From positions 62,001 to 126,000 of IMG/VR virus record IMGVR_UViG_3300035182_000466: DNA of 64,000 bases; one strand, 5' to 3'. The position numbers and the translations under genes are program-made. The notes beneath the pieces were generated by a model that made no database searches, had not been told where the DNA came from, and was given only the letters and a program-made list of their open reading frames with translations. Below, piece by piece: positions 1-64,000 of the stretch; within the stretch, counting starts at the first letter, position 1, and each line of letters starts with the position of its first letter. Source of the stretch: a virus.

Positions 1-345
1 GATGATATTCAAAAGATAAAATCAATCTTAGAATCAATGCAACTAAATATCTCTGAACATGATGTAAGAGTAGATTTTTCAGAAAGAATAATAGAAGATG
101 TAAAAGAAACCTTATCTATTATTTATAGTCTTGTTGATAAGATTTTATCTCAGTTAGAGACTAAAGGTTTAGTAGATAAAATAGATAGAGTAGACTTTAA
201 CAAATCTAACATCTCATCAAAAGATATAATGAATATATTGGATATGATGGGTAGAATAGCTCCTAGAGAACGAAAAAGAGATTCTAAATTAAGTAGATTA
301 ACTAGAAGTAGTAGAGACTTTTCAGGAGAAGAAGACTATGAATAG
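1..345 (+). CDS. Hypothetical protein, 5'-truncated by window edge
   Basis: The reading frame is already open at base 1, giving DDIQKIKSILES before the first internal Met at base 37, so the true start most likely lies upstream and only the C-terminal 114 residues are visible. The visible part is predicted mainly helical and charged, with a basic stretch near the end (RERKRDSKLSRLTRSSRD) followed by an acidic tail. It overlaps the next gene by 8 bp, which suggests translational coupling. I do not recognise the family and assign no function. Confidence 0.6.
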   Translation, partial: DDIQKIKSILESMQLNISEHDVRVDFSERIIEDVKETLSIIYSLVDKILSQLETKGLVDKIDRVDFNKSNISSKDIMNILDMMGRIAPRERKRDSKLSRLTRSSRDFSGEEDYE

Positions 346-1225
346 ATTTAGTTTAGAGTTAGCTCGATTAATCTTAGATCTAGAAATGCAGGCAGATAAA
401 CTTGTAAATGAATCTGTGGTAAATAAGATGTTATGTTGTTGTAGATCTAGACTGCTTAATAACTATATATCTACTTGTCAACTTATGGCTATAAAATTTG
501 TAGGAAAAATTATAAAATTTAAAGAAGACTTTGATGTACAAAAGACAACAGTAAAAGATTTACGTCATTGGTTTTATTTAGAGAACTATTCTAAGATGTA
601 CATTAAAAATGCTGTTTCAAATAAAATGATTCTTTTGTTACACCTCTTACAGTCTAAATCAGATAATAGATTTTTTGACCGATTTGAAGTTATGTTTGAT
701 GAAATAGTACATAGTTTCCAAGGAGAAGAAGAAGATTATTTTAAAAATAGTATATCAAAGATTTTTGATGAATTACAAGACTGGATGGATGACCATATAC
801 TAGGATTATTAAGTTTAAAGATAAATTGCATGGCTATTGATAATAAGATTCTTGAAGATTATAAAGAGCTTCTAGGATTTAACTCAGAAACAGATGAACA
901 TAATCTGTATCAAAATTTAGAAGGAATGTGTGGATCAAAACATCTATATGACACTGGAGAAATATTGCACTTGTATTTAACAGAAGAAAATATACTAGAC
1001 GCTATGCCTTGTGAATATACTACTTTAATAACTAAGTATCATGAAAATCCAAATAAAATAGAGCTTATACTTGATTTCCAGTTGTTAGAAAAACCTATAA
1101 TATGCGATGGAACTCATTTATCAGTACTCGAGAGAAATTTGAATAAATTTGGTTCAGTTAAAATAGTAAATCATGAACTTATTACTTTTACTAAGGATTT
1201 TAAACATAAATACTTATTAGCATAG
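338..1225 (+). CDS. Hypothetical protein (295 aa)
   Basis: This is an unrecognised soluble protein, mostly helical, with a Cys triplet near residues 33-35 (MLCCCRSR) and no obvious membrane segment. It begins inside the end of the preceding gene and is followed 11 bp later by the GGDEF-EAL gene, so it is probably co-transcribed with both. The overlap argues for a genuine coding start. Nothing in the sequence lets me assign a role, and the link to cyclic-dinucleotide signalling is only positional. Confidence 0.6.
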   Translation: MNRFSLELARLILDLEMQADKLVNESVVNKMLCCCRSRLLNNYISTCQLMAIKFVGKIIKFKEDFDVQKTTVKDLRHWFYLENYSKMYIKNAVSNKMILLLHLLQSKSDNRFFDRFEVMFDEIVHSFQGEEEDYFKNSISKIFDELQDWMDDHILGLLSLKINCMAIDNKILEDYKELLGFNSETDEHNLYQNLEGMCGSKHLYDTGEILHLYLTEENILDAMPCEYTTLITKYHENPNKIELILDFQLLEKPIICDGTHLSVLERNLNKFGSVKIVNHELITFTKDFKHKYLLA

Positions 1226-1236
1226 AAGGTACATAG

Positions 1237-3153
1237 ATGATATTAACTAACAAAAAAGTAGAACCAGAGGAGTATGAGATAAACACTCCGTGTAAATATT
1301 TTGGGGTAAAAATAATCTTAATATTTAGCATGACTTCAATCCTTTGGATATTTAGTATGCAAGCTCTAGGCTTGGTTAATACTTATACTTTTTTAATCTA
1401 CATTTTAGTTTATACAGTACTTTTGTACCTATTAATTTATCAGGACATTAATTACGTAGTTCAAGCTAAAGAAAAACTATCTGTAATTACTACAAATCTA
1501 ATAGATTCAAAACGCGCTTTTTATCTTGTATTTAATAATAGCCTAGTAGGTGTATGCTTAATAGAAAATAAAAAGATAATCAAGGCTAATGAAAAATTCT
1601 TAACTTTATTTAAGATAAAAGAAGAAGAAATATCCCAATTTTCTTGTTACAACATTTTTAGTTCAAATAAAGAATATAAAGATTTATGTTTTATTTGTTC
1701 TAATCTTCCTGTTGATACTACGAAGACTTTAGTTAGAGAAATAAAATTATTAAGTTCTGATGGATCATATTTTTGGGCTAAAGTTAGTTCTAAAGCACTA
1801 ACTAAAGATCCAATGTTGAAAATTGCTTTAATTATACAAGACATAACGGAGTTTAAAGAGTCTGAAGATAAACTTAATAGGATTGCATTTAAAGACCCTT
1901 TAACCAATTTAAACAATAGAGTAAGTTTTAACTTAAAAATTCAAAAGCTTATAACTGAAGAAGAAGTAGATAAGTTTGGTGTGTTATTCTTGGATCTTGA
2001 TTATTTTAAGGTTATAAATGATACCTTAGGACACACTATTGGTGATAAACTTCTAGTTAAAGTTGGTAAAAGAATACAAGAGTGTTTAGAACATGATGAC
2101 TTTTTTGCTAGGTTAGGTGGAGATGAATTTGTTATTCTTATCACCCAACCTTTTTCTTATGGAAAATGCAGAGAAATTTGTAATTGTATTTTAAAAATGG
2201 TAAAAAGACCATTTCAAATAGAAACACATGAAGTATATATAGGTACATCTATTGGTGTAGCAATATATCCTACTGATGGAACTACTAAAGAAGAACTAAT
2301 TAAATGTGCAGATATAGCTATGTATAAAGCAAAAGAACTATCTAGAAATAATGCCTGTTTCTATGACAAGTCTATGAATAAAAAATCAGAAGAGCACTTA
2401 TTTATAGAAACGAATTTAAGACAGGCTATGGACAGAAATGAATTATTCATACAATATCAACCCATTCTTGATTTAGAAACTAATACTATAACCTGTGTAG
2501 AAGCGTTAGTTAGATGGAAGTCTGACAAATACGGTATTATACCACCAAATAGTTTTATACCAATAGCTGAAAACACTGGGTTAATTTTATCTATCGGAGA
2601 GTGGGTGTTAGATAGAGTTTGCAAAGATCTAAATAACCTTTTGGAATATGGATTATCGGTAGTAATGTCTGTAAATCTAAGTCCTAGACAACTTCAACAT
2701 ACTGAAATAGTTAAGTCTATAAAGCAAATACTAAATGAAAATAAAATAGATCCAAAATTGATACGTCTAGAACTTACAGAAACTAGTCTAATGTGTCAAA
2801 AAGATATAATAAATTTGTTAAAATCTTTGAGGTCTTTGGGTGTAGATTTAGCTATAGATGATTTTGGAACTGGTTATAGTTCATTATCTTATTTAAAGTA
2901 TCTTCCAGTATCTACCTTAAAGATTGATAAGTCTTTTATTGATGGAATTCCAGTTGATGTAGACGATACCAGTTTAGTTAAAGGTATAATTGGTTTAGGA
3001 AAAAACTTAGGACTTAAAGTAATTGCAGAAGGTATTGAAAGTCAAAGTCAAAGAACGTGTCTTGAACGATGTGGCTGTGATTCAATACAAGGATACTTAA
3101 TAAGTAGACCAGTTGATTTTGAGGTATTAAAAAACTTTCTTCTAAAAGACTAA
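1237..3153 (+). CDS. Membrane-anchored PAS-GGDEF-EAL cyclic-di-GMP enzyme
   Basis: The protein should make and/or degrade the second messenger c-di-GMP at the host inner membrane. Two hydrophobic segments (about residues 24-45 and 50-68) precede a PAS-like sensor (about 90-205), a GGDEF cyclase domain and a C-terminal EAL phosphodiesterase domain. The GGDEF motif is intact (RLGGDEF, 292-298), but the usual RxxD product-inhibition site reads EHDD (286-289) and looks absent. The EAL domain keeps the expected catalytic and metal residues: E422 of EAL, N480 in VNLSPRQ, E515 in LELTE, D541-D542 in DDFGTG, K562, E598 and Q618. The length of 638 aa is normal for bacterial dual-domain proteins. It lies 10 bp upstream of an HD-GYP gene. 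Which activity dominates cannot be told from sequence. Confidence 0.93.
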   Translation: MILTNKKVEPEEYEINTPCKYFGVKIILIFSMTSILWIFSMQALGLVNTYTFLIYILVYTVLLYLLIYQDINYVVQAKEKLSVITTNLIDSKRAFYLVFNNSLVGVCLIENKKIIKANEKFLTLFKIKEEEISQFSCYNIFSSNKEYKDLCFICSNLPVDTTKTLVREIKLLSSDGSYFWAKVSSKALTKDPMLKIALIIQDITEFKESEDKLNRIAFKDPLTNLNNRVSFNLKIQKLITEEEVDKFGVLFLDLDYFKVINDTLGHTIGDKLLVKVGKRIQECLEHDDFFARLGGDEFVILITQPFSYGKCREICNCILKMVKRPFQIETHEVYIGTSIGVAIYPTDGTTKEELIKCADIAMYKAKELSRNNACFYDKSMNKKSEEHLFIETNLRQAMDRNELFIQYQPILDLETNTITCVEALVRWKSDKYGIIPPNSFIPIAENTGLILSIGEWVLDRVCKDLNNLLEYGLSVVMSVNLSPRQLQHTEIVKSIKQILNENKIDPKLIRLELTETSLMCQKDIINLLKSLRSLGVDLAIDDFGTGYSSLSYLKYLPVSTLKIDKSFIDGIPVDVDDTSLVKGIIGLGKNLGLKVIAEGIESQSQRTCLERCGCDSIQGYLISRPVDFEVLKNFLLKD

Positions 3154-3163
3154 TGAGGGCTGC

Positions 3164-4105
3164 ATGAAAGCAATCTATATAGAAAGTTTACGTCCAGAAG
3201 AAGTTGTTTCTTTTTCTTTATATCTACGTTATGGTAGTAAATATGTTTTATACAAAGCTGAAGGAAATGTCTTTACACAATCAGATAAAGATAGATTAAT
3301 AGAAAATGATACTACACACCTCTTTATTGATGATTTTAAAATATTAGACTATAACACTTATATTAACGAAAATATCTCAAAGATTTTATCTGATACAAAC
3401 ATGGATTCTAAAGTAAAAGGGCAGTTGTTGTATCAAACTTCAGGCTTTTATTTTGAAGAATCATTTTTAGGACACTCAGTTGAAGATGTAGATAGGTATG
3501 AACATCTTGTAGAACACATTATAACTTTTTGGTTATCTGATCCTAATATTGTGGTAAATCTTGCTAATCTTATTAAACATACTAATTATGAATATGGACA
3601 TTCACTTCAAGTTGCTGCATTATCTGTGATACTTGCGGAGGAGTCTTACACTTTATTAAAAGAAGAAGTGCTTGATATAGGTGTAGGAGCTATACTTCAT
3701 GATCTTGGAAAAATGTTTATTCCATCTTCAATTTTAGATAAGCCTACTATTCTTACTGATGCAGAATTAAAGATTATACAAGAGCATCCTATAAAAACAT
3801 ATAATTTATTAAAAGAAAAAGTTTCTCTGGATAAGACGGCTTTAATGATCTTATTGGATCATCATGAGTATTTAGATGGAACAGGTTATCCAAATAAGAA
3901 GAAAGATCAAGATATAGGTAGGAACGCTAGAATAGTTACTATAGCTGATATTTATTGTGCCTTAACTTCCGATCGACCGTATAGACCTGCCTTTACAGAG
4001 AAACAAGCACTATATATAATGCAGCAAGAATTTAAAGGAAAACTAGACTTAAAAATCTTTGAAACGTTGAAAGCGTATGTAAACAAAAAACTAAATAATC
4101 TGTAG
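3164..4105 (+). CDS. HD-GYP domain cyclic-dinucleotide phosphodiesterase
   Basis: HD-GYP enzymes hydrolyse c-di-GMP, and some hydrolyse 3'3'-cGAMP. Residues 1-110 form the N-terminal region often seen ahead of HD-GYP domains. The catalytic domain spans about 125-310 and contains YEYGHSLQVA (H146), the HD dyad H179-D180 in HDLGK, H208, and the diagnostic HHEYLDGTGYP (233-243). All key metal ligands appear to be present, so the protein should be active. There is no membrane segment. Together with the upstream GGDEF-EAL gene it forms a complete two-gene c-di-GMP module on a phage. The substrate (c-di-GMP versus immune cGAMP) is unresolved. Confidence 0.92.
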   Translation: MKAIYIESLRPEEVVSFSLYLRYGSKYVLYKAEGNVFTQSDKDRLIENDTTHLFIDDFKILDYNTYINENISKILSDTNMDSKVKGQLLYQTSGFYFEESFLGHSVEDVDRYEHLVEHIITFWLSDPNIVVNLANLIKHTNYEYGHSLQVAALSVILAEESYTLLKEEVLDIGVGAILHDLGKMFIPSSILDKPTILTDAELKIIQEHPIKTYNLLKEKVSLDKTALMILLDHHEYLDGTGYPNKKKDQDIGRNARIVTIADIYCALTSDRPYRPAFTEKQALYIMQQEFKGKLDLKIFETLKAYVNKKLNNL

Positions 4106-4133
4106 TAAACCTCTCACTGAAAGGAATCTATCA

Positions 4134-5405
4134 ATGCTTAAGGTATCAATTTTTACTCCCACTCATAATCCTGTACATTTACTAGACATTTGGACAGACT
4201 TAAAAGATCAGCCTTTTTATGAATGGATAATCGTAGCAAATGGAGAAGAGCTAAAGAAACAAAGAGATGAGTTAGGAGAACACTGGATTTCTGGTCTTTT
4301 TCCTATGTCTGAAGATGAGAGAGTGAAAGTTCTATGGTTTGATGGCCCTGCTTACGTAGGGGCTTTAAAGAAGTTTGCTTGTGATAATTGTATCGGAGAC
4401 ATTTATCTTGAATTAGACCACGATGATATTTTACTTGAAGGTGCAGTAGAAAAAGTAATAGTTGCTTTTGAAAATAATCCTGAGGTAGGATTCGTTTATT
4501 CTAACTGTGCTAACTTTAGAGGAGATTTCGAGAAAGCTGAAAGATATGGTGAAGGTAATGGTTGGAGATATAGACCTTTTATTTATAAAGGTAAAGAATT
4601 GGAGGAAACCTTATCTTTTAAAGATACGCCAGCTTCAGTATCCCGTATTTGGTTTTGTCCAAATCATTTAAGAGCATGGAGAGCAGATGTTTATAAAGAA
4701 GTTGGTGGGCATAATCCTAACATGAGAGTATTAGATGATCAAGAGCTTATTAGTAGAACTTATATTCATTCACCTTTTTATCATATTGATGAGTGTTTAT
4801 ACTTGTACAGAATTGGTGAAAAGAATACATGGTTAGAGCATAATAAAGAAATTCAAGATAATGTATTACCTATTCATTCTAGATTCATCCAAGACATAGC
4901 TGTTTCTTGGAGTAAACGGAACAGTTTGAAAGCAATAGACTTAGGTGGTCGTTTTCATAATAAAGAAGGTATAATAAGTGTAGATCTTAAAGACGCTGAA
5001 GTAAATTGTGATCTAAATGAAACCTGGCCTTTTGAAGATAACTCCGTTGGATGCATAATTGCAAATGATATTGTGGAGCATCTTAAAAATCCTATTCATT
5101 TTATGAAAGAAGCTCATAGAGTATTAGTAGATAATGGAATGTTACTGATCTCTGTTCCTAGCACTGATGGACGTGGAGCTTTTCAAGATCCAACTCATAT
5201 AAGTTTTTGGAATGAAAATAGCTTTTGGTATTATACTCGTGCAACACAAGCTCGTTATATTGATACTCCAGTTCGTTTCCAAGAAGTATACTTAACAACT
5301 TATTTTCCAAATCAATGGTATAAAGATAATAATATCTGTTATACTCTGGCACATTTGTGTGCTTTAAAATCTAACTTTCGTAGACCAGGTCTTATCCTTA
5401 TTTAA
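4134..5405 (+). CDS. Family-2 glycosyltransferase / SAM methyltransferase fusion
   Basis: The N-terminal half resembles a GT-A glycosyltransferase: it opens with VSIFTPTHN, typical of family 2, and has an acidic DxD-like motif at residues 95-98 (DHDD) for nucleotide-sugar and metal binding. The C-terminal part (about 260-400) resembles a class I SAM-dependent methyltransferase (type 11): AIDLGG at 267-272 matches motif I, followed by VDLKD, an IVEH segment and RVLVDNGMLLISVPS. The fusion suggests sugar transfer followed by methylation. The target could be a virion protein, DNA or host surface glycan; no clue identifies it. It is preceded by a good ribosome site (AAAGGAA). Confidence 0.8.
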   Translation: MLKVSIFTPTHNPVHLLDIWTDLKDQPFYEWIIVANGEELKKQRDELGEHWISGLFPMSEDERVKVLWFDGPAYVGALKKFACDNCIGDIYLELDHDDILLEGAVEKVIVAFENNPEVGFVYSNCANFRGDFEKAERYGEGNGWRYRPFIYKGKELEETLSFKDTPASVSRIWFCPNHLRAWRADVYKEVGGHNPNMRVLDDQELISRTYIHSPFYHIDECLYLYRIGEKNTWLEHNKEIQDNVLPIHSRFIQDIAVSWSKRNSLKAIDLGGRFHNKEGIISVDLKDAEVNCDLNETWPFEDNSVGCIIANDIVEHLKNPIHFMKEAHRVLVDNGMLLISVPSTDGRGAFQDPTHISFWNENSFWYYTRATQARYIDTPVRFQEVYLTTYFPNQWYKDNNICYTLAHLCALKSNFRRPGLILI

Positions 5406-5433
5406 CTAATATTTTGGCATGAGGTGTTGCAGA

Positions 5434-5862
5434 ATGAAAATAACTAAATTTAAAGTTCAATCTGGTGCAAGAGGTAGATCTATTGATACTCCCATAAGAT
5501 TTCCTTCTGCAACACAGCCAAGCCTATTAACTGCACCAGATACTAGAATAACAATAAAAGATGCTTCTGGTGAGATAGACCTAGATGAGAAGACCAAACT
5601 AGAAGACGCCAAAAAATCTATAAGATTCGGTGGTAAAGTGTTATCTAATAGTTCAAGTCCTATTCAAATAACAACTAAAGGTAGCATGGGTTATGACGGA
5701 CCTTTCTTTTTTATAGCAGTATTTCCTGATGGTAAACGTTACAAGTATTGGTTTGATAGTCAATTCAAAAGAGATGATGCTGTAAAAGCTAGATTTAATA
5801 TTGGAAAGTTTGTAAATCTGGTTAAGAATACTTCGTATCAGTATGAAAGGTTACAGCAATGA
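5434..5862 (+). CDS. Hypothetical protein (142 aa)
   Basis: I start at the ATG giving MKITKFKVQSG because GAGGTG lies 8-9 bases upstream of it; an ATG 15 bases earlier overlaps that ribosome site and is less likely. The protein looks beta-rich, with YDGPFFFIAVFPDGKRYKYWF near residues 90-110, but I do not recognise a family. Its stop overlaps the next start by four bases (ATGA), a sign of translational coupling with the following small gene. Confidence 0.6.
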   Translation: MKITKFKVQSGARGRSIDTPIRFPSATQPSLLTAPDTRITIKDASGEIDLDEKTKLEDAKKSIRFGGKVLSNSSSPIQITTKGSMGYDGPFFFIAVFPDGKRYKYWFDSQFKRDDAVKARFNIGKFVNLVKNTSYQYERLQQ

Positions 5863-6209
5863 AGATAAAAAAAGTAACCCTCTCAGATAGTAGACTGTCT
5901 TATAATGAGTCTGGAGAGTCTACTACTTTCATGATAAGAGACAAACATTATCTTGAGGAAGACGAAGATAAAGATACAGTATTATCTATGTATGAAGACC
6001 AATGTAGAAAGCAACCAAAAGATATAGACATAGAGTATGTAAAAAATGATGTTTCTAAGAATGATATTATCATAGAGACAAAAAAATCTGACTGTAAAAA
6101 ATATGATAATAAGTTTAAAGGTTTTAAAAGTAAAGAAAGTAATATTTCATGGAGAACAAATGATGTACCTACAGAATCTTTAGGTCCTAAAAGCAAAATA
6201 TTACTATAA
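5859..6209 (+). CDS. Hypothetical protein (116 aa), highly charged
   Basis: This is a small, hydrophilic, Lys/Asp/Glu-rich protein with an acidic run EEDEDKD near residue 33 and no predicted membrane segment. It is coupled to the preceding gene through an ATGA overlap and precedes a single-span membrane protein by 10 bp. The composition suggests a partly disordered protein. I do not recognise it, and its function is unknown. Confidence 0.5.
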   Translation: MKIKKVTLSDSRLSYNESGESTTFMIRDKHYLEEDEDKDTVLSMYEDQCRKQPKDIDIEYVKNDVSKNDIIIETKKSDCKKYDNKFKGFKSKESNISWRTNDVPTESLGPKSKILL

Positions 6210-6219
6210 GGATATAACA

Positions 6220-6522
6220 ATGGATCTTCAAATTAAAGTTGCTCTTATTACTGGGTTCTTTACACTATCTTCAGCTATAATAACAGCTACGATTGCAGCA
6301 CTTATAAGTAGACGTTGGTTAAACCAAGAAAAACTAAAAGAACAATTAGAGACAGCTAAAAAAGATATAGAGTTTCTCTTATTACTAGAAGATAAATTAT
6401 ATGAAGACCTACAAGTATTACAAAATATGAAAGGTTCACCTAAACTAAAATATAGAGCCTTAATGTTTAGACGTGGTTATAAATTTAGTGGAAAATTTAC
6501 TTTGAGTAGGGTGAGAACATGA
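6220..6522 (+). CDS. Single-span membrane protein with coiled coil
   Basis: An N-terminal hydrophobic stretch (about residues 7-29) is followed by a basic RRW boundary and a charged helical segment (about 36-70) that looks coiled-coil-like. The topology is N-out or signal-anchor. Its overlap with the next gene (ATGA) and its ribosome site AAGGATAT support expression. Small proteins with this architecture are common in phages. It is not a clear holin because it has only one span and lies far from the lysis genes seen later. Confidence 0.55.
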   Translation: MDLQIKVALITGFFTLSSAIITATIAALISRRWLNQEKLKEQLETAKKDIEFLLLLEDKLYEDLQVLQNMKGSPKLKYRALMFRRGYKFSGKFTLSRVRT

Positions 6523-8120
6523 AATGGACCGAAAAAGTAATAGAGTATAAGAAAGAACAATATCCAAAAGACGAAGTCTTAAGGTATATAAAATCTATCT
6601 TTACTAAAAGAAAAATAAAATGGGAACAACGTCATCTACAACAATTTGAGACTGCTTGGAAAACTAAGGTTCAAATAAACCCAACTGTAGAAGATATTGT
6701 TCCTGAAGTTGATTTACCTGCGTCCATGCTAAAGCTAACACCACTACAAAAGAAACAACTTATAAACGTCTTTAAAAACTTAAATAATAATGAGTTAAAA
6801 CGAAGAAAGAAGTTATTAGATATAGCTTTGAATCTAGCAGTTCATAGAAACAAAAAGAAAGATGTAGATAATTTTTCAGTTATAAGTGATATTATTTTTG
6901 AATCTCGTATGGTTAAAAAACAGAAGATAGAATCTGCAGGTTATAATAATAAGCCTAGTATAAAGTGCAAACGAGTTGATATTTTAAAAGTATCTAAATC
7001 TGAATTAGATGAACTACGTGCATCCATTTTAAAAGACGGTTATATTTTTGTAAAAGATGTAGATGATTTTTATGTTTATAAAGTGTCATGCGATGGTGAG
7101 AATGGTATAGGTGTAGGACCAGTGGAAGGAAAAGTTGTACTTTCTAACTTAAAGAAATGTGACTCTTTCCATACAGACGATGTTAATGTAACTTTTGATG
7201 ATAACTATGACAAGGTATTACGGGATTCTCTTAAAAGAAGAAAGAAAGAATTATCTGGAATATCTCCTATCCTGTATCATTTAACAGAACCACATAAATT
7301 GTTATCTATGTTAGAAGATAACAGAATCCATATGACTTCTAATATAGGAACAAGATCAGATATAATTGGAAATAAGAAAAAGTTTAAACCTTATTATTTT
7401 TCAATGAGTAGAGTAAAATATGGTGGCTTTAATCGTTCTTTTGGTAAAGACACTAGTGTTGCAAATTTAGTACTTGATGGACAAAAATTATCATATAAAT
7501 ATGAAGGTATGCCAGTAGATTATTGGGGTCCAGAATATAGAAAAGGAAATGATTTAGATCAAAGACTAAGAAATGATGAGAATGAAGATAGGATAATTTC
7601 GCCAGATCCATATATAGAACCTTTAAACAAATATGTAAAAGAAATTCATCTTTTCGCAGATTCAAAAGCAAGAGAGTATTATAAAACTGGTGAATATACC
7701 GAAGAAGGTTATGAAAAACATCGCCAGATACAAAAAATTGCAGCATTAGCTAAATCGTTAAAAATACCATTCTATGTTTATATAGATTATGAACCATTTA
7801 AACTATTAGATAAAAGGAGAGCATTACCTAACGAAAGAATAATTAGATCTACAGAATTGGATGAATTACTTGAAGTATTCACTAAAAAGTATGAAGATTT
7901 ATCTGATTCTGCTAGAGAACGTGTATATAGATGCTACATTAGTCCAGATGAGAATAGATCAATAATTGGTAATGTTTTCCATAATGCTAAATTTGGCTCA
8001 AAGTCTGAAAAGTTGCAAATAGACGAAGTTATTGTCTATATGAGAAAGAATAAACTTCATTCAATAACAGATTTAGTATCATTTTTAGGTAAGATTTATA
8101 AAGAAAACAAAGATCTGTAG
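6519..8120 (+). CDS. Hypothetical protein, possible ADP-ribosyltransferase-like domain
   Basis: The N-terminal half (1-240) is helical and Lys-rich with no recognised domain. The middle (about 250-375) has a pattern I associate with ADP-ribosyltransferase or toxin-like folds: LYHLT at 252-256 followed by a 'short linker then LL' helix, YYFSMSR at 292-298, a VANLVLDG strand, then NEDRIIS at 354-360 with a candidate acidic residue, and an IHLF strand. This is a weak, pattern-based assignment; the family is not certain. It directly precedes the head genes, so a virion-associated (injected) protein is possible but unproven. The gene overlaps the preceding one by four bases. Confidence 0.4.
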   Translation: MKWTEKVIEYKKEQYPKDEVLRYIKSIFTKRKIKWEQRHLQQFETAWKTKVQINPTVEDIVPEVDLPASMLKLTPLQKKQLINVFKNLNNNELKRRKKLLDIALNLAVHRNKKKDVDNFSVISDIIFESRMVKKQKIESAGYNNKPSIKCKRVDILKVSKSELDELRASILKDGYIFVKDVDDFYVYKVSCDGENGIGVGPVEGKVVLSNLKKCDSFHTDDVNVTFDDNYDKVLRDSLKRRKKELSGISPILYHLTEPHKLLSMLEDNRIHMTSNIGTRSDIIGNKKKFKPYYFSMSRVKYGGFNRSFGKDTSVANLVLDGQKLSYKYEGMPVDYWGPEYRKGNDLDQRLRNDENEDRIISPDPYIEPLNKYVKEIHLFADSKAREYYKTGEYTEEGYEKHRQIQKIAALAKSLKIPFYVYIDYEPFKLLDKRRALPNERIIRSTELDELLEVFTKKYEDLSDSARERVYRCYISPDENRSIIGNVFHNAKFGSKSEKLQIDEVIVYMRKNKLHSITDLVSFLGKIYKENKDL

Positions 8121-8248
8121 TATAATGGATTTTGAAGAATGTAATTTATATTAACGATATAATCAATATGGAAAAAATAAAAAAACTCTTTAAACTGTTA
8201 GAAGTAGCAGTAAACACTAGAAGTGTTATCAAACGAAAGGAGAATCAA
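8121..8248 (+). promoter_or_regulatory. Leader/promoter region upstream of head genes
   Basis: This is one of the two longest non-coding gaps in the window. It holds the motif TAATTTATATTAAC (8142-8155), which recurs in other intergenic gaps here, and two TATAAT-like hexamers (8121-8126 and 8158-8163) without a convincing -35 box at normal spacing. A reading frame runs through the gap into the next gene but lacks a good ribosome site, so I treat it as untranslated leader. The downstream gene has a strong site (AAAGGAG). Promoter activity is inference. Confidence 0.4.
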
Positions 8249-9973
8249 ATGGCAAGAAAGCTAAGATTCAAAGGTGTAGCAACCGTAGGTAAGAACCTTA
8301 AAACTGCTACTGCGGCATTTCTTAAAGTCATTATCGGTAATAACAGAAAGATGATTGTATCATCTGACCGTTCCGTTTATGCTGTTAATGCAATGCCTTC
8401 AGTAAAGTTTTGGGATCCAAAAAAAGGTGTAAGTCATGCAGGAGTTTTAGCCAAAGACTTTAATTTAACATTAGCGTCTGATGGTAATCCTGGTGATACA
8501 TTAAAAGCCTATACGGTTGTATGCTCCGGTTGTAAAGAAGTTATTTTGACTGAGTCTAAACTGAAACATTGTATCCTTTGTGCTTCTGAAATTGAAGACT
8601 CTGAATATGAAGATGTTGAGTTAGACTTACCTCCTACTGAAGAAATTGAAGATGCTACTAATGGGGATTTCCTTGAAGATGATGATGATGATGAAGAAAT
8701 AGAAGACGAAGATGGTGATGATCTTGAAGATTCAGATGATGACGAAGAAATAGAAGACGAAGATGGTGATGATCTTGAAGATTCAGATGATGACGATGAT
8801 GCAGAAGTAGAAGAAGATGGGGATTTCCTTGAAGATGATGATGATGAAGAAGTAGAAGAAGATGGGGATTTCCTTGAAGATGATGACGAAGATGACATCG
8901 AAGTAGGCGATGAACTTGAAGATGATGACGACTCAGACGTTGAAAATACCGATGAAGATGACCTAGAATTAGGTGATGATCTTGAAGATTCAGATGATAA
9001 TGATGAAGAAGTAGAAGACGAAGATGGTGATGAACTTGAAGATGAAGATTGCGTTGATGATGCTGACTGTGAAGATCAAATCGGTGATGAGATTGATGAA
9101 GAAGAAGAGCAAGTTGATGAAGATGATGAGCAGGGCGACCTGTTTATTGAAGATGATGGCTCAATAAATATCGATCTTGTTGATGGTGCTGAGTTAGAAG
9201 ACACTGATGAAACAGACGTAGAGTATTCTGCTTCTATCAAAGGTGAAAAGCGCTGGATTGTAAATGTTAATGGACTACCTGTAGCTCATTTAACTGAGAC
9301 AGCATCCGGTACAAACAAAGACATCTTCCATACCGAGAAATTCGGTAAAGTAATTAGTCAAGTAGTTGCTTCCGAAGGTTTAAAAGGTCTGAAGAAACTT
9401 GGATTCCAGTCAATCATAATTGCAGCTCCTATTAAGAGTCTTATTAACACTGCAGTACAGACTGAGATTTCAAAGCATGAGACTGAGGTAAGTAAGCAAC
9501 TCAAGTCTTTAGTTTCTGATTTCCAAACAACCTTAGGAATGGCTTCGGTTGGTATTAATCGTGGCTTCTTCTCTGATGCGGTTAACCCATTAAAAGTAAG
9601 AATGTGGGAAGAACTATCATCTTTAGGTATTCCACAACCACACAGACTTATTGACAGAGTATTTAAAGAAACCGCAGAAGATTTCTGTAAGATTCTGATT
9701 GAAAAAGCTTCAGAGCTTTATGCAAAGCCTGTTGAAGTTCGTGCAGAGCTTTCAAAAGCTATTATAGGAAGTAATTTCATTTCTGCTTCAGAAGAAGAAG
9801 ATGAAGAAGAAGTTGAAACTGTAGATGATAATGGATTGGAAGAATCAATTGCAAATAGAATCGAAGCTTCTTCAATTCCATTTGGAACTCGTTCAATAGT
9901 TGAAGCTGCGTCCACAACCGTTAAGGAAGATGCATTTACATCCAAATTAAAGACTGCTTTCAGCAGCTTATAA
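8249..9973 (+). CDS. Acidic scaffold-like virion assembly protein with Zn-ribbon
   Basis: I start at MARKLRFKG because AAAGGAG lies just upstream; longer in-frame starts have no ribosome site. Residues 1-90 form a small globular part. Four cysteines (C92, C95, C108, C111) form two CxxC pairs, typical of a zinc ribbon. Residues about 115-325 are an extreme Asp/Glu tract built from internal repeats. The last 230 residues look folded and helical, with a second acidic patch. Its place just ahead of the decoration-like and major capsid genes, and the acidity, suggest a prohead core or scaffold. No protease motif is evident. The assignment is inferred from position and composition. Confidence 0.5.
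   Translation: MARKLRFKGVATVGKNLKTATAAFLKVIIGNNRKMIVSSDRSVYAVNAMPSVKFWDPKKGVSHAGVLAKDFNLTLASDGNPGDTLKAYTVVCSGCKEVILTESKLKHCILCASEIEDSEYEDVELDLPPTEEIEDATNGDFLEDDDDDEEIEDEDGDDLEDSDDDEEIEDEDGDDLEDSDDDDDAEVEEDGDFLEDDDDEEVEEDGDFLEDDDEDDIEVGDELEDDDDSDVENTDEDDLELGDDLEDSDDNDEEVEDEDGDELEDEDCVDDADCEDQIGDEIDEEEEQVDEDDEQGDLFIEDDGSINIDLVDGAELEDTDETDVEYSASIKGEKRWIVNVNGLPVAHLTETASGTNKDIFHTEKFGKVISQVVASEGLKGLKKLGFQSIIIAAPIKSLINTAVQTEISKHETEVSKQLKSLVSDFQTTLGMASVGINRGFFSDAVNPLKVRMWEELSSLGIPQPHRLIDRVFKETAEDFCKILIEKASELYAKPVEVRAELSKAIIGSNFISASEEEDEEEVETVDDNGLEESIANRIEASSIPFGTRSIVEAASTTVKEDAFTSKLKTAFSSL
8693..8794 (+). repeat. 51-bp perfect tandem repeat (two copies)
   Basis: Two adjacent identical 51-base units (8693-8743 and 8744-8794) each encode 17 residues, EEIEDEDGDDLEDSDDD, within the acidic tract of the scaffold-like protein. 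Perfect identity at all codon positions shows a recent duplication rather than selection on protein composition alone. Confidence 0.95.
8804..8890 (+). repeat. 45-bp spaced direct repeat in acidic tract
   Basis: A second repeat family in the same gene begins at 8804 and again at 8849, with a 45-base period encoding a 15-residue unit (EVEEDGDFLEDDDDE). The copies are nearly identical and diverge only at the end of the second copy. The GATGGGGATTTCCTTGAAGA core also appears once just upstream of the 51-bp repeats. Confidence 0.85.
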
Positions 9974-10000
9974 TCTAATTCAAGAAAGGAATTTAAAACA

Positions 10001-10735
10001 ATGCTTAAACTTCAAAAAACCCGTATTATGAAATCCTTTCATCGTAACGTAGCTACTGGCTATGATATTAAGAATGAAGGGGTTGCACTCGTTTATGTAA
10101 ATGAGAATGGTGAAGGTAAAGTTAAACCTTCATCTGGAGCACCTAATGAGAAGTTTGCTGGTGTTTCTTTATCTCAAGTACAAGTTCCTACCCAACTTAC
10201 TGGTGTAGAAAACTTCCTAGTTGCTGGTACTACCACAATTAAATTAGCTCGTACTAATTTAGTAGCTGGTCAGATCACTGTTAAATCTGGTAATACTACT
10301 TTAGTACTTGCTGCCAATGCCGCTGCTGGTCAATTCGCTGTTAATACTTTAATTGGCGAAGTTACCATTGACTCTTCAAACGCTGGTACTGCTATTTCTC
10401 CAGTAGAAATTTCTGTTGTTTATAAGTATGTACCTTCTGTTCAAGAAGCAATCAATGCTCAAGGCTATGGCCCAGCAGGTGGCATCCATTCAGCTTCTTA
10501 CTATTCAGTAGTTGGTGTTATTACTGAAGGCGACGTCTCTACTGATCAATTCGATGTAACCGATGATTGGTCTGCAACTACTGGTCCTGTTTATCTTGGT
10601 CCTAATGGTTTATTTACTCTTAAAGCTGGTGGTACTGAGCTAAAGGGTTGTAACATTATTGGAGCTCCCTCTGCTCCTAATGGCTCCTTCTTTGGTGCTT
10701 TTATCACCCTTAACTTTGGTCCTTACAGCGGCTAA
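10001..10735 (+). CDS. Head decoration-like structural protein
   Basis: This 244-residue protein is rich in Gly, Ala, Thr and Val and predicted all-beta. The N-terminal part contains EGVALVYVNENGEGKVKP and KFAGVSLSQ, the kind of 'value/parameter then FAGV' pattern seen in small capsid-decoration families such as DUF2190. It lies directly upstream of the major capsid gene and shares its distinct codon use (many CGT Arg and C-ending codons), consistent with high expression in the virion. The C-terminal half may be an exposed domain. The assignment rests on position, composition and weak similarity. Confidence 0.55.
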   Translation: MLKLQKTRIMKSFHRNVATGYDIKNEGVALVYVNENGEGKVKPSSGAPNEKFAGVSLSQVQVPTQLTGVENFLVAGTTTIKLARTNLVAGQITVKSGNTTLVLAANAAAGQFAVNTLIGEVTIDSSNAGTAISPVEISVVYKYVPSVQEAINAQGYGPAGGIHSASYYSVVGVITEGDVSTDQFDVTDDWSATTGPVYLGPNGLFTLKAGGTELKGCNIIGAPSAPNGSFFGAFITLNFGPYSG

Positions 10736-10793
10736 TCGCATAATAAACTAAACTACTACTTTAAAAATAAACAGGAAAAGGAGAATTAAACAA

Positions 10794-11894
10794 ATGTCTA
10801 AGGCAAAACACAATCCTTATGCTGGTGTAAAGTTTACACTCGCTTCTGGCGCTGAAATTACTGATCTTCGTCTCGGTAAATCCGCTGAGCCTGCATTAGC
10901 AAGTAATGGCGAAATTAATGCACATAGCCAAAAGGAACTTCTCTCTAAGATTTCCGAACTGGTTACTGCTTCTTCTAAAGGTGAGATTGTTCGCCAAGCT
11001 CCTGAGAAAGATCGTCGTCTTCATCGTGAAGTTTTAGCTGCTGCTTTTACTGATAAGTCTGGTTCTAAGTGGAATCAGTTAGGTGTTGCACTAGCTGCCA
11101 AGATTGAAGAAGCTGCTTACCGTGAAGGTTTCATGCGTAACCTGATGATTGAAGAGCAACTTAATCAAGGTGAAATCCCACGTTGTCGTATGCGTGTAAA
11201 TAACGTAGTTGCTATGATTGCAACTTCTGTTGCTGATGTTGTACCTCAGCTTGTTCGTGAGCGTATTTTTTATCCACCTGAGTTTTATATCAATGCAAAC
11301 GTAGAAGTTGAAAACCGTGACATTGATCAAATCTCTTCTGACATTCTGGATGAAAAGTACACCGAAGGTTTACAGAACATCATGGTTCAAGAAGACCTGG
11401 TTTGGAAGCGTCTTGCAGATGGTACTGTTGGTTCCGCTAACAACATTACTTATATTGCTGGTCAGCTCACTCCTACAACTTTGAGCACCTTACGTAACAA
11501 CGTAGCTCATTGGAAAATTCCTGCAACTACTTGTTTATTAGCTCAAGATTACTGGAATGACATCGTTGGAAACAGCGAATTCCAATCAATGCTTGATCCT
11601 GTCAGCAAGTATGACCTGGTTCTGAATGGTGAACTCGGTATTATCTTAGGCCTCCGTGTTGTTACAGATGGCTACCGTGCACCTGAGCTTCAGGTTCTTA
11701 ATCCAGGTGAGATTTATGTTGTTGGTGCAGCAGCTAACCATGGTCAGTATACAACCCGTGGTGGTGTAGAGTCAACCCCAATTGATGGTGCATTACAAAG
11801 CCGTAACAGCAAAGGTTGGTTCCTTGCAGAGAACATCAGCTCCATTATCACCAATGCTCGTTCCGTAGCAAAAGGTATGAAAATTGGTATGTAA
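10794..11894 (+). CDS. Major capsid protein (HK97-fold)
   Basis: The protein forms the icosahedral head shell. At 366 residues it has the expected size, and its second half carries segments I recognise from myophage major capsid proteins: IMVQEDLVWKRLADGTVG, LTPTTLSTLRNNV, LDPVSKYDLVLNGELG, LNPGEIYVVGAAANHG and GWFLAENISSIITNARSV. The ribosome site AAAAGGAG is strong. Codon use favours CGT for Arg and other fast codons, unlike the AGA-rich fibre genes, consistent with very high expression. A strong intrinsic terminator follows 34 bases after the stop. Confidence 0.9.
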   Translation: MSKAKHNPYAGVKFTLASGAEITDLRLGKSAEPALASNGEINAHSQKELLSKISELVTASSKGEIVRQAPEKDRRLHREVLAAAFTDKSGSKWNQLGVALAAKIEEAAYREGFMRNLMIEEQLNQGEIPRCRMRVNNVVAMIATSVADVVPQLVRERIFYPPEFYINANVEVENRDIDQISSDILDEKYTEGLQNIMVQEDLVWKRLADGTVGSANNITYIAGQLTPTTLSTLRNNVAHWKIPATTCLLAQDYWNDIVGNSEFQSMLDPVSKYDLVLNGELGIILGLRVVTDGYRAPELQVLNPGEIYVVGAAANHGQYTTRGGVESTPIDGALQSRNSKGWFLAENISSIITNARSVAKGMKIGM

Positions 11895-11927
11895 CAAATA
11901 GTAGGAACAAAACAAGGATGTATAGAG

Positions 11928-11961
11928 AAAGGGGAGAGGACATTATTCTCTCCCCTTTTTT
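11928..11961 (+). terminator. Rho-independent terminator after the capsid gene
   Basis: GGGGAGAG (11931-11938) pairs perfectly with CTCTCCCC (11948-11955) across a 9-base loop, and six T follow directly. The flanking A residues can extend the stem into the T tract. It is the clearest terminator in the window and probably limits capsid-level transcription from entering the tail genes. Confidence 0.92.
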
Positions 11962-11978
11962 AATGGCAAAATTATATG

Positions 11979-11992
11979 TAATTTATAATAAC
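11979..11992 (+). promoter_or_regulatory. Candidate phage promoter motif
   Basis: TAATTTATAATAAC lies between the capsid terminator and the first tail-module gene, 28 bases upstream of that start. Close variants occur at 8142, 28481 and 43554, all intergenic. A promoter directly after a terminator would restart transcription for the neck and tail genes. This is inferred from recurrence and position only. Confidence 0.4.
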
Positions 11993-12020
11993 AAATATAT
12001 ATAAGATGAGGTGAAGAAGC

Positions 12021-12731
12021 ATGTATACTTTAGCTGGGGATCTTATTATTTTAGCTACTTCTGCTGCAAACTCCGGTGATTTAAAATCAGCGGCAAGATT
12101 ATTTCTTCAGGCTTGTGTTACATCTGATTTACCTGTGTTAATAAATAAGATTTCTAGTAACAAAGATGTAACAGCTTCTGATACTATAAGTTCTTATAAT
12201 TTTATCAATAAAAAGATAAATAAACGGTTCATCGTTGCCTTAACGGAAGAACTGGATAATACAACCCTTTTTAGTAAAAAAGAAATTATGGATGCAGTAA
12301 GAGCCATAAAATCTTCTGACACTTCTTCTAATAAAGATAAGTATTCTTTTGAAATAGTAGATAAAGAAGTTTGTCCTGAAGGATGTGATGAAACCTGTGA
12401 TTGTAATGAGGATGAGACTCAAGATGAATTTGATTTAGATGGTGCTGTTATAGAAGACGATGATATAGAGATATTAGCTTCTTCATCTACTTCTCTAGAA
12501 GAAGATATTAAAACTGCCTTAATCTCTTTAAAACTAAGATCAGATGATTGGGATGTTAAGAAGTTTATACCAATATTAATGACCATATTTCCGGATCTAG
12601 TTATAAAAGGATCATCTAATAGAGAGATAAGAAATATAGTCAATAATATTATAAACAGGTTAAAGACATTAGATAAAAACAAATTAAATGAATTACACAA
12701 TGCAGTAAAGCCGTTATTAACTCAGGAGTAA
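12021..12731 (+). CDS. Hypothetical protein (236 aa), neck region
   Basis: This is an unrecognised protein with helical ends and a central acidic, Cys-containing linker (CPEGCDETCDC near residues 120-130, then an Asp/Glu tract). The N-terminal 100 residues and the C-terminal 75 residues look like two small helical domains. It is the first gene after the capsid terminator and lies 2 bp upstream of the next gene. Its place between capsid and sheath is where head-completion or neck proteins lie in myophages, but no motif confirms this. Confidence 0.45.
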   Translation: MYTLAGDLIILATSAANSGDLKSAARLFLQACVTSDLPVLINKISSNKDVTASDTISSYNFINKKINKRFIVALTEELDNTTLFSKKEIMDAVRAIKSSDTSSNKDKYSFEIVDKEVCPEGCDETCDCNEDETQDEFDLDGAVIEDDDIEILASSSTSLEEDIKTALISLKLRSDDWDVKKFIPILMTIFPDLVIKGSSNREIRNIVNNIINRLKTLDKNKLNELHNAVKPLLTQE

Positions 12732-12733
12732 AT

Positions 12734-13522
12734 ATGTCAACCACTCCAGATTTTTCGGATATCTCCTTTGTTTTTGATACAGATGTTTCTAAATTTAGTG
12801 CAGGTTCTATAAATGCTATCTATGAAACTACACTATTAAGTTTAACCTTGCATGGATTAAGAGCTTCATTTAACAGGATATTACAGTGTCCTAGTCCTAT
12901 AGATTTTTCTTTTACAGACAGACTTAAAGAATTACAAGAAAAAAGAGAGTCTAATAACTTAAAGTATCCATATGCCTACATAGTATTAAACGATTTAGAT
13001 CTTTTAAAAGATCAGGCTAATACTACGGCAATGTCACATCGTGGATTAGCAGGAAGAAAAGCCTTCATAGGAGATTCAGTAGATGTAACATATGCATTTC
13101 CAATGAAGTTAAATATAACTTTGAATGTATTAGATTCAGATGTTGTAAGACTGTTAAGCTACGCACAATCCTTAATTTTGGCAGACGTAGCTAGAGCTTT
13201 TAATTTCAAAATAAATGCTTTTGATACACAAAGTATTTGTAAAGTTCAGAGATCTGGTAATATCTCTTTTCCAGAGAATCTTATATCTACTGATAACGAG
13301 CAAGACTACAACAGTGGTAAGGTATCTTTATCATTTGAAGTTCAAGGATGGATTGGATTTACTTGTTTAGTGCCTGGAGTTAAAACTATTAATTTAAGGT
13401 TCTATCAACAAGAAGTAAATTCAGATAAACGTACATTAGAACAAGCTTATATCTTAGAGTTGAAAGAGGAAGACGATGGCAAAGTCAATCTCTACAAATT
13501 TCTCCCTGCGGATAAACAATAA
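12734..13522 (+). CDS. Putative neck / tail-terminator structural protein
   Basis: This 262-residue protein is of mixed alpha/beta type. Segments such as YPYAYIVLNDLDLL, FPMKLNITLNVLDSD and YNSGKVSLSFEVQGWIGF recall the strand pattern of tail-terminator or neck proteins, and its position between the capsid and sheath genes fits a gp15 or gp3-like role. The similarity is loose. It overlaps the next gene by 47 bases, an unusually long overlap. Confidence 0.4.
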   Translation: MSTTPDFSDISFVFDTDVSKFSAGSINAIYETTLLSLTLHGLRASFNRILQCPSPIDFSFTDRLKELQEKRESNNLKYPYAYIVLNDLDLLKDQANTTAMSHRGLAGRKAFIGDSVDVTYAFPMKLNITLNVLDSDVVRLLSYAQSLILADVARAFNFKINAFDTQSICKVQRSGNISFPENLISTDNEQDYNSGKVSLSFEVQGWIGFTCLVPGVKTINLRFYQQEVNSDKRTLEQAYILELKEEDDGKVNLYKFLPADKQ

Positions 13523-14039
13523 GAATCAACCTAAGGTAATTGCAGATTCTAAAATATCCAGCGGATTGACTGAAGAATATTTTTATACAACAACTTATAA
13601 AGTTGATTCTATAGGTATATACTTAGGTGAAATAAAAGACTTTTTAGCGATTCAACCAAAATCTCCTATACTTATTGATTTTCAACGAGTAGACATGATA
13701 GAGCCTACACAAATATACTGTTCTAAACTTTTCATTAATCATGGAGAAATGGGAAAAGTTTGGTTACGAGTAGTAGGTGAACCAGTTATTACAACTGTTT
13801 GGTTTAGTACAAATAATTTGAATCTTGCTGGAAAGTTCTACATAAAAGTTAAGACAAAAGACTTGAGAATAAGAGAAAAGCAGTTAGAATTAAAGAATCT
13901 AGATGGTATAGACTTCAGTCTTCCTGTTAAACAATCTGTAAGATTTAAAGGAATCCGAAAGAAGAAGATACCATCAGATGGAATACCTGTGATAACTCAT
14001 TTTGGAGAAAATAAACTTTTAGTTGTAAATTCTAAGTAA
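13476..14039 (+). CDS. Hypothetical virion-region protein (187 aa)
   Basis: The gene starts inside the preceding gene with GAGGAAG as ribosome site. The protein appears beta-rich with several 'VWLRVVGEP' type strands and a basic C-terminal region (FKGIRKKKIP). I do not recognise the family. Its place in the head-to-tail interval suggests a neck, collar or head-completion component, but this is positional inference. Confidence 0.45.
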   Translation: MAKSISTNFSLRINNKNQPKVIADSKISSGLTEEYFYTTTYKVDSIGIYLGEIKDFLAIQPKSPILIDFQRVDMIEPTQIYCSKLFINHGEMGKVWLRVVGEPVITTVWFSTNNLNLAGKFYIKVKTKDLRIREKQLELKNLDGIDFSLPVKQSVRFKGIRKKKIPSDGIPVITHFGENKLLVVNSK

Positions 14040-14051
14040 AAGGAGAGCAAT

Positions 14052-14378
14052 ATGTCTCAATTGGTTGAAGTTATTAATGTAGGTACAATGCCTGCAAGTA
14101 TTGAGTTTATAAACTCCAATGGAGATCATGACTCAGCAACTTTAGCAGCAAAGACTAGACATATTATTGATGAAGAGTGTATAACAACTTCAAAAGAGAA
14201 TTTAACTAAGAGGTCTATTAAGGTTAGACCTATATCTTCATCTACACCAGTAGTAGAAACTTCAGTAGCAATTGAAGCTAAAACTAATAATCAACCTAGT
14301 GTAGTTAAGCCAACTTCAGGTACTAATAATTCAAAGTCAATGCAACCTGTAGGTATTGTAGATGGGAAAGATAAATAA
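14052..14378 (+). CDS. Small hypothetical protein (108 aa)
   Basis: The first 60 residues form a small beta-rich segment (LVEVINVGTMPASIEFIN) that looks like a strand-turn-strand unit. The remainder is a low-complexity Ser/Thr/Pro/Val tail, probably disordered. AAAGGAGAG is a good ribosome site. It lies immediately upstream of the sheath gene with a 54-base gap. It could be a neck accessory; no family is recognised. Confidence 0.45.
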   Translation: MSQLVEVINVGTMPASIEFINSNGDHDSATLAAKTRHIIDEECITTSKENLTKRSIKVRPISSSTPVVETSVAIEAKTNNQPSVVKPTSGTNNSKSMQPVGIVDGKDK

Positions 14379-14432
14379 ACAATAAGATAGCAACAAAATA
14401 GATGACTCATATTACGTGAAAGGAGATAGTTC

Positions 14433-16187
14433 ATGGCGACTATTGTAACTCATTCCTCTGCTGGTGTATATACTTCTGAAAAAGATAATTCTCAGGGTAT
14501 AGTACAAACAGCACAAGTAAGTATTGGAGCTATTGTATTTTTTAGTGAAATAGGACCAGTAGATCAGATTATAGAAATAACTGGAGGTCAAGCAGAATTC
14601 CTAAGTAAATTTGGTTCACCTAAGTATGAAGTGTCTTTAGGTCATTATGCAGCATTACAAGCTCTGACTAAGATGCCTAAACTATTGTGTACCAGAGTAC
14701 ATAATAGAGCTAAATTCGGAGGTTTAGTTGTAACGTTAGATAACTCCGGTTTAGTATCAATGCGCCAATTTACTACTGCTAAAGATGTACATCCAGAAGA
14801 TCCTAATATGTTCTTCATGGAGCTTGGTGATGCAGACTACAATGACGTTAATGACTTATTTTATATTTACGGAGCAGATCCAAACAAGTATAATGGAGAT
14901 TACCGTATAGTAATTACGGATGTTAGAGATGAAGACGACAAGTCTTTACCTAATACATTTAAGATACAGGTATTTGTAAAGGGATCAAATAGTGTTATTC
15001 CTGTGGAGTCTTTTGTTGTAAGTAGAAGTCATCAAACTGATGGTTATGGACGTCAACAATTTTTATCAGATGTAATTAATGGTAGATCAAGATTTATTCG
15101 TGTTTATAATAATGATCTTAACACTACTAAAATTAGTACTTCTATAATGCCTACCATGACGTTAAACTACTTAGGTACAACTCCTAGTGCAGTTCCTAAT
15201 GCATACTTATCAAATGGAGATTCAGGTTTAGATAATATTCCACTTAATGGACTATCGGCAATTATTATGGGAAGAGATGCACTTCCTAGTAATATGTCAA
15301 ATCCTTATACACCATATAAAAACAGTGGTTGGCAGCTTTACTATGAACGTGAAGAGGTTAAATTCCAATTGCTGATAAATGGTGGTTATACTAATCCACA
15401 GATTCAATTAAAGATGTTAGATCTTTGTGAAACTCGTGGTGACTGTATGGCAATTCTTGATATACCATTTGATAAGCAAGGATCAAAGTATGATCGTACT
15501 ACTGATCCTGTTGATTATCGTAATAATCCTTACGGTGGATTAGATGCAGATTCATCTTATGGTGCATTATATTCACCATGGTATTATGTTAATGACGAAT
15601 TTAGTGGTAAGCAGATTTGGTTACCACCTTCTGGATTTATTGCAGCTATTTATGCTGAGACAGATATCAATTACGCAACATGGTTCTCACCTGCAGGTTT
15701 AAATAGAGGTATGCTTCATAATGTAATTGACGTTGGTGCTAAGTATAAACAAGAGGATAGAGATCTATTAGTAACAAATCAAATTTGTCCTACTAGAGTA
15801 TTTAAAGACATTGGTATTGCGGTATGGGGAGATGTTACTCTTCAAAAGAAAGACTCTGCAACGTCTAACATAAACGTTAGACGTTTATTGAACCTCATAA
15901 AATTGGATGTAGAATTTAATTTACAATATTCAGTATTTGATCCAAATGACGAGATTTTAAGATCTGAGATTCGTCAAAGAGTAAATAACATTCTTGAACC
16001 TATTAGACTGGGACGTGGTTTATATACCTACTCTGTAGTATGTGATGGTACAAATAATTCCGTTGACGATTTAGCTAATGGTATACTGAATGTTGATGTG
16101 TATCTTGAGCCTGTAATTCCGGCTAAGAGAATAATGGTTCAGTTGATTATTAATCGTACTTCTGTAAAGATTGAAGTTCAATCCTAA
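14433..16187 (+). CDS. Contractile tail sheath protein
   Basis: The 584-residue length and C-terminal sequence are characteristic of T4 gp18-type sheath proteins. The C-terminal domain includes the region from AVWGDVTLQ through INVRRLLNLIKLDVE to NDEILRSEIRQRVNNIL and then an LEPVIPAKRIMVQLII strand, which in sheath proteins forms the interlocking mesh and tube contact. It is directly followed by the tube gene, the standard order in contractile systems. The start has AAAGGAGATAG upstream. Confidence 0.94.
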   Translation: MATIVTHSSAGVYTSEKDNSQGIVQTAQVSIGAIVFFSEIGPVDQIIEITGGQAEFLSKFGSPKYEVSLGHYAALQALTKMPKLLCTRVHNRAKFGGLVVTLDNSGLVSMRQFTTAKDVHPEDPNMFFMELGDADYNDVNDLFYIYGADPNKYNGDYRIVITDVRDEDDKSLPNTFKIQVFVKGSNSVIPVESFVVSRSHQTDGYGRQQFLSDVINGRSRFIRVYNNDLNTTKISTSIMPTMTLNYLGTTPSAVPNAYLSNGDSGLDNIPLNGLSAIIMGRDALPSNMSNPYTPYKNSGWQLYYEREEVKFQLLINGGYTNPQIQLKMLDLCETRGDCMAILDIPFDKQGSKYDRTTDPVDYRNNPYGGLDADSSYGALYSPWYYVNDEFSGKQIWLPPSGFIAAIYAETDINYATWFSPAGLNRGMLHNVIDVGAKYKQEDRDLLVTNQICPTRVFKDIGIAVWGDVTLQKKDSATSNINVRRLLNLIKLDVEFNLQYSVFDPNDEILRSEIRQRVNNILEPIRLGRGLYTYSVVCDGTNNSVDDLANGILNVDVYLEPVIPAKRIMVQLIINRTSVKIEVQS

Positions 16188-16218
16188 TACTTATATACAG
16201 ATTCGGAGGTTTTCTATT

Positions 16219-16779
16219 ATGGCAAGCACTATATCAAGAACTAGAATTGGAGACGTATTGGCTATAAATGACCCTCTTTATGGGGACAATTTTGAGTTAT
16301 GGATACCTACATTACCTACTGGTGTTTCTGGTACTCCTGGTAACGCAAAAAATGCTTTACGTATCCAGTGTAAATCAGTTTCAATGCCTGGAGTTCAAAA
16401 CGAAGCACAAGATCTTACCTTACATGGTTATAAAGTATCAGTAGTTGGAAGAACAGTATTTCAAAATACTTTATCCATAACCTATGTAGAGACTAGACAG
16501 CTTGAGATTTATCAAACTTTAAAACAATGGGTTAAAGCCTGTAGGGATTGGCAAACACAAATAAGCAAAGGTAAACAAGCCTATTCAACTGTTGGAAACT
16601 TGGCTCTATTTGATGAGCAAGGTCAAGTAATAACTGGAAGTGCTTGGACTATAGGTAACATGTGGTGTGAACAAGTTCAAGACATAAACCTTGATGGTTC
16701 ATCTGCTTCAATTGTTGAAGTTTCCGCTTCGTTTAGATATGATTGGTTTGACCAAGTTGAAACACCTGCAAAATCATAA
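16219..16779 (+). CDS. Tail tube protein
   Basis: I choose MASTISRTR as start because CGGAGGT lies 9 bases upstream; an earlier in-frame ATG overlaps the sheath gene and lacks a site. The 186-residue protein forms the inner tail tube. It has the gp19-type pattern: an N-terminal strand with NFELWIPTLP, a CKSVSMPGVQ loop, then FQNTLSITYVETRQLEIYQTL with an LKQWVKACRDWQ helix, and a final strand region ending in SASFRYDWFD. Position right after the sheath supports it strongly. Confidence 0.9.
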   Translation: MASTISRTRIGDVLAINDPLYGDNFELWIPTLPTGVSGTPGNAKNALRIQCKSVSMPGVQNEAQDLTLHGYKVSVVGRTVFQNTLSITYVETRQLEIYQTLKQWVKACRDWQTQISKGKQAYSTVGNLALFDEQGQVITGSAWTIGNMWCEQVQDINLDGSSASIVEVSASFRYDWFDQVETPAKS

Positions 16780-16789
16780 GTAATTCCTG

Positions 16790-16817
16790 AACAGGGGTAT
16801 CTTATGGTACCCCTGTT
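16790..16817 (+). terminator. Hairpin after tube gene, weak terminator or processing site
   Basis: ACAGGGGTA (16791-16799) pairs perfectly with TACCCCTGT (16808-16816) over an 8-base loop. The downstream tract is TTAATT, not a full run of T, so termination may be partial. It lies between two tube-fold genes and could reduce expression of the second relative to the first, or protect the 3' end of the abundant tube transcript. Confidence 0.65.
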
Positions 16818-16832
16818 TAATTAGGTGATGAT

Positions 16833-17399
16833 ATGTCTAAAAAACCTACTATATCTACAGTAATAGCACTAGCTAATACTGGGCCTTTAATGAGTCATAA
16901 TTGGTCAATTGAAAGTGTAACGTTACAAGATTCAACTAATGCTAATAGTTTTAACAGCTTTTTCCCTTCCAGGTTCTTTCAAAATTATGTAGAGTCGATA
17001 GAACTTCCCTTCAGACAATTCAACGCTGATGATCGTCACCTCGCTACGACCAAACAATTCTACGCAGGGTTTAATACTGTAAATAATTTTACGGTAACAT
17101 TTTTTGAAGATTCAAATGCATCTACAATTAAAGGATTCTCTAAATGGCAGGATTTAATAATGGATTCAGATCCAAGTAAACCTGAAACCTTTGGAAACTA
17201 TTATCCTGCATCTAACTATAAAGCTAAAGTTATAGTTAATCTTTTAAGTGATACCATTCAAGGTAAAATTATTAGAACCGCAAGTTTACTTGGTGTATTT
17301 CCATTGATTATTAATCCTTTAAACATGACAAGTGTAGTAGACATAGTTACAGTTCAAGTAACATTTAGCGTAGATAAAGTAAATTGGTCAAACATCTAA
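16833..17399 (+). CDS. Second tail-tube-fold protein
   Basis: The 188-residue protein shows the same layout as the preceding tube protein: YVESIELPFRQFN as first strand pair, FYAGFNTVNNFTVTFFED, an IKGFSKWQDLI helix, and closing strands VVDIVTVQVTFSVDK. It is therefore probably a tube paralogue, perhaps a tube-end, tube-tapering or baseplate-proximal ring, or a minor tube subunit. The hairpin before it may lower its expression, which would suit a protein needed in few copies. Confidence 0.7.
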   Translation: MSKKPTISTVIALANTGPLMSHNWSIESVTLQDSTNANSFNSFFPSRFFQNYVESIELPFRQFNADDRHLATTKQFYAGFNTVNNFTVTFFEDSNASTIKGFSKWQDLIMDSDPSKPETFGNYYPASNYKAKVIVNLLSDTIQGKIIRTASLLGVFPLIINPLNMTSVVDIVTVQVTFSVDKVNWSNI

Positions 17400-17423
17400 A
17401 GAAAAACTAACTAGGAGACACTG

Positions 17424-18320
17424 ATGAACAACAGCAATGGACAAATTATGCCACCGAAGAGGAAAGCTATTCTAAAACCTGTATCATCACAACTACAAGA
17501 ACCTGTATCTAAAACTCAAGATCAAGCTCATTCTGAGAAACAAAGATTTCAGAATGATGGTCGTTATGTCTTATTACAAGAACTTCCTTCACAGTATCAT
17601 CCACGATTTGGGTACGACTTTGAAGAACTATGGATCAGACAATTAACTACTAATGAAGCTCGCTTGATACATATGGCTAAAGTTAGTAATAACATTACTT
17701 ATTTGATTAGTGCAGTTGGAGCATGTTTAAGTCAACCAATAAACAAGTTAATTGTGGAAGACTTTGAGTTCTGTCTTTATTGGTTACGTTTAAATAGTTA
17801 CCCTGCAAGACCTTTTCATGTTACTTGGACTTGTGATAATGAACTTGAAGATCTAGATGAAAATGGTAACAAGAAGATTTGCGGTCATAAAGATCAATTA
17901 TCACAAATAAAGAAATCCGATATAACTATTAACCATATACCAGATGATTTTAAAATGTTACCAGAGGTTGCATTTCCTACAATGCGATTCTTTGAAGAGC
18001 TGGATTCTCTTAGACGAAGGATCGAGTCATTTAAAAACTCCGATCTTACAGATGAGGATGAAGAAAAAGAATATACCTCTTTAATGGGAGATCTTTATTT
18101 AGCAGATATAGCTCAATGGATTAAAGCTGGAGATTCATTAGCTGAAAAATTGATGATTTTAAATGAGCAACCTAATCTTGTGCTTCAAGAAAAAATTGAG
18201 GGGTTTGTAGAGAAACTTCCTCAATTTGGGGTATCTGAATGGATATCTTTAAAATGTCAAGCTTGCGGAGGTATAATGAGAAGGAAACTGACATTGAATT
18301 ATCTTTCCTTCTTTCCCTAG
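17424..18320 (+). CDS. Tail assembly chaperone, short form (pre-frameshift)
   Basis: This 298-residue protein lies between the tube genes and the tape measure, the universal site of tail-assembly chaperones. It has a flexible N-terminus (1-50) and a core including YDFEELWIRQLTTNEARLI. Two Cys-containing segments may bind zinc: WTCD...KKICGH (about 135-155) and KCQACGG near the C-terminus. The pattern of a late CxxC followed by a short stretch ending in FF recalls T4 gp26/gp51 baseplate-hub assembly proteins. It ends at CCC TAG, and a +1 shift there gives a longer product. Confidence 0.7.
   Translation: MNNSNGQIMPPKRKAILKPVSSQLQEPVSKTQDQAHSEKQRFQNDGRYVLLQELPSQYHPRFGYDFEELWIRQLTTNEARLIHMAKVSNNITYLISAVGACLSQPINKLIVEDFEFCLYWLRLNSYPARPFHVTWTCDNELEDLDENGNKKICGHKDQLSQIKKSDITINHIPDDFKMLPEVAFPTMRFFEELDSLRRRIESFKNSDLTDEDEEKEYTSLMGDLYLADIAQWIKAGDSLAEKLMILNEQPNLVLQEKIEGFVEKLPQFGVSEWISLKCQACGGIMRRKLTLNYLSFFP
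18315..18320 (+). promoter_or_regulatory. Candidate +1 programmed ribosomal frameshift site
   Basis: The zero frame ends ...TTC TTT CCC TAG. A P-site proline tRNA on CCC can slip forward one base to CCT, placing AGC in the A site and bypassing the stop. Proline CCC followed by a slowly decoded stop is a known kind of +1 site in phage structural genes. The +1 frame is closed by TGA 24 bases before CCC, so the shift window is very short and centres on this site. Confidence 0.7.
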
Positions 18321-18453
18321 CCTGACTATACAACAGATACTAGATACTCAGTGGACTTTAGCTACAAAATGTAATATACCACCTAATGATAATATGCCTA
18401 TAATGAACTTGTTATACTGGGCTTCTTTATACAAAGAAGATATCTCAAAATAA
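18319..18453 (+). CDS. Frameshift-encoded C-terminal extension of the tail chaperone
   Basis: In the +1 frame 44 codons are open before TAA, beginning SLTIQQILDTQWTLATK and ending LLYWASLYKEDISK. There is no start codon near its beginning; the first ATG would leave only about 21 residues. This points to a fusion product of about 342 residues rather than an independent gene. The extension is helical and could, as in other phages, recruit tape-measure monomers to the tube. The alternative is a decayed or mutated 3' end. Confidence 0.65.
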   Translation, partial: SLTIQQILDTQWTLATKCNIPPNDNMPIMNLLYWASLYKEDISK

Positions 18454-18464
18454 AGTAGGATGTT

Positions 18465-21287
18465 ATGGCTAATTCATTATTCAGTAACGTAATGAAAGAT
18501 ATAAAATTAAATACTATAGACATAGTTAAAAATAAGTATCAAGATGTAAAAACTAATGTTAGGAATAATGTTGCAGATAGAGCAGGTTCATTAAGCCAAA
18601 CTCTATCTAAGCATGCTCCAAACACGTATCCAAACTCCTCTTTATCTAGAACCTTAGAAAAGATTGCAGGTAGTAAAGTACAAGATATAAGAGAAGATGC
18701 TAAGAAGAGATTAGAAAGAACTCAGGACGCCGCAGCTCAGGAACAACAGACTGAAGCTTTAGATGGAATGGATAAATCTTTAACAGCGCAGTTAAAGCTG
18801 GTTAATAAAAATCTAGAAAAAATAGACAAGACTATAAGAGTAACTGGTTCTGATGGAGGTTTACTTGGCAAGTACTTAGAGTACAGAGGACTAAAAGGTA
18901 CTTTAAAAGGTAAAGGTACTTGGTATAATCCAAAAACCTGGTTTAATAAAGGTGCTGGTTCTACTACAGAAGCTGCTGCCGAAGCAGCAGAAGCTACAGG
19001 AGCTACAGCAGCAGAGACTACAGAAGCTACAGCCGCAGCAGCAGATACTACAGCAGTCGCAGCTTCTACTGGAAGTCGTGTTTTGTCAGGAGCTACTAAG
19101 GTAATAGGTAGAGTTGCATTACCTCTAACAGGTTTAATTGCAGGATATTCAGAGTATAATTCAGCAGATAATAAAGATCAATCCACTGAGGTAAAAACTG
19201 CAAGAGCTGTAACTACTGGTGCTGGTACAATGGCAGGTGCACTAGGTGGTGCTAAACTAGGCGCAATGGGTGGTGCTGCTTTAGGCTCTGTAATACCAGG
19301 TTTAGGAACTACGGTTGGAGGTATTGTAGGAGCTATAGTAGGTGGTATTGGTGGTGCATTCGGTGGAGAGAAATTTTCAAAGTGGATCTCAAGAAAAGTA
19401 TTTAAAAGTGATGAAACTAAACAAAAAGATGTAGATACTAAAAAAGAACTTACTGATAATTTTGATACTAGAAATGCCTTAATTATAAACAAGGCAGAAG
19501 ATATAACAAATAAATCAACTGCCCTAACAGGTAATGAAGAAGGTGATGAAGAAGGTGAAGGGCCTACTTACTTAGAAAAACAAGACGCTAAAAATCTAAA
19601 AGATTTGACCACAATTACTAAGGAAGCGTATAGACCTAGAGGACTAATGGAACGTCTATTTTCTACTTTAAGTGCACCGTTTGAGTGGCTTAGAAGTAAG
19701 CTTGGTGGTGGTCCCTCAACTCCTACAGGAGGAGCACCTATAGGTGCTCCAAGTTCTAGTGATGCAGAAGTACCTATGGCTTCTTCACATGGTACACCAT
19801 CTTCTTCTTCTTCATATGGTACACCATCTTCTTCTTCATATGATACACCTTCTTCTTCAGGAAGTACCACATCAAGCACTTCAGGTTCTATAGATACTTC
19901 CAACATTGTTGCAGAAGGTTTTGCAGGAGCAGCCCTTTCCGGAATACCTTATAATAACAAACGAGATGGAACAGGAATGGACTGTTCCGAAATAAGCCAA
20001 GCTGCTTATCGTGCTGCTGGAATATCAATTCCAGGTACTGCTGAAGCTCAAAGAAAAGATGTTCTAAAAAATGGTACTCCTGTTACTAGTATAAAAGATC
20101 TTCAGCCTGGAGATCTTATCTTCTATCATAGTGAAAAAGAAGAAGCTTTAAGAAAAGCTGGAATAGCAGGTGGTGGAGCTAGAAAGCCAGTAGGGCCTTT
20201 TGGTGCGACACATGTAGCTGTATACCTAGGTAAGGATCCAGTTACTGGCAAACCTAAGATGTTTGAGTCTGGAAATAGTAAAACTGGTGCTAAGTCAGGT
20301 GTGAAAGACTTTAGAGCCAAAGGTTTTATAATGGGTGGACGCCCAACTAAGTCAGGAGATTCTGGTAAAAGAGTAATGGCTGCCTTAGTAGGAAATCAAG
20401 GTGGTTCAATTCCTAAAGACGACATACAAGTCGCATCTTCTGACAAAGCAGAGCCAGAAACAACTCAAAGTACCAGTACACAAAAAGCTTCTTCAGAAGA
20501 CTTTAAAACTGTTACATCACCAGAAGAAGACATTAAAAAAGAAGAACCTTATGATGTGGCCTCCGTTGCTTTACCTTCTGATATTGATTCTGAACCACAA
20601 GGTCTTGTAAAACAGTTATTAAAATCTGATAATTTTGTAGCTGCTTCTTCACCTGCGGTTAAGAAAGAAGAACCACTGTTAGATACAGTTAGTGCTGTAG
20701 AAGCAGCGTCTAATATACCGGCATCTTCTGGAACTAACTTGCCTATTTCTTCAACTGAAGGTTTAAAACCAGAAACAACTACGAATAACAGTGGTCTATT
20801 AGGATTCTTAAATAAGGTTTTAAGCACAGTTACTGGTGCGGCGACTTCTGGATACTCTGATTTAAAAGATTCTGGTGGAAAACTATATGATAAAATTTCT
20901 AATGGAATTAGTGATACTGTAGGAGCAGGACTAGATACTTTAAAAAATAAAGCACAGTCTGCTACTGATACGGTTATGGGTTCATGGGATAACTTAGCTT
21001 CTTCTGCCTTTCCAGTAATTGATGGAGCTACGGGAGCAGTAAATAGAGCTTTTAGTGGAGTGCCAGATGCCCAGACTGTAAAATCACCTGAGTCAATAGT
21101 ATTACCACCAAGAGCAGAGCTGACATCAAATAAGCCTACTACAAATAAAGATAATAAAGTTAGTCAACAACCAAGCTATCCACCTACTGCTAATCTGCCT
21201 GCCGCAGAAGTTCCAAGTTTAAGAACTGATGGAATGTTTATGGTTGAGGATGGTGGACTAAATCTTATTATATTAGGAGTAGTTTAA
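18465..21287 (+). CDS. Tape measure protein with embedded NlpC/P60 domain
   Basis: The 940-residue protein should set tail length and be ejected through the tube. Its N-terminal 130 residues are helical and coiled-coil-like. Residues about 225-305 form a hydrophobic Gly/Ala-rich stretch (GALGGAKLGAMGGAALGS) typical of tape measures. A cysteine-peptidase domain follows at about 480-625: C507 in MDCSEISQAAY, H583 in GATHVAVYLG and E601 in MFESGN form the likely NlpC/P60 catalytic set, so the protein may cut peptidoglycan during DNA entry. Ser-rich linkers flank it. Position just after the chaperone fits. Confidence 0.82.
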   Translation: MANSLFSNVMKDIKLNTIDIVKNKYQDVKTNVRNNVADRAGSLSQTLSKHAPNTYPNSSLSRTLEKIAGSKVQDIREDAKKRLERTQDAAAQEQQTEALDGMDKSLTAQLKLVNKNLEKIDKTIRVTGSDGGLLGKYLEYRGLKGTLKGKGTWYNPKTWFNKGAGSTTEAAAEAAEATGATAAETTEATAAAADTTAVAASTGSRVLSGATKVIGRVALPLTGLIAGYSEYNSADNKDQSTEVKTARAVTTGAGTMAGALGGAKLGAMGGAALGSVIPGLGTTVGGIVGAIVGGIGGAFGGEKFSKWISRKVFKSDETKQKDVDTKKELTDNFDTRNALIINKAEDITNKSTALTGNEEGDEEGEGPTYLEKQDAKNLKDLTTITKEAYRPRGLMERLFSTLSAPFEWLRSKLGGGPSTPTGGAPIGAPSSSDAEVPMASSHGTPSSSSSYGTPSSSSYDTPSSSGSTTSSTSGSIDTSNIVAEGFAGAALSGIPYNNKRDGTGMDCSEISQAAYRAAGISIPGTAEAQRKDVLKNGTPVTSIKDLQPGDLIFYHSEKEEALRKAGIAGGGARKPVGPFGATHVAVYLGKDPVTGKPKMFESGNSKTGAKSGVKDFRAKGFIMGGRPTKSGDSGKRVMAALVGNQGGSIPKDDIQVASSDKAEPETTQSTSTQKASSEDFKTVTSPEEDIKKEEPYDVASVALPSDIDSEPQGLVKQLLKSDNFVAASSPAVKKEEPLLDTVSAVEAASNIPASSGTNLPISSTEGLKPETTTNNSGLLGFLNKVLSTVTGAATSGYSDLKDSGGKLYDKISNGISDTVGAGLDTLKNKAQSATDTVMGSWDNLASSAFPVIDGATGAVNRAFSGVPDAQTVKSPESIVLPPRAELTSNKPTTNKDNKVSQQPSYPPTANLPAAEVPSLRTDGMFMVEDGGLNLIILGVV
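19731..19750. repeat. 20-bp perfect palindrome inside tape measure gene
   Basis: GGAGCACCTATAGGTGCTCC equals its own reverse complement. It encodes part of GGAPIGAP at the start of the Ser/Gly linker. It may be a by-product of the repeated Gly-Ala-Pro codons, or a binding or cruciform site; nothing else around it decides. Confidence 0.9.
19791..19859 (+). repeat. Imperfect tandem repeat encoding GTPSSSSSY units
   Basis: Three shrinking units (27, 24 and 18 bases) encode GTPSSSSSY, GTPSSSSY and DTPSSS. They form the flexible linker between the tape-measure body and the NlpC/P60 domain. The TCT-rich run is prone to slippage, so linker length may vary between related phages. Confidence 0.85.
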
Positions 21288-21288
21288 T

Positions 21289-21906
21289 ATGTCTGAAATA
21301 GGTGGATATGAGTCTTTAAATAAAAATTATAGAGTATGGTTAAGTAAAGGTAGTTCAATAGTATCTACACCAATGGCTGAGAATTTTTCTACTTCTTTAG
21401 ATATAACATGGAATCCAATACTTGCCGGTGGTATGCAAGAAGCAATGTCAGCTATGGTAGGTGGAAATGTTACTGAATGGGTTAATAAGACTGCCGCAGC
21501 AGGTGGTTTTAACTTTCAGAATAAACAGTTAAGTGCTCAATTATGGCAAGGATCTTCGTATATTTCATATAATATTCCTTTTGTGTTTAAGGTAGAGAAA
21601 GATCCTCAAAGAGAACTTGTTGAACCAATAAAAGAAATAATGAAGATGGCTCTACCTAGAGAATTTGGTCCTATCCTTAAAGCGCCTTATACACCTATGT
21701 TACCGGATAGCGAAACTAATTCTCCAGTAGAAGTTAGATTTGGAAATTTCATGGTTCTTAAAAATTGTGTAATAACTAATATAAGTCAGACATATGATGC
21801 AATTTTTGATTCTGATGGTAGACCTTTAAGTGCTAAGTTAGATGTTTCAGTAATATCTACTTATATTATCGTCTATGATGATATTCAAACTATGTTCAAA
21901 CATTAA
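21289..21906 (+). CDS. Tube-fold baseplate protein (gp48/gp54-like, tentative)
   Basis: The 205-residue protein follows the tape measure with a 1-base gap. Its pattern of strands (STSLDITWNPIL, YISYNIPFVFKV, VRFGNFMVLKNCVITNIS, LSAKLDVSVISTYIIVYDD) resembles a tail-tube-like beta-barrel, and in myophages proteins at this position (gp48/gp54 or gpU) join tube to baseplate. I infer that it caps or initiates the tube at the baseplate. The family assignment is not secure. Confidence 0.5.
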   Translation: MSEIGGYESLNKNYRVWLSKGSSIVSTPMAENFSTSLDITWNPILAGGMQEAMSAMVGGNVTEWVNKTAAAGGFNFQNKQLSAQLWQGSSYISYNIPFVFKVEKDPQRELVEPIKEIMKMALPREFGPILKAPYTPMLPDSETNSPVEVRFGNFMVLKNCVITNISQTYDAIFDSDGRPLSAKLDVSVISTYIIVYDDIQTMFKH

Positions 21907-21920
21907 CTAGAGGTTATTAT

Positions 21921-22253
21921 ATGTCGATATATGATAGACATTTATATCTAACTAGAGATAACTTAGGTAATGACCCTCTCACAGATAAATTGGTTGATAA
22001 AATAATGGTAATACCTTATTCTTCAATATATGAAATACCTTTTTATAATGAGAATAGGCCAGATAAAATTTCAGCTTTATTCTTTGGTTCACCTGAGTTA
22101 TATTGGGTAATACTTGTTTATAATAAACTTATTGCAAATACTGAACTGACTGCAGGATCATTTATAAAGATACCTAATTTTACTATTTTAAATGATCTTT
22201 TAGTTAAACAGAGCCAAGGTAAACGTTTATCCAAACAAATTTATTTGAAATAA
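21921..22253 (+). CDS. gp53-like baseplate wedge protein
   Basis: The 110-residue protein contains FGSPELYWVILVYNKLI near residues 53-70, the hallmark of gp53-type wedge proteins, followed by a TAGSFIKIPN segment typical of the LysM-like turn in the same family. It sits between the tube-fold protein and the hub gene. In T4 gp53 helps complete the baseplate wedge; P2 gpX occupies an equivalent position. The small size is normal for standalone versions. Confidence 0.75.
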   Translation: MSIYDRHLYLTRDNLGNDPLTDKLVDKIMVIPYSSIYEIPFYNENRPDKISALFFGSPELYWVILVYNKLIANTELTAGSFIKIPNFTILNDLLVKQSQGKRLSKQIYLK

Positions 22254-22265
22254 CTAGAGGCCTTT

Positions 22266-23840
22266 ATGTCAGTAATAGCACTAGATGGACAACTATTTTT
22301 AGACCTTAAGGTAGATGATCAAGATCTACCTGTAGCTGGAGTAGATTTTTTGGATCAAATAACTATGCTTCAAGACGTATCTTCTGGAATACCAACGTTG
22401 ACATTAACCGTCAATGACTCAGAAGGTATATTTTCTGATTTACATCCTTTGTCTGATGCCAATAAATTTTCAATTACTATTGGTAAAGATAAAGATGAAC
22501 TATCTAGCAATAGACCTTATGAGTTTAGGCTATTTAGTTGGAAGGCTATACAGTATAGCCGTGGTTTAAAATATGTAATACACGCTGTTTTAGACAACTA
22601 TAAGTTTATAAAAAAGATAAAGACCAAAGCATATAAAGGAACAAGCTATAAAGTAATAAAAGAAATTGTAGAAGACTGTGGTTTAGACTTTGTAGGAGAT
22701 AGTTCTGGAGACCCTTGTTCAGATGAACAAACGTGGATAAATGTTTGTGATCCTGTTGCTATTTTCATAAAGAAAATAACTCAACATAGTTATTCAGAAA
22801 ATGGTGTAATGCTAGCTTGTGCTTCTTTTAATGGTGACTTTATTTATAAAAATATAAATAATGCCTTTTCTGAATCTACGCAACCTTATGCTAGTTTTGA
22901 CTCAGACCTAGATTCTAAGAAAACTGATAATACTACTACTAGTCCAGCAACTACTTCTAATCCTTCTTCTATTGGAGGAACAGACTTTAGCAGTTCTCCT
23001 GATAAGTATACAATGAGAGAATATACAACTAGCAGTTCTTCTGGATTCTTAAACTCATGGGTAAACTATGGATATAAGATGATAGAAGATTTAATGTCTG
23101 GAAGTAATGAAGAGTATAGTGGTGTTTCAATACCTTCAGCGGATGGTGCTGCTTCTATAAATACTGAAATATCTGATCAGATAGAAATAGCCCGTAGAGA
23201 TTATGCTCCTATAGACTGTGGAAATACCTATCCAAAATATTGGAAGGCTTACCATAGAAATCTTCGTATGTTAGGATTATTTAGTCAAAAATCAACTTTC
23301 TTGGTTGATACTGTTACTAATTTACAACCATTAGATCCTATTGATCTTAAATTCTATAATCTATCTACTGGAAAGCCTAATGGCTATAGTGGTAGATATA
23401 TTGTTGGGGCACATAAAATTGTCATAAAAGGTACAAAGTATGCAGAGTTGTTTGAAGTGTATAAAATGACAGTACCTAAAACAAGCTCAAGTTCAACAGA
23501 AGCAGATAATTCTTCAAATATAACTAATGCACCTAGTGATAATAGTAGTAGTCAAAAATTACCTAAACTTGCAGATTCACCACCACCTCAAGGGTCTGCT
23601 TTTAGTGGAACTAAAACTAGCTCTGGCGGTATAGCTGTTAATGATATGGAACCTTTAGTATCTGGTGATAAACCTGTTAGTGATAATCAATTGATACAAC
23701 CTAAAGAAGTTAATACTTTGCCTCTTGCTTCTGATGTACTTAAGTCCAATAAAACTTCTAGTACAACGAATACAAGTCAAGTATCACAAAGTAGTAGTAT
23801 TATAGCTGTAAAGAATTTAGGAGAGTTACCTAATATATAG
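22266..23840 (+). CDS. Baseplate hub protein (gp27/gpD-like)
   Basis: Residues about 1-200 show the hub pattern: LDLKVDDQDLPVAGVDFL, a strand ITMLQDVSSGIPTLTLTV, and a YKGTSYKVIKEIVEDCGLDF helix before a second barrel. After a Ser/Thr-rich insert (about 205-290) the fold resumes with YWKAYHRNLRMLGLF and SGRYIVGAHKIVIKG. The last about 120 residues are low-complexity and Ser-rich. The hub normally trimerises beneath the tube and carries the spike. Here the spike gene lies 16 kb downstream, separated by the fibre array. Confidence 0.78.
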   Translation: MSVIALDGQLFLDLKVDDQDLPVAGVDFLDQITMLQDVSSGIPTLTLTVNDSEGIFSDLHPLSDANKFSITIGKDKDELSSNRPYEFRLFSWKAIQYSRGLKYVIHAVLDNYKFIKKIKTKAYKGTSYKVIKEIVEDCGLDFVGDSSGDPCSDEQTWINVCDPVAIFIKKITQHSYSENGVMLACASFNGDFIYKNINNAFSESTQPYASFDSDLDSKKTDNTTTSPATTSNPSSIGGTDFSSSPDKYTMREYTTSSSSGFLNSWVNYGYKMIEDLMSGSNEEYSGVSIPSADGAASINTEISDQIEIARRDYAPIDCGNTYPKYWKAYHRNLRMLGLFSQKSTFLVDTVTNLQPLDPIDLKFYNLSTGKPNGYSGRYIVGAHKIVIKGTKYAELFEVYKMTVPKTSSSSTEADNSSNITNAPSDNSSSQKLPKLADSPPPQGSAFSGTKTSSGGIAVNDMEPLVSGDKPVSDNQLIQPKEVNTLPLASDVLKSNKTSSTTNTSQVSQSSSIIAVKNLGELPNI

Positions 23841-23861
23841 TAAATTAGCGAGGAAATAAAA

Positions 23862-24407
23862 ATGGGTAATTTTGATTATGCTCAAAGAGTAACAATGTCT
23901 GATGGTGATTATCCTATTGATGATAAGAGTACGTTAAAAAGCGGTGATTGGAATAATACTACAATCCTACAGCCTTGGGATGCAATTGAGTCTAATGGTG
24001 TACTAAGACCACAAACTGGTTCAAAACGTCCATGTTATGCAACATACATGACCAGAAGAAAAGCTGTAAGTCAAATGAAAGTTACAATAGTTGGAACTTA
24101 TAGAAAAATAAGTCTTAAACTACCTGGACTAGAATACTTATTTGACAATGCACCAAATGGTTGGTTAGACTTAACCATGTTATATGATGGGTATGATACT
24201 CCAGGATCTGGAAGAAACAGTAATGGATGTGCTTTAGGTATTGCTGCAAATGGAGGAAGCGGTCTTTTTATTGCTACCTTTGGTAGACAATCTAGCACTA
24301 ATAGTAGTAACAATACTATTTTAGTAAGGATAAAACTCGAAGCTCTTGATGTTATAAAAGGAATAACCTTAGAAGGAATGGTTGAAAATCCAGATATAGT
24401 ATGGTGA
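23862..24407 (+). CDS. Small tail or fibre-tip structural protein
   Basis: This 181-residue beta-rich protein has an N-terminal flexible part and a C-terminal domain with GWLDLTMLYDGYDTPG, NGCALGIAANG, ATFGRQSSTNSSNN and TILVRIKLEALDVIKGI. I recognise this run of motifs from tips of phage tail or fibre proteins, though no named family comes to mind. It lies between the hub and the first fibre genes, so it may be a baseplate adaptor or short fibre. Confidence 0.5.
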   Translation: MGNFDYAQRVTMSDGDYPIDDKSTLKSGDWNNTTILQPWDAIESNGVLRPQTGSKRPCYATYMTRRKAVSQMKVTIVGTYRKISLKLPGLEYLFDNAPNGWLDLTMLYDGYDTPGSGRNSNGCALGIAANGGSGLFIATFGRQSSTNSSNNTILVRIKLEALDVIKGITLEGMVENPDIVW

Positions 24408-24434
24408 CATAGTTGTCGGTAGTGGAGACTAAAA

Positions 24435-25346
24435 ATGGCAATTTCAGATACTAAAAAATTAGATATAGTTTGGAAGAAACTTTTTGGTGTAGCTGAAACT
24501 GATATTTTAAATAAGGATGTTTTGAATGAAACAATTTATACTAACGTAATATCTTATGGTCATGAGATTTGGACAGACTCAGGTAAAATACCTTCTACAC
24601 CGCCTATATCAAATACTAGAGAAATTGGCTTATATAAAGATGATACTATAGCTAAGATGGTTGTTGATGAAACAGTCCCTGGTAATAGAACTTGGTTAGC
24701 AGTAGATAATAGCAATGTACGATTACGAGACTGGATTCCTCCATCTTTAGGCTATAGTTATGCAGTAAGAATATATGTAGAAAATTTAGACTATGGGACA
24801 CATAGAAAGATTATAAATCCTACACTACTAACAATGGAGTATGTATTTGATTATAACGCTGGTGTATTATATTTTCCAAATTGCGTTCCTTCAGATGTAT
24901 TATCTAATAATGCAGTTTTATATATTGAAGGTTACAGATATATAGGGCCTAAAGGCGTTGGAGATGGCGGTGGTCCTATCGAACCTCCTAAACCTGTAGG
25001 AGATTTAGTATATGAACTTTCTGGATCTATCTTCGGTTCAGCTAAGCCTGATGAAGTAGTAATGCGTTTTGTTGTAGCAGCACCAATACGAATAGATAGA
25101 AATTTTCCTAAGTCACAGGCTTACTGTACTATTAAACCTAAAAGAGATACTGAACTGTTGATAACCAGAAATGACAGTATATTTGGCAAGATAGTTTTTA
25201 GAGCAAATGGAGATGGTTACGGAGAGTATAGAGGAATAGAGACTTTATTATTTCCAAAAGATATTTTATTAGTAAAAGCTCCATCTGATTATGATAATAC
25301 GATGAGAGATGTAGAATGGACTATAGTAGCACAACCTGCAGGATAA
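24435..25346 (+). CDS. Tail/baseplate structural protein with jelly-roll-like C-terminal domain
   Basis: The N-terminal 180 residues are unrecognised, with WTDSGKIPSTPP and several aromatic strands. A GGG-PP-P linker (about 175-188) leads to a C-terminal domain (about 190-303) of a type common in phage tail proteins: VVMRFVVAAPIRIDRNF, a TELLITRNDSIFGKIVF strand pair, and DILLVKAPSD followed by VEWTIVA. In other phages this domain is an all-beta attachment or oligomerisation unit. It precedes the fibre array. Confidence 0.55.
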   Translation: MAISDTKKLDIVWKKLFGVAETDILNKDVLNETIYTNVISYGHEIWTDSGKIPSTPPISNTREIGLYKDDTIAKMVVDETVPGNRTWLAVDNSNVRLRDWIPPSLGYSYAVRIYVENLDYGTHRKIINPTLLTMEYVFDYNAGVLYFPNCVPSDVLSNNAVLYIEGYRYIGPKGVGDGGGPIEPPKPVGDLVYELSGSIFGSAKPDEVVMRFVVAAPIRIDRNFPKSQAYCTIKPKRDTELLITRNDSIFGKIVFRANGDGYGEYRGIETLLFPKDILLVKAPSDYDNTMRDVEWTIVAQPAG

Positions 25347-25372
25347 ACTTCGTCTATACATGAGGTATAAAG

Positions 25373-28300
25373 ATGTTAATTTCTAGTTCATATAAAATAG
25401 GATTTACTAGTTTAACTGAAGTATTTGATTCAGTTTATACTGAGTTTATTTCTGCAGGATGGAACTCTGTTTTTAAAGGTACTGATAAATTTACTATTGA
25501 AACAACTACAACAGTTGATAGTTTATCTCCACTTGAGTCTTGGCGTGTTCACATGGACGCTGGATACATATTAAAATTCAAAAAGCTAATGTATGGATTT
25601 GATGAGCCTAAAGAAGAGGAAATAAAAGAATATGGAAGAATTGTTCTTGGTACTTCTCATCAACTGTTAGATGATGGTACTGTATTACCTACTCCTATTC
25701 CTAAAGATGGTAGATCTACCGATAAACCTTCCGATATAGAGATAGCCGAAGCTCTTATTAGACAGAAGTATGAAACATCTTTGGATGAATTTCTGACAAG
25801 CAAGTTAGCTACACCTAAACCACCAGATGAAATTTATATACCACAATATGATCTTATTGATGGTAAGGAGTGTATAAGGTTTGATACAGATGGTACTTCA
25901 CTACCTTTACCTTATGGTGATATAAGTCCATTATTAAGTGAGGTAGATGCAGTTGGAGAAGGCAGAGTTTTAAGCTATCGTCTTTCTATATCTGATTCTG
26001 GATTTGTTTTAGTGATAAAATCAGAAGGGCACCCTCAAGGCCGTGGAGTAAAATGGCTTTGCGCCCAACGTTTGGTAGACTCAACTACCGGTATTCCATT
26101 TATAGGAAAATTTAATCCAGTAGTTTGTCTAACTAATCATATAGAAAGAAACTATATTAGAACCTTAGGTGATTCTAGTACTGTGTTATATCCTCGGTCT
26201 GGTGATAATGTGGTTTGGCAGTTTATAGTTAGAGAGAAGGATGTACTTATACCTACAGCCCATAGTTATTCTAATATTTGCACAGACTACTCTTCTGATC
26301 CATGGAACAACAAAAAACAAATATCTATTTCAGAACGAGGAAATTATCTAGTTACTATTCCTGATGGAATAACCACTAAAAGGTTTTTATATCAAGATCA
26401 GTGTATGGATCTTATCTCATTTGTTTCTGCTAATGTATTATCTGAAGGTAATACTGCAGTATTTAATTGTTTTAGACAAGGAGATCATTTAGTTAGACTT
26501 GAATATACTGGAGAAAGAGCCTCCATTAATTATAATGAAGGACAAAGATTACTAATTCAAACTAATTTTGATTATCTTAATATTCCTGAACCTATAGCAA
26601 TTGTTTCTGGTAATCCTGATAGGATAACTAATAGTTCTAATCTTGATGTTTCTGTATCTGGATTATACTTAATAAATTATAAGTGGAGAATAGATTTTGG
26701 AGAATGGAGTGATGAATTAGACATAATAACACCAATTAAATTAAAGGATTTACCAGAAGGTCAAAGAGTATTAGAGGTAATAGGCCAGCGTGATGATAAC
26801 AAGTGGCAGATTAGACCTACTACAGTTTTTTGGACTATAGATAAAAGTTATCCTACTGCAATAATAAATTCAGATGTTCCATTTGCTACAAGAAAAAAGG
26901 ACATAACGATTAGTATTGGTGATAATTCTGTATCTGCTTTTAAATATAAATTAGACAATAATAATTGGAGCCAGGAGATTTTAAATTTTCCTACTACTAA
27001 AATTAAACTCACTAATTTAACTGAGAGTACTCATACTATAAAAGTTATTGGAAAAAATAGTATAGGAAATTATCAACCAGAAAATGTTGCTACTGAATTT
27101 TCTTGGGTAGTAGATACATTAACTAATGTTCCTATATTAACTAATGTACCAAAAAGTCTTACCTATTTAACAACCACAGATATAACTATCTCTGGAAGAA
27201 ATGTAAATATTTATAAATACCGTATCAATAATGGAACATGGAGTGGAGAATATTCTTCATCTCAACCCTTACAACTCTCGTCTTTACCAGATGGTCTAAA
27301 TAAATTAGAAGTTCTATCTTTTGATATAATAAATCAGGTATGGCCAGCAGAATCTGAGGCAGTAACTTATTCATGGACTATAAACTCAGTAGAACCAGAA
27401 GCAATTTTAACAAATCTTCCAAAGCTTTTAACAAATGTTACTTCTACTAATATTAATGTGACAGGACAAAATTTAGTTTTATATAAATATAAAATTGATG
27501 AAGAACCTTGGAGTATAGAATATCCACTTACACGTAGTATAGACCTATCTAATTTATCTTCAACTTCTCATACTTTACTAGTGGTGGTTAAAAACACTGC
27601 AGATAATTGGCAGGAAACAACACATCCTACAGAATTTACTTGGACAATAGATACAGAAAAACCTGTTGCAGTTATTTCAACTACAATACAAGATTACACC
27701 AATTCTACTATTGCTATTTTTAATATTTCTGGAGAGAAAGTTGTTAGTTACACCTATAAACTAGATACAGGAGCGTGGACAAATCCAGCACCAATTTCGT
27801 CTCCAATTAGTCTTTTAGGACTTGCATCTGAAACACATACATTGCAAGTTTGTGGAATAGATGCCTTAGGCAATATACAAGATACGTTAAATCCAACCAC
27901 ATTTTTATGGACAATTGACACCACTGCACCAGTTGCAACAATTTCAGGTCTTCCTACTACAGAGTACGCTTTAACTCATTCAGTAACAGATTATGATGTG
28001 GTTGTAGGAGGTACAGATGTAGTAAAATATAGATATTCATTAGATAGAAATGCATGGAGTGGAATAAAGTCTGTCTCAGAAAAGATTCTTTTAAGAAATT
28101 TAACACAAGGCGGACATTCACTACGAGTTGTCGGATCAGATTCTGTAGGAAACTGGCAAACTTCTGCTTCAATTTATAACTGGAATGTTTCTACAGAACC
28201 TAGAATATTTATAGACAATGTACCAAACGGTCCTGTTACTTCTCCTTATAATATTAACATCTCAGTAAAATTAGAAATGTGTTATTACTATAGTTATAGA

Positions 28301-28474
28301 TATTACTTATCTAATGTAGAACCTGTTTGGAGTAATTGGATTACGCAAACAAAAGATCAAAATATAGTTATTTCTGTAAATCAACCTACTACAGCTAATA
28401 TACAATATTGTGGATCTACGTCTTCTGGAGAACAACTTACTGTTTATGGATTAGTTACAATAACAATAACATAA
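25373..28474 (+). CDS. Multi-Ig-repeat tail fibre/adhesin
   Basis: Residues 1-400 form a conserved fibre module shared with the next two genes (PLESWRVHMDAGYILKFK, YGDISPLLSEVD, VWQFIVREKDV, YQDQCMDLISFVSAN). Residues about 405-1030 contain seven Ig-like repeats of about 85 residues, each with a YKYKLDNNNWS or similar Tyr/Trp core, a LTESTHTIKVIGK strand and a closing FSWVVD or YSWTIN. Such repeats usually form stalks or host-surface contacts in phage adhesins. Similar repeats recur in the giant gene at 56345-59920. Confidence 0.75.
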   Translation: MLISSSYKIGFTSLTEVFDSVYTEFISAGWNSVFKGTDKFTIETTTTVDSLSPLESWRVHMDAGYILKFKKLMYGFDEPKEEEIKEYGRIVLGTSHQLLDDGTVLPTPIPKDGRSTDKPSDIEIAEALIRQKYETSLDEFLTSKLATPKPPDEIYIPQYDLIDGKECIRFDTDGTSLPLPYGDISPLLSEVDAVGEGRVLSYRLSISDSGFVLVIKSEGHPQGRGVKWLCAQRLVDSTTGIPFIGKFNPVVCLTNHIERNYIRTLGDSSTVLYPRSGDNVVWQFIVREKDVLIPTAHSYSNICTDYSSDPWNNKKQISISERGNYLVTIPDGITTKRFLYQDQCMDLISFVSANVLSEGNTAVFNCFRQGDHLVRLEYTGERASINYNEGQRLLIQTNFDYLNIPEPIAIVSGNPDRITNSSNLDVSVSGLYLINYKWRIDFGEWSDELDIITPIKLKDLPEGQRVLEVIGQRDDNKWQIRPTTVFWTIDKSYPTAIINSDVPFATRKKDITISIGDNSVSAFKYKLDNNNWSQEILNFPTTKIKLTNLTESTHTIKVIGKNSIGNYQPENVATEFSWVVDTLTNVPILTNVPKSLTYLTTTDITISGRNVNIYKYRINNGTWSGEYSSSQPLQLSSLPDGLNKLEVLSFDIINQVWPAESEAVTYSWTINSVEPEAILTNLPKLLTNVTSTNINVTGQNLVLYKYKIDEEPWSIEYPLTRSIDLSNLSSTSHTLLVVVKNTADNWQETTHPTEFTWTIDTEKPVAVISTTIQDYTNSTIAIFNISGEKVVSYTYKLDTGAWTNPAPISSPISLLGLASETHTLQVCGIDALGNIQDTLNPTTFLWTIDTTAPVATISGLPTTEYALTHSVTDYDVVVGGTDVVKYRYSLDRNAWSGIKSVSEKILLRNLTQGGHSLRVVGSDSVGNWQTSASIYNWNVSTEPRIFIDNVPNGPVTSPYNINISVKLEMCYYYSYRYYLSNVEPVWSNWITQTKDQNIVISVNQPTTANIQYCGSTSSGEQLTVYGLVTITIT

Positions 28475-28480
28475 AATTTA

Positions 28481-28494
28481 TAATTTATATAAAC
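28481..28494 (+). promoter_or_regulatory. Candidate phage promoter motif
   Basis: TAATTTATATAAAC lies in the 39-base gap between two fibre genes, 19 bases ahead of the next start. It matches motif copies at 8142, 11979 and 43554 in at least 11 of 14 bases. Function is inferred. Confidence 0.35.
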
Positions 28495-28513
28495 AATGTA
28501 AAGCGAGGTTCTT

Positions 28514-31108
28514 ATGGGATTTTCAATAAGTAGAAATGGTATAACAGATATTTATACACTTTTTACAAATTTAGCTCAAGATCTTGTAGATGGAGGATTT
28601 GATCTTATATGGACTGAAGAAGAGCCTGAGAAAGTATTTATTCAGACAAAGTATTTAAAAGTAAAAATAGATGGAGAATTAGTAGATCCTTCTCATTATA
28701 TTGTTTCAACTTCTTCACCAAGAGATATAACCGCAATTTGCTCTATTCAATTTGTTGAAGGTTTTTATCCATCGAAGGATTCTAAAACGATAACGGCAGA
28801 CTTTTATTATCTTCGTGCATTTAAACAAGCTACGGATATTCCTGTACTAGGTACACCAAGCTCTTTTAATAACATTTTTAAAACAACTGGTTTATCTGAT
28901 ACAAATATCTTAGATGAAGACTCATTTAATCTTTATATAGACGATAATTCAGTAACAAAGGACTCTTACACTCTTAAACCAATACCTGGAGATGGAAATT
29001 ACAGTATAACTGTGAATAATTATGATTTATTGCCCTCAACAGGTTTCTCAATCAAAGCTAGCTACACTACTTCTTATTTAGAAACTAGCCCTACTTATTT
29101 GCTTTCTTCTTATAGTGGTTATGATACTGTAACCAGCATTTCTTTAGCTGAAGATAAAAATAGTTTTACTATATCACTTAGAGGTAATATGGGATTTAGC
29201 ATGACTGAGGTTCCAAGTAATGTACTTCAAATATATATAACTAATATTGTTAAGAATGCTTCTAATATTGTATATGAATTAGAAACCACCTTAGGTGGTC
29301 ACCCAAAACGTTTTTACTGTGATACATATGGACCTAATTCACGGTACATTAATATCCCAGAGTCGGCTGTAACTAAGATGTCTGAGAGTAAAGATCTTGC
29401 TGAGGCTGAATTTCTTGTAGATATGACTTCTTTTTCAGCACAAGATAAACAAGATACAATATTTACTATTAATAACTTAAATACCTCTATAACCTATACA
29501 GAGCTTGTTCCAACCGCAGTATATGATGAAGGAGTTACTTTAGAACAAGCTATACCGAAAGTTGTAACCTATTCAATGAACACTTCTGTTAAGAGTAATC
29601 TACGGGTATATAGATTTATAACTAACACTACTCTTAGTGGTAAGAACACAGGATACAATGATATTTTTTATACACCTAAAGATTTAGTATCAGTTGACTT
29701 ATCTACTTTTGAGCTTAAGGTTAAGGATACCCCAACTAGTACTGCTGTTATTTATTCATTAGGTCTAGACTATTTAGTAGATCCGATTCCTTCAGGGCAA
29801 GCAAAAATAACTATTGTAGATAAAACTAAAATTCCAATAGATACTGCAATAGTAACCGCTAGTTTTAAATATCAACTGCCTGGTAAAGAAGAAGTAGTAA
29901 ATTGTGTTTTAAAAGGTGATATAGATGGAGAAAATAATATTTTTGATATTGGCCCAAGATTAGTTGGAAAGAGATTTACTTTAGAAGCAAGCTCAAAAGT
30001 TGATCCTTTAGTTACTTTTCAGCCTTGGAGAATACACTTAGATTCTAGCTATTATATAAATTTTTTAATCAACACTTTGAGGCCTATAGGATCTAGAAAT
30101 GACTTAGAGTCAGATCCTCCAGAACAAATAACAGAGTATGGCAGACTAGTAGTAGGAACCAAGTATCAGTTATTAGACGATGGAACTGTTTATGACATAT
30201 TTGTACCTGAAAATGCTCCATTTCAAGATTATTTTATTTGTATATATGATACTTCTTATGAAGACTTTAAGTCGATTGTTTACACTCAACAGACGGGTGC
30301 TCCGTCTGTTGAGGACCGTGGTGGGTTGTACTATAATCAGATGGAATATAGTTCAGCATTTCCAAATGGTAGACTAAGATTTGATATAGATGGTATAGAG
30401 AGAAAAATGACAGTAGGTAATATAAGTCCTTTAATAAGTGAAGTTGATTTAAACCCAAGTAGACCTGTTTCTTATGTTGTATCTATATCTGATCATGGAT
30501 TTGCTTTCCATTTAAAAACTGAAGCTTATCCAGAGGGTAGACAAGGTAGTTTTGTCTGCGTTCAAAGACCAGTAAATGCTAAAACTGGAAAAGTTTCAAC
30601 CGATGGATTAACACCTGTAATTGGCTTATTTAGTCAGATAGATAGAATATATCAATCAACAGCAGGTGGAAGTCCATATACCAAATTTCCAAGTTCTGGT
30701 TTAAAAACGGTGTGGCAAATAGTTGTTAGAGAAAAAGATGTATGGACACCTTCTGTACCTAAAAATATAACCTACAATCAAAATAATAATGACTTAAATC
30801 AGAGTTATAGCTCAACTTTTTGGAATGCTAAGAAACAGATTTCTATAGCAGAAGACAATAGTTATATAATTACCGTGCCTGATGGAATTGTAACAGATAG
30901 GCATTTGTACCATAATGAAAGACTTGATATGATTGCTTTTATTTCTGCTAATGTTATTGCGGAATCAATGGTTGCAAAAGTTAATATGCATGGAGAGCTA
31001 GACTCAAATGGACAAAAATTAATGCGAGAGTATACTGCTCAAAGATCAACAGTTGGATATCACGAAGGTAGTCGTGTAATGATTTTGACAAAAGGTGGCG
31101 GAGTATAA
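28514..31108 (+). CDS. Tail fibre/adhesin paralogue (864 aa)
   Basis: The first about 490 residues are specific to this protein and beta-rich, with internal DxFNLYIDDNSVTKDSYTL and STFELKVKDTPTSTAVIYSL segments that look like two copies of one module. Residues about 495-864 are the shared fibre module (TFQPWRIHLDSSYYINF, VGNISPLISEVD, GSFVCVQRPVNAKTGK, VWQIVVREKDVW, YHNERLDMIAFISANV). Here the module is C-terminal, whereas it is N-terminal in the preceding gene, a sign of domain shuffling. A perfect hairpin lies in the coding sequence. Confidence 0.7.
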   Translation: MGFSISRNGITDIYTLFTNLAQDLVDGGFDLIWTEEEPEKVFIQTKYLKVKIDGELVDPSHYIVSTSSPRDITAICSIQFVEGFYPSKDSKTITADFYYLRAFKQATDIPVLGTPSSFNNIFKTTGLSDTNILDEDSFNLYIDDNSVTKDSYTLKPIPGDGNYSITVNNYDLLPSTGFSIKASYTTSYLETSPTYLLSSYSGYDTVTSISLAEDKNSFTISLRGNMGFSMTEVPSNVLQIYITNIVKNASNIVYELETTLGGHPKRFYCDTYGPNSRYINIPESAVTKMSESKDLAEAEFLVDMTSFSAQDKQDTIFTINNLNTSITYTELVPTAVYDEGVTLEQAIPKVVTYSMNTSVKSNLRVYRFITNTTLSGKNTGYNDIFYTPKDLVSVDLSTFELKVKDTPTSTAVIYSLGLDYLVDPIPSGQAKITIVDKTKIPIDTAIVTASFKYQLPGKEEVVNCVLKGDIDGENNIFDIGPRLVGKRFTLEASSKVDPLVTFQPWRIHLDSSYYINFLINTLRPIGSRNDLESDPPEQITEYGRLVVGTKYQLLDDGTVYDIFVPENAPFQDYFICIYDTSYEDFKSIVYTQQTGAPSVEDRGGLYYNQMEYSSAFPNGRLRFDIDGIERKMTVGNISPLISEVDLNPSRPVSYVVSISDHGFAFHLKTEAYPEGRQGSFVCVQRPVNAKTGKVSTDGLTPVIGLFSQIDRIYQSTAGGSPYTKFPSSGLKTVWQIVVREKDVWTPSVPKNITYNQNNNDLNQSYSSTFWNAKKQISIAEDNSYIITVPDGIVTDRHLYHNERLDMIAFISANVIAESMVAKVNMHGELDSNGQKLMREYTAQRSTVGYHEGSRVMILTKGGGV
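30285..30313. repeat. Perfect 12-bp inverted repeat with 5-base loop
   Basis: CTCAACAGACGG (30285-30296) and CCGTCTGTTGAG (30302-30313) are exact reverse complements separated by GTGCT. The structure lies inside a fibre gene, has no T tract after it, and is clearly more GC-rich than its surroundings. It encodes TQQTGAPSVE. It could be a recombination or protein-binding site, an RNA structure, or a remnant of an insertion. Confidence 0.95.
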
Positions 31109-31129
31109 ATTAAGATATAGGAGATAATC

Positions 31130-32404
31130 ATGGGGTTTACTGTTGAAAGATCAGGCTTTATTAGAAGACCAGATATATATAACCAAATCATAAAGGACTT
31201 AGTTGAAAATGGTTTTATTCCAGTCTATTATAATTTAGGTGCGTTATCTGATCCTATTGCAGATATTACTGCTACTAAAGCTACTTTAATTGCTGGTCCT
31301 TCTGTTGATATTATGAATGATCCAAGTAATGTTTATCCATGTGGATTACAACCTTGGAGGATACAAATAGATGGCACTCTTCCTGGAGGTCAGGTTATTG
31401 TAGCTACAGAATATCAACTTCCGGATGATGGTAGCTGCTATACATTTACTGGAACTAAAATACCTGCTACTAATACTACAATAACTACTGATATAAGTGG
31501 TTGTATAGGAAGAGCAAATGAAGATGAAGACGGACTAATAACTGAATCTACTATTCATAATGCAAATCCTTACAATTACATACTAAGTATAACTAATAGA
31601 GGTATAGCAATTGAGATTTTTCAACAAATTGCAGTTAATGGTGCCAGGCGTTATAGTTGGTTCTGTATACAAAGACTTGTTAATCCAATTACTGGAAAAA
31701 TTCAGACTACTGGTAAATGTCCTGTTGCAGTATTATATTGTTGTGAGGCTTCAGGTAAACATGCAAGAAGATTTTATGCTAGGGAGGTAGACGTATATGG
31801 TCCTACCCAATCACAAGCAGCTTATGTATATAGCGATTATGTAAATCAAGTAATAAACGTAGAAAAACAAACGGTATTAGCAGAAACAAATCAGTACTAT
31901 ATTATATTCCCTGCTGGATTTAATACCAATAGACATCTATATAATGAAGAGATGGACATGGTAGCATATACTAGTGCAGGTGTTTTATCACAGAACAATG
32001 ATGCTATAGTAAATGTGTATGGTAGGGCTACAGTAGCTTTTTCAAATGGTTCTACCAAACCTCTCTCAGAAGATTTAATAAAAGATCCTATTACCGGAGC
32101 AACTGGTGTTGTTTATGAAGTAGTTTTAACTTCAGGCACCTGGTTAACTTCAACCACTGATCCTATAACAGGAACAGTTACAACTACAGGTGGAGATGCG
32201 AAAGGTTTTATAAATGTTTATAGCTGTAGTGGAACTTTTGTTACTTCTAATCCAATAGATAACGTAACTAAGAATTTAACCAAGATTGCAGTCTCAGATT
32301 TAGATAGCCAATTAGAATACCGATCTTATCGTGGTGGATGTGCTAATATACCAGATGCAGAAGGTATGAGGATGCTATATCTAGTAAGTGGTGGCGGAAT
32401 TTAA
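31130..32404 (+). CDS. Tail fibre/adhesin paralogue (424 aa)
   Basis: This is the shortest of the three module-sharing fibre proteins and consists of little else: GLQPWRIQIDGTLPGGQVIV, YNYILSITNRGIAIEIF, RYSWFCIQRLVNPITGK, FYAREVDVYGP and HLYNEEMDMVAYTSAGVL match the shared core. The C-terminal part includes a Thr/Gly-rich insert (SGTWLTSTTDPITGTVTTTG). It starts GFTVERSGFIRRPDIYNQII, like the GFSISRNGITDIYTLF opening of the previous gene, so this N-terminus probably docks on the same partner. Confidence 0.7.
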   Translation: MGFTVERSGFIRRPDIYNQIIKDLVENGFIPVYYNLGALSDPIADITATKATLIAGPSVDIMNDPSNVYPCGLQPWRIQIDGTLPGGQVIVATEYQLPDDGSCYTFTGTKIPATNTTITTDISGCIGRANEDEDGLITESTIHNANPYNYILSITNRGIAIEIFQQIAVNGARRYSWFCIQRLVNPITGKIQTTGKCPVAVLYCCEASGKHARRFYAREVDVYGPTQSQAAYVYSDYVNQVINVEKQTVLAETNQYYIIFPAGFNTNRHLYNEEMDMVAYTSAGVLSQNNDAIVNVYGRATVAFSNGSTKPLSEDLIKDPITGATGVVYEVVLTSGTWLTSTTDPITGTVTTTGGDAKGFINVYSCSGTFVTSNPIDNVTKNLTKIAVSDLDSQLEYRSYRGGCANIPDAEGMRMLYLVSGGGI

Positions 32405-32425
32405 AATTCTATTATTGGAGAGAAA

Positions 32426-34456
32426 ATGATTTTAGATCCAATAGTATATTTACCTTTAGACTCAGACTTAAAAGATTACTCAGGAGGTGGATTTGATGCC
32501 ACCTCCTATGAGTTCTCTGAAATAAAATACTCCAATATTTCATTTAGAAATTCATCTGTAGTATTAGATAGAGACTATTTATATAATCCTTCCGCCCTAC
32601 CTATAGTAAACGACTTTACTATAGTCCTCGCTATTAATCCAAACAAAGATCTAGTTGGATTAATACCTTTAGTTTTCCTTGGCTCTAACTTAACCGGAAT
32701 AGGCCTTAGTTTAGTATGTGGTAGACCTTATGGAGAATATCCATATGGTAAAGATCCATATGGAGGATTCTATAGTTTATCTTTACTAATAGGTACTGGT
32801 TTATCTTTAGAACAAATATTTATTGGTTATGATATTAAATTTTCTCGTTGGACACCTATCTTTTTAAGAAGAAAGTCTAATGTTTTAACCTTACATATTG
32901 GAATGTATAAAGTATATACTGATAATAACTTTTTATATTCTCTTAATTTAGACTCTGGATATAATATAGGGACTATACCTCCAGATAGGTCTTACTATTA
33001 TACTGGCGGATTAGATGAGTTTTATATTTATAATAAAGCCTTAACTGACGAGCAGTATAAATTATTCTTTCCTATAGTTTACAGAAAATACAATCAAAAA
33101 ATTACTATTTCACAAGATAGATTTATAAAGTATAAGATAGGTTCAGATCCTATTGATACAACAGAAAAAACTTATGAAAATAGTATATGCCATTGCTCCT
33201 TAGCTACTAATTCCTATGATTTTATCTCAACTTTAAAACATGTTGCAACCAATTCTGAAATAAAAATACTTGGTAATATAAACCACTCCACTCCCATAGA
33301 CTTTTCGTACTCTGCTTCAACTTCTGTTGATAAAGCCACTTTATGCTTTAATACAACTAATTTTAAATCTTGGGTTTATCATAAAGACATTAATACAATA
33401 GTACCTTCTTACGTTTCAAGTATTTTAGATAGAGCTATTAATACAATAATTCCTTTATACTTAATGAATATACCACATGCTTATTTAGCATCTCTTTCAA
33501 AAATATTTTCTATAAGTTCTTTAATGGAATACTCTATATTAACTTGTTTACCTGGAGCATTAAGTAATGAATTTAAGTATAGTCTAACTTTAAGTTCCTT
33601 AGATACAGAGACTAAAAATTTATCTAAGTATATTTTCTTTAACTTAGGATTAGATACAACTGGTACTATAGCAATTTCAAAAGAGGCAACTTTCTCGAGT
33701 GTTAAAGTACATCCAAAAGAATTATCTAAAATTAGAACATTCATAGAAAGAATAGTTAGTAATAATCTTATTAATACTGAATCCTTATGCATAGATTTAC
33801 CTATGTATAATGTACATGAACTTTATTCTAATCCTTCTTATATAAACTTTTCTATAAGAAATGGTAAATCTTTTAGTGTTAATCATGTTTCATTTGTTTA
33901 TAACAATAGAAAAAATGTTAGCCCTCTTTATATAAATATAGTATACCTTAATTATAAAAAACAAAAAGAAACTAAGTGGTTTACACCAGTTCAAAAACAT
34001 AGAAAAGTGATAGGTTCTGAAAAAACTATAGCTGTTGATATTAGTTATGACAACATAAAACCAACTAATGATTTGAAGTTTATAAATATAGTAAAAGATA
34101 ACTATAGCAGTATCTCAAAGGAGTTTGAAAGATATAGAAAATTAGTTAAGATAAAGTTAGACTCAACGTATGACAGGAAAGCACCTTCTAAAGGAAAAAC
34201 CTGTAACTTATATGCAGTTAAAAAAATGAAACAGTCTTCAATATCTTCAGAAAAACAAGTTGCTAAAAGAGCTACAACTAAAGCCTCTATATCTTCTAAG
34301 GTAGATCTAGATTTTATTAAGAGAATTAGTGTAAATGCTAGTGTAAAATCTAGCTTCTCTAAATACTTATTAGATAATAAAAAATCCTCTATGATATTTG
34401 GCAAGACTCGTAGGATACTAATAACTTGCCGTCCTTATCAAGAGCAAGAGAATTAA
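32426..34456 (+). CDS. LamG/concanavalin-like fibre protein with altered C-terminus
   Basis: Residues about 5-215 form a LamG or concanavalin-type carbohydrate-binding domain: YLPLDSDLKDYSGGGFDAT, FTIVLAINPN, and the closing YYYTGGLDEFYIYNKALTDEQ are typical. The remaining 450 residues are unrecognised, Ser/Lys/Ile-rich. The gene ends in PYQEQEN because a 50-bp repeat and its intervening sequence displaced the original end. Read through without that insertion, the protein would end ...SSFSKYLMNTMTEM. Confidence 0.65.
   Translation: MILDPIVYLPLDSDLKDYSGGGFDATSYEFSEIKYSNISFRNSSVVLDRDYLYNPSALPIVNDFTIVLAINPNKDLVGLIPLVFLGSNLTGIGLSLVCGRPYGEYPYGKDPYGGFYSLSLLIGTGLSLEQIFIGYDIKFSRWTPIFLRRKSNVLTLHIGMYKVYTDNNFLYSLNLDSGYNIGTIPPDRSYYYTGGLDEFYIYNKALTDEQYKLFFPIVYRKYNQKITISQDRFIKYKIGSDPIDTTEKTYENSICHCSLATNSYDFISTLKHVATNSEIKILGNINHSTPIDFSYSASTSVDKATLCFNTTNFKSWVYHKDINTIVPSYVSSILDRAINTIIPLYLMNIPHAYLASLSKIFSISSLMEYSILTCLPGALSNEFKYSLTLSSLDTETKNLSKYIFFNLGLDTTGTIAISKEATFSSVKVHPKELSKIRTFIERIVSNNLINTESLCIDLPMYNVHELYSNPSYINFSIRNGKSFSVNHVSFVYNNRKNVSPLYINIVYLNYKKQKETKWFTPVQKHRKVIGSEKTIAVDISYDNIKPTNDLKFINIVKDNYSSISKEFERYRKLVKIKLDSTYDRKAPSKGKTCNLYAVKKMKQSSISSEKQVAKRATTKASISSKVDLDFIKRISVNASVKSSFSKYLLDNKKSSMIFGKTRRILITCRPYQEQEN
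32482..32507 (+). other. Hairpin enclosing an internal Shine-Dalgarno-like sequence
   Basis: AGGAGGTGG (32482-32490) pairs with CCACCTCCT (32499-32507) over an 8-base loop, 56 bases into the LamG gene. The 5' arm is a near-ideal ribosome-binding site followed by an ATG at correct spacing, but that frame closes within a few codons. The hairpin may hide this false start. Confidence 0.7.
34319..34368 (+). repeat. 50-bp direct repeat, copy 1
   Basis: This copy lies inside the coding sequence of the LamG protein and encodes KRISVNASVKSSFSKYL. It differs from copy 2 by one base (ATTAGTG versus ATTAATG). The copies are 127 bases apart, so the second is out of frame with the gene. Confidence 0.97.
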
Positions 34457-34495
34457 TGTAAATGCTAGTGTAAAATCTAGCTTCTCTAAATACTT
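34446..34495 (+). repeat. 50-bp direct repeat, copy 2
   Basis: This copy spans the stop codon of the LamG gene and the following gap. In the frame of copy 1 it would read KRINVNASVKSSFSKYL and continue MNTMTEM to a TGA, which looks like the ancestral C-terminus. The 77 bases between the copies therefore look like an inserted or duplicated segment. Confidence 0.97.
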
Positions 34496-34533
34496 GATGA
34501 ATACTATGACGGAGATGTGATAGGAAAACTATT

Positions 34534-35673
34534 ATGGCTATTTATGATCTTACACCTAATATTGGATTAAAAAATATAAAAATTGGTGAACGTCCTTGGG
34601 GTAATGAAGAACGAGAGAATAAAATAATCTTAGATAGTGTTATATCTAACATATCTAACAGCGGGAAATTAAAGATAAGTTTAAAACCACAAAATGCAAT
34701 TAAACTAGTAGTTTCTAGTGCTGTTATAGAAACATTAGCTCATAATGAACCAGTTGTATCATTTGAACCTATAACTGAAATTGGGTGGTTAATTACAGCC
34801 GCTGAAACCTATGAATATTCACCAAGAGCAATACCATTTGTATCAAAAAGTTTAGTTACAACTAATATAGGAAAAACTTTTTTATATGGTGACACTGATA
34901 GTAATTTTATCAATGAAATAATGCCTAATGATGAAATAAAAGTAGGAGAACTTACCTGTATTGTTAAAAATGTTACTGCAAGTGTATTAGAGGTAGATAA
35001 AACTTTCTCTGAACAGCTTAATGGTGTTCAGATGATAGTAAATCCTTCTGGATCAGATAGAGTAAAACTTGAAGTTAAATGGGTAGCACCTAGTGCATGT
35101 ACTAATGTGGCTTGGGGTTTTAACCTAAATACTTTACTTGATGGTGAAGAGTATGACATTCAAGATATTCTGGTAAAAAAGATTCATTCATTTGTGGACT
35201 TTACTTCTACTGAAGCAAATAAAGTAACTACTTCAACTTACATTTTTTCACCAGAAGTATTTGAAATAAATCCAGGTAAGCCAAGTATATTTAAATTATC
35301 TTATACTACAAGTTCACCAGAAACAACAATTAAAGTATTAAGTGTAGACTTTACACTAGCTAGAGAAAAGAACGTACCTTGCTTTTTAAATAATATTTAT
35401 AATATAAATGTCGAAGAATTAGATACAGTAACTACTGAGTATACTTATGATTCCGATGGAAATATTATAGAGAGCTCAGAAATTTTAGTAGGAGGTTTAA
35501 CTAGAATTACTAATTTTGTTTATGATGCAGAGTTTAATATAATACAGCAAAGAATTGACTTCGATAACTCAATTACAACAGAAGACTATACTTATGATAC
35601 ACTCGGTAATATAATTAGAATAGATAAAAGTATAGTACCTTCATATAAACCTAATACAGTAATTTTTCCATAA
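34534..35673 (+). CDS. Tail fibre protein with YD-like repeats
   Basis: The N-terminal 270 residues are beta-rich and unrecognised (IGWLITAAETYEYSPRAIP is one segment). The C-terminal 90 residues contain three YD-type repeats: YTYDSDGNIIESSEI, FVYDAEFNIIQQRIDF and YTYDTLGNIIRIDK. YD/RHS repeats normally build beta-spiral shells; three copies here are too few for a shell and probably form a short fibre or docking strip. There is no toxin domain. Confidence 0.55.
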   Translation: MAIYDLTPNIGLKNIKIGERPWGNEERENKIILDSVISNISNSGKLKISLKPQNAIKLVVSSAVIETLAHNEPVVSFEPITEIGWLITAAETYEYSPRAIPFVSKSLVTTNIGKTFLYGDTDSNFINEIMPNDEIKVGELTCIVKNVTASVLEVDKTFSEQLNGVQMIVNPSGSDRVKLEVKWVAPSACTNVAWGFNLNTLLDGEEYDIQDILVKKIHSFVDFTSTEANKVTTSTYIFSPEVFEINPGKPSIFKLSYTTSSPETTIKVLSVDFTLAREKNVPCFLNNIYNINVEELDTVTTEYTYDSDGNIIESSEILVGGLTRITNFVYDAEFNIIQQRIDFDNSITTEDYTYDTLGNIIRIDKSIVPSYKPNTVIFP

Positions 35674-35691
35674 TTTATGTAGGAGCAAGTT

Positions 35692-36801
35692 ATGTCGCTT
35701 TCCTTACCTGTTGTTCTTACTTTTGTTAAGAACAAGTTAAAAGCTTATTATACTAAAATCCAAATAGATTCTCTTCTTAAACGTACAAAACAGAGTTGTA
35801 TAGTAGACTTTACTTTACCTGCACATTCTTTTACTGTAGGTAACTGGGTTATTCAAACATCTAGTGGATTAGAAAAAGGTATAGCTACAGCTCCAGAGAC
35901 TTCTGATGTTATAGGAGTAATAGTAGCTACAACTTTAGATACTATTTCAGTGTGCACTTCAGGATATATACAAGAATTAACAGGATTGATTCCAGGCTCA
36001 GTGTATTTTTTATCGGACGTTACTCCAGGAGAAATGATTATTAATGGTCCAACAGATTTAGATCATGTTAGTAAACCTGTATTTTTAGCAGTGTCTACAA
36101 CTTCAGGTGTAATTTTAAATCAGAGGGGTATAGTTTTAACTAACACTGATCTTGATTTAGGAATAAAAATTGCTAAAGACGGAACAGAATTTACTGATAC
36201 TGTAAAAGTTTTAAATTTTGAAAAAATGTTATGTACTGAGACTGATCCTGGAAAATTTACACTATCAGTAGATGATTCTCCATTAGATAAAAAAGAAGAT
36301 AAAATAAACAAAAACGTAGCAAATGGTTATTTAGGACTAGATACTGATGCTAAGGTTCCACCAGATTATTTAAGTAAACTTTTAAATGATTTAGACACAA
36401 CAGGATCTACTAATAGAGCGTGGAGTTCATCATATACCTTAAGTAGAATAAATAGTCCAAGTTTAAAGAACTATAAAGAAGTTTTAGTAAATTTAGGAAA
36501 TATATCTGGAAACGTAACGTTAGATCTTACTCAAGGTAATGTTTTTGTAGCTACACTTACAGGAAACGTGGTATTAAATCTTTCTGGAGCAACTTCTGGC
36601 TATGCACATAGTTGTACCTTTATACTGACAAATGACTCAGTGGCAAATAGGACATTAAATTTCTCTTCAACAGTAAAATATCAGAAAGGTATTGTACCAT
36701 CTAGGACACTTACTGCTAATGCTACAGATATATGGACATTTTATACTTGGTCTGCAGGAGCTACATGGTTGGCATCTATATCTATTCTGGATTTAAAGTG
36801 A
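35692..36801 (+). CDS. Tail fibre protein (369 aa)
   Basis: An N-terminal helical segment (LTFVKNKLKAYYTKIQIDSLL) leads to a beta domain (about 40-150) with HSFTVGNWVIQTSSGLEKG and GSVYFLSDVTPGE, typical of fibre knobs. A linker with DKKEDKINKNVANGYLGLD matches the short helical repeats common in phage fibres. The C-terminal 120 residues (GNVTLDLTQGNVFVATLTGNVVL, split over two strands) form a lectin-like or trimerisation domain. It belongs to the fibre array by position and composition. Confidence 0.6.
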   Translation: MSLSLPVVLTFVKNKLKAYYTKIQIDSLLKRTKQSCIVDFTLPAHSFTVGNWVIQTSSGLEKGIATAPETSDVIGVIVATTLDTISVCTSGYIQELTGLIPGSVYFLSDVTPGEMIINGPTDLDHVSKPVFLAVSTTSGVILNQRGIVLTNTDLDLGIKIAKDGTEFTDTVKVLNFEKMLCTETDPGKFTLSVDDSPLDKKEDKINKNVANGYLGLDTDAKVPPDYLSKLLNDLDTTGSTNRAWSSSYTLSRINSPSLKNYKEVLVNLGNISGNVTLDLTQGNVFVATLTGNVVLNLSGATSGYAHSCTFILTNDSVANRTLNFSSTVKYQKGIVPSRTLTANATDIWTFYTWSAGATWLASISILDLK

Positions 36802-36808
36802 GATCCTT

Positions 36809-37747
36809 ATGTTCTTTGATAGATTTTTTTGGAGTTCAAATAGTGCTCCTAGTTATACAATATTAAAAGCAACAAACATAGCTACAACAAGTTGCACTTT
36901 ATCTTGGAGTGCTGCTACAGATATAAACAATGATCCTGTTACTTATTTTTTATATAGAGATGATATACTGATAGCCTCAAATTTACAAGTGTTGACTTAT
37001 TCTGTTACTGGAATGACTCCAGGATCATCTGTTACCTTTTCTATTGAAACTTATGATGGAAAAGTATATGGACCAAGAACTTCTATTGTAGTAACTTTCG
37101 TAAAAACATGGGCTCAAGTATATGAAAAATGGTATAGATTCTCTCATGATACTACAACGAATCAACCTGCCAATGCTTCAGAATTGACTACATGGACATA
37201 TGATGCCACTGGTGATTATATTCAGAATAACACTAATAGCGTTACCTACATTGGATTTATAAGTACTGAATACTACGAAAACTACTATTTTCAGATACAA
37301 TTAACTGCAAACTCTGATGATGATGACTGTATCTCTGTAGTTTTAGCTTTTGCAGTAGATGAAAAAGGTTTTGAGCATACACTATCAGCTGTACGATTAA
37401 GAAACAATAATCAATTCTATCCAAAATTACAATGGGCAATTGTTTATGACTATAATAGATCAACTCAAGCATTACTAGCTAATGGTGATAGTAAGATTGC
37501 TATTTCTGTTGGTAGTTGGAATACAGTACCTAATGGAACTACTGTAAGAGTGGAGAGAACTGGTGATATTTTTGTTGCTAAATGCTCACCATTTAATAGT
37601 ACCGTTGTATCTGATGCTTCAGCTTTAACTATTGACTTAAATTCAGATGCAAGATTAGCTGTTTTTAAAGGCCCTCAAAGATATGGAATAGGTTGTTTAA
37701 GTCAGCAATATTCTCGTTATTCAAATCTAATTTTTAATTATAGCTAA
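36809..37747 (+). CDS. FN3-domain receptor-binding protein, copy A
   Basis: Residues about 15-100 form a fibronectin-type-III-like domain (TTSCTLSWSAATDINNDPV, VTYFLYRDDILIASN). After KTWAQVYEKWYRFSHD comes a C-terminal domain (about 110-312) with DDDCISVVLAFAVDEKGFEH and SVGSWNTVPNGTTVRVERTG strands that looks like a laminin-G or jelly-roll receptor-binding head. The gene at 39234-40166 is a paralogue with the same layout, separated by one unrelated fibre gene, so the two may offer alternative receptor specificities. Confidence 0.65.
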   Translation: MFFDRFFWSSNSAPSYTILKATNIATTSCTLSWSAATDINNDPVTYFLYRDDILIASNLQVLTYSVTGMTPGSSVTFSIETYDGKVYGPRTSIVVTFVKTWAQVYEKWYRFSHDTTTNQPANASELTTWTYDATGDYIQNNTNSVTYIGFISTEYYENYYFQIQLTANSDDDDCISVVLAFAVDEKGFEHTLSAVRLRNNNQFYPKLQWAIVYDYNRSTQALLANGDSKIAISVGSWNTVPNGTTVRVERTGDIFVAKCSPFNSTVVSDASALTIDLNSDARLAVFKGPQRYGIGCLSQQYSRYSNLIFNYS

Positions 37748-37758
37748 CTGGAGACATT

Positions 37759-39237
37759 ATGTCTAAACCAAGTACAATAATTTTATCTTCTTACTTTGCA
37801 AATTCAGGAGTAGATTCGAATTTAGTTTGGAAGAATCCTATTAGTAATAGAGGTCTATCAGACATAGATGCTTTAACTTTGACTTTTTTAAATCCAGTAG
37901 ATGGAACTACTTCTTCTATTATAGAAACTGGAAAAATATATAGATATAGTTCTGTGTCTTCTACTTGGATAGACATTTCTAGCTCACATGGATTTTCTGG
38001 ACATGAAATAATTGATGCCAAGACAAATTGTACTTTAAAACTAAACAGAGGACTAGATGCAGATAAACCTGTAACACTAGAGGAAGGTGAGCCATATTTC
38101 TCTTTAGATACAAATGCTTTATACATAGGAAATTCTGCTAAAAATTTAATTGAGATAAAAGATATTTATTTACAGAGTACAGAACCTATAAATAAGAATA
38201 AGTTATGGCTAGATCCAATACTTGGAACTTTTTATTTTTATGATTTTTCTGATTCTACTTGGAAAGATATTATACATTCAAAATTAGGTTCTTCTGATAT
38301 AACTGCACTACTTTCACAAAAAGCAGATAAAGCAACTACCTTATCTGGTTATGCTATTACAGATGCTTATACTAAGTCAGAAGTTAATTCAAGCCTGGAC
38401 TTAAAATTTGATAAAACTGGTGGTAAAATATCAGGAGCAGTTGAATTAGGATCATATCTTTTTAGAACTACTCAAGATGGTACTTCATATTTTATGCAGC
38501 AAGATGGCACAGGTAACTTACACTGGTATTGGAATACTATTGGTGGTACTTCTCCAGTTTTTGAAAGATCCAATACTGGTGCCTCTGATATAATGCAAGA
38601 TATAACATCTAATGGATTAGCATACTTTAAGTATAGATACTCTGATGGTTCAACTAAGTCGGCTGGTGATTCAATAAAATGGACTGATATACTTTACGCT
38701 GATTCAAATAATGTCTTTAAGTTTTTAGATAAGGATGTTTGGCACAAAGGCAATTTAGAATCTGCTTATACTAAGGCAGAGACTGATACACTACTATTAG
38801 AAAAAGAAAATAAATTACCTACTCCTACAAGTATAAGTCTTATACAAAAAAGTCCTGAAGGTGTTTACTCATTTGCTAAATATCCAAAAGAGTCTTTTGG
38901 TATAGCCTTGAGTGATGAAGTTACACCTTTAGTAGCAGGATCGAATAAACTTATTTTTAGGATGCCGTATGCTTTTAATCTATTAGAAATAAGAGCATCA
39001 GTAAGTTATGAGTCCACTTCTGGAAATATAACCCTAGATATAAAACATAATGGAGTAAGCGTAACAAATTCTTATGTAGTAATAGACGCAGGGTCTAAGA
39101 CTAGTTTAAATTCTAGTAGTAGCTTTGTTATAACAACTACCAGTCTATTAGATGACTCTGAGATAACTATAGACTTAGTTTCAGCAGGTACGAATAGTAC
39201 AGGACTCAAATTATGGTTAATAGGTAGACAGCTATGA
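37759..39237 (+). CDS. Long tail fibre protein with repeat shaft
   Basis: The protein has several units of the type DAYTKSEVNSSLDLKFDKTG and SAYTKAETDTLLLEKENK, the classic short helical shaft repeats in phage tail fibres. Between them lies a beta region (LGSYLFRTTQDGTSYFMQQD). The C-terminal 100 residues (IALSDEVTPLVAGSNKLIF to GLKLWLIGRQL) form the same jelly-roll-like tip family seen at the end of the protein encoded at 24435. Its stop overlaps the next start by four bases. Confidence 0.72.
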   Translation: MSKPSTIILSSYFANSGVDSNLVWKNPISNRGLSDIDALTLTFLNPVDGTTSSIIETGKIYRYSSVSSTWIDISSSHGFSGHEIIDAKTNCTLKLNRGLDADKPVTLEEGEPYFSLDTNALYIGNSAKNLIEIKDIYLQSTEPINKNKLWLDPILGTFYFYDFSDSTWKDIIHSKLGSSDITALLSQKADKATTLSGYAITDAYTKSEVNSSLDLKFDKTGGKISGAVELGSYLFRTTQDGTSYFMQQDGTGNLHWYWNTIGGTSPVFERSNTGASDIMQDITSNGLAYFKYRYSDGSTKSAGDSIKWTDILYADSNNVFKFLDKDVWHKGNLESAYTKAETDTLLLEKENKLPTPTSISLIQKSPEGVYSFAKYPKESFGIALSDEVTPLVAGSNKLIFRMPYAFNLLEIRASVSYESTSGNITLDIKHNGVSVTNSYVVIDAGSKTSLNSSSSFVITTTSLLDDSEITIDLVSAGTNSTGLKLWLIGRQL

Positions 39238-40166
39238 GTTTTATTTTAAATCCTTATACTTTTCAAACCGTGGCTCCTGAACCTTATTTAGTTTTAGATG
39301 TAACCAATATTACAGATGTTAGTTGTACTTTAAATTTTAACTTATACAATTTTTCTTCTCCTGTAACTTATACAATTTTAAGAGGCTCTGAAATATTAGC
39401 TCAAAATTATTCAGGAACATCGTTTAATGTAACGGAAAGCACTGCAGGATTAACTGTAAATTATACTATAGTGGCGTATAGTGGCTCCTTAGAAAAAGCT
39501 ACAACAAATAAAACTGTATCGTATGTTAAGACATGGGCTCAAGTATTTAATGACTGGAGAAGATTCTCTCATAATACTACTACTGAAAATCAACCTGCTA
39601 GTGCTACAGAAATATCTAGTTGGACCTATTCTTCTTCTACTAATAGTTTAAGTTGTCCAATTAATAGTTTAACTTATCTAGGATTAGTAAGCAATGAATT
39701 ATATACTTCTTATATACATAAAGCCCGGCTTACTTCTACAGCTTCCGATGATGACTTAATAGGTGTTATTATATCTTTTGCTGTAGACGGAAACGGAAGA
39801 GAGCATACATTATCTGCAGTCAGGACAAGAGGAGGTTTACAACCACGATGGGGTATTTATAAAAACTATAGAAGATCAGATCAGATACTTCTTATTGATG
39901 GCAACTCTAAAATAACTTCTCAGACTGGAGGATGGAATGCAGTATCTACAGGTACTACGGTTAAAATAACGAAGACAGACAATCTTATTGATGCACGTTG
40001 TTCTGTCTTTAATAGTACTTCTGTGCTATCTAGCTCCTCATTATTGCTAGACTTGTCTGCGGATCCAAACTTGTCTATTTTTAGGCAACCATGTGCATAT
40101 GGATATTCTGTATTTTCACAACCTAATACTACATACTCTAATATAGTTTTCTCTTATTCAGAATAA
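39234..40166 (+). CDS. FN3-domain receptor-binding protein, copy B
   Basis: This is a paralogue of the protein at 36809-37747. Both have an N-terminal FN3-like domain (here VSCTLNFNLYNFSSPVTYTIL), the junction KTWAQVFNDWRRFSHN, and a head domain with DDDLIGVIISFAVDGNGREH. Identity is strong at the junction and weaker in the head, the pattern expected of receptor-binding domains under diversifying selection. It is translationally coupled to the shaft-fibre gene upstream. Confidence 0.65.
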   Translation: MSFILNPYTFQTVAPEPYLVLDVTNITDVSCTLNFNLYNFSSPVTYTILRGSEILAQNYSGTSFNVTESTAGLTVNYTIVAYSGSLEKATTNKTVSYVKTWAQVFNDWRRFSHNTTTENQPASATEISSWTYSSSTNSLSCPINSLTYLGLVSNELYTSYIHKARLTSTASDDDLIGVIISFAVDGNGREHTLSAVRTRGGLQPRWGIYKNYRRSDQILLIDGNSKITSQTGGWNAVSTGTTVKITKTDNLIDARCSVFNSTSVLSSSSLLLDLSADPNLSIFRQPCAYGYSVFSQPNTTYSNIVFSYSE

Positions 40167-40204
40167 TAATATTATATTAATTAGGAAGAGGAAGGTATAA
40201 TTTT

Positions 40205-40966
40205 ATGGGACTAATAAATTCTACAAGAGATATTTTAAGGGTAGGTTTAAGAGAAGGTGTTAGATATAGAGCTATAGTTACAGATAATAAAGACCCGAAG
40301 CAACTAGGAAGAATAAAATTTAAGATACCAAAATTCTTTGAGTTAGAATTAAAAGATTCTCCTTGGGCTATCTGTGCAAATGCTGGCATAGATGGTGGAA
40401 CAAAAGAATCTGGAAGTCTTGATATTCCTAGAATAGACTCTTTTGTAGAGATAATGTTTATGCATGGTAGTCCATATCATCCAAAGTATTTCTCAACAAC
40501 TTTATTTAAACCAAATCAATTAAAACAAGCACAGGTTAACTATCCTGATAGAAAAATAATAAGACTAAGTAATAAAGCCTTCCTTGTAGTTGACCTACAT
40601 AATAATCTTATTCAAGTTTATAATCCTGGTGATGTATCTATTGAGATAAATGGGAGTTGTGGAATAAACGTGCAAGGAACGACTACTTTATCTTCAGTAG
40701 GTGATACGACTATCTCAGTTAGTAAAGGTAACTTAAATGCAACTGTATTAAAAGGTGATGCTAATGTAGTAACAGAGAAAGGGGATATTATAGCTTCAAG
40801 TGCAAATGATGTCTCAGTTATAGCATCACATAATATTTATTTAACTGGTGGAAGTGGTGATGGTGACTTAGCTGGAGTAGTTACCGGAGCTTGTACTTGT
40901 GCGTTTACTGGTGGACCACATCCTGACTATTCTAATAATGTATTTGCAACTACAGGAGGAAGTTAG
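40205..40966 (+). CDS. Baseplate central spike protein (gp5/gpV-like)
   Basis: Residues about 18-110 form an OB-fold domain (YRAIVTDNKDPKQLGRIKFK, then a segment with DIPRIDSFVEIMFMHG), as in gp5 and gpV. Residues about 140-215 are a short Thr/Ser/Val repeat region (TTTLSSVGDTTISVS, NDVSVIASHNIYL) that fits a trimeric beta-helix needle. No lysozyme domain is inserted, unlike T4 gp5. The C-terminal tip has C230, C232 and H239 in GACTCAFTGGPHP, which could bind metal as spike tips often do. It opens the P2-like baseplate gene order. Confidence 0.8.
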   Translation: MGLINSTRDILRVGLREGVRYRAIVTDNKDPKQLGRIKFKIPKFFELELKDSPWAICANAGIDGGTKESGSLDIPRIDSFVEIMFMHGSPYHPKYFSTTLFKPNQLKQAQVNYPDRKIIRLSNKAFLVVDLHNNLIQVYNPGDVSIEINGSCGINVQGTTTLSSVGDTTISVSKGNLNATVLKGDANVVTEKGDIIASSANDVSVIASHNIYLTGGSGDGDLAGVVTGACTCAFTGGPHPDYSNNVFATTGGS

Positions 40967-40967
40967 T

Positions 40968-41234
40968 ATGCCTTCAGACATGACAGGTCTAAATTCAGAA
41001 CGCCTAACACTAGTTTTACAAGAAGCTATGCAAAAGAAAGTTATGCAGTCACAGACTATAATGTTCAGTCTTGGATTAGATGGTACTGCTGCATTATATG
41101 ACTTTTGTAACATCATAGCTGAAGCTGTTTCTGAAGAAGTAATTAAAGAAATAACAATGCATAGTAAATTAGAAGCAATGTCTAGAGATGCCGGAATTGC
41201 TGGTTCTGGTATTATAACCGGTTCAGTTAGTTAG
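40968..41234 (+). CDS. Small baseplate-region protein (88 aa)
   Basis: I start at MPSDMTGLNSERL because GGAGGA lies 6 bases upstream; a longer in-frame start lies inside the spike gene and lacks a site. The protein is helical (residues 8-70) with a Gly/Ser-rich end. It begins one base after the spike stop, so the two are probably co-translated. I do not recognise the family. Its place between spike and W/gp25 genes suggests a baseplate or spike accessory. Confidence 0.5.
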   Translation: MPSDMTGLNSERLTLVLQEAMQKKVMQSQTIMFSLGLDGTAALYDFCNIIAEAVSEEVIKEITMHSKLEAMSRDAGIAGSGIITGSVS

Positions 41235-41243
41235 GAGTGAAGT

Positions 41244-43553
41244 ATGCCCTGGAGATCTGCAACGTTAGCTCAAATATTAGGACCAGCAAATGCTATGGTA
41301 GCAGCAGCTTTGGCTGCTGCTGAACTAGCCTTAGCTAAAGCACAGCTAGTATTAGCTTTATTGCAAGCTGCACTTAGTGCAATTTTAGATCAAATAAATA
41401 AGATACTAAGAATAGTAGAAATACTCGAAGCAACTGGTGCTTATGTTATTGTACTTAGTGGGGCTAAAGGATCATGGAATTCTCGAATGAGATTAGCTCC
41501 TAATGCTCCTCCAGAAGGAACCGATTGGTGCACTACAGGTGTAGCTTTAGTAGCGGTAGGTCCAGATCTTGCTGGTAATATTGCAGCTTTTAAACAAGCT
41601 ATGGATACGGTGAATAAAGGAATTAAAGAACTTTTTATTAAAAGAGACCAAAACCTTCCACCGCAAATTGCTCCAAAGCCACCTCAGCCACCACCTCAGT
41701 TTAATGTCTGGTATTCAATGACTTTAGGTGACATGTTTCCTGGATATTTTGCATTAGCTAAGAACGTTCTTAATACGGCTAAAGGATTTATAGGTAATTT
41801 AAAACATGATATAGCTAACGCTAGCAATGTTATAAATTCTGCAAATGGTGTATTATCTAGTATAGCTTCCTTTATGTCTGATCTAAATCAGACAGGAGCT
41901 TATGGTATAGTATTACCACCTAAAGCACTTGGTATAATGCAAAGATTAGAAACAGAAGCTAATGCTCCGCCCATGACTTCTCAATTTTACTCTATAGGTT
42001 TGTGCTTTTGTTTTTATTATCCTAATTGGAAAGCCTGTGATGATAAATATGCTTCATTGTGTCAAATTTTTGATCCTAATCCAAAAGAGATAACTATATC
42101 TAGACCTTCTGATCCTTTTAGACCGACAGATATATTTGAAATAGAAATACCAATAAAATCATGGGCTGTACCAAAAGGTGGTTATTATGATAAACAGGTA
42201 AGTGTACAGTTAAAGTGTAATGTAGCTAATGCAACTATTTTTTATACTATAAATGCAGAAAAACCTAGAACTAATCCTTTTAGACGTATTTATAGTGATC
42301 CAATTCTAGTTACTAAAAATAATACCGTAATAAGATTTTATGCAAAAACTTATTTACAAGAAGAAAAAAGAGATAGAGAAGAAGTTTATAAAATAATTGA
42401 ATATGCTCCTAATGCTAATTATTACTATGACTTAAATTATGGTTTATTACCAGGATTTCCTGTTGATGAACCACCTGATTGGTGGTTAGGAAAAACTCTG
42501 AATGAGTGTATTCAAGCAAGACATCAAGATGCTACTGATTTAGTATTAGATCCAGGTAATGCTACTAGAGACATTGATACATGTCCAGAGTATTATAATC
42601 CTGTAATACCTGATGATCCTACTTTAAAGGATTTAAAGATAGTAGCAAAAGTTCAGGATTCTCAAGCTGGAACTACTACTCCAAATAATCATGCTCTAAC
42701 TGCCTGTGACGCCTATGTAGATAGTGGCGGATTATCAGGATGGGCAGAGAGCAGTTTAATAGCTAGCTTTGGATTTGGTCCGTGGGGAGCTTACTCCGCT
42801 TTTCCTGATCCTACTGCTTATTGGATATGGAATGAAGCTGGTGCTTCAACAACAGCTTTAGTTAATACTTTCGTTGTATTTAAATATTGGTATAATAATA
42901 CTACTGGGCAGGATTTTACTTGTAATATTTGTTTTATGTGTGATAACACTGCAATGTTATTTAGTGATAATGCATATATAGTTGGTACAAATCCACTTAC
43001 AGTAGGAGAAAAAAGGTTATTAGATACTGACTCAGGATGGGATAGCATTAGCGGTACTGCAAAAGGTTCATGGGAGACTGAATACGGTTATAGAAATATA
43101 GAAATTATAATGCCTCAAGGTATTACTGAGTTTTCTTGGATAGGAACTAATTGGGGTGGTCCTGCAGGTTTAATATTTACTTGTATGGATTTATCTTCAG
43201 GTACTGTTTATTTTCATTCCGATGCTACTATAAAAACCATTGGAGCCTCGGACGATTGGTATACTAATTATATAGTAAACTATGTAGATAAAGGTTATGC
43301 TATAAATGGAAGTATCTCACAAACAGTAAGACCTGTAGTTGGAGAATACTTTTATATACCTGTTGTTTTAGGTGATTCTAAAATAACAGAAGCTTTAACT
43401 GATTTACACGGATTTGAAATACAATCTAACAAAAAAGGATTATATGGTAAAGTTGATGATCCATATCCTTTTAGCATTACGTTACTTGTAGATAACTCTG
43501 TACATTTTACTATAATTATTTCACCTAAGAATGATTTAGACACGTTAAGTTAA
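41244..43553 (+). CDS. Large baseplate/tail protein with chitobiase-C-like domain
   Basis: The N-terminal 60 residues are Ala/Leu-rich and helical (AALAAAELALAKAQLVLALL), and residues 70-260 are unrecognised with two copies of a 'TGAYxIVL' segment. Residues about 305-390 match the FN3-like chitobiase/hexosaminidase C-terminal type (VQLKCNVANATIFYTINAEK, then FYAKTYLQEE). The last about 370 residues are beta-rich and unrecognised. It lies between the spike and the W/gp25 gene, so a large baseplate or cell-contact protein is likely. Confidence 0.5.
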   Translation: MPWRSATLAQILGPANAMVAAALAAAELALAKAQLVLALLQAALSAILDQINKILRIVEILEATGAYVIVLSGAKGSWNSRMRLAPNAPPEGTDWCTTGVALVAVGPDLAGNIAAFKQAMDTVNKGIKELFIKRDQNLPPQIAPKPPQPPPQFNVWYSMTLGDMFPGYFALAKNVLNTAKGFIGNLKHDIANASNVINSANGVLSSIASFMSDLNQTGAYGIVLPPKALGIMQRLETEANAPPMTSQFYSIGLCFCFYYPNWKACDDKYASLCQIFDPNPKEITISRPSDPFRPTDIFEIEIPIKSWAVPKGGYYDKQVSVQLKCNVANATIFYTINAEKPRTNPFRRIYSDPILVTKNNTVIRFYAKTYLQEEKRDREEVYKIIEYAPNANYYYDLNYGLLPGFPVDEPPDWWLGKTLNECIQARHQDATDLVLDPGNATRDIDTCPEYYNPVIPDDPTLKDLKIVAKVQDSQAGTTTPNNHALTACDAYVDSGGLSGWAESSLIASFGFGPWGAYSAFPDPTAYWIWNEAGASTTALVNTFVVFKYWYNNTTGQDFTCNICFMCDNTAMLFSDNAYIVGTNPLTVGEKRLLDTDSGWDSISGTAKGSWETEYGYRNIEIIMPQGITEFSWIGTNWGGPAGLIFTCMDLSSGTVYFHSDATIKTIGASDDWYTNYIVNYVDKGYAINGSISQTVRPVVGEYFYIPVVLGDSKITEALTDLHGFEIQSNKKGLYGKVDDPYPFSITLLVDNSVHFTIIISPKNDLDTLS

Positions 43554-43566
43554 TAATTTATATTAC
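43554..43566 (+). promoter_or_regulatory. Candidate phage promoter motif
   Basis: TAATTTATATTAC lies in the short gap before the gp25-like gene. It is the closest match to the copy at 8142 and includes TATATTAC. It would serve the W-J-I baseplate genes. Inference from recurrence. Confidence 0.38.
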
Positions 43567-43591
43567 ATGAAGAAGTTATATGAGGTTAGAA

Positions 43592-43984
43592 ATGGCAGAC
43601 TTATACGTTGATATAAATTCAAATTACACTGCAGATTATTCTTCCAATATCTTGTGTACTGGTGCACAAGCCTTATTAAACTCCCTTATAAACTTAATAA
43701 ACACAATAAAAGATGAAAATGGGATAAGTGAGAGACTTTTTAAACCATATTTAGGAACAGGTCTATATAGACTTCTTTTTGAACCTATTGATTCTATAAC
43801 TGCATATAAGATACGAATTTATATAGATCAATTAGTAGAACAAGAACCTAGAGTAATGCTAGTAAATAATGAGACTAGTATAATTGAAGATATTGAGAAT
43901 CAGTGCTACTATATTACATTAACTATTATTGATAAAGCTACACAGGAAAAGGCATCTTCAAATTTAATTTTAAGCAAGCCTTGA
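43592..43984 (+). CDS. gp25-like baseplate wedge protein
   Basis: I start at MADLYVDINS because GAGG is 6 bases upstream; the ATG 12 bases earlier overlaps that site. The 130-residue protein shows the gp25/gpW pattern: a short helix region, then LFKPYLGTGLYRLLFEPID with the EPRV-type motif QEPRVMLVN later. In contractile systems this protein starts sheath assembly from the baseplate. It is followed by the gpJ/gp6 gene, the standard order. Confidence 0.85.
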   Translation: MADLYVDINSNYTADYSSNILCTGAQALLNSLINLINTIKDENGISERLFKPYLGTGLYRLLFEPIDSITAYKIRIYIDQLVEQEPRVMLVNNETSIIEDIENQCYYITLTIIDKATQEKASSNLILSKP

Positions 43985-43989
43985 GGTGA

Positions 43990-45843
43990 ATGATGATAAG
44001 AAAACCTGTAGACTTAAGTACAGTCGTTCCAAATTTTTCAGATTTTGTTGCAGCTTTACAGCAAGATCTTAGAGCACGAGACTCTTGGAAGGACCTTGTT
44101 GATGGTAGTACCGGAGAAACCTTAATAGAACATAATGCTGCTATTGGGACATTTCTACAGCAATCTTTAGAGACTGCCTTTAAAGAGTGTTTTACAGATA
44201 CAGCCTCCAGAGATAGTTCTATTTATGCAATAACTAGAATGTTGGGTATTAGAGTATCCAGAAAATTACCTGGAGTGCAAAGTTGTAACATTCAAAGATC
44301 CAATATGCTTAACTTGCCTATAAGTAATTCATTGGTTATTCCAGAATTTTCACAGTTTACTGTTGGTGATGATATTCCTTTTTATAATAGATCTACCTTG
44401 AACTTTGTAGAATCTAGTGCAACATTAAATAATGTTCTTTTATATCAAGGTAAAATTTATACTAAAAAGTATGTAAGCTCTGGAGAACCATTTCAGAGAA
44501 TAATAATTCAATCATCCTCACCAATGTCTATATCAGATATAGATATAATTGTTTATGTTGGAGATGAAAAATGGACTGTCGTTTATGATGGTTTATGGAA
44601 TTATGGAATAGATGATAAAGTTGTAGCAGATTCTACTTTAGGTACTGGTGACGTTATTCTTCAGTTTGGAAATGGCTATAATGGAGCATTACCTGCAACT
44701 AATCAAGATATAACCGTACAGTATGTAGAGACTTATGGTGCAAAATTAAGTATGATAGGTTCAGGTGCAAACGTTCAATTAAATAATCAACTTAATGGAT
44801 ACTCTATATCTGGTAATATTATACGACTACCAGATGTTACCCAAATTTTTACTACCTTAGGTGGTTTGAGTTTAACACTAAGTAGTTTAACTAATCCTAC
44901 TCCAGTAGTTTATTTACCTTCTGGAAATAGTTGGGACATAACTAATGTTGGTTTTCAATTAGAAGAGAGTAATGGAGGACTTGCTTTAATAACAGGAGTA
45001 AATGGAAATGAAGCAACCTTATCTGTAGTGTCTCCTTTTACGACAAAAAATTTATCTGCTGGATCCTGGTTTATGTCAGTACCAACTACGGGTCAAGATG
45101 AAAAACCTAGTTATTATTATAAGGTTCTATCACCTAACATGAGCAAGGCAATGGGAAGAGCTGTTACTACTCAAGACCACTCTGCTGTTATAATGCAATA
45201 CAGCGGAATAAGTGATGTTTTGGTAAGAACAGAAAAAGATATAATAAAAGCTTTGACGCAAAAAATACAGAAAAGTGCAGAGGTTATAGCTAGAGAACAG
45301 TCTCTCAATATTTATAACGGTGTGGATTACTATGAAATAGTTCCAGATATACATCCTGCACTTCAAAATGTGATATGGGTTTCATTTTTAACATCTAGTG
45401 GATTAAGTTTTAATTCACTTCAGAATACCGAATTTTTAAACTGGTTTAGATCTAAGCAATTTGATGGAACTACTATTAAACTTCAGGTTCCTACTAAAAA
45501 CATGGTAGATTTATCAATTTCTTTATATTGCAATTCTGGAAAAGATCTTCTGGTAGCACAATCATTGGCAGAGACTGCAATAAGAAAGATGTTTGCAACA
45601 GACAAGCCTATGTTGAGCAAAAAGATTGTAATGAATGATATTTATGATACTTTAAGTAATAGCCTTGATGACTTTTTAGATTATTCTTCTATAGAGGCTA
45701 AGTTAGATGGAGTAGCAACCTTTGAGTTAGTTCCAAAGAATGCAGCTATAGATGACTTCGGTTTTCCTGTACCACCTGGATACTTATATTTGCAGAATTT
45801 ATCTATAACAGCCAAAACTACAGATAGAAGAAGTAAAAGGTAG
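43990..45843 (+). CDS. Baseplate J / gp6-like wedge protein
   Basis: This 617-residue protein should form the iris-like ring of baseplate wedges. An ATG three bases further on gives a slightly better spacing to GAGGTG and may be the true start. The N-terminus (NFSDFVAALQQDLRARDSWKD) and the helix after it are typical; the middle has LQFGNGYNGALPATNQDITV, a hallmark of Baseplate_J, and the C-terminal part (VDLSISLYCNSG, then an AIRKMFATDKPML segment) matches the conserved arm. It lies between the gp25-like and gpI-like genes. Confidence 0.85.
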   Translation: MMIRKPVDLSTVVPNFSDFVAALQQDLRARDSWKDLVDGSTGETLIEHNAAIGTFLQQSLETAFKECFTDTASRDSSIYAITRMLGIRVSRKLPGVQSCNIQRSNMLNLPISNSLVIPEFSQFTVGDDIPFYNRSTLNFVESSATLNNVLLYQGKIYTKKYVSSGEPFQRIIIQSSSPMSISDIDIIVYVGDEKWTVVYDGLWNYGIDDKVVADSTLGTGDVILQFGNGYNGALPATNQDITVQYVETYGAKLSMIGSGANVQLNNQLNGYSISGNIIRLPDVTQIFTTLGGLSLTLSSLTNPTPVVYLPSGNSWDITNVGFQLEESNGGLALITGVNGNEATLSVVSPFTTKNLSAGSWFMSVPTTGQDEKPSYYYKVLSPNMSKAMGRAVTTQDHSAVIMQYSGISDVLVRTEKDIIKALTQKIQKSAEVIAREQSLNIYNGVDYYEIVPDIHPALQNVIWVSFLTSSGLSFNSLQNTEFLNWFRSKQFDGTTIKLQVPTKNMVDLSISLYCNSGKDLLVAQSLAETAIRKMFATDKPMLSKKIVMNDIYDTLSNSLDDFLDYSSIEAKLDGVATFELVPKNAAIDDFGFPVPPGYLYLQNLSITAKTTDRRSKR

Positions 45844-45849
45844 GATGTT

Positions 45850-48018
45850 ATGATTCCGACTAAAGCTAGCAATTGGGAATATATCTATTTAGATACTAAT
45901 ACTAACTTGTATGTTCCACATTACTATAACATAACTGATAGAGTAATGTTTGAAGATAATGAGTACATAGCTCAAGTAAGTCATTATGCTACTAGTTCTT
46001 TCACGCAAGACTACTTAAATGGATATTGGAAACGTTGGAATCTTATAAAGACTAGAGAATGGCTTCCAGGAACAATTTATGCATCAGGAGATAAAATTAA
46101 GTATGGTCATATAACATATATATGTAAATATGGTCATTTATCTCAAGACTTATTTAGTAAAGATCTTAGTGTAAATTTAGATAACTTAAACTTCGATTTT
46201 TTATATAAGAGAAATGATTATAACAAAGTTTCAAAATCTTTTCCTTGGGCAGGCATAAAAGTATATACCAAAGATGAATTAGTAATAGATAGAGATATAA
46301 CATATAAGTGTTTACAAGATCACACAGTCAACACTCTTGCTGACATATATTCAACTAGACCTTTATATGGTGTAAATTGGAAAAGCTATTGGACTTTTAC
46401 TATTGAAGAACCTAAAGATTTAAACACTCGTTGGGCGCAAGGTCGTATCTTTAATATTAATGATCTGGTAGAAAATAATGGTAAGTTATATCTTTGTAAG
46501 AGCGCCTATAATGGATTATCTCCTGAGTATATAGATAATAATGAACCTGGAATGGGTTCTACTTGGAAAGATTTTTGGGATGAATTTGTACTATGGGATG
46601 TAGAACTAACCAGATGTGATTATGTCAACTGGATGAGTGATGTACCATTTCTTCGTGATTATTTAGAAGTTATTGATCTATTGCAAATAACTAATATAGA
46701 TCATCCAATAGTCAAATTGACAAAATTGAGATCATTAGATACAGAAACAGAGCAGGAGATATTAAAACTAACCACTAGCTTTTTAGGTTTTTCTTTCCTA
46801 GCCGAGTCTTCTTTAATAGATCCATCCTCATATTATCAATACATAAATTATTTGTCTATGTATAAGAGTGAGTCTGGAACTGAATCTTACTTAAAATTTT
46901 TAAACTTTATAGTAAGACATGATTTAGATATACCTTCAAACGATACTCCTCTATCTCAGTATATAGATAAAACTACAAAAGTTCCACTTTGGAAAATTAA
47001 AGAACTATATACTCATAATTATAAATCTTTTTGGACTAAAGAAGAAGTTATTTGTAAGTTAGGACTGAGCAAAAAATACTTTAAAACTACTTTCTTTAGA
47101 TCTAATGGACAAACAGTATATAATATGTTTGAAACAGTTGAATATATGGGTTGGGTTTGGAGTAGTCTTGTTGATAATAATGAAGACTTACCTACTTTAA
47201 CTTCTCCTTATTGGACCAGAGTTTCTGCTCTACCTGAATCTGAATTTGTAGATAGTTCATTACTTTCAAATTTTGATGATAGTGAGGTTTTGTATTTAAA
47301 TTTTCCTATGACATTTAGAGGAACTTGGTTCAAGCTAGAGTCTTATTATTTGAATGATACAGTAATATATAATGGTAAAATATGGAACTGTATTAAAGCT
47401 GGTGCTAAAGGATATATACCTTATGATGGAAGTTCTTACTGGAGTAAGGTTTCAGATATAAATCTTTTTGAAGTGTATAATAGTTATAAAACATACTATG
47501 TAGATGATAAAGTAATGTACAACAATGAAATTTGGCAGTGTACTAAAGCCAGAATAAAAGGTCAAGAACCATCTGACTCCAGTAGTTCTTGGAACAAGCT
47601 CTCTGACTCCAGTTCTGTAGCTAGTTCTGAATTTAAGAATTATGGTTATTATAGAACCAATAGAGTATATTTATATAGATCTGATGATATGCGTAAGATG
47701 GGTTCTGACTTAGAAAAGTATCCTGAATATGCAGGTATAACTAAAATATTTTATGAATTATCAATTGCAGCTAAAGTAATTTATATAAAGGAGATTGGAT
47801 ATGATTATGTATTATCTAACTTACCAAGACTTGTTCAGATAAATCCAGATAATAGTGAATTTGAAGAAGCTCACTATATACCATTTATTTGTAATAAAAA
47901 AATTACATATCCTACACCTGTAAGAGTAGGCAATTGGGTACCAGATGACCTTAGATCTTGTGTAACTTGTCCACAAAAATTATTTACACCTAATATTACC
48001 GAAAGTCAACAACTGTAA
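45850..48018 (+). CDS. gpI/gp7-like baseplate protein with sugar-binding-like repeats
   Basis: Position after J and the central region (WMSDVPFLRDYLEVIDL, then EQEILKLTTSFLGF and ESGTESYLKFLNFIVRHD) point to a tail protein I or gp7-type wedge protein. Around it are about six short repeats with the layout 'Y...D.V.Y.G..Y.C......W', for example residues with YYVDDKVMYNNEIWQCTKA and YYLNDTVIYNGKIWNCIKA. These resemble type-3 chitin-binding / CBM5-12 modules. The baseplate itself may therefore touch a host polysaccharide. Confidence 0.65.
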   Translation: MIPTKASNWEYIYLDTNTNLYVPHYYNITDRVMFEDNEYIAQVSHYATSSFTQDYLNGYWKRWNLIKTREWLPGTIYASGDKIKYGHITYICKYGHLSQDLFSKDLSVNLDNLNFDFLYKRNDYNKVSKSFPWAGIKVYTKDELVIDRDITYKCLQDHTVNTLADIYSTRPLYGVNWKSYWTFTIEEPKDLNTRWAQGRIFNINDLVENNGKLYLCKSAYNGLSPEYIDNNEPGMGSTWKDFWDEFVLWDVELTRCDYVNWMSDVPFLRDYLEVIDLLQITNIDHPIVKLTKLRSLDTETEQEILKLTTSFLGFSFLAESSLIDPSSYYQYINYLSMYKSESGTESYLKFLNFIVRHDLDIPSNDTPLSQYIDKTTKVPLWKIKELYTHNYKSFWTKEEVICKLGLSKKYFKTTFFRSNGQTVYNMFETVEYMGWVWSSLVDNNEDLPTLTSPYWTRVSALPESEFVDSSLLSNFDDSEVLYLNFPMTFRGTWFKLESYYLNDTVIYNGKIWNCIKAGAKGYIPYDGSSYWSKVSDINLFEVYNSYKTYYVDDKVMYNNEIWQCTKARIKGQEPSDSSSSWNKLSDSSSVASSEFKNYGYYRTNRVYLYRSDDMRKMGSDLEKYPEYAGITKIFYELSIAAKVIYIKEIGYDYVLSNLPRLVQINPDNSEFEEAHYIPFICNKKITYPTPVRVGNWVPDDLRSCVTCPQKLFTPNITESQQL

Positions 48019-48048
48019 ATATAATATAATATAATAGGAGGTTTTACT

Positions 48049-50613
48049 ATGGCTACAATGCAAATAACTAAAGTCGGTTATGAGCAAATAACCGATGCAC
48101 TACAAAGTGGTTATACTTTAAAGATTACTAAAGTTAAATTTGGTACTGGATCAGATTATGTTCCAACAGCAGGAGATGTTGAACTTCATGGTCATATTCT
48201 ATATGAAGGCCCAATTAGTAATGTGGATGTAGTAAATGATGATATAATTGATTTTCTTTGTATTTGCCCTGAGAACTTAGGTGTAGACACAGTCACTATT
48301 GGTGAAGTTGGATTATATATAGAAAATACTGATGGAACCGATACTCTATTTGCATTAGCTTGTTATCCTTATCCTTTCAGTAAAGCACCAAATATGCGGT
48401 ATAAAACACACTGCTTAGTTTTGAATCCATATATAAGCAATGCAGTAGATTTAACTTTAACTTGGACTATGAGTTTACCACGAGTTAATTATTATGGAGA
48501 TTTACCTAATCCGGAAAGAACTGGAGATAATGCTTATATAGTAAACCACGGATTTACAGATAGTGGTGTTTTAAAACCTTCTTTAGTTACACGATACGCA
48601 ATGTCTGATACAGGCCCACTAGCGTGGGGGCTCTTAAATGGAGATTTATATTATGATGGCTATGTTACTCCAGTTGAAGGGGATCCAGCCAGTTTTAAAT
48701 TAGCTGGTTTACCATTGTCTAACTTTCCTGCCATAAATATTAAATTTGCTTTTGTTTATGTTTGTGAAGGTACAGGAAGAACTCAGTGTAGAGCATTATC
48801 TTATAATGCATCACTAGATTGCTTTACTACTTTGTATGAAGACTTTTCCTTAACTGTTAAGGGATCTGGAACTCCTTCCTATGAAGGAGCTTGTAATACA
48901 GGTAACACTGCAGGTACTGTGTTGCATATAACTAATCTAGATTCAAGCTCAAGAGTATTGATTTGGACAGCGGTAAGGATGGAAGCTACTGGTCTTGTTT
49001 TTAGAGGTCGTTGGGATGCAGCAGCAGGATATCCATCTAGTCCTATTCCAGGATCATACTGGGTAGTATCTGGTAATGGTATTATAAATGGAACCTGTTA
49101 TCAAGTTGGAGACTGGATGGTATTTTCTGGTGATGAACAGTGGGATAAGATTGATAACACTGAACTACCTTACTTACTATATCGTGGTGATTGGGATGCT
49201 TCTACCGGTCAAGCTCCACCGCCACAACCAATACAATATTATTGGCAGAATATTCGTCAAGGACATTATTGGGTAATAAGTACTGCTGGAGTTATAGCAG
49301 GAGTATGGTTTGATGTTGATGATTGGATAGTATGGAATGGAACAAAGTGGCAAAAAGTAGATAATAAAGGTGGTCTAAAATTTAGAGGGTATCATGCTAT
49401 AGTATCTGATAATCATGTGCCTACTGTTTTAACTGATGGTGACTATTGGATTGTGTCCCAAAAAGGAACTATTAATGGTATTCGTTATGATGTTAAAGAT
49501 ATCCTAGTATGGACAGGTTCAACCTTTATGCGGTTGATAAATCAAGAAGGCTTAGTTTATCAAGGTCTTTATGACCCAAGCATAACTGGTGAATATCCAG
49601 TGCCTTTCAAATCTGGTGATCTTTGGATTGTTAAAAAGAATGGTGAAGTAACTAATCAAGATGATCCTACAGTTAAAGATAACTTATATGTAGATGATTT
49701 TTTAGTAGCTATTCCAACTACTAGTACTACTTTTACCTGTGATACTAATAGTAATAGTACCATTTTAAATACTACTGGTAATATGCGTTGGAAAGTAATT
49801 TCAGCAGGAGGATTAACCTATCGTGGTACTCATGATGCATCTACTGGTATTATGCCAATTCCCCTGCATAAAGGAGACTATTGGGTTATTACTAATCCAG
49901 GTTATTTAAATGGTGTATATTATGAAACAAATGATTGGATTACATTTAATGGATCTTCTTTTAATAAAGTTAGTAATAGAGAAGGTCTTAAATATCAAGG
50001 ACTGTGGGAAATTGGTACCAACGGATCTGTACCTCCAACTCATCCAGTAGAAGGTGACTTTTGGATTGTTAGCTCTCCTGGATCTGTACAAGGCACTGGA
50101 TATAGTATAGGTGATTGGTTAGTTTGGACAAATTCTGGATGGACTAACGTTGATAATAGACCTGGATTCTATTATAGAGGAGACTGGAATCCAACTTCAG
50201 GAACAAATCCAGTTGCATTAAAAGAAGGCGATTTGTATCGTATTAACGCTGCTGGTACATTCAATGGCGAGCATGTAGCTCCTGGAGACTTCATTGTTTG
50301 GACAACAGCAGGATGGCTCCTGATCTTAGGAACTCTTGACCGTATAGATATTCCTAGATATAACATAACCACTAATGATTACATGCTCCGTGAGTATGAA
50401 TATGCAGATGCTTCTACTGGTAAAGTATATAACTCAGCTAAAAACCTTAAGATAGGATTTGCATTAGAGATTTTATTTAAAGATAGAACTAATCCAGTGT
50501 ATGTACCATATCTTGAACAATTGAACGAATTAGAGTTTTGTGGTTGTACTTGTACTTGTACTTGCCAATGTACGGCACCTTGTAACTGTTGTAAAGGCGC
50601 AGGTCCAGTTTAA
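48049..50613 (+). CDS. Tail-collar fibre (gpH-like) with Cys-rich C-terminal tail
   Basis: The N-terminal 140 residues match the phage tail-collar fibre N-terminal domain (DUF3751-like): MATMQITKVGYEQITDAL, TLKITKVKFGTGSDYVPT, VTIGEVGLYIENTDGTDTLF. Residues about 310-775 contain seven repeats of 60-70 residues of the type YRGDWDASTG...GDYWVISTAG...DWIVWNG...KVDN. The last 25 residues hold nine cysteines (831-848, including TCTCTCQC), unusual for any fibre. Radical-SAM genes begin two genes later. An excellent ribosome site (AGGAGG) suggests strong expression. Confidence 0.8.
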   Translation: MATMQITKVGYEQITDALQSGYTLKITKVKFGTGSDYVPTAGDVELHGHILYEGPISNVDVVNDDIIDFLCICPENLGVDTVTIGEVGLYIENTDGTDTLFALACYPYPFSKAPNMRYKTHCLVLNPYISNAVDLTLTWTMSLPRVNYYGDLPNPERTGDNAYIVNHGFTDSGVLKPSLVTRYAMSDTGPLAWGLLNGDLYYDGYVTPVEGDPASFKLAGLPLSNFPAINIKFAFVYVCEGTGRTQCRALSYNASLDCFTTLYEDFSLTVKGSGTPSYEGACNTGNTAGTVLHITNLDSSSRVLIWTAVRMEATGLVFRGRWDAAAGYPSSPIPGSYWVVSGNGIINGTCYQVGDWMVFSGDEQWDKIDNTELPYLLYRGDWDASTGQAPPPQPIQYYWQNIRQGHYWVISTAGVIAGVWFDVDDWIVWNGTKWQKVDNKGGLKFRGYHAIVSDNHVPTVLTDGDYWIVSQKGTINGIRYDVKDILVWTGSTFMRLINQEGLVYQGLYDPSITGEYPVPFKSGDLWIVKKNGEVTNQDDPTVKDNLYVDDFLVAIPTTSTTFTCDTNSNSTILNTTGNMRWKVISAGGLTYRGTHDASTGIMPIPLHKGDYWVITNPGYLNGVYYETNDWITFNGSSFNKVSNREGLKYQGLWEIGTNGSVPPTHPVEGDFWIVSSPGSVQGTGYSIGDWLVWTNSGWTNVDNRPGFYYRGDWNPTSGTNPVALKEGDLYRINAAGTFNGEHVAPGDFIVWTTAGWLLILGTLDRIDIPRYNITTNDYMLREYEYADASTGKVYNSAKNLKIGFALEILFKDRTNPVYVPYLEQLNELEFCGCTCTCTCQCTAPCNCCKGAGPV

Positions 50614-50630
50614 ATTAAAGTGAGGATAAT

Positions 50631-51368
50631 ATGTCAAGAGTATATTTTTGTGTTAAAAACAGTTATTCTTCTACCACTCCTAAACCTGCGAATATTACGT
50701 CTGTAGGAGATGTAACTATAACAGTATCTAATTCAAACATAATAATAAATCAACCCGATGTTCTTATAGACTCAGATAGAGATATACATTTAATAGTTGC
50801 TTCAGATTTTACATTTAATACTCCTGGTCTAGTTCAGACTTCGCATGTTTTTGGTTCAAAGGATTATTTTGATAAAGTACAGGTTTATTATTATAATAAT
50901 ACCTATTTCTATTATTTTGAAAGTGTAGAACATTACTGTGCCGTATATGAGCGTCACTTTTCTACAGTTTATTTTAGACATGATCCTACTAAAATATTCT
51001 GTGAAGTAACATCTAATGCGATAGCTATTCAAGGAGCAGGTAAATTTGTTTTTCTAATCAGAGGTCTTTTTGTTTCAGAAAATGTAGTTACCTTGAAAAT
51101 GCAAGATGAAGAAAAAACTGAAATACCAATATCTTTAATATCAGATAGTAATACACAAACTACGTTAAACTCTATAAATACTTCTTTCAATACGTTAGAA
51201 AATGGTACTATAGTAGATTCCTTTATTCAAAGTCGTGGATTCTTTTTAGAGCTAGACCCCGATGTTTTAAAAGGTGAAGGTTATCTAATAATAGAGAATG
51301 AATTACCTACAAGTTTTGCAATAACCGGTGTATCTAAGACTAGAAGTAAAATGATGTTCTTTATTTAA
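50631..51368 (+). CDS. Hypothetical beta-rich protein between fibre and radical-SAM genes
   Basis: This 245-residue protein appears all-beta, with many Tyr and Phe in the middle (YYYNNTYFYYFESVEHY) and no membrane segment. I do not recognise it. It lies 17 bases after the Cys-rich fibre and 34 bases before the first radical-SAM gene. It could be a fibre partner, a fibre chaperone, or another modification substrate; it has few cysteines. Confidence 0.5.
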   Translation: MSRVYFCVKNSYSSTTPKPANITSVGDVTITVSNSNIIINQPDVLIDSDRDIHLIVASDFTFNTPGLVQTSHVFGSKDYFDKVQVYYYNNTYFYYFESVEHYCAVYERHFSTVYFRHDPTKIFCEVTSNAIAIQGAGKFVFLIRGLFVSENVVTLKMQDEEKTEIPISLISDSNTQTTLNSINTSFNTLENGTIVDSFIQSRGFFLELDPDVLKGEGYLIIENELPTSFAITGVSKTRSKMMFFI

Positions 51369-51402
51369 AATAATAACTGATTACTGGTAAAGGAAAAATA
51401 AA

Positions 51403-52767
51403 ATGATAACTAAACATGATTTAGAAGATGATATTTTAACCTTTTCTAAAGATAGGTCTTTTAGGTATTTTAAAACAAAAGGCGGATTATTAGTAAAGAG
51501 CTTTCTTAATACAAATAGATACTATATAGAAAGTGCTGATGATGATTTACCTATTGCCTCTGTTTGTTTTGGAGAAGAAATATTTACTAATGATGAATTA
51601 GATCAACTATATGATATTATAAATCAAGATAAAAAACAGTTACGCCAAGATATATTTAGTTTAGGAATATTCAATTCTACCTGTAATGTTAGTTGTGAAT
51701 ATTGTACTAATGGCGATAGAACTAAAATGCTCCAGAAGCTACCAAGTATAGAACAACTACAAGAGGTCTTTAATACTTATAACATCAAATATGTAAGTGT
51801 AGCTGGAGGAGAACCATTAGTAGAATGGCCCCAACTAAAAAATATTCTGACATTTTTAGATGAACAACCTGGTATAAAAACAATGGAAATCTTATCAAAT
51901 GGAAGATTACTTAAGCCTGAGATACTTGAGTTTATATCTAGTTTAACACGAGACGTTAAGTTATTTTTAACTGTTACTACAAAAGAAGACTCAAAAGATC
52001 ACATGAATATACAAGAGCTTTATGAGTTATATCCGAAGTTGGTAGGACACCCTGTTGAAATAAATATTGTTATAGACCACTATAAATTTGATGTAGATAG
52101 ATTTTTATCTTTAATTGTAGAAATGGTTAAAAAAGGAAATTTTGGAGTAACCTTAAATGCAATACGCAGAGAAGACGCAACAGAAGAAGGACTATTGCAA
52201 TTAATAAATAATGTAAAAGCAATGATCCGAAGTCCTCATATTCGTGATTTGTCTTGCCCCGAAGACGATAATCCAACAACACCTTTTTATTATGCAACCG
52301 GAAGTTGTAGTAGTGGGATGATTTGTGCTTCATCTAAAGGTTATTCCTTTTGTTTGGCCTCTATGCCACAATATATAGAACAAACTGTAGAAGGTGTAAA
52401 GAATATAAGATATATGCAGTCTAAGCATGGATGTGAATCTTGTGATGCTTATTTTGATGATGTCTTATGTAAGAATAATATTTTCTCTGGTAGTTGTTAT
52501 AAACTAGAAAGATTCAACTGTTTAACTTGTCCTAATTTATGCCAATGCCAATATCAGAAGTGTTATTATCTTTCAGTGAAAAAAATAACAAATCCAGTTG
52601 CAGATTATAATAGAGACTTAAGATGTATAGCTTATGTTTTAATTTTCAATCTTATTGACTATATAAAACATCAACATATAGATTATTCTGATAGTAATAG
52701 TGTGTATAAAATAGACTCAAATAAAATACCGGAGAAATTAGTAAATGAATATTTTTCTACTAAATAA
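51403..52767 (+). CDS. Radical-SAM protein A (SPASM-like, peptide-modifying type)
   Basis: The iron-sulphur/SAM motif CxxxCxxC is present as STCNVSCEYC (C94, C98, C101), followed by the SAM-binding GGEP loop in VSVAGGEPLVEW (135-138). About 90 residues precede the barrel and could include a peptide-binding region. The C-terminal 150 residues carry many cysteines (CESCDAYFDDVLC, CLTCPNLCQCQYQKC), fitting auxiliary clusters as in SPASM or twitch domains, though spacing is not canonical. Such enzymes usually modify peptides. Its 3' end overlaps the next gene by 23 bases. Confidence 0.85.
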   Translation: MITKHDLEDDILTFSKDRSFRYFKTKGGLLVKSFLNTNRYYIESADDDLPIASVCFGEEIFTNDELDQLYDIINQDKKQLRQDIFSLGIFNSTCNVSCEYCTNGDRTKMLQKLPSIEQLQEVFNTYNIKYVSVAGGEPLVEWPQLKNILTFLDEQPGIKTMEILSNGRLLKPEILEFISSLTRDVKLFLTVTTKEDSKDHMNIQELYELYPKLVGHPVEINIVIDHYKFDVDRFLSLIVEMVKKGNFGVTLNAIRREDATEEGLLQLINNVKAMIRSPHIRDLSCPEDDNPTTPFYYATGSCSSGMICASSKGYSFCLASMPQYIEQTVEGVKNIRYMQSKHGCESCDAYFDDVLCKNNIFSGSCYKLERFNCLTCPNLCQCQYQKCYYLSVKKITNPVADYNRDLRCIAYVLIFNLIDYIKHQHIDYSDSNSVYKIDSNKIPEKLVNEYFSTK

Positions 52768-53863
52768 ACATCACACTTGCTACCTATCAAATTCTGAGTT
52801 AAACTTTCTTAGGTTCTGTGCAGAGAAGCTTAAAGGTCTTGAATATGTAGAACAACCAGAGCTAGCAGATTTAATTGTTTATTCCGGATGTTCTGTTTCT
52901 GACGATTATATCATGAGGAATAATAAAGAGCTGGATAAACTTATAGCGCTATATCCAGAAAAGAAATTTATGTTATTTGGATGTGCTGCACCTTATGGTG
53001 AGCACTCAAATGTAATTAGTATTGTACATCTAGAACATTCTAAATTAGATGATCTCTTTAATTTACCTTCTGGTTCAATAAAGCAACTTCACTCTTATTA
53101 TTTCACCTATGAGAAAATTTTTGAAGATCAGAAAGCTATTTTTATATCTAGTGGTTGTGCTAGTAATTGTACTTATTGTAATATTAAGTTATCTAGACCT
53201 AAATTAAAATCAATGCCTTTAGAAGATATTCTTGAAAGAGTGAATCAGTTTTATGCAACTAATCATCATTATGTCTTATGCTCAGATGACTGTGGTTCAT
53301 ATGGATTAGATATAGGGACTAATTTTGCAGTTTTACTAGAAACTTTAGTTTTAAATTTTCCTGATATACTTATAAATATAAAGTGGGTTAATCCACAATG
53401 GTTTATAAAGTATTATGATGTTATAAAGAAATATGTGGATACAGGTAATGTTATAGGTATAGAATGTCCTATTCAGTCAGGATCAGATAGAATATTAAAG
53501 TTAATGAATCGTCCATATACTGTAGAAGAAGTCATTGATAAATGGACCAAGATAAAAGGAAAGTTACTATCTTCTAAAGGTACAGTCATAGTAAACTTTC
53601 CTGGAGAAACTTGGGAAGAATTTTTAGCTTCTATGTCTTTACGTAAACATTATGAAATTTTTATAGTATATATTTTCAAACTAAACAAAAATACAGCTAG
53701 TGCAAATCTTCCAGATAGACGAACAGAGGAGGATGCTAAGAGACGACTTGAATATCTAAAAGAACATTATCCAGACATATACTATGGTGGAGATCTTATA
53801 GATAATAACTTAGACCGCTGTATAGACAAACCTTATATGGTAGATAACTTAGAATATGATTGA
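52745..53863 (+). CDS. MiaB/RimO-like radical-SAM methylthiotransferase
   Basis: The layout matches methylthiotransferases. Three N-terminal cysteines for the second cluster are present: C12 (HTCYLSNSEL), C49 (YSGCSVSDD) and C80 (FGCAAPYG). The radical-SAM motif is CASNCTYC (C138, C142, C145). Family signatures follow: IECPIQSGSDRILKLMNRPY and VIVNFPGETWEEF. At 372 residues it is shorter than MiaB or RimO and seems to lack the C-terminal TRAM domain that binds RNA or protein. Known substrates are a tRNA adenosine and ribosomal protein S12; the target here is unknown. It overlaps both neighbours. Confidence 0.82.
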   Translation: MNIFLLNKHHTCYLSNSELNFLRFCAEKLKGLEYVEQPELADLIVYSGCSVSDDYIMRNNKELDKLIALYPEKKFMLFGCAAPYGEHSNVISIVHLEHSKLDDLFNLPSGSIKQLHSYYFTYEKIFEDQKAIFISSGCASNCTYCNIKLSRPKLKSMPLEDILERVNQFYATNHHYVLCSDDCGSYGLDIGTNFAVLLETLVLNFPDILINIKWVNPQWFIKYYDVIKKYVDTGNVIGIECPIQSGSDRILKLMNRPYTVEEVIDKWTKIKGKLLSSKGTVIVNFPGETWEEFLASMSLRKHYEIFIVYIFKLNKNTASANLPDRRTEEDAKRRLEYLKEHYPDIYYGGDLIDNNLDRCIDKPYMVDNLEYD

Positions 53864-55076
53864 TACTTTATCCATAAAAATGGTAGATATTCCAGGTGTT
53901 CTTGAATATCATTCTTCGACGCATTCTTTCAATTATTGTCCTGAAGTTATACAGACTGAAAGAATAAAATTTGAAGATAGAAATGAAATACAACAAGACT
54001 TCTCGAAAGAATATCTTAATAAACAAAAAGAAGAATCAGATAAAGTACCAATTATAGGTACAGTAACCATTACTAATGAATGTAACATGGGATGTTCTTT
54101 TTGTTATGCTCATAAAAATGAGCAACTAGGAAAAATAAATTTAGACTATCTTATACGATTAAAGGAAAAGCTTCCTAAAGAATGTTTTGATCATCTTATT
54201 TTATCTGGTGGTGAACCATTATTATATTTTGATACGGTTAAGTCAGTAAGAAAGTTATACTCAAAGGTTGTAATATATACTAATGGTAGTCTTTTAACAG
54301 AAGATATTATTAAATGGTGTATAGATACAAAGACATGGTTATACATAACGTTAGATTTTGATATTCCAGATTTTATTGGTCATCACTCTAGTCCTGTAAG
54401 AGATTTACTAGAAAAGTACATTTATAAGTATCCTAAATTGTTAGATATAATATCTTTTGGGACAGTTCTTCCAATAGAAGAACTTATAAATTTGCCTAAG
54501 CTTAGGCAACAACAAAAACCTTTTGAGTCAGGTATATGGAGACTATACAATTTTTTAGATCCAAAAGATAAAAATTATGTAGTTAGTTCTGAAGGTTTTG
54601 ATCTTGAAATGAGTAATATAGAAACTGGTTCTATTAGTCTTCAAGAATCAATATTTTTTAGATATTTGAACTATGTACAAACAGCTTCTACTAATGAATA
54701 CAACTATAGTTGTTGTGGAAATTCATTAGCCCTAACACCCAGTGGAAACTTAACTATCTGTAATGAGTTATCAAGTTTACCTGAGTCTCGTTTAAAAAAT
54801 ACAAAAGTATGGTCAATAGATTCATTAGATTTAGAAGAAGTTAAACAAGAACAATTAAGAGTAGGTAAATACGGTATTAAAAGTTTTTGTGGTTCATGTA
54901 TTATGAAATATTTTTGTTCAGGATTGTGTTGGCAGAAAAAGGGTAATCTTAAACATCAATGTCAAATGGCACGCTTCGGAATAGCATATAGTATGTATTA
55001 TAAGTTTAACTATTTGAATACTAATTCAATACTAAATCCGAATACAAAGTTATCAGAAATCTTAAGAGATAGGTAA
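53856..55076 (+). CDS. Radical-SAM/SPASM protein B
   Basis: The core motif is NECNMGCSFCYA (C76, C80, C83) with LILSGGEPLLYF as the GGE loop. The C-terminal region is a canonical SPASM domain: CCGNSLALTPSGNLTIC, then CGSCIMKYFCSGLC (C-x2-C-x5-C-x3-C) and a final Cys in KHQC, so two auxiliary clusters are expected. Members of this family install thioether, C-C or other links in ribosomal peptides or mature enzymes. It overlaps the methylthiotransferase gene by 8 bases and is a paralogue of the next gene. Confidence 0.9.
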   Translation: MIDTLSIKMVDIPGVLEYHSSTHSFNYCPEVIQTERIKFEDRNEIQQDFSKEYLNKQKEESDKVPIIGTVTITNECNMGCSFCYAHKNEQLGKINLDYLIRLKEKLPKECFDHLILSGGEPLLYFDTVKSVRKLYSKVVIYTNGSLLTEDIIKWCIDTKTWLYITLDFDIPDFIGHHSSPVRDLLEKYIYKYPKLLDIISFGTVLPIEELINLPKLRQQQKPFESGIWRLYNFLDPKDKNYVVSSEGFDLEMSNIETGSISLQESIFFRYLNYVQTASTNEYNYSCCGNSLALTPSGNLTICNELSSLPESRLKNTKVWSIDSLDLEEVKQEQLRVGKYGIKSFCGSCIMKYFCSGLCWQKKGNLKHQCQMARFGIAYSMYYKFNYLNTNSILNPNTKLSEILRDR

Positions 55077-55083
55077 TATATTT

Positions 55084-56352
55084 ATGTCTTCATCAAAAAT
55101 TTTAGTAAATGCTATTGGTATAAAAGATAATTCTACGGGATTTGCTATCTTATATGTTCCAGAATTTCATTTATTTTTAAAGTCTGAAATACGTCAAAAT
55201 AAACCTGTAGAATTTTATACTAATTATTCAATGCCTGTACTTTGTACTCATCAAAATGAGATATATGAAGAGTACAATAAACTAGAAACTCAGGCAGTAA
55301 ATAAAATTCCTAACATAGGTTATGTAATAGTTAATAATGTCTGTAATATGAATTGTACCTTTTGTTATGCTGCGGCTAATACTAATCATAAAAGAGTAGA
55401 CATTTCTGATCTAGAGCACCTGTCTAAGATATTGCCCAAAAATTCGTTTAGAAAAGTAATTATTTCTGGAGGAGAACCTTTATTAGACTTTGATCTTGTA
55501 AAACAAATAAGAACATTTTTTGATGAAATGACTATAAACTCTAATGGAATGCTTCTTACAGAAGATATAGCTAATTGGTTAGTAGAAACAAAGACAAAAA
55601 TGTATATCGCCTTAGATTATGAGATTAAAGATTTTGAAGGACATGACTTTAATGCTAAAGCGCATGTAGAAAGTATAATCGCTAAAGTTCCAGAAGTTCT
55701 TCCATTTATAGAAGTCGCTGTAACTTACCCTAGTGATAAACTAGATGAGTTAAAAGATATTAGAACTCAAAATCTTCCATTTGAAAAAGAACTGACCCAC
55801 GATTTTAATTACATTAAAGGAAAGGATCCTTTAGTTTTAACTAAATCTATATTTGAAAAAGAAATAGAAAGAATAGAAAGAGATGAAATTTCATTACAAG
55901 AATCTATCTTTCATAAACCTCTTAAATATATACGAAATACTTATAACTGGAGACTTAATATAGAGTCATGCTCTCCAGCCGTACATTTAAATCATCTTGG
56001 AGATTTACATCTATGTCAGGTTAGAGCCTCCAATACAAATAGACCTGAAGAGTATGAGAAAGATGTTATCTGTAAAGCTAAAGATTTTAATTTAGACATA
56101 TATAGACAAAGATCCAACAAAGATAAAAAGATTGGAGTTTGCACAATAGATAAAAATTGTAACTGTAGATGGTTTTGTGGAAATATATGTTGGGCTAATA
56201 TAAAACATAATAAACATAATTGTGAAGTTCTTAAATACTCGTTATTCTATTCTATGTATTTAGTTCATAATTATCTTTCTATGGAAGGTTTTAGTTTATT
56301 AAATTTAGATAGATTTTTCAATTCAAAACTAAAAGGATTGAACTATGTCTGA
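55084..56352 (+). CDS. Radical-SAM/SPASM protein C
   Basis: NVCNMNCTFCYA (C87, C91, C94) and VIISGGEPLLDF define the radical-SAM core. The C-terminal cysteines (SCSPAVHLNHLGDLHLC, then NCNCRWFCGNIC and KHNC) resemble SPASM but with altered spacing in the second group. Strong similarity to protein B, for example ISLQESIF in both, shows a tandem duplication with divergence, suggesting distinct sites or substrates. It starts 7 bases after protein B and its end overlaps the giant Ig-repeat gene by 8 bases. Confidence 0.88.
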   Translation: MSSSKILVNAIGIKDNSTGFAILYVPEFHLFLKSEIRQNKPVEFYTNYSMPVLCTHQNEIYEEYNKLETQAVNKIPNIGYVIVNNVCNMNCTFCYAAANTNHKRVDISDLEHLSKILPKNSFRKVIISGGEPLLDFDLVKQIRTFFDEMTINSNGMLLTEDIANWLVETKTKMYIALDYEIKDFEGHDFNAKAHVESIIAKVPEVLPFIEVAVTYPSDKLDELKDIRTQNLPFEKELTHDFNYIKGKDPLVLTKSIFEKEIERIERDEISLQESIFHKPLKYIRNTYNWRLNIESCSPAVHLNHLGDLHLCQVRASNTNRPEEYEKDVICKAKDFNLDIYRQRSNKDKKIGVCTIDKNCNCRWFCGNICWANIKHNKHNCEVLKYSLFYSMYLVHNYLSMEGFSLLNLDRFFNSKLKGLNYV

Positions 56353-59300
56353 TATTCGTCCTGTACTAAGTATTTTAGAAAAACCTGAAACCTTAAATAA
56401 AAGTAAGCAATGTTCTTTTACCTTTAAGTCATCTAAACCTTTGAAATATGTCTGGTGTGTTTTGGATAATAATCCAAGTTTTAAACTATATCCATCAAAA
56501 GATTATCCAGAAGGTGATATTGCTATTTTATCTTTAACCTATGATGATTCTGATGATAGAGTTAAACACGAGCTAACAGTTCAAGCAGTAGATACAGATG
56601 ATAATCTTGAGATATATAAAAATGTAATAGTTTGGACTAATGTTTTTATACCTATACAGTCTACATTAGTAGAACATCCTTCTGATCCAGATTTAGACTT
56701 AGCAAGTTATTTTCTAATTACTACAAATAAAACTGTATTGGGAGTAAGATATTCCTTAAATAATAATCCTTATGTTTTTGTCAAACCTTCAGATAGAGTT
56801 TCTGATAACAAGACAGTAGATATTTCATTATATGATCTATCAGAAAGATCATATACGATAAGATATAAAGCTGTAGATGAATTTGGATTCGAAGAATTAA
56901 CTGAACATGAATTTACTTGGAATAAAGTAGTACGTCCTATTACTACAATAGTAAATATATCTGAAACAAACGATCCAAAAGTAATAGAGTTATCTGTAAA
57001 TAAACAAGTTGCATATATTGAAAGTTATCATTATTACGGTGAAGATAAAGAATCTTTTAGCGAAATTTGTTCAGAAGTAAACTCCTCTGGACAAGAAAGA
57101 TTCTACTTTAGAATACCACAACCTTTTGAAGGTAAAAATGAAGTACAATTTACAGCTGTAGATACTAAAGGTTACAGAGAATTAGAACCCGTTGTTTATA
57201 CTTGGTATGAAGATAAAACAGTTTTATATTCTACCTTTATTGAGACACCAGCAAAAGTATCACAGATTACAGATTCTAAATTTACTATTGTAACTAATAA
57301 ACCAGTCGATCATATAGAATATACTTTAGACGATCAACCGGAGAATAAAATATACCCTTGGCCTGAAGATGTAACTAATAAAACGTTCAAGATAACATTT
57401 ACATCTATGCAAGAAGGGTTTCATAATCTATCTATAAGAGCAGTAGATGGGTCTGGATATTTGGAGGATGAGGCACGTGTTTATTCATGGAAAGTAGAAG
57501 ATCCACCAGTTTCAAATATAATAAAGTACCCAATTAGTCCTAGTACAGAATCAACTGCTACCTTTAAAATTGTTGCTAACAAACCATTGAGTCATGCATT
57601 ATACTCGTTGAACGGATCGTCTTGGAAAGTATTTAATATAGATCCTAATGACTCAACTAAGACAAGTGCAAGTATAACAATATCTAATTTAAAAAATGGC
57701 GATTATACTATACAGATAAAAGCAGTAGATTTATTTGGAGCTGTGGAGAGAGAATCAACTGAAAAATCTTGGAGTGTAGAAGGTATTGAAGTTGTTTATC
57801 CAAATGTAGGATATGGTTCATCTAAAACAATCTTACCAGATGGAGTTACAGAAGCATTTAGATTTCACCCATCTCCAGGTGTATATTTTCCAGAGAGCTT
57901 ACTTGAGTTACCATCTGTTAGATCAATAATATATCCAGATACATTTATTGTAACATTTCCCGAAAAGTTTTCTAATCAAACTTCAGGAGTATTTACATTT
58001 TCATCTACTAGAATTGGAGCAACCTACCAGATTAGTTTAGATGGTTCTGAGTGGAAAGATGTAGGTAATCTATATAAATTTAATGATCTAGTTTTAGGCT
58101 CTCATTTACTTAAAGTTAGATCTATAGATAGAGCTGGGAATATTGATCCATCACCAGCAGAGTATTCTTGGAGTATAGACACTAAAAAACCAGTTTCTAC
58201 CTTTGTAGAAACTCCACCTAATATATCTATCTCACAGGAAGCATCTATAAGAATAGAGGTAGATAAACCAGTTCAGTACGAGTTGTACTCTTTAGATAAT
58301 TCTATATGGTTAAAGTCTTATCCTTTAGAGTCAGATCCAGATAATAGAACGATATTAGTAGAATTATATAATCTAAATTCTGGACCGCATAATTTTAGAG
58401 TAAAGGCTTGTGATATATATGGTAATATAGAAGTACCAGAAAAGTATTATAACTGGTTTGTAAATACAGATAGGACTCCACCTGATACTATTATAACTAC
58501 TATAATTCCTGAATATACTAATAAAGTTAACTGGGATATAGACTTTATGTCACCTAAACTTGGTTGCACTTTTGAAGTAGCTTTAGACGTAACATTATCT
58601 AATACAGATATACGATATGGTGAATGGGTGTCTGCGAAAAGTCCTTATATTCTTTCTGATTTAGCTGATGGACATTATGTGATAAAGGTTAGAGCGATTG
58701 ATCTATTTGGAGATATAGATGTTACACCTGCTCAATTAGCTTGGAATATAGATACAGTTCCACCAAAATTATTTTTTGTTACAAAGCCGACAGGACCAAA
58801 TGGAACATTTGAAGTTGTCTCAAATAAAACAAATTGCAGCTATCATTTTATTTATAATGATAGTGATACAGAAAACGTAGTATACAGTCCTATCATACCA
58901 TATAGCAATTTACCTGAAGGAGTTAATATTGTAAAAATTTATGCTAAAGATATGGCAGGAAATTCTGGAGATGTTATTTCTTATACTTGGACTATTGATT
59001 CAGTAACACCTAATACCTTTATTGATACTTATCCAATAGATAATAGCTCAAGTGGGCAGTTTACTTATCACGCAGATAAACCTAATTGTGTCTTTGAAGT
59101 TACTTTGGACTCAGTTACAAGTTTTAAAGAAAGTCCTTTTACTTTCACTAATTTATCTTCAGGTTTTCATACCTTTTCAGTTAGAGCAAAGGACTTAAAT
59201 GGAAATTTTGATGTTAATCCCAAAACATATACTTGGGAAGTAAAGATTTTAAGTACGATAACTGTTACAGTTTTTAATGCAATTAATGCTAAAGCTATCT

Positions 59301-59920
59301 CAGGTGCACTTGTATCTATAGACACTGGAGAATCTAGTAATACAAATACTTCTGGTGAAGCTAAGTTTACTAGTATAAAGGCAGGACTTAGAACAGTCAC
59401 AATCGCTAAAGATCAATTTGTTACAGAAACCGTAACAGTTACTTTAACTGAAGCTGCGATAGCAATAACTGTTTTATTATCGCCCTCTCTATGGGATGGT
59501 GCCTATCGTGCTGTATTACGTTGGGGTTACAAACCTTCTGACTTAGATATCCATATGTATGTACCATCAGGATCAACTTACATAGACCGTAACTGGGCTA
59601 ATAAAGGAAGTGAAATTTCCACACCATCTGGATGGCTAGACATAGATGATACTGATGGTTATGGTCCAGAAACTGTTACTGCTAAAACTCCAAATATAGG
59701 TATTTATCAAATATGGGTGTACAATTATTCTCAAACACCAGATATAACATCTTCAAATGCTGAAGTTAGTATATACTCAGACCAAGGAAAACAGCGTACT
59801 TATAAAGTACCTTTAAACTTAGGTACAGGATATAAAGCTTGGCATATATGTGATATCGACTGTGTAAACAAAATTATAACTGATGTAAATTTATTAAGAA
59901 CAAATCTACCAAATATATAG
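56345..59920 (+). CDS. Giant Ig-repeat adhesin with CarboxypepD_reg and DUF2135-like end
   Basis: At 1191 residues this is the largest protein in the window. About ten Ig-like repeats of 85-100 residues fill residues 1-970, each with a YSLDNSIW or similar core and a closing YSWSID-type strand, related to those in the fibre gene at 25373. Residues about 975-1045 resemble a carboxypeptidase regulatory-like domain (ISGALVSIDTGESSNTN). The last 140 residues (LRWGYKPSDLDIHMYVPSG) resemble DUF2135. It is coupled to the radical-SAM operon and could be a substrate. Confidence 0.75.
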   Translation: MSDIRPVLSILEKPETLNKSKQCSFTFKSSKPLKYVWCVLDNNPSFKLYPSKDYPEGDIAILSLTYDDSDDRVKHELTVQAVDTDDNLEIYKNVIVWTNVFIPIQSTLVEHPSDPDLDLASYFLITTNKTVLGVRYSLNNNPYVFVKPSDRVSDNKTVDISLYDLSERSYTIRYKAVDEFGFEELTEHEFTWNKVVRPITTIVNISETNDPKVIELSVNKQVAYIESYHYYGEDKESFSEICSEVNSSGQERFYFRIPQPFEGKNEVQFTAVDTKGYRELEPVVYTWYEDKTVLYSTFIETPAKVSQITDSKFTIVTNKPVDHIEYTLDDQPENKIYPWPEDVTNKTFKITFTSMQEGFHNLSIRAVDGSGYLEDEARVYSWKVEDPPVSNIIKYPISPSTESTATFKIVANKPLSHALYSLNGSSWKVFNIDPNDSTKTSASITISNLKNGDYTIQIKAVDLFGAVERESTEKSWSVEGIEVVYPNVGYGSSKTILPDGVTEAFRFHPSPGVYFPESLLELPSVRSIIYPDTFIVTFPEKFSNQTSGVFTFSSTRIGATYQISLDGSEWKDVGNLYKFNDLVLGSHLLKVRSIDRAGNIDPSPAEYSWSIDTKKPVSTFVETPPNISISQEASIRIEVDKPVQYELYSLDNSIWLKSYPLESDPDNRTILVELYNLNSGPHNFRVKACDIYGNIEVPEKYYNWFVNTDRTPPDTIITTIIPEYTNKVNWDIDFMSPKLGCTFEVALDVTLSNTDIRYGEWVSAKSPYILSDLADGHYVIKVRAIDLFGDIDVTPAQLAWNIDTVPPKLFFVTKPTGPNGTFEVVSNKTNCSYHFIYNDSDTENVVYSPIIPYSNLPEGVNIVKIYAKDMAGNSGDVISYTWTIDSVTPNTFIDTYPIDNSSSGQFTYHADKPNCVFEVTLDSVTSFKESPFTFTNLSSGFHTFSVRAKDLNGNFDVNPKTYTWEVKILSTITVTVFNAINAKAISGALVSIDTGESSNTNTSGEAKFTSIKAGLRTVTIAKDQFVTETVTVTLTEAAIAITVLLSPSLWDGAYRAVLRWGYKPSDLDIHMYVPSGSTYIDRNWANKGSEISTPSGWLDIDDTDGYGPETVTAKTPNIGIYQIWVYNYSQTPDITSSNAEVSIYSDQGKQRTYKVPLNLGTGYKAWHICDIDCVNKIITDVNLLRTNLPNI

Positions 59921-59940
59921 TAGTATAATACGAGGACTTT

Positions 59941-60159
59941 ATGACAACTATTTTAGATCCTTATTACACTTTATTAAGTCAATATTACAATAATTATGAT
60001 CTATTCATATCTAAGTGTAAAGATAGTGGTTTAACAGTCTTAACCATAGTAGAGTTTAAAGATAAAATAAATACTTTATTTCCTAAAACTAGTAACGTTC
60101 ATAGAACACCTGTTACTCGTTCTCCACGAAGTTGCTGTGGAGGTGGAGCATCTCGTTGA
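59941..60159 (+). CDS. Small protein with Cys-Cys-Gly tail (candidate modification substrate)
   Basis: This 72-residue protein has a Tyr-rich helical N-terminus (YYTLLSQYYNNYD), a middle helix (VEFKDKINTLF) and a basic, unstructured end RSPRSCCGGGASR with C65-C66. Its leader-plus-short-Cys/Gly-tail layout resembles RiPP precursor peptides, and it lies just downstream of the radical-SAM cassette. It could equally be an ordinary small virion protein. AGGAC serves as a modest ribosome site. Confidence 0.5.
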   Translation: MTTILDPYYTLLSQYYNNYDLFISKCKDSGLTVLTIVEFKDKINTLFPKTSNVHRTPVTRSPRSCCGGGASR

Positions 60160-60165
60160 ACTATG

Positions 60166-60193
60166 TAATTTATTATGTAGTTAATATATTAAC
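60166..60193 (+). promoter_or_regulatory. Possible regulatory site before lysis genes
   Basis: The gap holds TAATTTATTATG, a partial match to the recurring intergenic motif, followed by a 14-base perfect palindrome GTTAATATATTAAC (60180-60193) directly upstream of the ribosome site AAAAGGAGA. Together they could form a promoter and operator controlling the lysis genes. All inferred. Confidence 0.35.
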
Positions 60194-60208
60194 AAAAGGA
60201 GAATGGAA

Positions 60209-60586
60209 ATGGAAGACAATACTACTAAAACTGAAGAAAACGTAACTGCAAGTGAGGAAAAGCCAAGTGAGGAAAAGAAACAACAACCATTTATTAACCA
60301 TAATACTTTTGCATTAGCTTTTGTTATTATAACGGTAGTATATATTACACTAGTGTTTAAGTATTTTAATCCTACTACTGGTCCTGAGTACGGAACTGCA
60401 CTTAGAATAAGTGCAAGTTCTATGCAGTCTACAGCTTTATGGTTTATCTCTGCATTAGGTTTTGTGATTACTCTAAATGGTCTTAAATTCGATGTTTATA
60501 AAGAAATAGTAGATGAGCATAATATAGCATTAGCTCTTTTAGTTGGTTTTGCATGGTTAGCTCTTGCTTTAGTTATAGCACTATAA
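60209..60586 (+). CDS. Three-span membrane protein, holin candidate
   Basis: I prefer the second of two close ATGs (MEDNTTKTEEN) because GGAG is 7 bases upstream; the first is too near the site. A charged, Glu/Lys-rich N-terminus of about 30 residues is followed by three hydrophobic segments (about 34-52, 74-90 and 106-125). The size of 125 residues and three spans fit a class I holin. It lies 12 bases upstream of a secreted peptidoglycan hydrolase. The role is inferred from topology and neighbour. Confidence 0.55.
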   Translation: MEDNTTKTEENVTASEEKPSEEKKQQPFINHNTFALAFVIITVVYITLVFKYFNPTTGPEYGTALRISASSMQSTALWFISALGFVITLNGLKFDVYKEIVDEHNIALALLVGFAWLALALVIAL

Positions 60587-60598
60587 CTGGAATTAAAG

Positions 60599-61249
60599 AT
60601 GAAGAAGTTAATCTTGTTAATTTTAACTTTCTTGTTTTTATTTTCAGTACCTAACGTAGTATTTTCTGGACCTTATGATCTAGAGGTCTTAAAGAAAGCA
60701 GAATCTTACTTATATGTAAGAGAGCTTAATCCTATTAATGGTAATAGAAGTCCAGAGATAGATATGTGGCTTAAGTATGTAGGGCTACCACCTGGATTAT
60801 CTTATTGTGTTACTTTCAATGTCTATTGTGTTGGTAGTGTCTATGAAGCACATGGCAAAAGAAATCCTTTACCAAAAATTGGAAGAGTATCAACATTGCT
60901 AAAAATAGTAAAAAAAGATAAGTATGCTTTTACTGTAGTACCTGCAAAAGATGTAGAATATGGTTCGTATATTCTAAAACCTGGGATGATAGCTATTTGG
61001 TCTAACAATAAAAAATTAGATGGTTCTGGTTTAGATAAGTATGATTGGGCCGGTCATGCAGAGTTTGTAACAAGTCCGCTGGTTAAATCTAAATTTGGTT
61101 CTATTGGGGCTAACACTATAGGTGTAGATGACATACGTTCACAAAGAGAGCAAGCTAAGACTGGACCTGTAGGTGGAGTTTATAGAAAAAGTAGAAACAT
61201 AAGTAAACTTAAATCTTTTAATACAGAAGCATTTATTAAAATAAATTAA
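60599..61249 (+). CDS. Secreted CHAP/NlpC-like endolysin
   Basis: A clear Sec signal sequence is present: two Lys, a long hydrophobic core (LILLILTFLFLFSV) and a probable cleavage after VVFSG near residue 24. The mature part resembles CHAP or NlpC/P60 amidases: C70 in LSYCVTFNVYCVG as nucleophile, PGMIAIWSN strand, H153 in WAGHAEFV, and N172 in SIGANTIG. It should cut peptidoglycan peptides or amide bonds after export. With the membrane protein just upstream it probably forms the lysis cassette. Confidence 0.78.
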   Translation: MKKLILLILTFLFLFSVPNVVFSGPYDLEVLKKAESYLYVRELNPINGNRSPEIDMWLKYVGLPPGLSYCVTFNVYCVGSVYEAHGKRNPLPKIGRVSTLLKIVKKDKYAFTVVPAKDVEYGSYILKPGMIAIWSNNKKLDGSGLDKYDWAGHAEFVTSPLVKSKFGSIGANTIGVDDIRSQREQAKTGPVGGVYRKSRNISKLKSFNTEAFIKIN

Positions 61250-61264
61250 CATAAGAGGTGTATG

Positions 61265-61693
61265 ATGCCCGAAGCAAGTAGAATTTTTATATCTGGACCA
61301 ATGATGTTCCAAGTAGACCAATATCTTATGACTCGGTATAAACTAGATCCAGTAGCTGCATCTACTACTCAAAGTTTTAGATTAGATTTAACTAGTACAA
61401 AAGGCGTTTTAATTTCTGTTAAAGTTCAGTGTTTATCTACTTCTTATGATGTTTATATCATGCCTTTTGAAAATGTAGACATAGATTCTTTAATGACAAT
61501 TTATAGAAAAACTGACATAAATAAACTATTAGAAGATACAAATTTATCTTCATTTTGGGCTAAGTTTAATCCTTTTCATTCACAGAAGTATGGAGAATTA
61601 GATACAGATAAGTGTCTATACTTTAAGATTGAAAATAAAGCTGAAGATACTGGAGATATTTATGTAGAACTTATTTATAGAGTAGCATTATAA
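61265..61693 (+). CDS. Hypothetical beta-rich protein (142 aa)
   Basis: AGAGGTG precedes two adjacent ATGs; the second has better spacing and is used. The protein has strands such as TKGVLISVKVQCLSTSYDVYI and a final GDIYVELIYRVAL that look like a small beta-sandwich, reminiscent of minor virion proteins. No family is recognised. It is separated by 15 bases from the endolysin and abuts the next gene directly. Confidence 0.5.
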   Translation: MPEASRIFISGPMMFQVDQYLMTRYKLDPVAASTTQSFRLDLTSTKGVLISVKVQCLSTSYDVYIMPFENVDIDSLMTIYRKTDINKLLEDTNLSSFWAKFNPFHSQKYGELDTDKCLYFKIENKAEDTGDIYVELIYRVAL

Positions 61694-62005
61694 ATGACTT
61701 CTTCTTGTTCAATAATACTTTTATTTGTTAAACAGGTTTTTGAAGTATATGCTATTACTTTGATTTTAGCTAGTAGTTCTATCTTAGAACCTTTTAGATA
61801 TGTTATTATAAAAAGATACCCAGGTCTTTACAGTCCGTTAAACTCATGGATAAAAGCTCCATTAGTTTATGAAAAACACTTTATCGAGTGTAGGATGTGT
61901 ATGGGATTCTGGGTATCTTTGTTTAGTTGTATTTATTATAACAATCTAAGCTATTTTGTAGTTGTTTTTGGTATAAGCTATTTTATTTGTACTCAAGAAA
62001 GGTAG
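61694..62005 (+). CDS. Small membrane protein with CxxC near C-terminus (DUF1360-like)
   Basis: The 103-residue protein has two or three hydrophobic segments (about 5-27 and 70-99) and the motif IECRMCMGFWVSLF (C66, C69). The 'CxxC-x-GFW' pattern is typical of small inner-membrane proteins of the DUF1360 type found in many phages and bacilli. Its ATG follows directly on the preceding TAA, so expression is probably coupled. A lysis role (spanin or holin accessory) is possible but unsupported. Confidence 0.55.
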   Translation: MTSSCSIILLFVKQVFEVYAITLILASSSILEPFRYVIIKRYPGLYSPLNSWIKAPLVYEKHFIECRMCMGFWVSLFSCIYYNNLSYFVVVFGISYFICTQER

Positions 62006-62015
62006 GTAGACAAAG

Positions 62016-64000
62016 ATGATTTTATTAAAAGATATGAAGACTAGTCTTTTTAAAAATGCTGATGCCTATTGGAAGAGTAATAGAAAAGATCATATCCAAC
62101 TTGAAAGTTATGATCTATATATAGGTGCTAGATTCAGATGTAAAGTACGAACAGGATCAACTTTAAAGTATTTATACTTTACTATAATATCTTTAGATCC
62201 TGCAGTTATAGCTTATTGGATTCAGGATGAATTTGCAATTTATCTAGCACCTGTAGATTTTGAGCAACTATTTATAAGAAGGATACTCAATAGACGTAAC
62301 CTTATAGAAAAAATGTTACATCCACAAGATATTCGAATTATACCCGTCAAAGTATTAAACTCCATACAGACTAGAAAAATGCTTTGGATGATACCTAGAT
62401 TAACACAGAAAGATGTTCAATCAGCGCCTTATAGCTTGAACATTATTTCTCCTAAACTGATTTACAACTTTAGTACCTACATTAGTGCAGGTAAAGAAGA
62501 TATCTTCGGGTGGTTACTTAATCTAGTAACACAAGCCAATTCTGATTATCATACAGGTAAAAAACAATCAAGTCTTACTGATGATCAATATGACGAACTA
62601 AAAGAACTGTTGCTATCTATAGATCCTAAAAAAGCTAAGATTTTAGAATCAGTTGGGGCACCAGTAATAGAAGAAAAAGATGTTAGGAAAAAGGTAGAAC
62701 TTGAATATAAAATGGGTTCATTACGTAAGATTAAACCAGATGGTTCTACTACAAATAAATTTATAAAAGATACAAAAGATGATGAGTATATAGTCTCTGA
62801 TAAGTTAGATGGATTAAGTCTGAGTTTAACTTATAGAAATTCAAATTTAGTAAAAGCTACAACTAGAGGTGATGGTTATATTGGACAAGATGTAACTAGG
62901 CATATACTTCAAGTTCCTTCTGTACCTAAGAAACTTAATTCTAAATATGCTAAAGAGAATCTAACTATACGAGCTGAAGGAATTTTAGCAAACTCTGATT
63001 TTGAGATGTTTAACAAACTCTTGGTTAAAGAAGGTAACTCGGAATTTGCTAATCCACGCAATATGATAGCTGGTGTATTTAATAGATTATCACCTAATAA
63101 AAAAGTTTTAGCTAAGTTAAATGTTGTAACTTATGCTATAATGAGTAGAGAAAAAGACTTAGATAAAAAGCAACAACTTAAACAACTTGAAGATATGGGT
63201 TTTCATGTAGTTCCTTACAAAGTATTTAAAGCTAAAGATATTTCAGAAGAGAAGTTAACAAAGTATATTTCTGATAGAAAGCTAATGGGTGACTTTGATT
63301 TAGATGGGGCTGTAATAGAAGTAAATAATGCTAAGATCAGACAATCCCTTGGTAATGAAACTAATTCAATAAATCCTAAATATGCTAAAGCATTTAAGAC
63401 TGGTGATACTGAAAAAGTTGAAGCTAAAGTACTAGAAGTTGTATGGGCTGTATCTAAACATGGATATTTAAAACCACGGATTCGTATTTTTCCTGTAAAA
63501 TTAGGTGGTGTTACTGTATCATATGCTACAGCTTTTAATGCCTCTTTTGTTTATGAAAATAAATTAGGTCCTGGAGCTAAGGTATTATTAACACGTTCTG
63601 GCGATGTAATTCCACATATACTTAAAGTAATAGATAAAGCTAAGAAACCTCAAATGCCAGATAAAGATGTAGTAGGTAATTATGAATGGAATGATACAAA
63701 AGTTGATTTAGTATTATCTGAACCACATGAGAATGATACTGTAAAGATAAAACAAATATCCGGATTCTTTAGTCGGATAGGAGTAGATTATCTTGGACGT
63801 GGCTTAATAACACGTTTTTATGAACACGGCTTTGACTCTATAGATAAAGTAATTCACATTACTGTAAAAGATTTATTATCTATTGATGGTATTCAAAAGA
63901 AAAGTGCAGAAAAATTATATGAAGGTATTACTAAAGCATTACAGACTGTAGACTTACCTACTCTAGCTTCTGCTACTCCATACTTTGGAGTAAACTTTGG
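62016..64000 (+). CDS. ligA: NAD-dependent DNA ligase, 3'-truncated by window edge
   Basis: The protein seals nicks using NAD+. After an N-terminal extension of about 165 residues with no match to known ligases, the Ia-like region contains SLTDDQYDELKELL. The adenylation domain has the nucleophile K263 in KLDG, TRGDG (283-287), NPRNMIAGVFNRL and FDLDGAVIEVNN. An OB domain follows (LLTRSGDVIPHIL) and then helix-hairpin-helix repeats (YLGRGLITRFYEHGF, LLSIDGIQKKSAEKLY). The frame is open to the last base, so the C-terminus (HhH, BRCT) lies outside the window. It is the first replication gene after the virion block. Confidence 0.93.
   Translation, partial: MILLKDMKTSLFKNADAYWKSNRKDHIQLESYDLYIGARFRCKVRTGSTLKYLYFTIISLDPAVIAYWIQDEFAIYLAPVDFEQLFIRRILNRRNLIEKMLHPQDIRIIPVKVLNSIQTRKMLWMIPRLTQKDVQSAPYSLNIISPKLIYNFSTYISAGKEDIFGWLLNLVTQANSDYHTGKKQSSLTDDQYDELKELLLSIDPKKAKILESVGAPVIEEKDVRKKVELEYKMGSLRKIKPDGSTTNKFIKDTKDDEYIVSDKLDGLSLSLTYRNSNLVKATTRGDGYIGQDVTRHILQVPSVPKKLNSKYAKENLTIRAEGILANSDFEMFNKLLVKEGNSEFANPRNMIAGVFNRLSPNKKVLAKLNVVTYAIMSREKDLDKKQQLKQLEDMGFHVVPYKVFKAKDISEEKLTKYISDRKLMGDFDLDGAVIEVNNAKIRQSLGNETNSINPKYAKAFKTGDTEKVEAKVLEVVWAVSKHGYLKPRIRIFPVKLGGVTVSYATAFNASFVYENKLGPGAKVLLTRSGDVIPHILKVIDKAKKPQMPDKDVVGNYEWNDTKVDLVLSEPHENDTVKIKQISGFFSRIGVDYLGRGLITRFYEHGFDSIDKVIHITVKDLLSIDGIQKKSAEKLYEGITKALQTVDLPTLASATPYFGVNF

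Follow-up and report, generated by a model that had tools for sequence, protein, structure and literature searches.

Why should a phage encode four radical SAM (rSAM) enzymes in series among its tail-fibre genes? The locus lies in a 64-kb window, the whole stretch of DNA that was analysed, which is contained in a virus record of 170,061 bases; all coordinates given below refer to this window unless a contig is named. Fibre and baseplate genes precede the cassette, which comprises four ORFs and runs into a fifth:

51403-52767, plus strand: rSAM enzyme A, 454 aa; Pfam Radical_SAM E 7e-10; motifs CNVSCEYC and GGEP; divergent Cys-rich C-terminal (SPASM-like) domain
52745-53863, plus strand: rSAM enzyme B, 372 aa; MiaB/RimO-like methylthiotransferase fold without TRAM
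53856-55076, plus strand: rSAM/SPASM enzyme C, 406 aa; canonical SPASM Cys pattern; nearest to CteB in profile and fold
55084-56352, plus strand: rSAM/SPASM enzyme D, 422 aa; paralogue of C; NCBIfam peptide maturases among its best partial matches
56345-59920, plus strand: Ig-repeat protein, 1191 aa; Pfam Y_Y_Y, Big_13 and Ig_J

The coordinates and spacing of the four ORFs agreed with the original prediction, A and B overlapping by 23 bases, B and C by 8 bases, and C and D being separated by 7 bases, and the overlap it had placed between the cassette and the Ig-repeat gene was also found (8 bases shared with D). All four proteins scored above the cut-off of the Pfam Radical_SAM model (E from 7e-10 to 5.5e-19), and the CX3CX2C site was intact in every one, as had been claimed (CNVSCEYC in A, CASNCTYC in B, CNMGCSFC in C and CNMNCTFC in D). 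The statement that three of the enzymes are SPASM-type with intact auxiliary cysteines held exactly for C, which displays the full pattern (CX9-15GX4C, then CX2CX5CX3C), and with one spacing variant for D, whose first half is exact and whose second half reads CX5CX5CX3C. The C-terminal region of A is Cys-rich with non-standard spacing, so that calling A a SPASM protein is an analogy. Neither A nor C nor D was matched by Pfam's own model of the SPASM domain.

C and D are paralogues sharing 35% identity over 345 aa. For C, CteB ranked first in both the Foldseek and the profile search (profile E 3e-25), followed by TigE, SkfB, ChlB, SuiB and anSME; the structure model of C has a mean pLDDT of 66, and the poor single-sequence structure of A (pLDDT 42) was left out of the analysis. 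QueE and NrdG were considered as identities and rejected, since they gave just short partial matches far below cut-offs, the neighbours are tail genes, and the profile and fold of C lie elsewhere. As judged from its sequence and predicted structure, C groups with the peptide maturases CteB, TigE, SkfB and SuiB, not with QueE or NrdG. The RRE, a winged-helix leader-binding domain, is common, though not universal, in SPASM peptide maturases; no Pfam PqqD/RRE match was found in the cassette enzymes, and the N-terminus of the C model shows three strands and one helix at low confidence.

What might such enzymes act on? The second gene upstream of the cassette encodes a tail fibre with a Cys-rich C-terminus, a probable substrate that the original prediction had passed over:

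48049-50613, plus strand: tail-fibre protein, proposed substrate, 854 aa; N-terminus tail-collar-fibre-like; PHROG tail-fibre matches; homologues in the relatives L017 and L026
50428-50511, plus strand: candidate segment for recognition, shortly ahead of the Cys tail, YNSAKNL..G..LEI.F...NPVYVPY; putative role
50536-50613, plus strand: Cys-rich C-terminal tail, proposed core peptide, FCGCTCTCTCQCTAPCNCCKGAGPV; 9 Cys in 20 aa
50631-51368, plus strand: 245-aa ORF between fibre and cassette; L017 counterpart in the same position, 25% identity

The fibre fell just below the cut-off of Pfam Phage_tail_fib, and the collection of annotated phages contained no relative of it. Pfam and PHROG searches gave no family match for the 245-aa ORF. 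The Cys content of the tail is unique in this genome, being the highest among the 182 ORFs of the virus (next best, 5). Its codons are mixed synonymously (TGT/TGC and ACT/ACG), and since Thr and Cys codons vary in this way within the tails, simple DNA repeat slippage was ruled out as their origin. The segment ahead of the tail is conserved in L017 (pairwise E 5e-10), and the fibre of the jumbo phage L239, which is unrelated, matches it weakly (pairwise E 7e-4).

We then asked whether enzymes of this kind occur together with fibre genes in other phage genomes, a co-occurrence that does recur. In L017, a distant relative (fibre 45%, baseplate 40% identity), the fibre ends FCSCTCTCTCTCPCTC... and the gene order is the same, the Cys-tail fibre being followed by the small ORF and this by a pair of SPASM-type rSAM genes that overlap; L017:8572-9825 is similar to A (E 3e-10), and the cassette contains no MiaB-like gene. 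The Ig-repeat gene had no match among the L017 ORFs and, being absent beside that cassette, is not a core part of it. L026, a closer relative with retained synteny (fibre 57%, DNA ligase 57% identity), has a fibre that lacks the Cys tail and ends in AIGH. The locus contains no rSAM gene, the only one in this genome being located about 140 kb away; tail and local cassette are jointly absent.

DNA pattern scans for CxCTCTCTC, which are blind to rSAM genes and whose tallies hold among the matches listed, revealed genuine C-terminal tails in at least two further, unrelated lineages. One is L239, a 363-kb jumbo phage in which four rSAM genes lie directly downstream of the tail gene and the tail (9 Cys in 20 aa) tops all 565 ORFs, the next best having 5. 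The other is a siphovirus-like group (L169, L242 and L329), in which a SPASM rSAM gene overlaps or directly follows the tail gene and precedes a B12-binding rSAM gene. rSAM-like ORFs were present in 6 of the 352 scanned loci, five of these six being Cys-tail loci. The association of tail and rSAM genes covers three lineages among the matches listed, all from metagenomes, and in each of them the adjacent genes are structural. A (CX)7 scan yielded no genuine tail, its matches being GC-rich shadow ORFs such as RCRCRC, and limiting Thr codons to ACY did not lower the noise of the pattern scans. When an alignment of three baseplate proteins was used to scan viral sequences, the one addition was a remote contig that had neither the tail nor an rSAM gene, and single-sequence scans with B and with C returned identical copies of the same virus and nothing else.

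Because the Cys string and the enzymes occur together in other lineages and are both absent from the close relative, chemical modification of the fibre tip is the probable task of the enzymes, and the joint pattern points to one specific substrate peptide. We consider it likely that the cassette is a RiPP-like maturation system for a virion protein, with the fibre C-terminus as core peptide and, probably, thioether cross-links at its cysteines. The core peptide would be part of the fibre product itself, namely its (Cys-Thr)n tail at the C-terminus, and the short conserved segment ahead of this tail may be a leader or docking site. C and D, and probably A, would bind the tail; the SAM-derived 5'-deoxyadenosyl radical would take hydrogens from backbone or side-chain carbons, to which Cys sulfurs would be joined as thioether links, so that the tip would be stapled. 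B would place sulfur or a methylthio group on a protein site, not on tRNA, and the benefit to the phage may be a rigid tip that binds the receptor and withstands oxidation or proteases. The earlier proposal of a single pathway modifying virion proteins survives in its second half, which the joint presence and absence of tail and rSAM genes across lineages strongly supports; one fixed four-enzyme pathway gains no support, L017 having two SPASM-type enzymes and no MiaB-like one. Since L017 does without B and the extra enzyme varies by lineage, the end product probably differs among lineages, too.

The place of B in this scheme is open to a different interpretation. Its predicted MiaB/RimO-like identity was upheld by a match to TIGR00089 (MiaB/RimO family) with an E of 1.5e-43, which is under the curated cut-off and stops at model position 358 of 429, and by matches to RimO and TM_1862 in the PDB (E 4e-19). 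B shares with RimO and MiaB the rSAM core and possibly a UPF0004-like N-terminus (a weak match, below cut-off) with three plausibly spaced cysteines (Cys 12/49/80), but it differs from them in its scores, which are far below every equivalog cut-off, in its position inside a fibre-linked cassette and in the TRAM domain, for which Pfam and NCBIfam searches gave no match. B might modify tRNA of the infected host, or its ribosomal protein S12, unconnected with the SPASM enzymes, as its best family and the presence of MiaB/RimO/MtaB-like genes in phage records would allow. The missing TRAM domain, the distance from every equivalog cut-off, the overlaps of B with both A and C and the B12-type rSAM gene in a comparable place in the L169/L242/L329 lineage make this unlikely.

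The tail, in turn, could be a metal- or Fe-S-binding tip resembling metallothionein, with the rSAM enzymes serving it indirectly or targeting another virion protein. CXCXC arrays are metal ligands in many proteins, fibre tips of other phages contain metal, and the tail has more cysteines than any single cross-link needs; we nevertheless regard this as quite unlikely, for on its own it does not account for the rSAM enzymes resembling peptide maturases behind the tail in three lineages, nor for their lack at the locus without the tail. It is decidedly improbable that the cassette serves auxiliary metabolism, i.e. the modification of small molecules, sugars or nucleotides, and stands behind the fibre incidentally: C is akin to peptide maturases and unlike QueE, NrdG or enzymes acting on sugars, B falls short of a complete MiaB, structural genes are the neighbours in all three lineages, and enzymes and tail come and go together. 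Such a role would be in line with the multi-rSAM phage clusters L019-L022, where no Cys-tail protein was found, and with Campylobacter phages CP220 and CPt10, whose 11-12 rSAM genes, including a five-gene module, are accompanied by amidinotransferases and were read by their authors as metabolic (PMC2853527). The same two genomes show that the original prediction was too strong in crediting phages with single rSAM genes.

The maturation system proposed here is best compared with CteB and the other SPASM thioether synthases (SCIFF/ranthipeptide and sactipeptide maturases; PDB 5wgg, 5why), with which it has in common the rSAM core, the Cys pattern of the SPASM auxiliary clusters and, as for CteB, a Cys-rich partner encoded next door. 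It differs from them in that (i) the partner is an 854-aa virion fibre instead of a short precursor, (ii) three SPASM-type enzymes are combined with a MiaB-like one, with no RRE detected, and (iii) no peptidase or exporter is encoded beside the cassette. A Cys-rich ribosomal product is encoded beside the enzymes and may be their substrate; however, no peptidase or transporter gene was found within the cassette and the presumed substrate is a large structural protein, so that we rejected a classical RiPP cluster and say that the cassette works like one, not that it is one. CP220 and CPt10 resemble our virus in having several rSAM genes in one genome, and CPt10 also in that one of its rSAM genes lies about 2.3 kb from the gene of a protein with Cys repeats (gp145, CDCNYCT), but their modules have no link to a fibre C-terminus. 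In the culturable SPN3US-like jumbo phages, an rSAM pair (gp102/gp103) lies in the tail/virion block beside Cys-rich ORFs; unlike here, these partners are separate proteins of about 70-135 aa with a leader-like conserved N-terminus and CSxxC-type repeats, encoded at about 143.2-144.2 kb of NC_027402 in SPN3US. The chances appear evenly balanced that several unrelated phage lineages independently recruited RiPP-type rSAM enzymes to cross-link Cys-rich tips of tail fibres or tail proteins, which would form a new class of virion proteins stapled post-translationally, with the SPN3US-like phages as a parallel based on separate Cys-rich proteins.

Known targets of rSAM maturation are small secreted peptides, cofactors, sulfatases and tRNA, along with a small number of sites in ribosomes or enzymes. 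We found nothing in the open-access literature on rSAM enzymes acting on tail or other virion proteins of phages and, as far as that literature goes, such modification of a virus particle has probably not been reported before. If our hypothesis is true, it would extend rSAM maturation to virion assembly, through a cassette dedicated to the tip of an adhesion fibre, could explain why several jumbo phages carry sets of multiple rSAM genes, and would provide a source of enzymes for stapling long Cys-Thr repeats in proteins of large size.

The window corresponds to G000:C1:62001-126000 of the whole virus record (G000, 170,061 bases), and the virus possesses a contractile-tail gene set made up of tail sheath, baseplate genes and fibre genes, the sheath having Phage NCTB and PaBG as its nearest named relatives (35% identity). 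The genes concerned are located, in window coordinates, as follows.

48049-50613, tail-fibre gene (854 aa)
51403-52767, radical-SAM (rSAM) gene A
52745-53863, rSAM gene B
53856-55076, rSAM gene C
55084-56352, rSAM gene D
56345-59920, Ig-repeat gene

The four rSAM ORFs were as originally predicted. They are spaced by -23, -8 and +7 bases, and the end of D runs 8 bases into the Ig-repeat gene; all of them passed the Radical_SAM cut-off (Pfam) and retained CX3CX2C. The original prediction had also assigned A, C and D to the SPASM type, which held for C (full SPASM cysteine pattern) and nearly so for D, its paralogue (35% identity), while A has a divergent Cys-rich C-terminus. B is MiaB/RimO-like, with a match to TIGR00089 (E 1.5e-43), and contains Cys 12, 49 and 80. 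Outside the window, the record also contains a fifth rSAM gene away from the tail module (G000:C1:149102-150085, minus strand, 327 aa, CEAGCTYC), a giant ORF of 4341 aa (G000:C1:33132-46157) and a collagen-like repeat protein of 1227 aa (G000:C1:26648-30331), a similar protein (L017:12214-13731) adjoining the cassette of L017, a distantly related locus.

The partner missed by the original prediction is the fibre, separated from A by a single ORF (245 aa) and ending in FCGCTCTCTCQCTAPCNCCKGAGPV. Among all 182 virus ORFs scanned, this Cys tail was by far the densest Cys stretch, with 9 Cys per 20 residues versus 5 for the next best. Its codons are mixed (ACT or ACG for Thr, TGT or TGC for Cys), which argues for selection at the protein level and not for DNA slippage.

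Searches performed directly with C or B retrieved nothing beyond copies of the same virus. L017, found by C/D alignment, contains in order baseplate genes, a fibre 45% identical to that of the window with the C-terminus FCSCTCTCTCTCPCTCQFYSPHSCCQGMM, an ORF of 250 aa and a pair of rSAM genes that overlap, one akin to A, the other to C and D. A MiaB-like gene was not found at this locus. L026, from a 295-kb phage, was retrieved by fibre alignment, and its fibre (57% identity over 479 aa), DNA ligase (57%), baseplate and small downstream genes are closer to the window than their L017 counterparts. The L026 fibre ends ...FWLAIGH with no Cys tail, and the cassette is absent from the locus; at these loci, tail and enzymes are present together or absent together. 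The only rSAM gene in the L026 record lies about 140 kb away, and no protein in the record had a comparable Cys array (best 6/20).

The DNA pattern CxCTCTCTC was then scanned across IMG/VR and GTDB genomes blind to rSAM genes. Most matches lay in shadow reading frames; among the matches listed, real C-terminal tails came from copies of the window's virus and from four further loci (L239, L169, L242 and L329). L239 lies in a 363-kb phage and encodes a fibre-like protein of 551 aa ending in CGCTCTCTCTCTCNCAHSKCAKWG. This tail is likewise the most Cys-dense stretch in the genome (9/20 vs 5 in 565 ORFs), and two small ORFs come after the fibre-like gene, then four rSAM genes in a row. The third lineage comprises L169, L242 and L329, with lambda-like tail genes adjoining L169. 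Here a protein of 187-191 aa (73% identity for L169 versus L329) ends in a long CT array; a SPASM-type rSAM gene overlaps or directly follows the array gene, and a B12-binding rSAM gene comes after it. Between L169 and L329 the rSAM genes share only 31% identity, so the association has endured. L329 itself (JAQUSE010000017), a contig binned in a Ca. Omnitrophota MAG with a phage-like tail locus, Cys tail, SPASM-type rSAM and second rSAM, is a prophage or a mis-binned phage. Among the matches listed, rSAM-like ORFs occurred in 6 of 352 pattern loci, five of these six being Cys-tail loci (descriptive Fisher p 3e-9, the lineages being non-independent).

A segment ending in NPVYVPY (window form YNSAKNLKIGFALEILFKDRTNPVYVPY) is common to G000 and L017 and stands just before the Cys tail; L239 has YDSASNLVGNSLEVVFGATTKYIP at the equivalent place, with a pairwise E of 7e-4 for these short segments. 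The segment may be a docking site or merely a common fibre module.

No TRAM domain, the RNA-binding domain of tRNA-acting MiaB, was found in B, a difference that fits a protein substrate. Searching with a profile built from nine phage SPASM-type enzymes placed CteB (E 3e-25), TigE, SkfB and SuiB at the top of the solved structures, and a fold search with an AlphaFold model of C of moderate confidence (pLDDT 66, pTM 0.67) gave CteB, TigE, SkfB, ChlB and anSME. Both CteB and SkfB catalyse thioether formation at Cys (PMC8326336; PMC6231123). An RRE was not detected in the cassette enzymes; leader recognition is separate or dispensable in some enzymes (PMC8326336).

We consider the fibre tail a probable target of modification by the cassette. 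Most likely, the fibre would be translated and its C-terminal tail then bound by the SPASM enzymes, which would link Cys sulfurs to neighbouring carbons, Thr being an obvious acceptor; a thioether is a tentative assignment, falling just short of an even chance. The outcome would be a stapled tip on every fibre chain, presumably of benefit to the virus, and B would attach sulfur or methylthio at another position. Gene content, intact genes, linkage and the shared presence or absence of tail and enzymes are shown directly; the identity of the substrate, the type of bond, the part played by B and the benefit are inferred.

The cassette enzymes belong to known families, and multi-rSAM phages, CP220 and CPt10, are already known (PMC2853527); the literature searched yielded no example of an rSAM cassette linked to a fibre with a Cys-rich C-terminus. 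The Campylobacter phage CPt10 protein gp145 (L284:8050-9654) has 35 Cys and CDCNYCT repeats in tandem, and its gene lies about 2.3 kb ahead of the rSAM gene gp141; the 21-base repeat was described by its authors with no rSAM link drawn. In the code-15 gut phage Phass-1 (OQ749652), an unannotated Cys-rich frame, ACNTCNVGCDIQCRTCITCNSCKDRSC, lies just 3' of an rSAM gene (L283 near 13579). SPN3US (NC_027402) and its relatives among Erwinia and Salmonella phages encode the rSAM pair gp102/gp103 after a virion gene and directly behind Cys-rich ORFs (NC_027402, about 143.2-144.2 kb).

L285:9091-9492, SPN3US Cys-rich ORF
L285:9503-9907, SPN3US Cys-rich ORF
L285:9908-10129, SPN3US Cys-rich ORF

Two of these ORFs have 133 and 134 codons and 20-21 Cys, and the other is shorter. 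They carry CSxxC-type repeats, and for the most part they lack annotation, or else a wrong-frame gene (gp100) lies over them; their conserved leader-like N-terminus occurs in 72 SPN3US-like phage records. Agrobacterium phage Atu_ph07 (NC_042013) gp170 (L281:17020-17910) ends in FCHSSCHASCHNSRSRR; its gene is flanked by the rSAM genes gp171 and gp168, with the cupin-like gp172 before them and another rSAM gene, gp165, after them. The SPN3US-like and Atu_ph07 cases suggest that, in tail regions, rSAM enzymes may be paired with Cys-rich proteins more widely than in the window's lineage alone.
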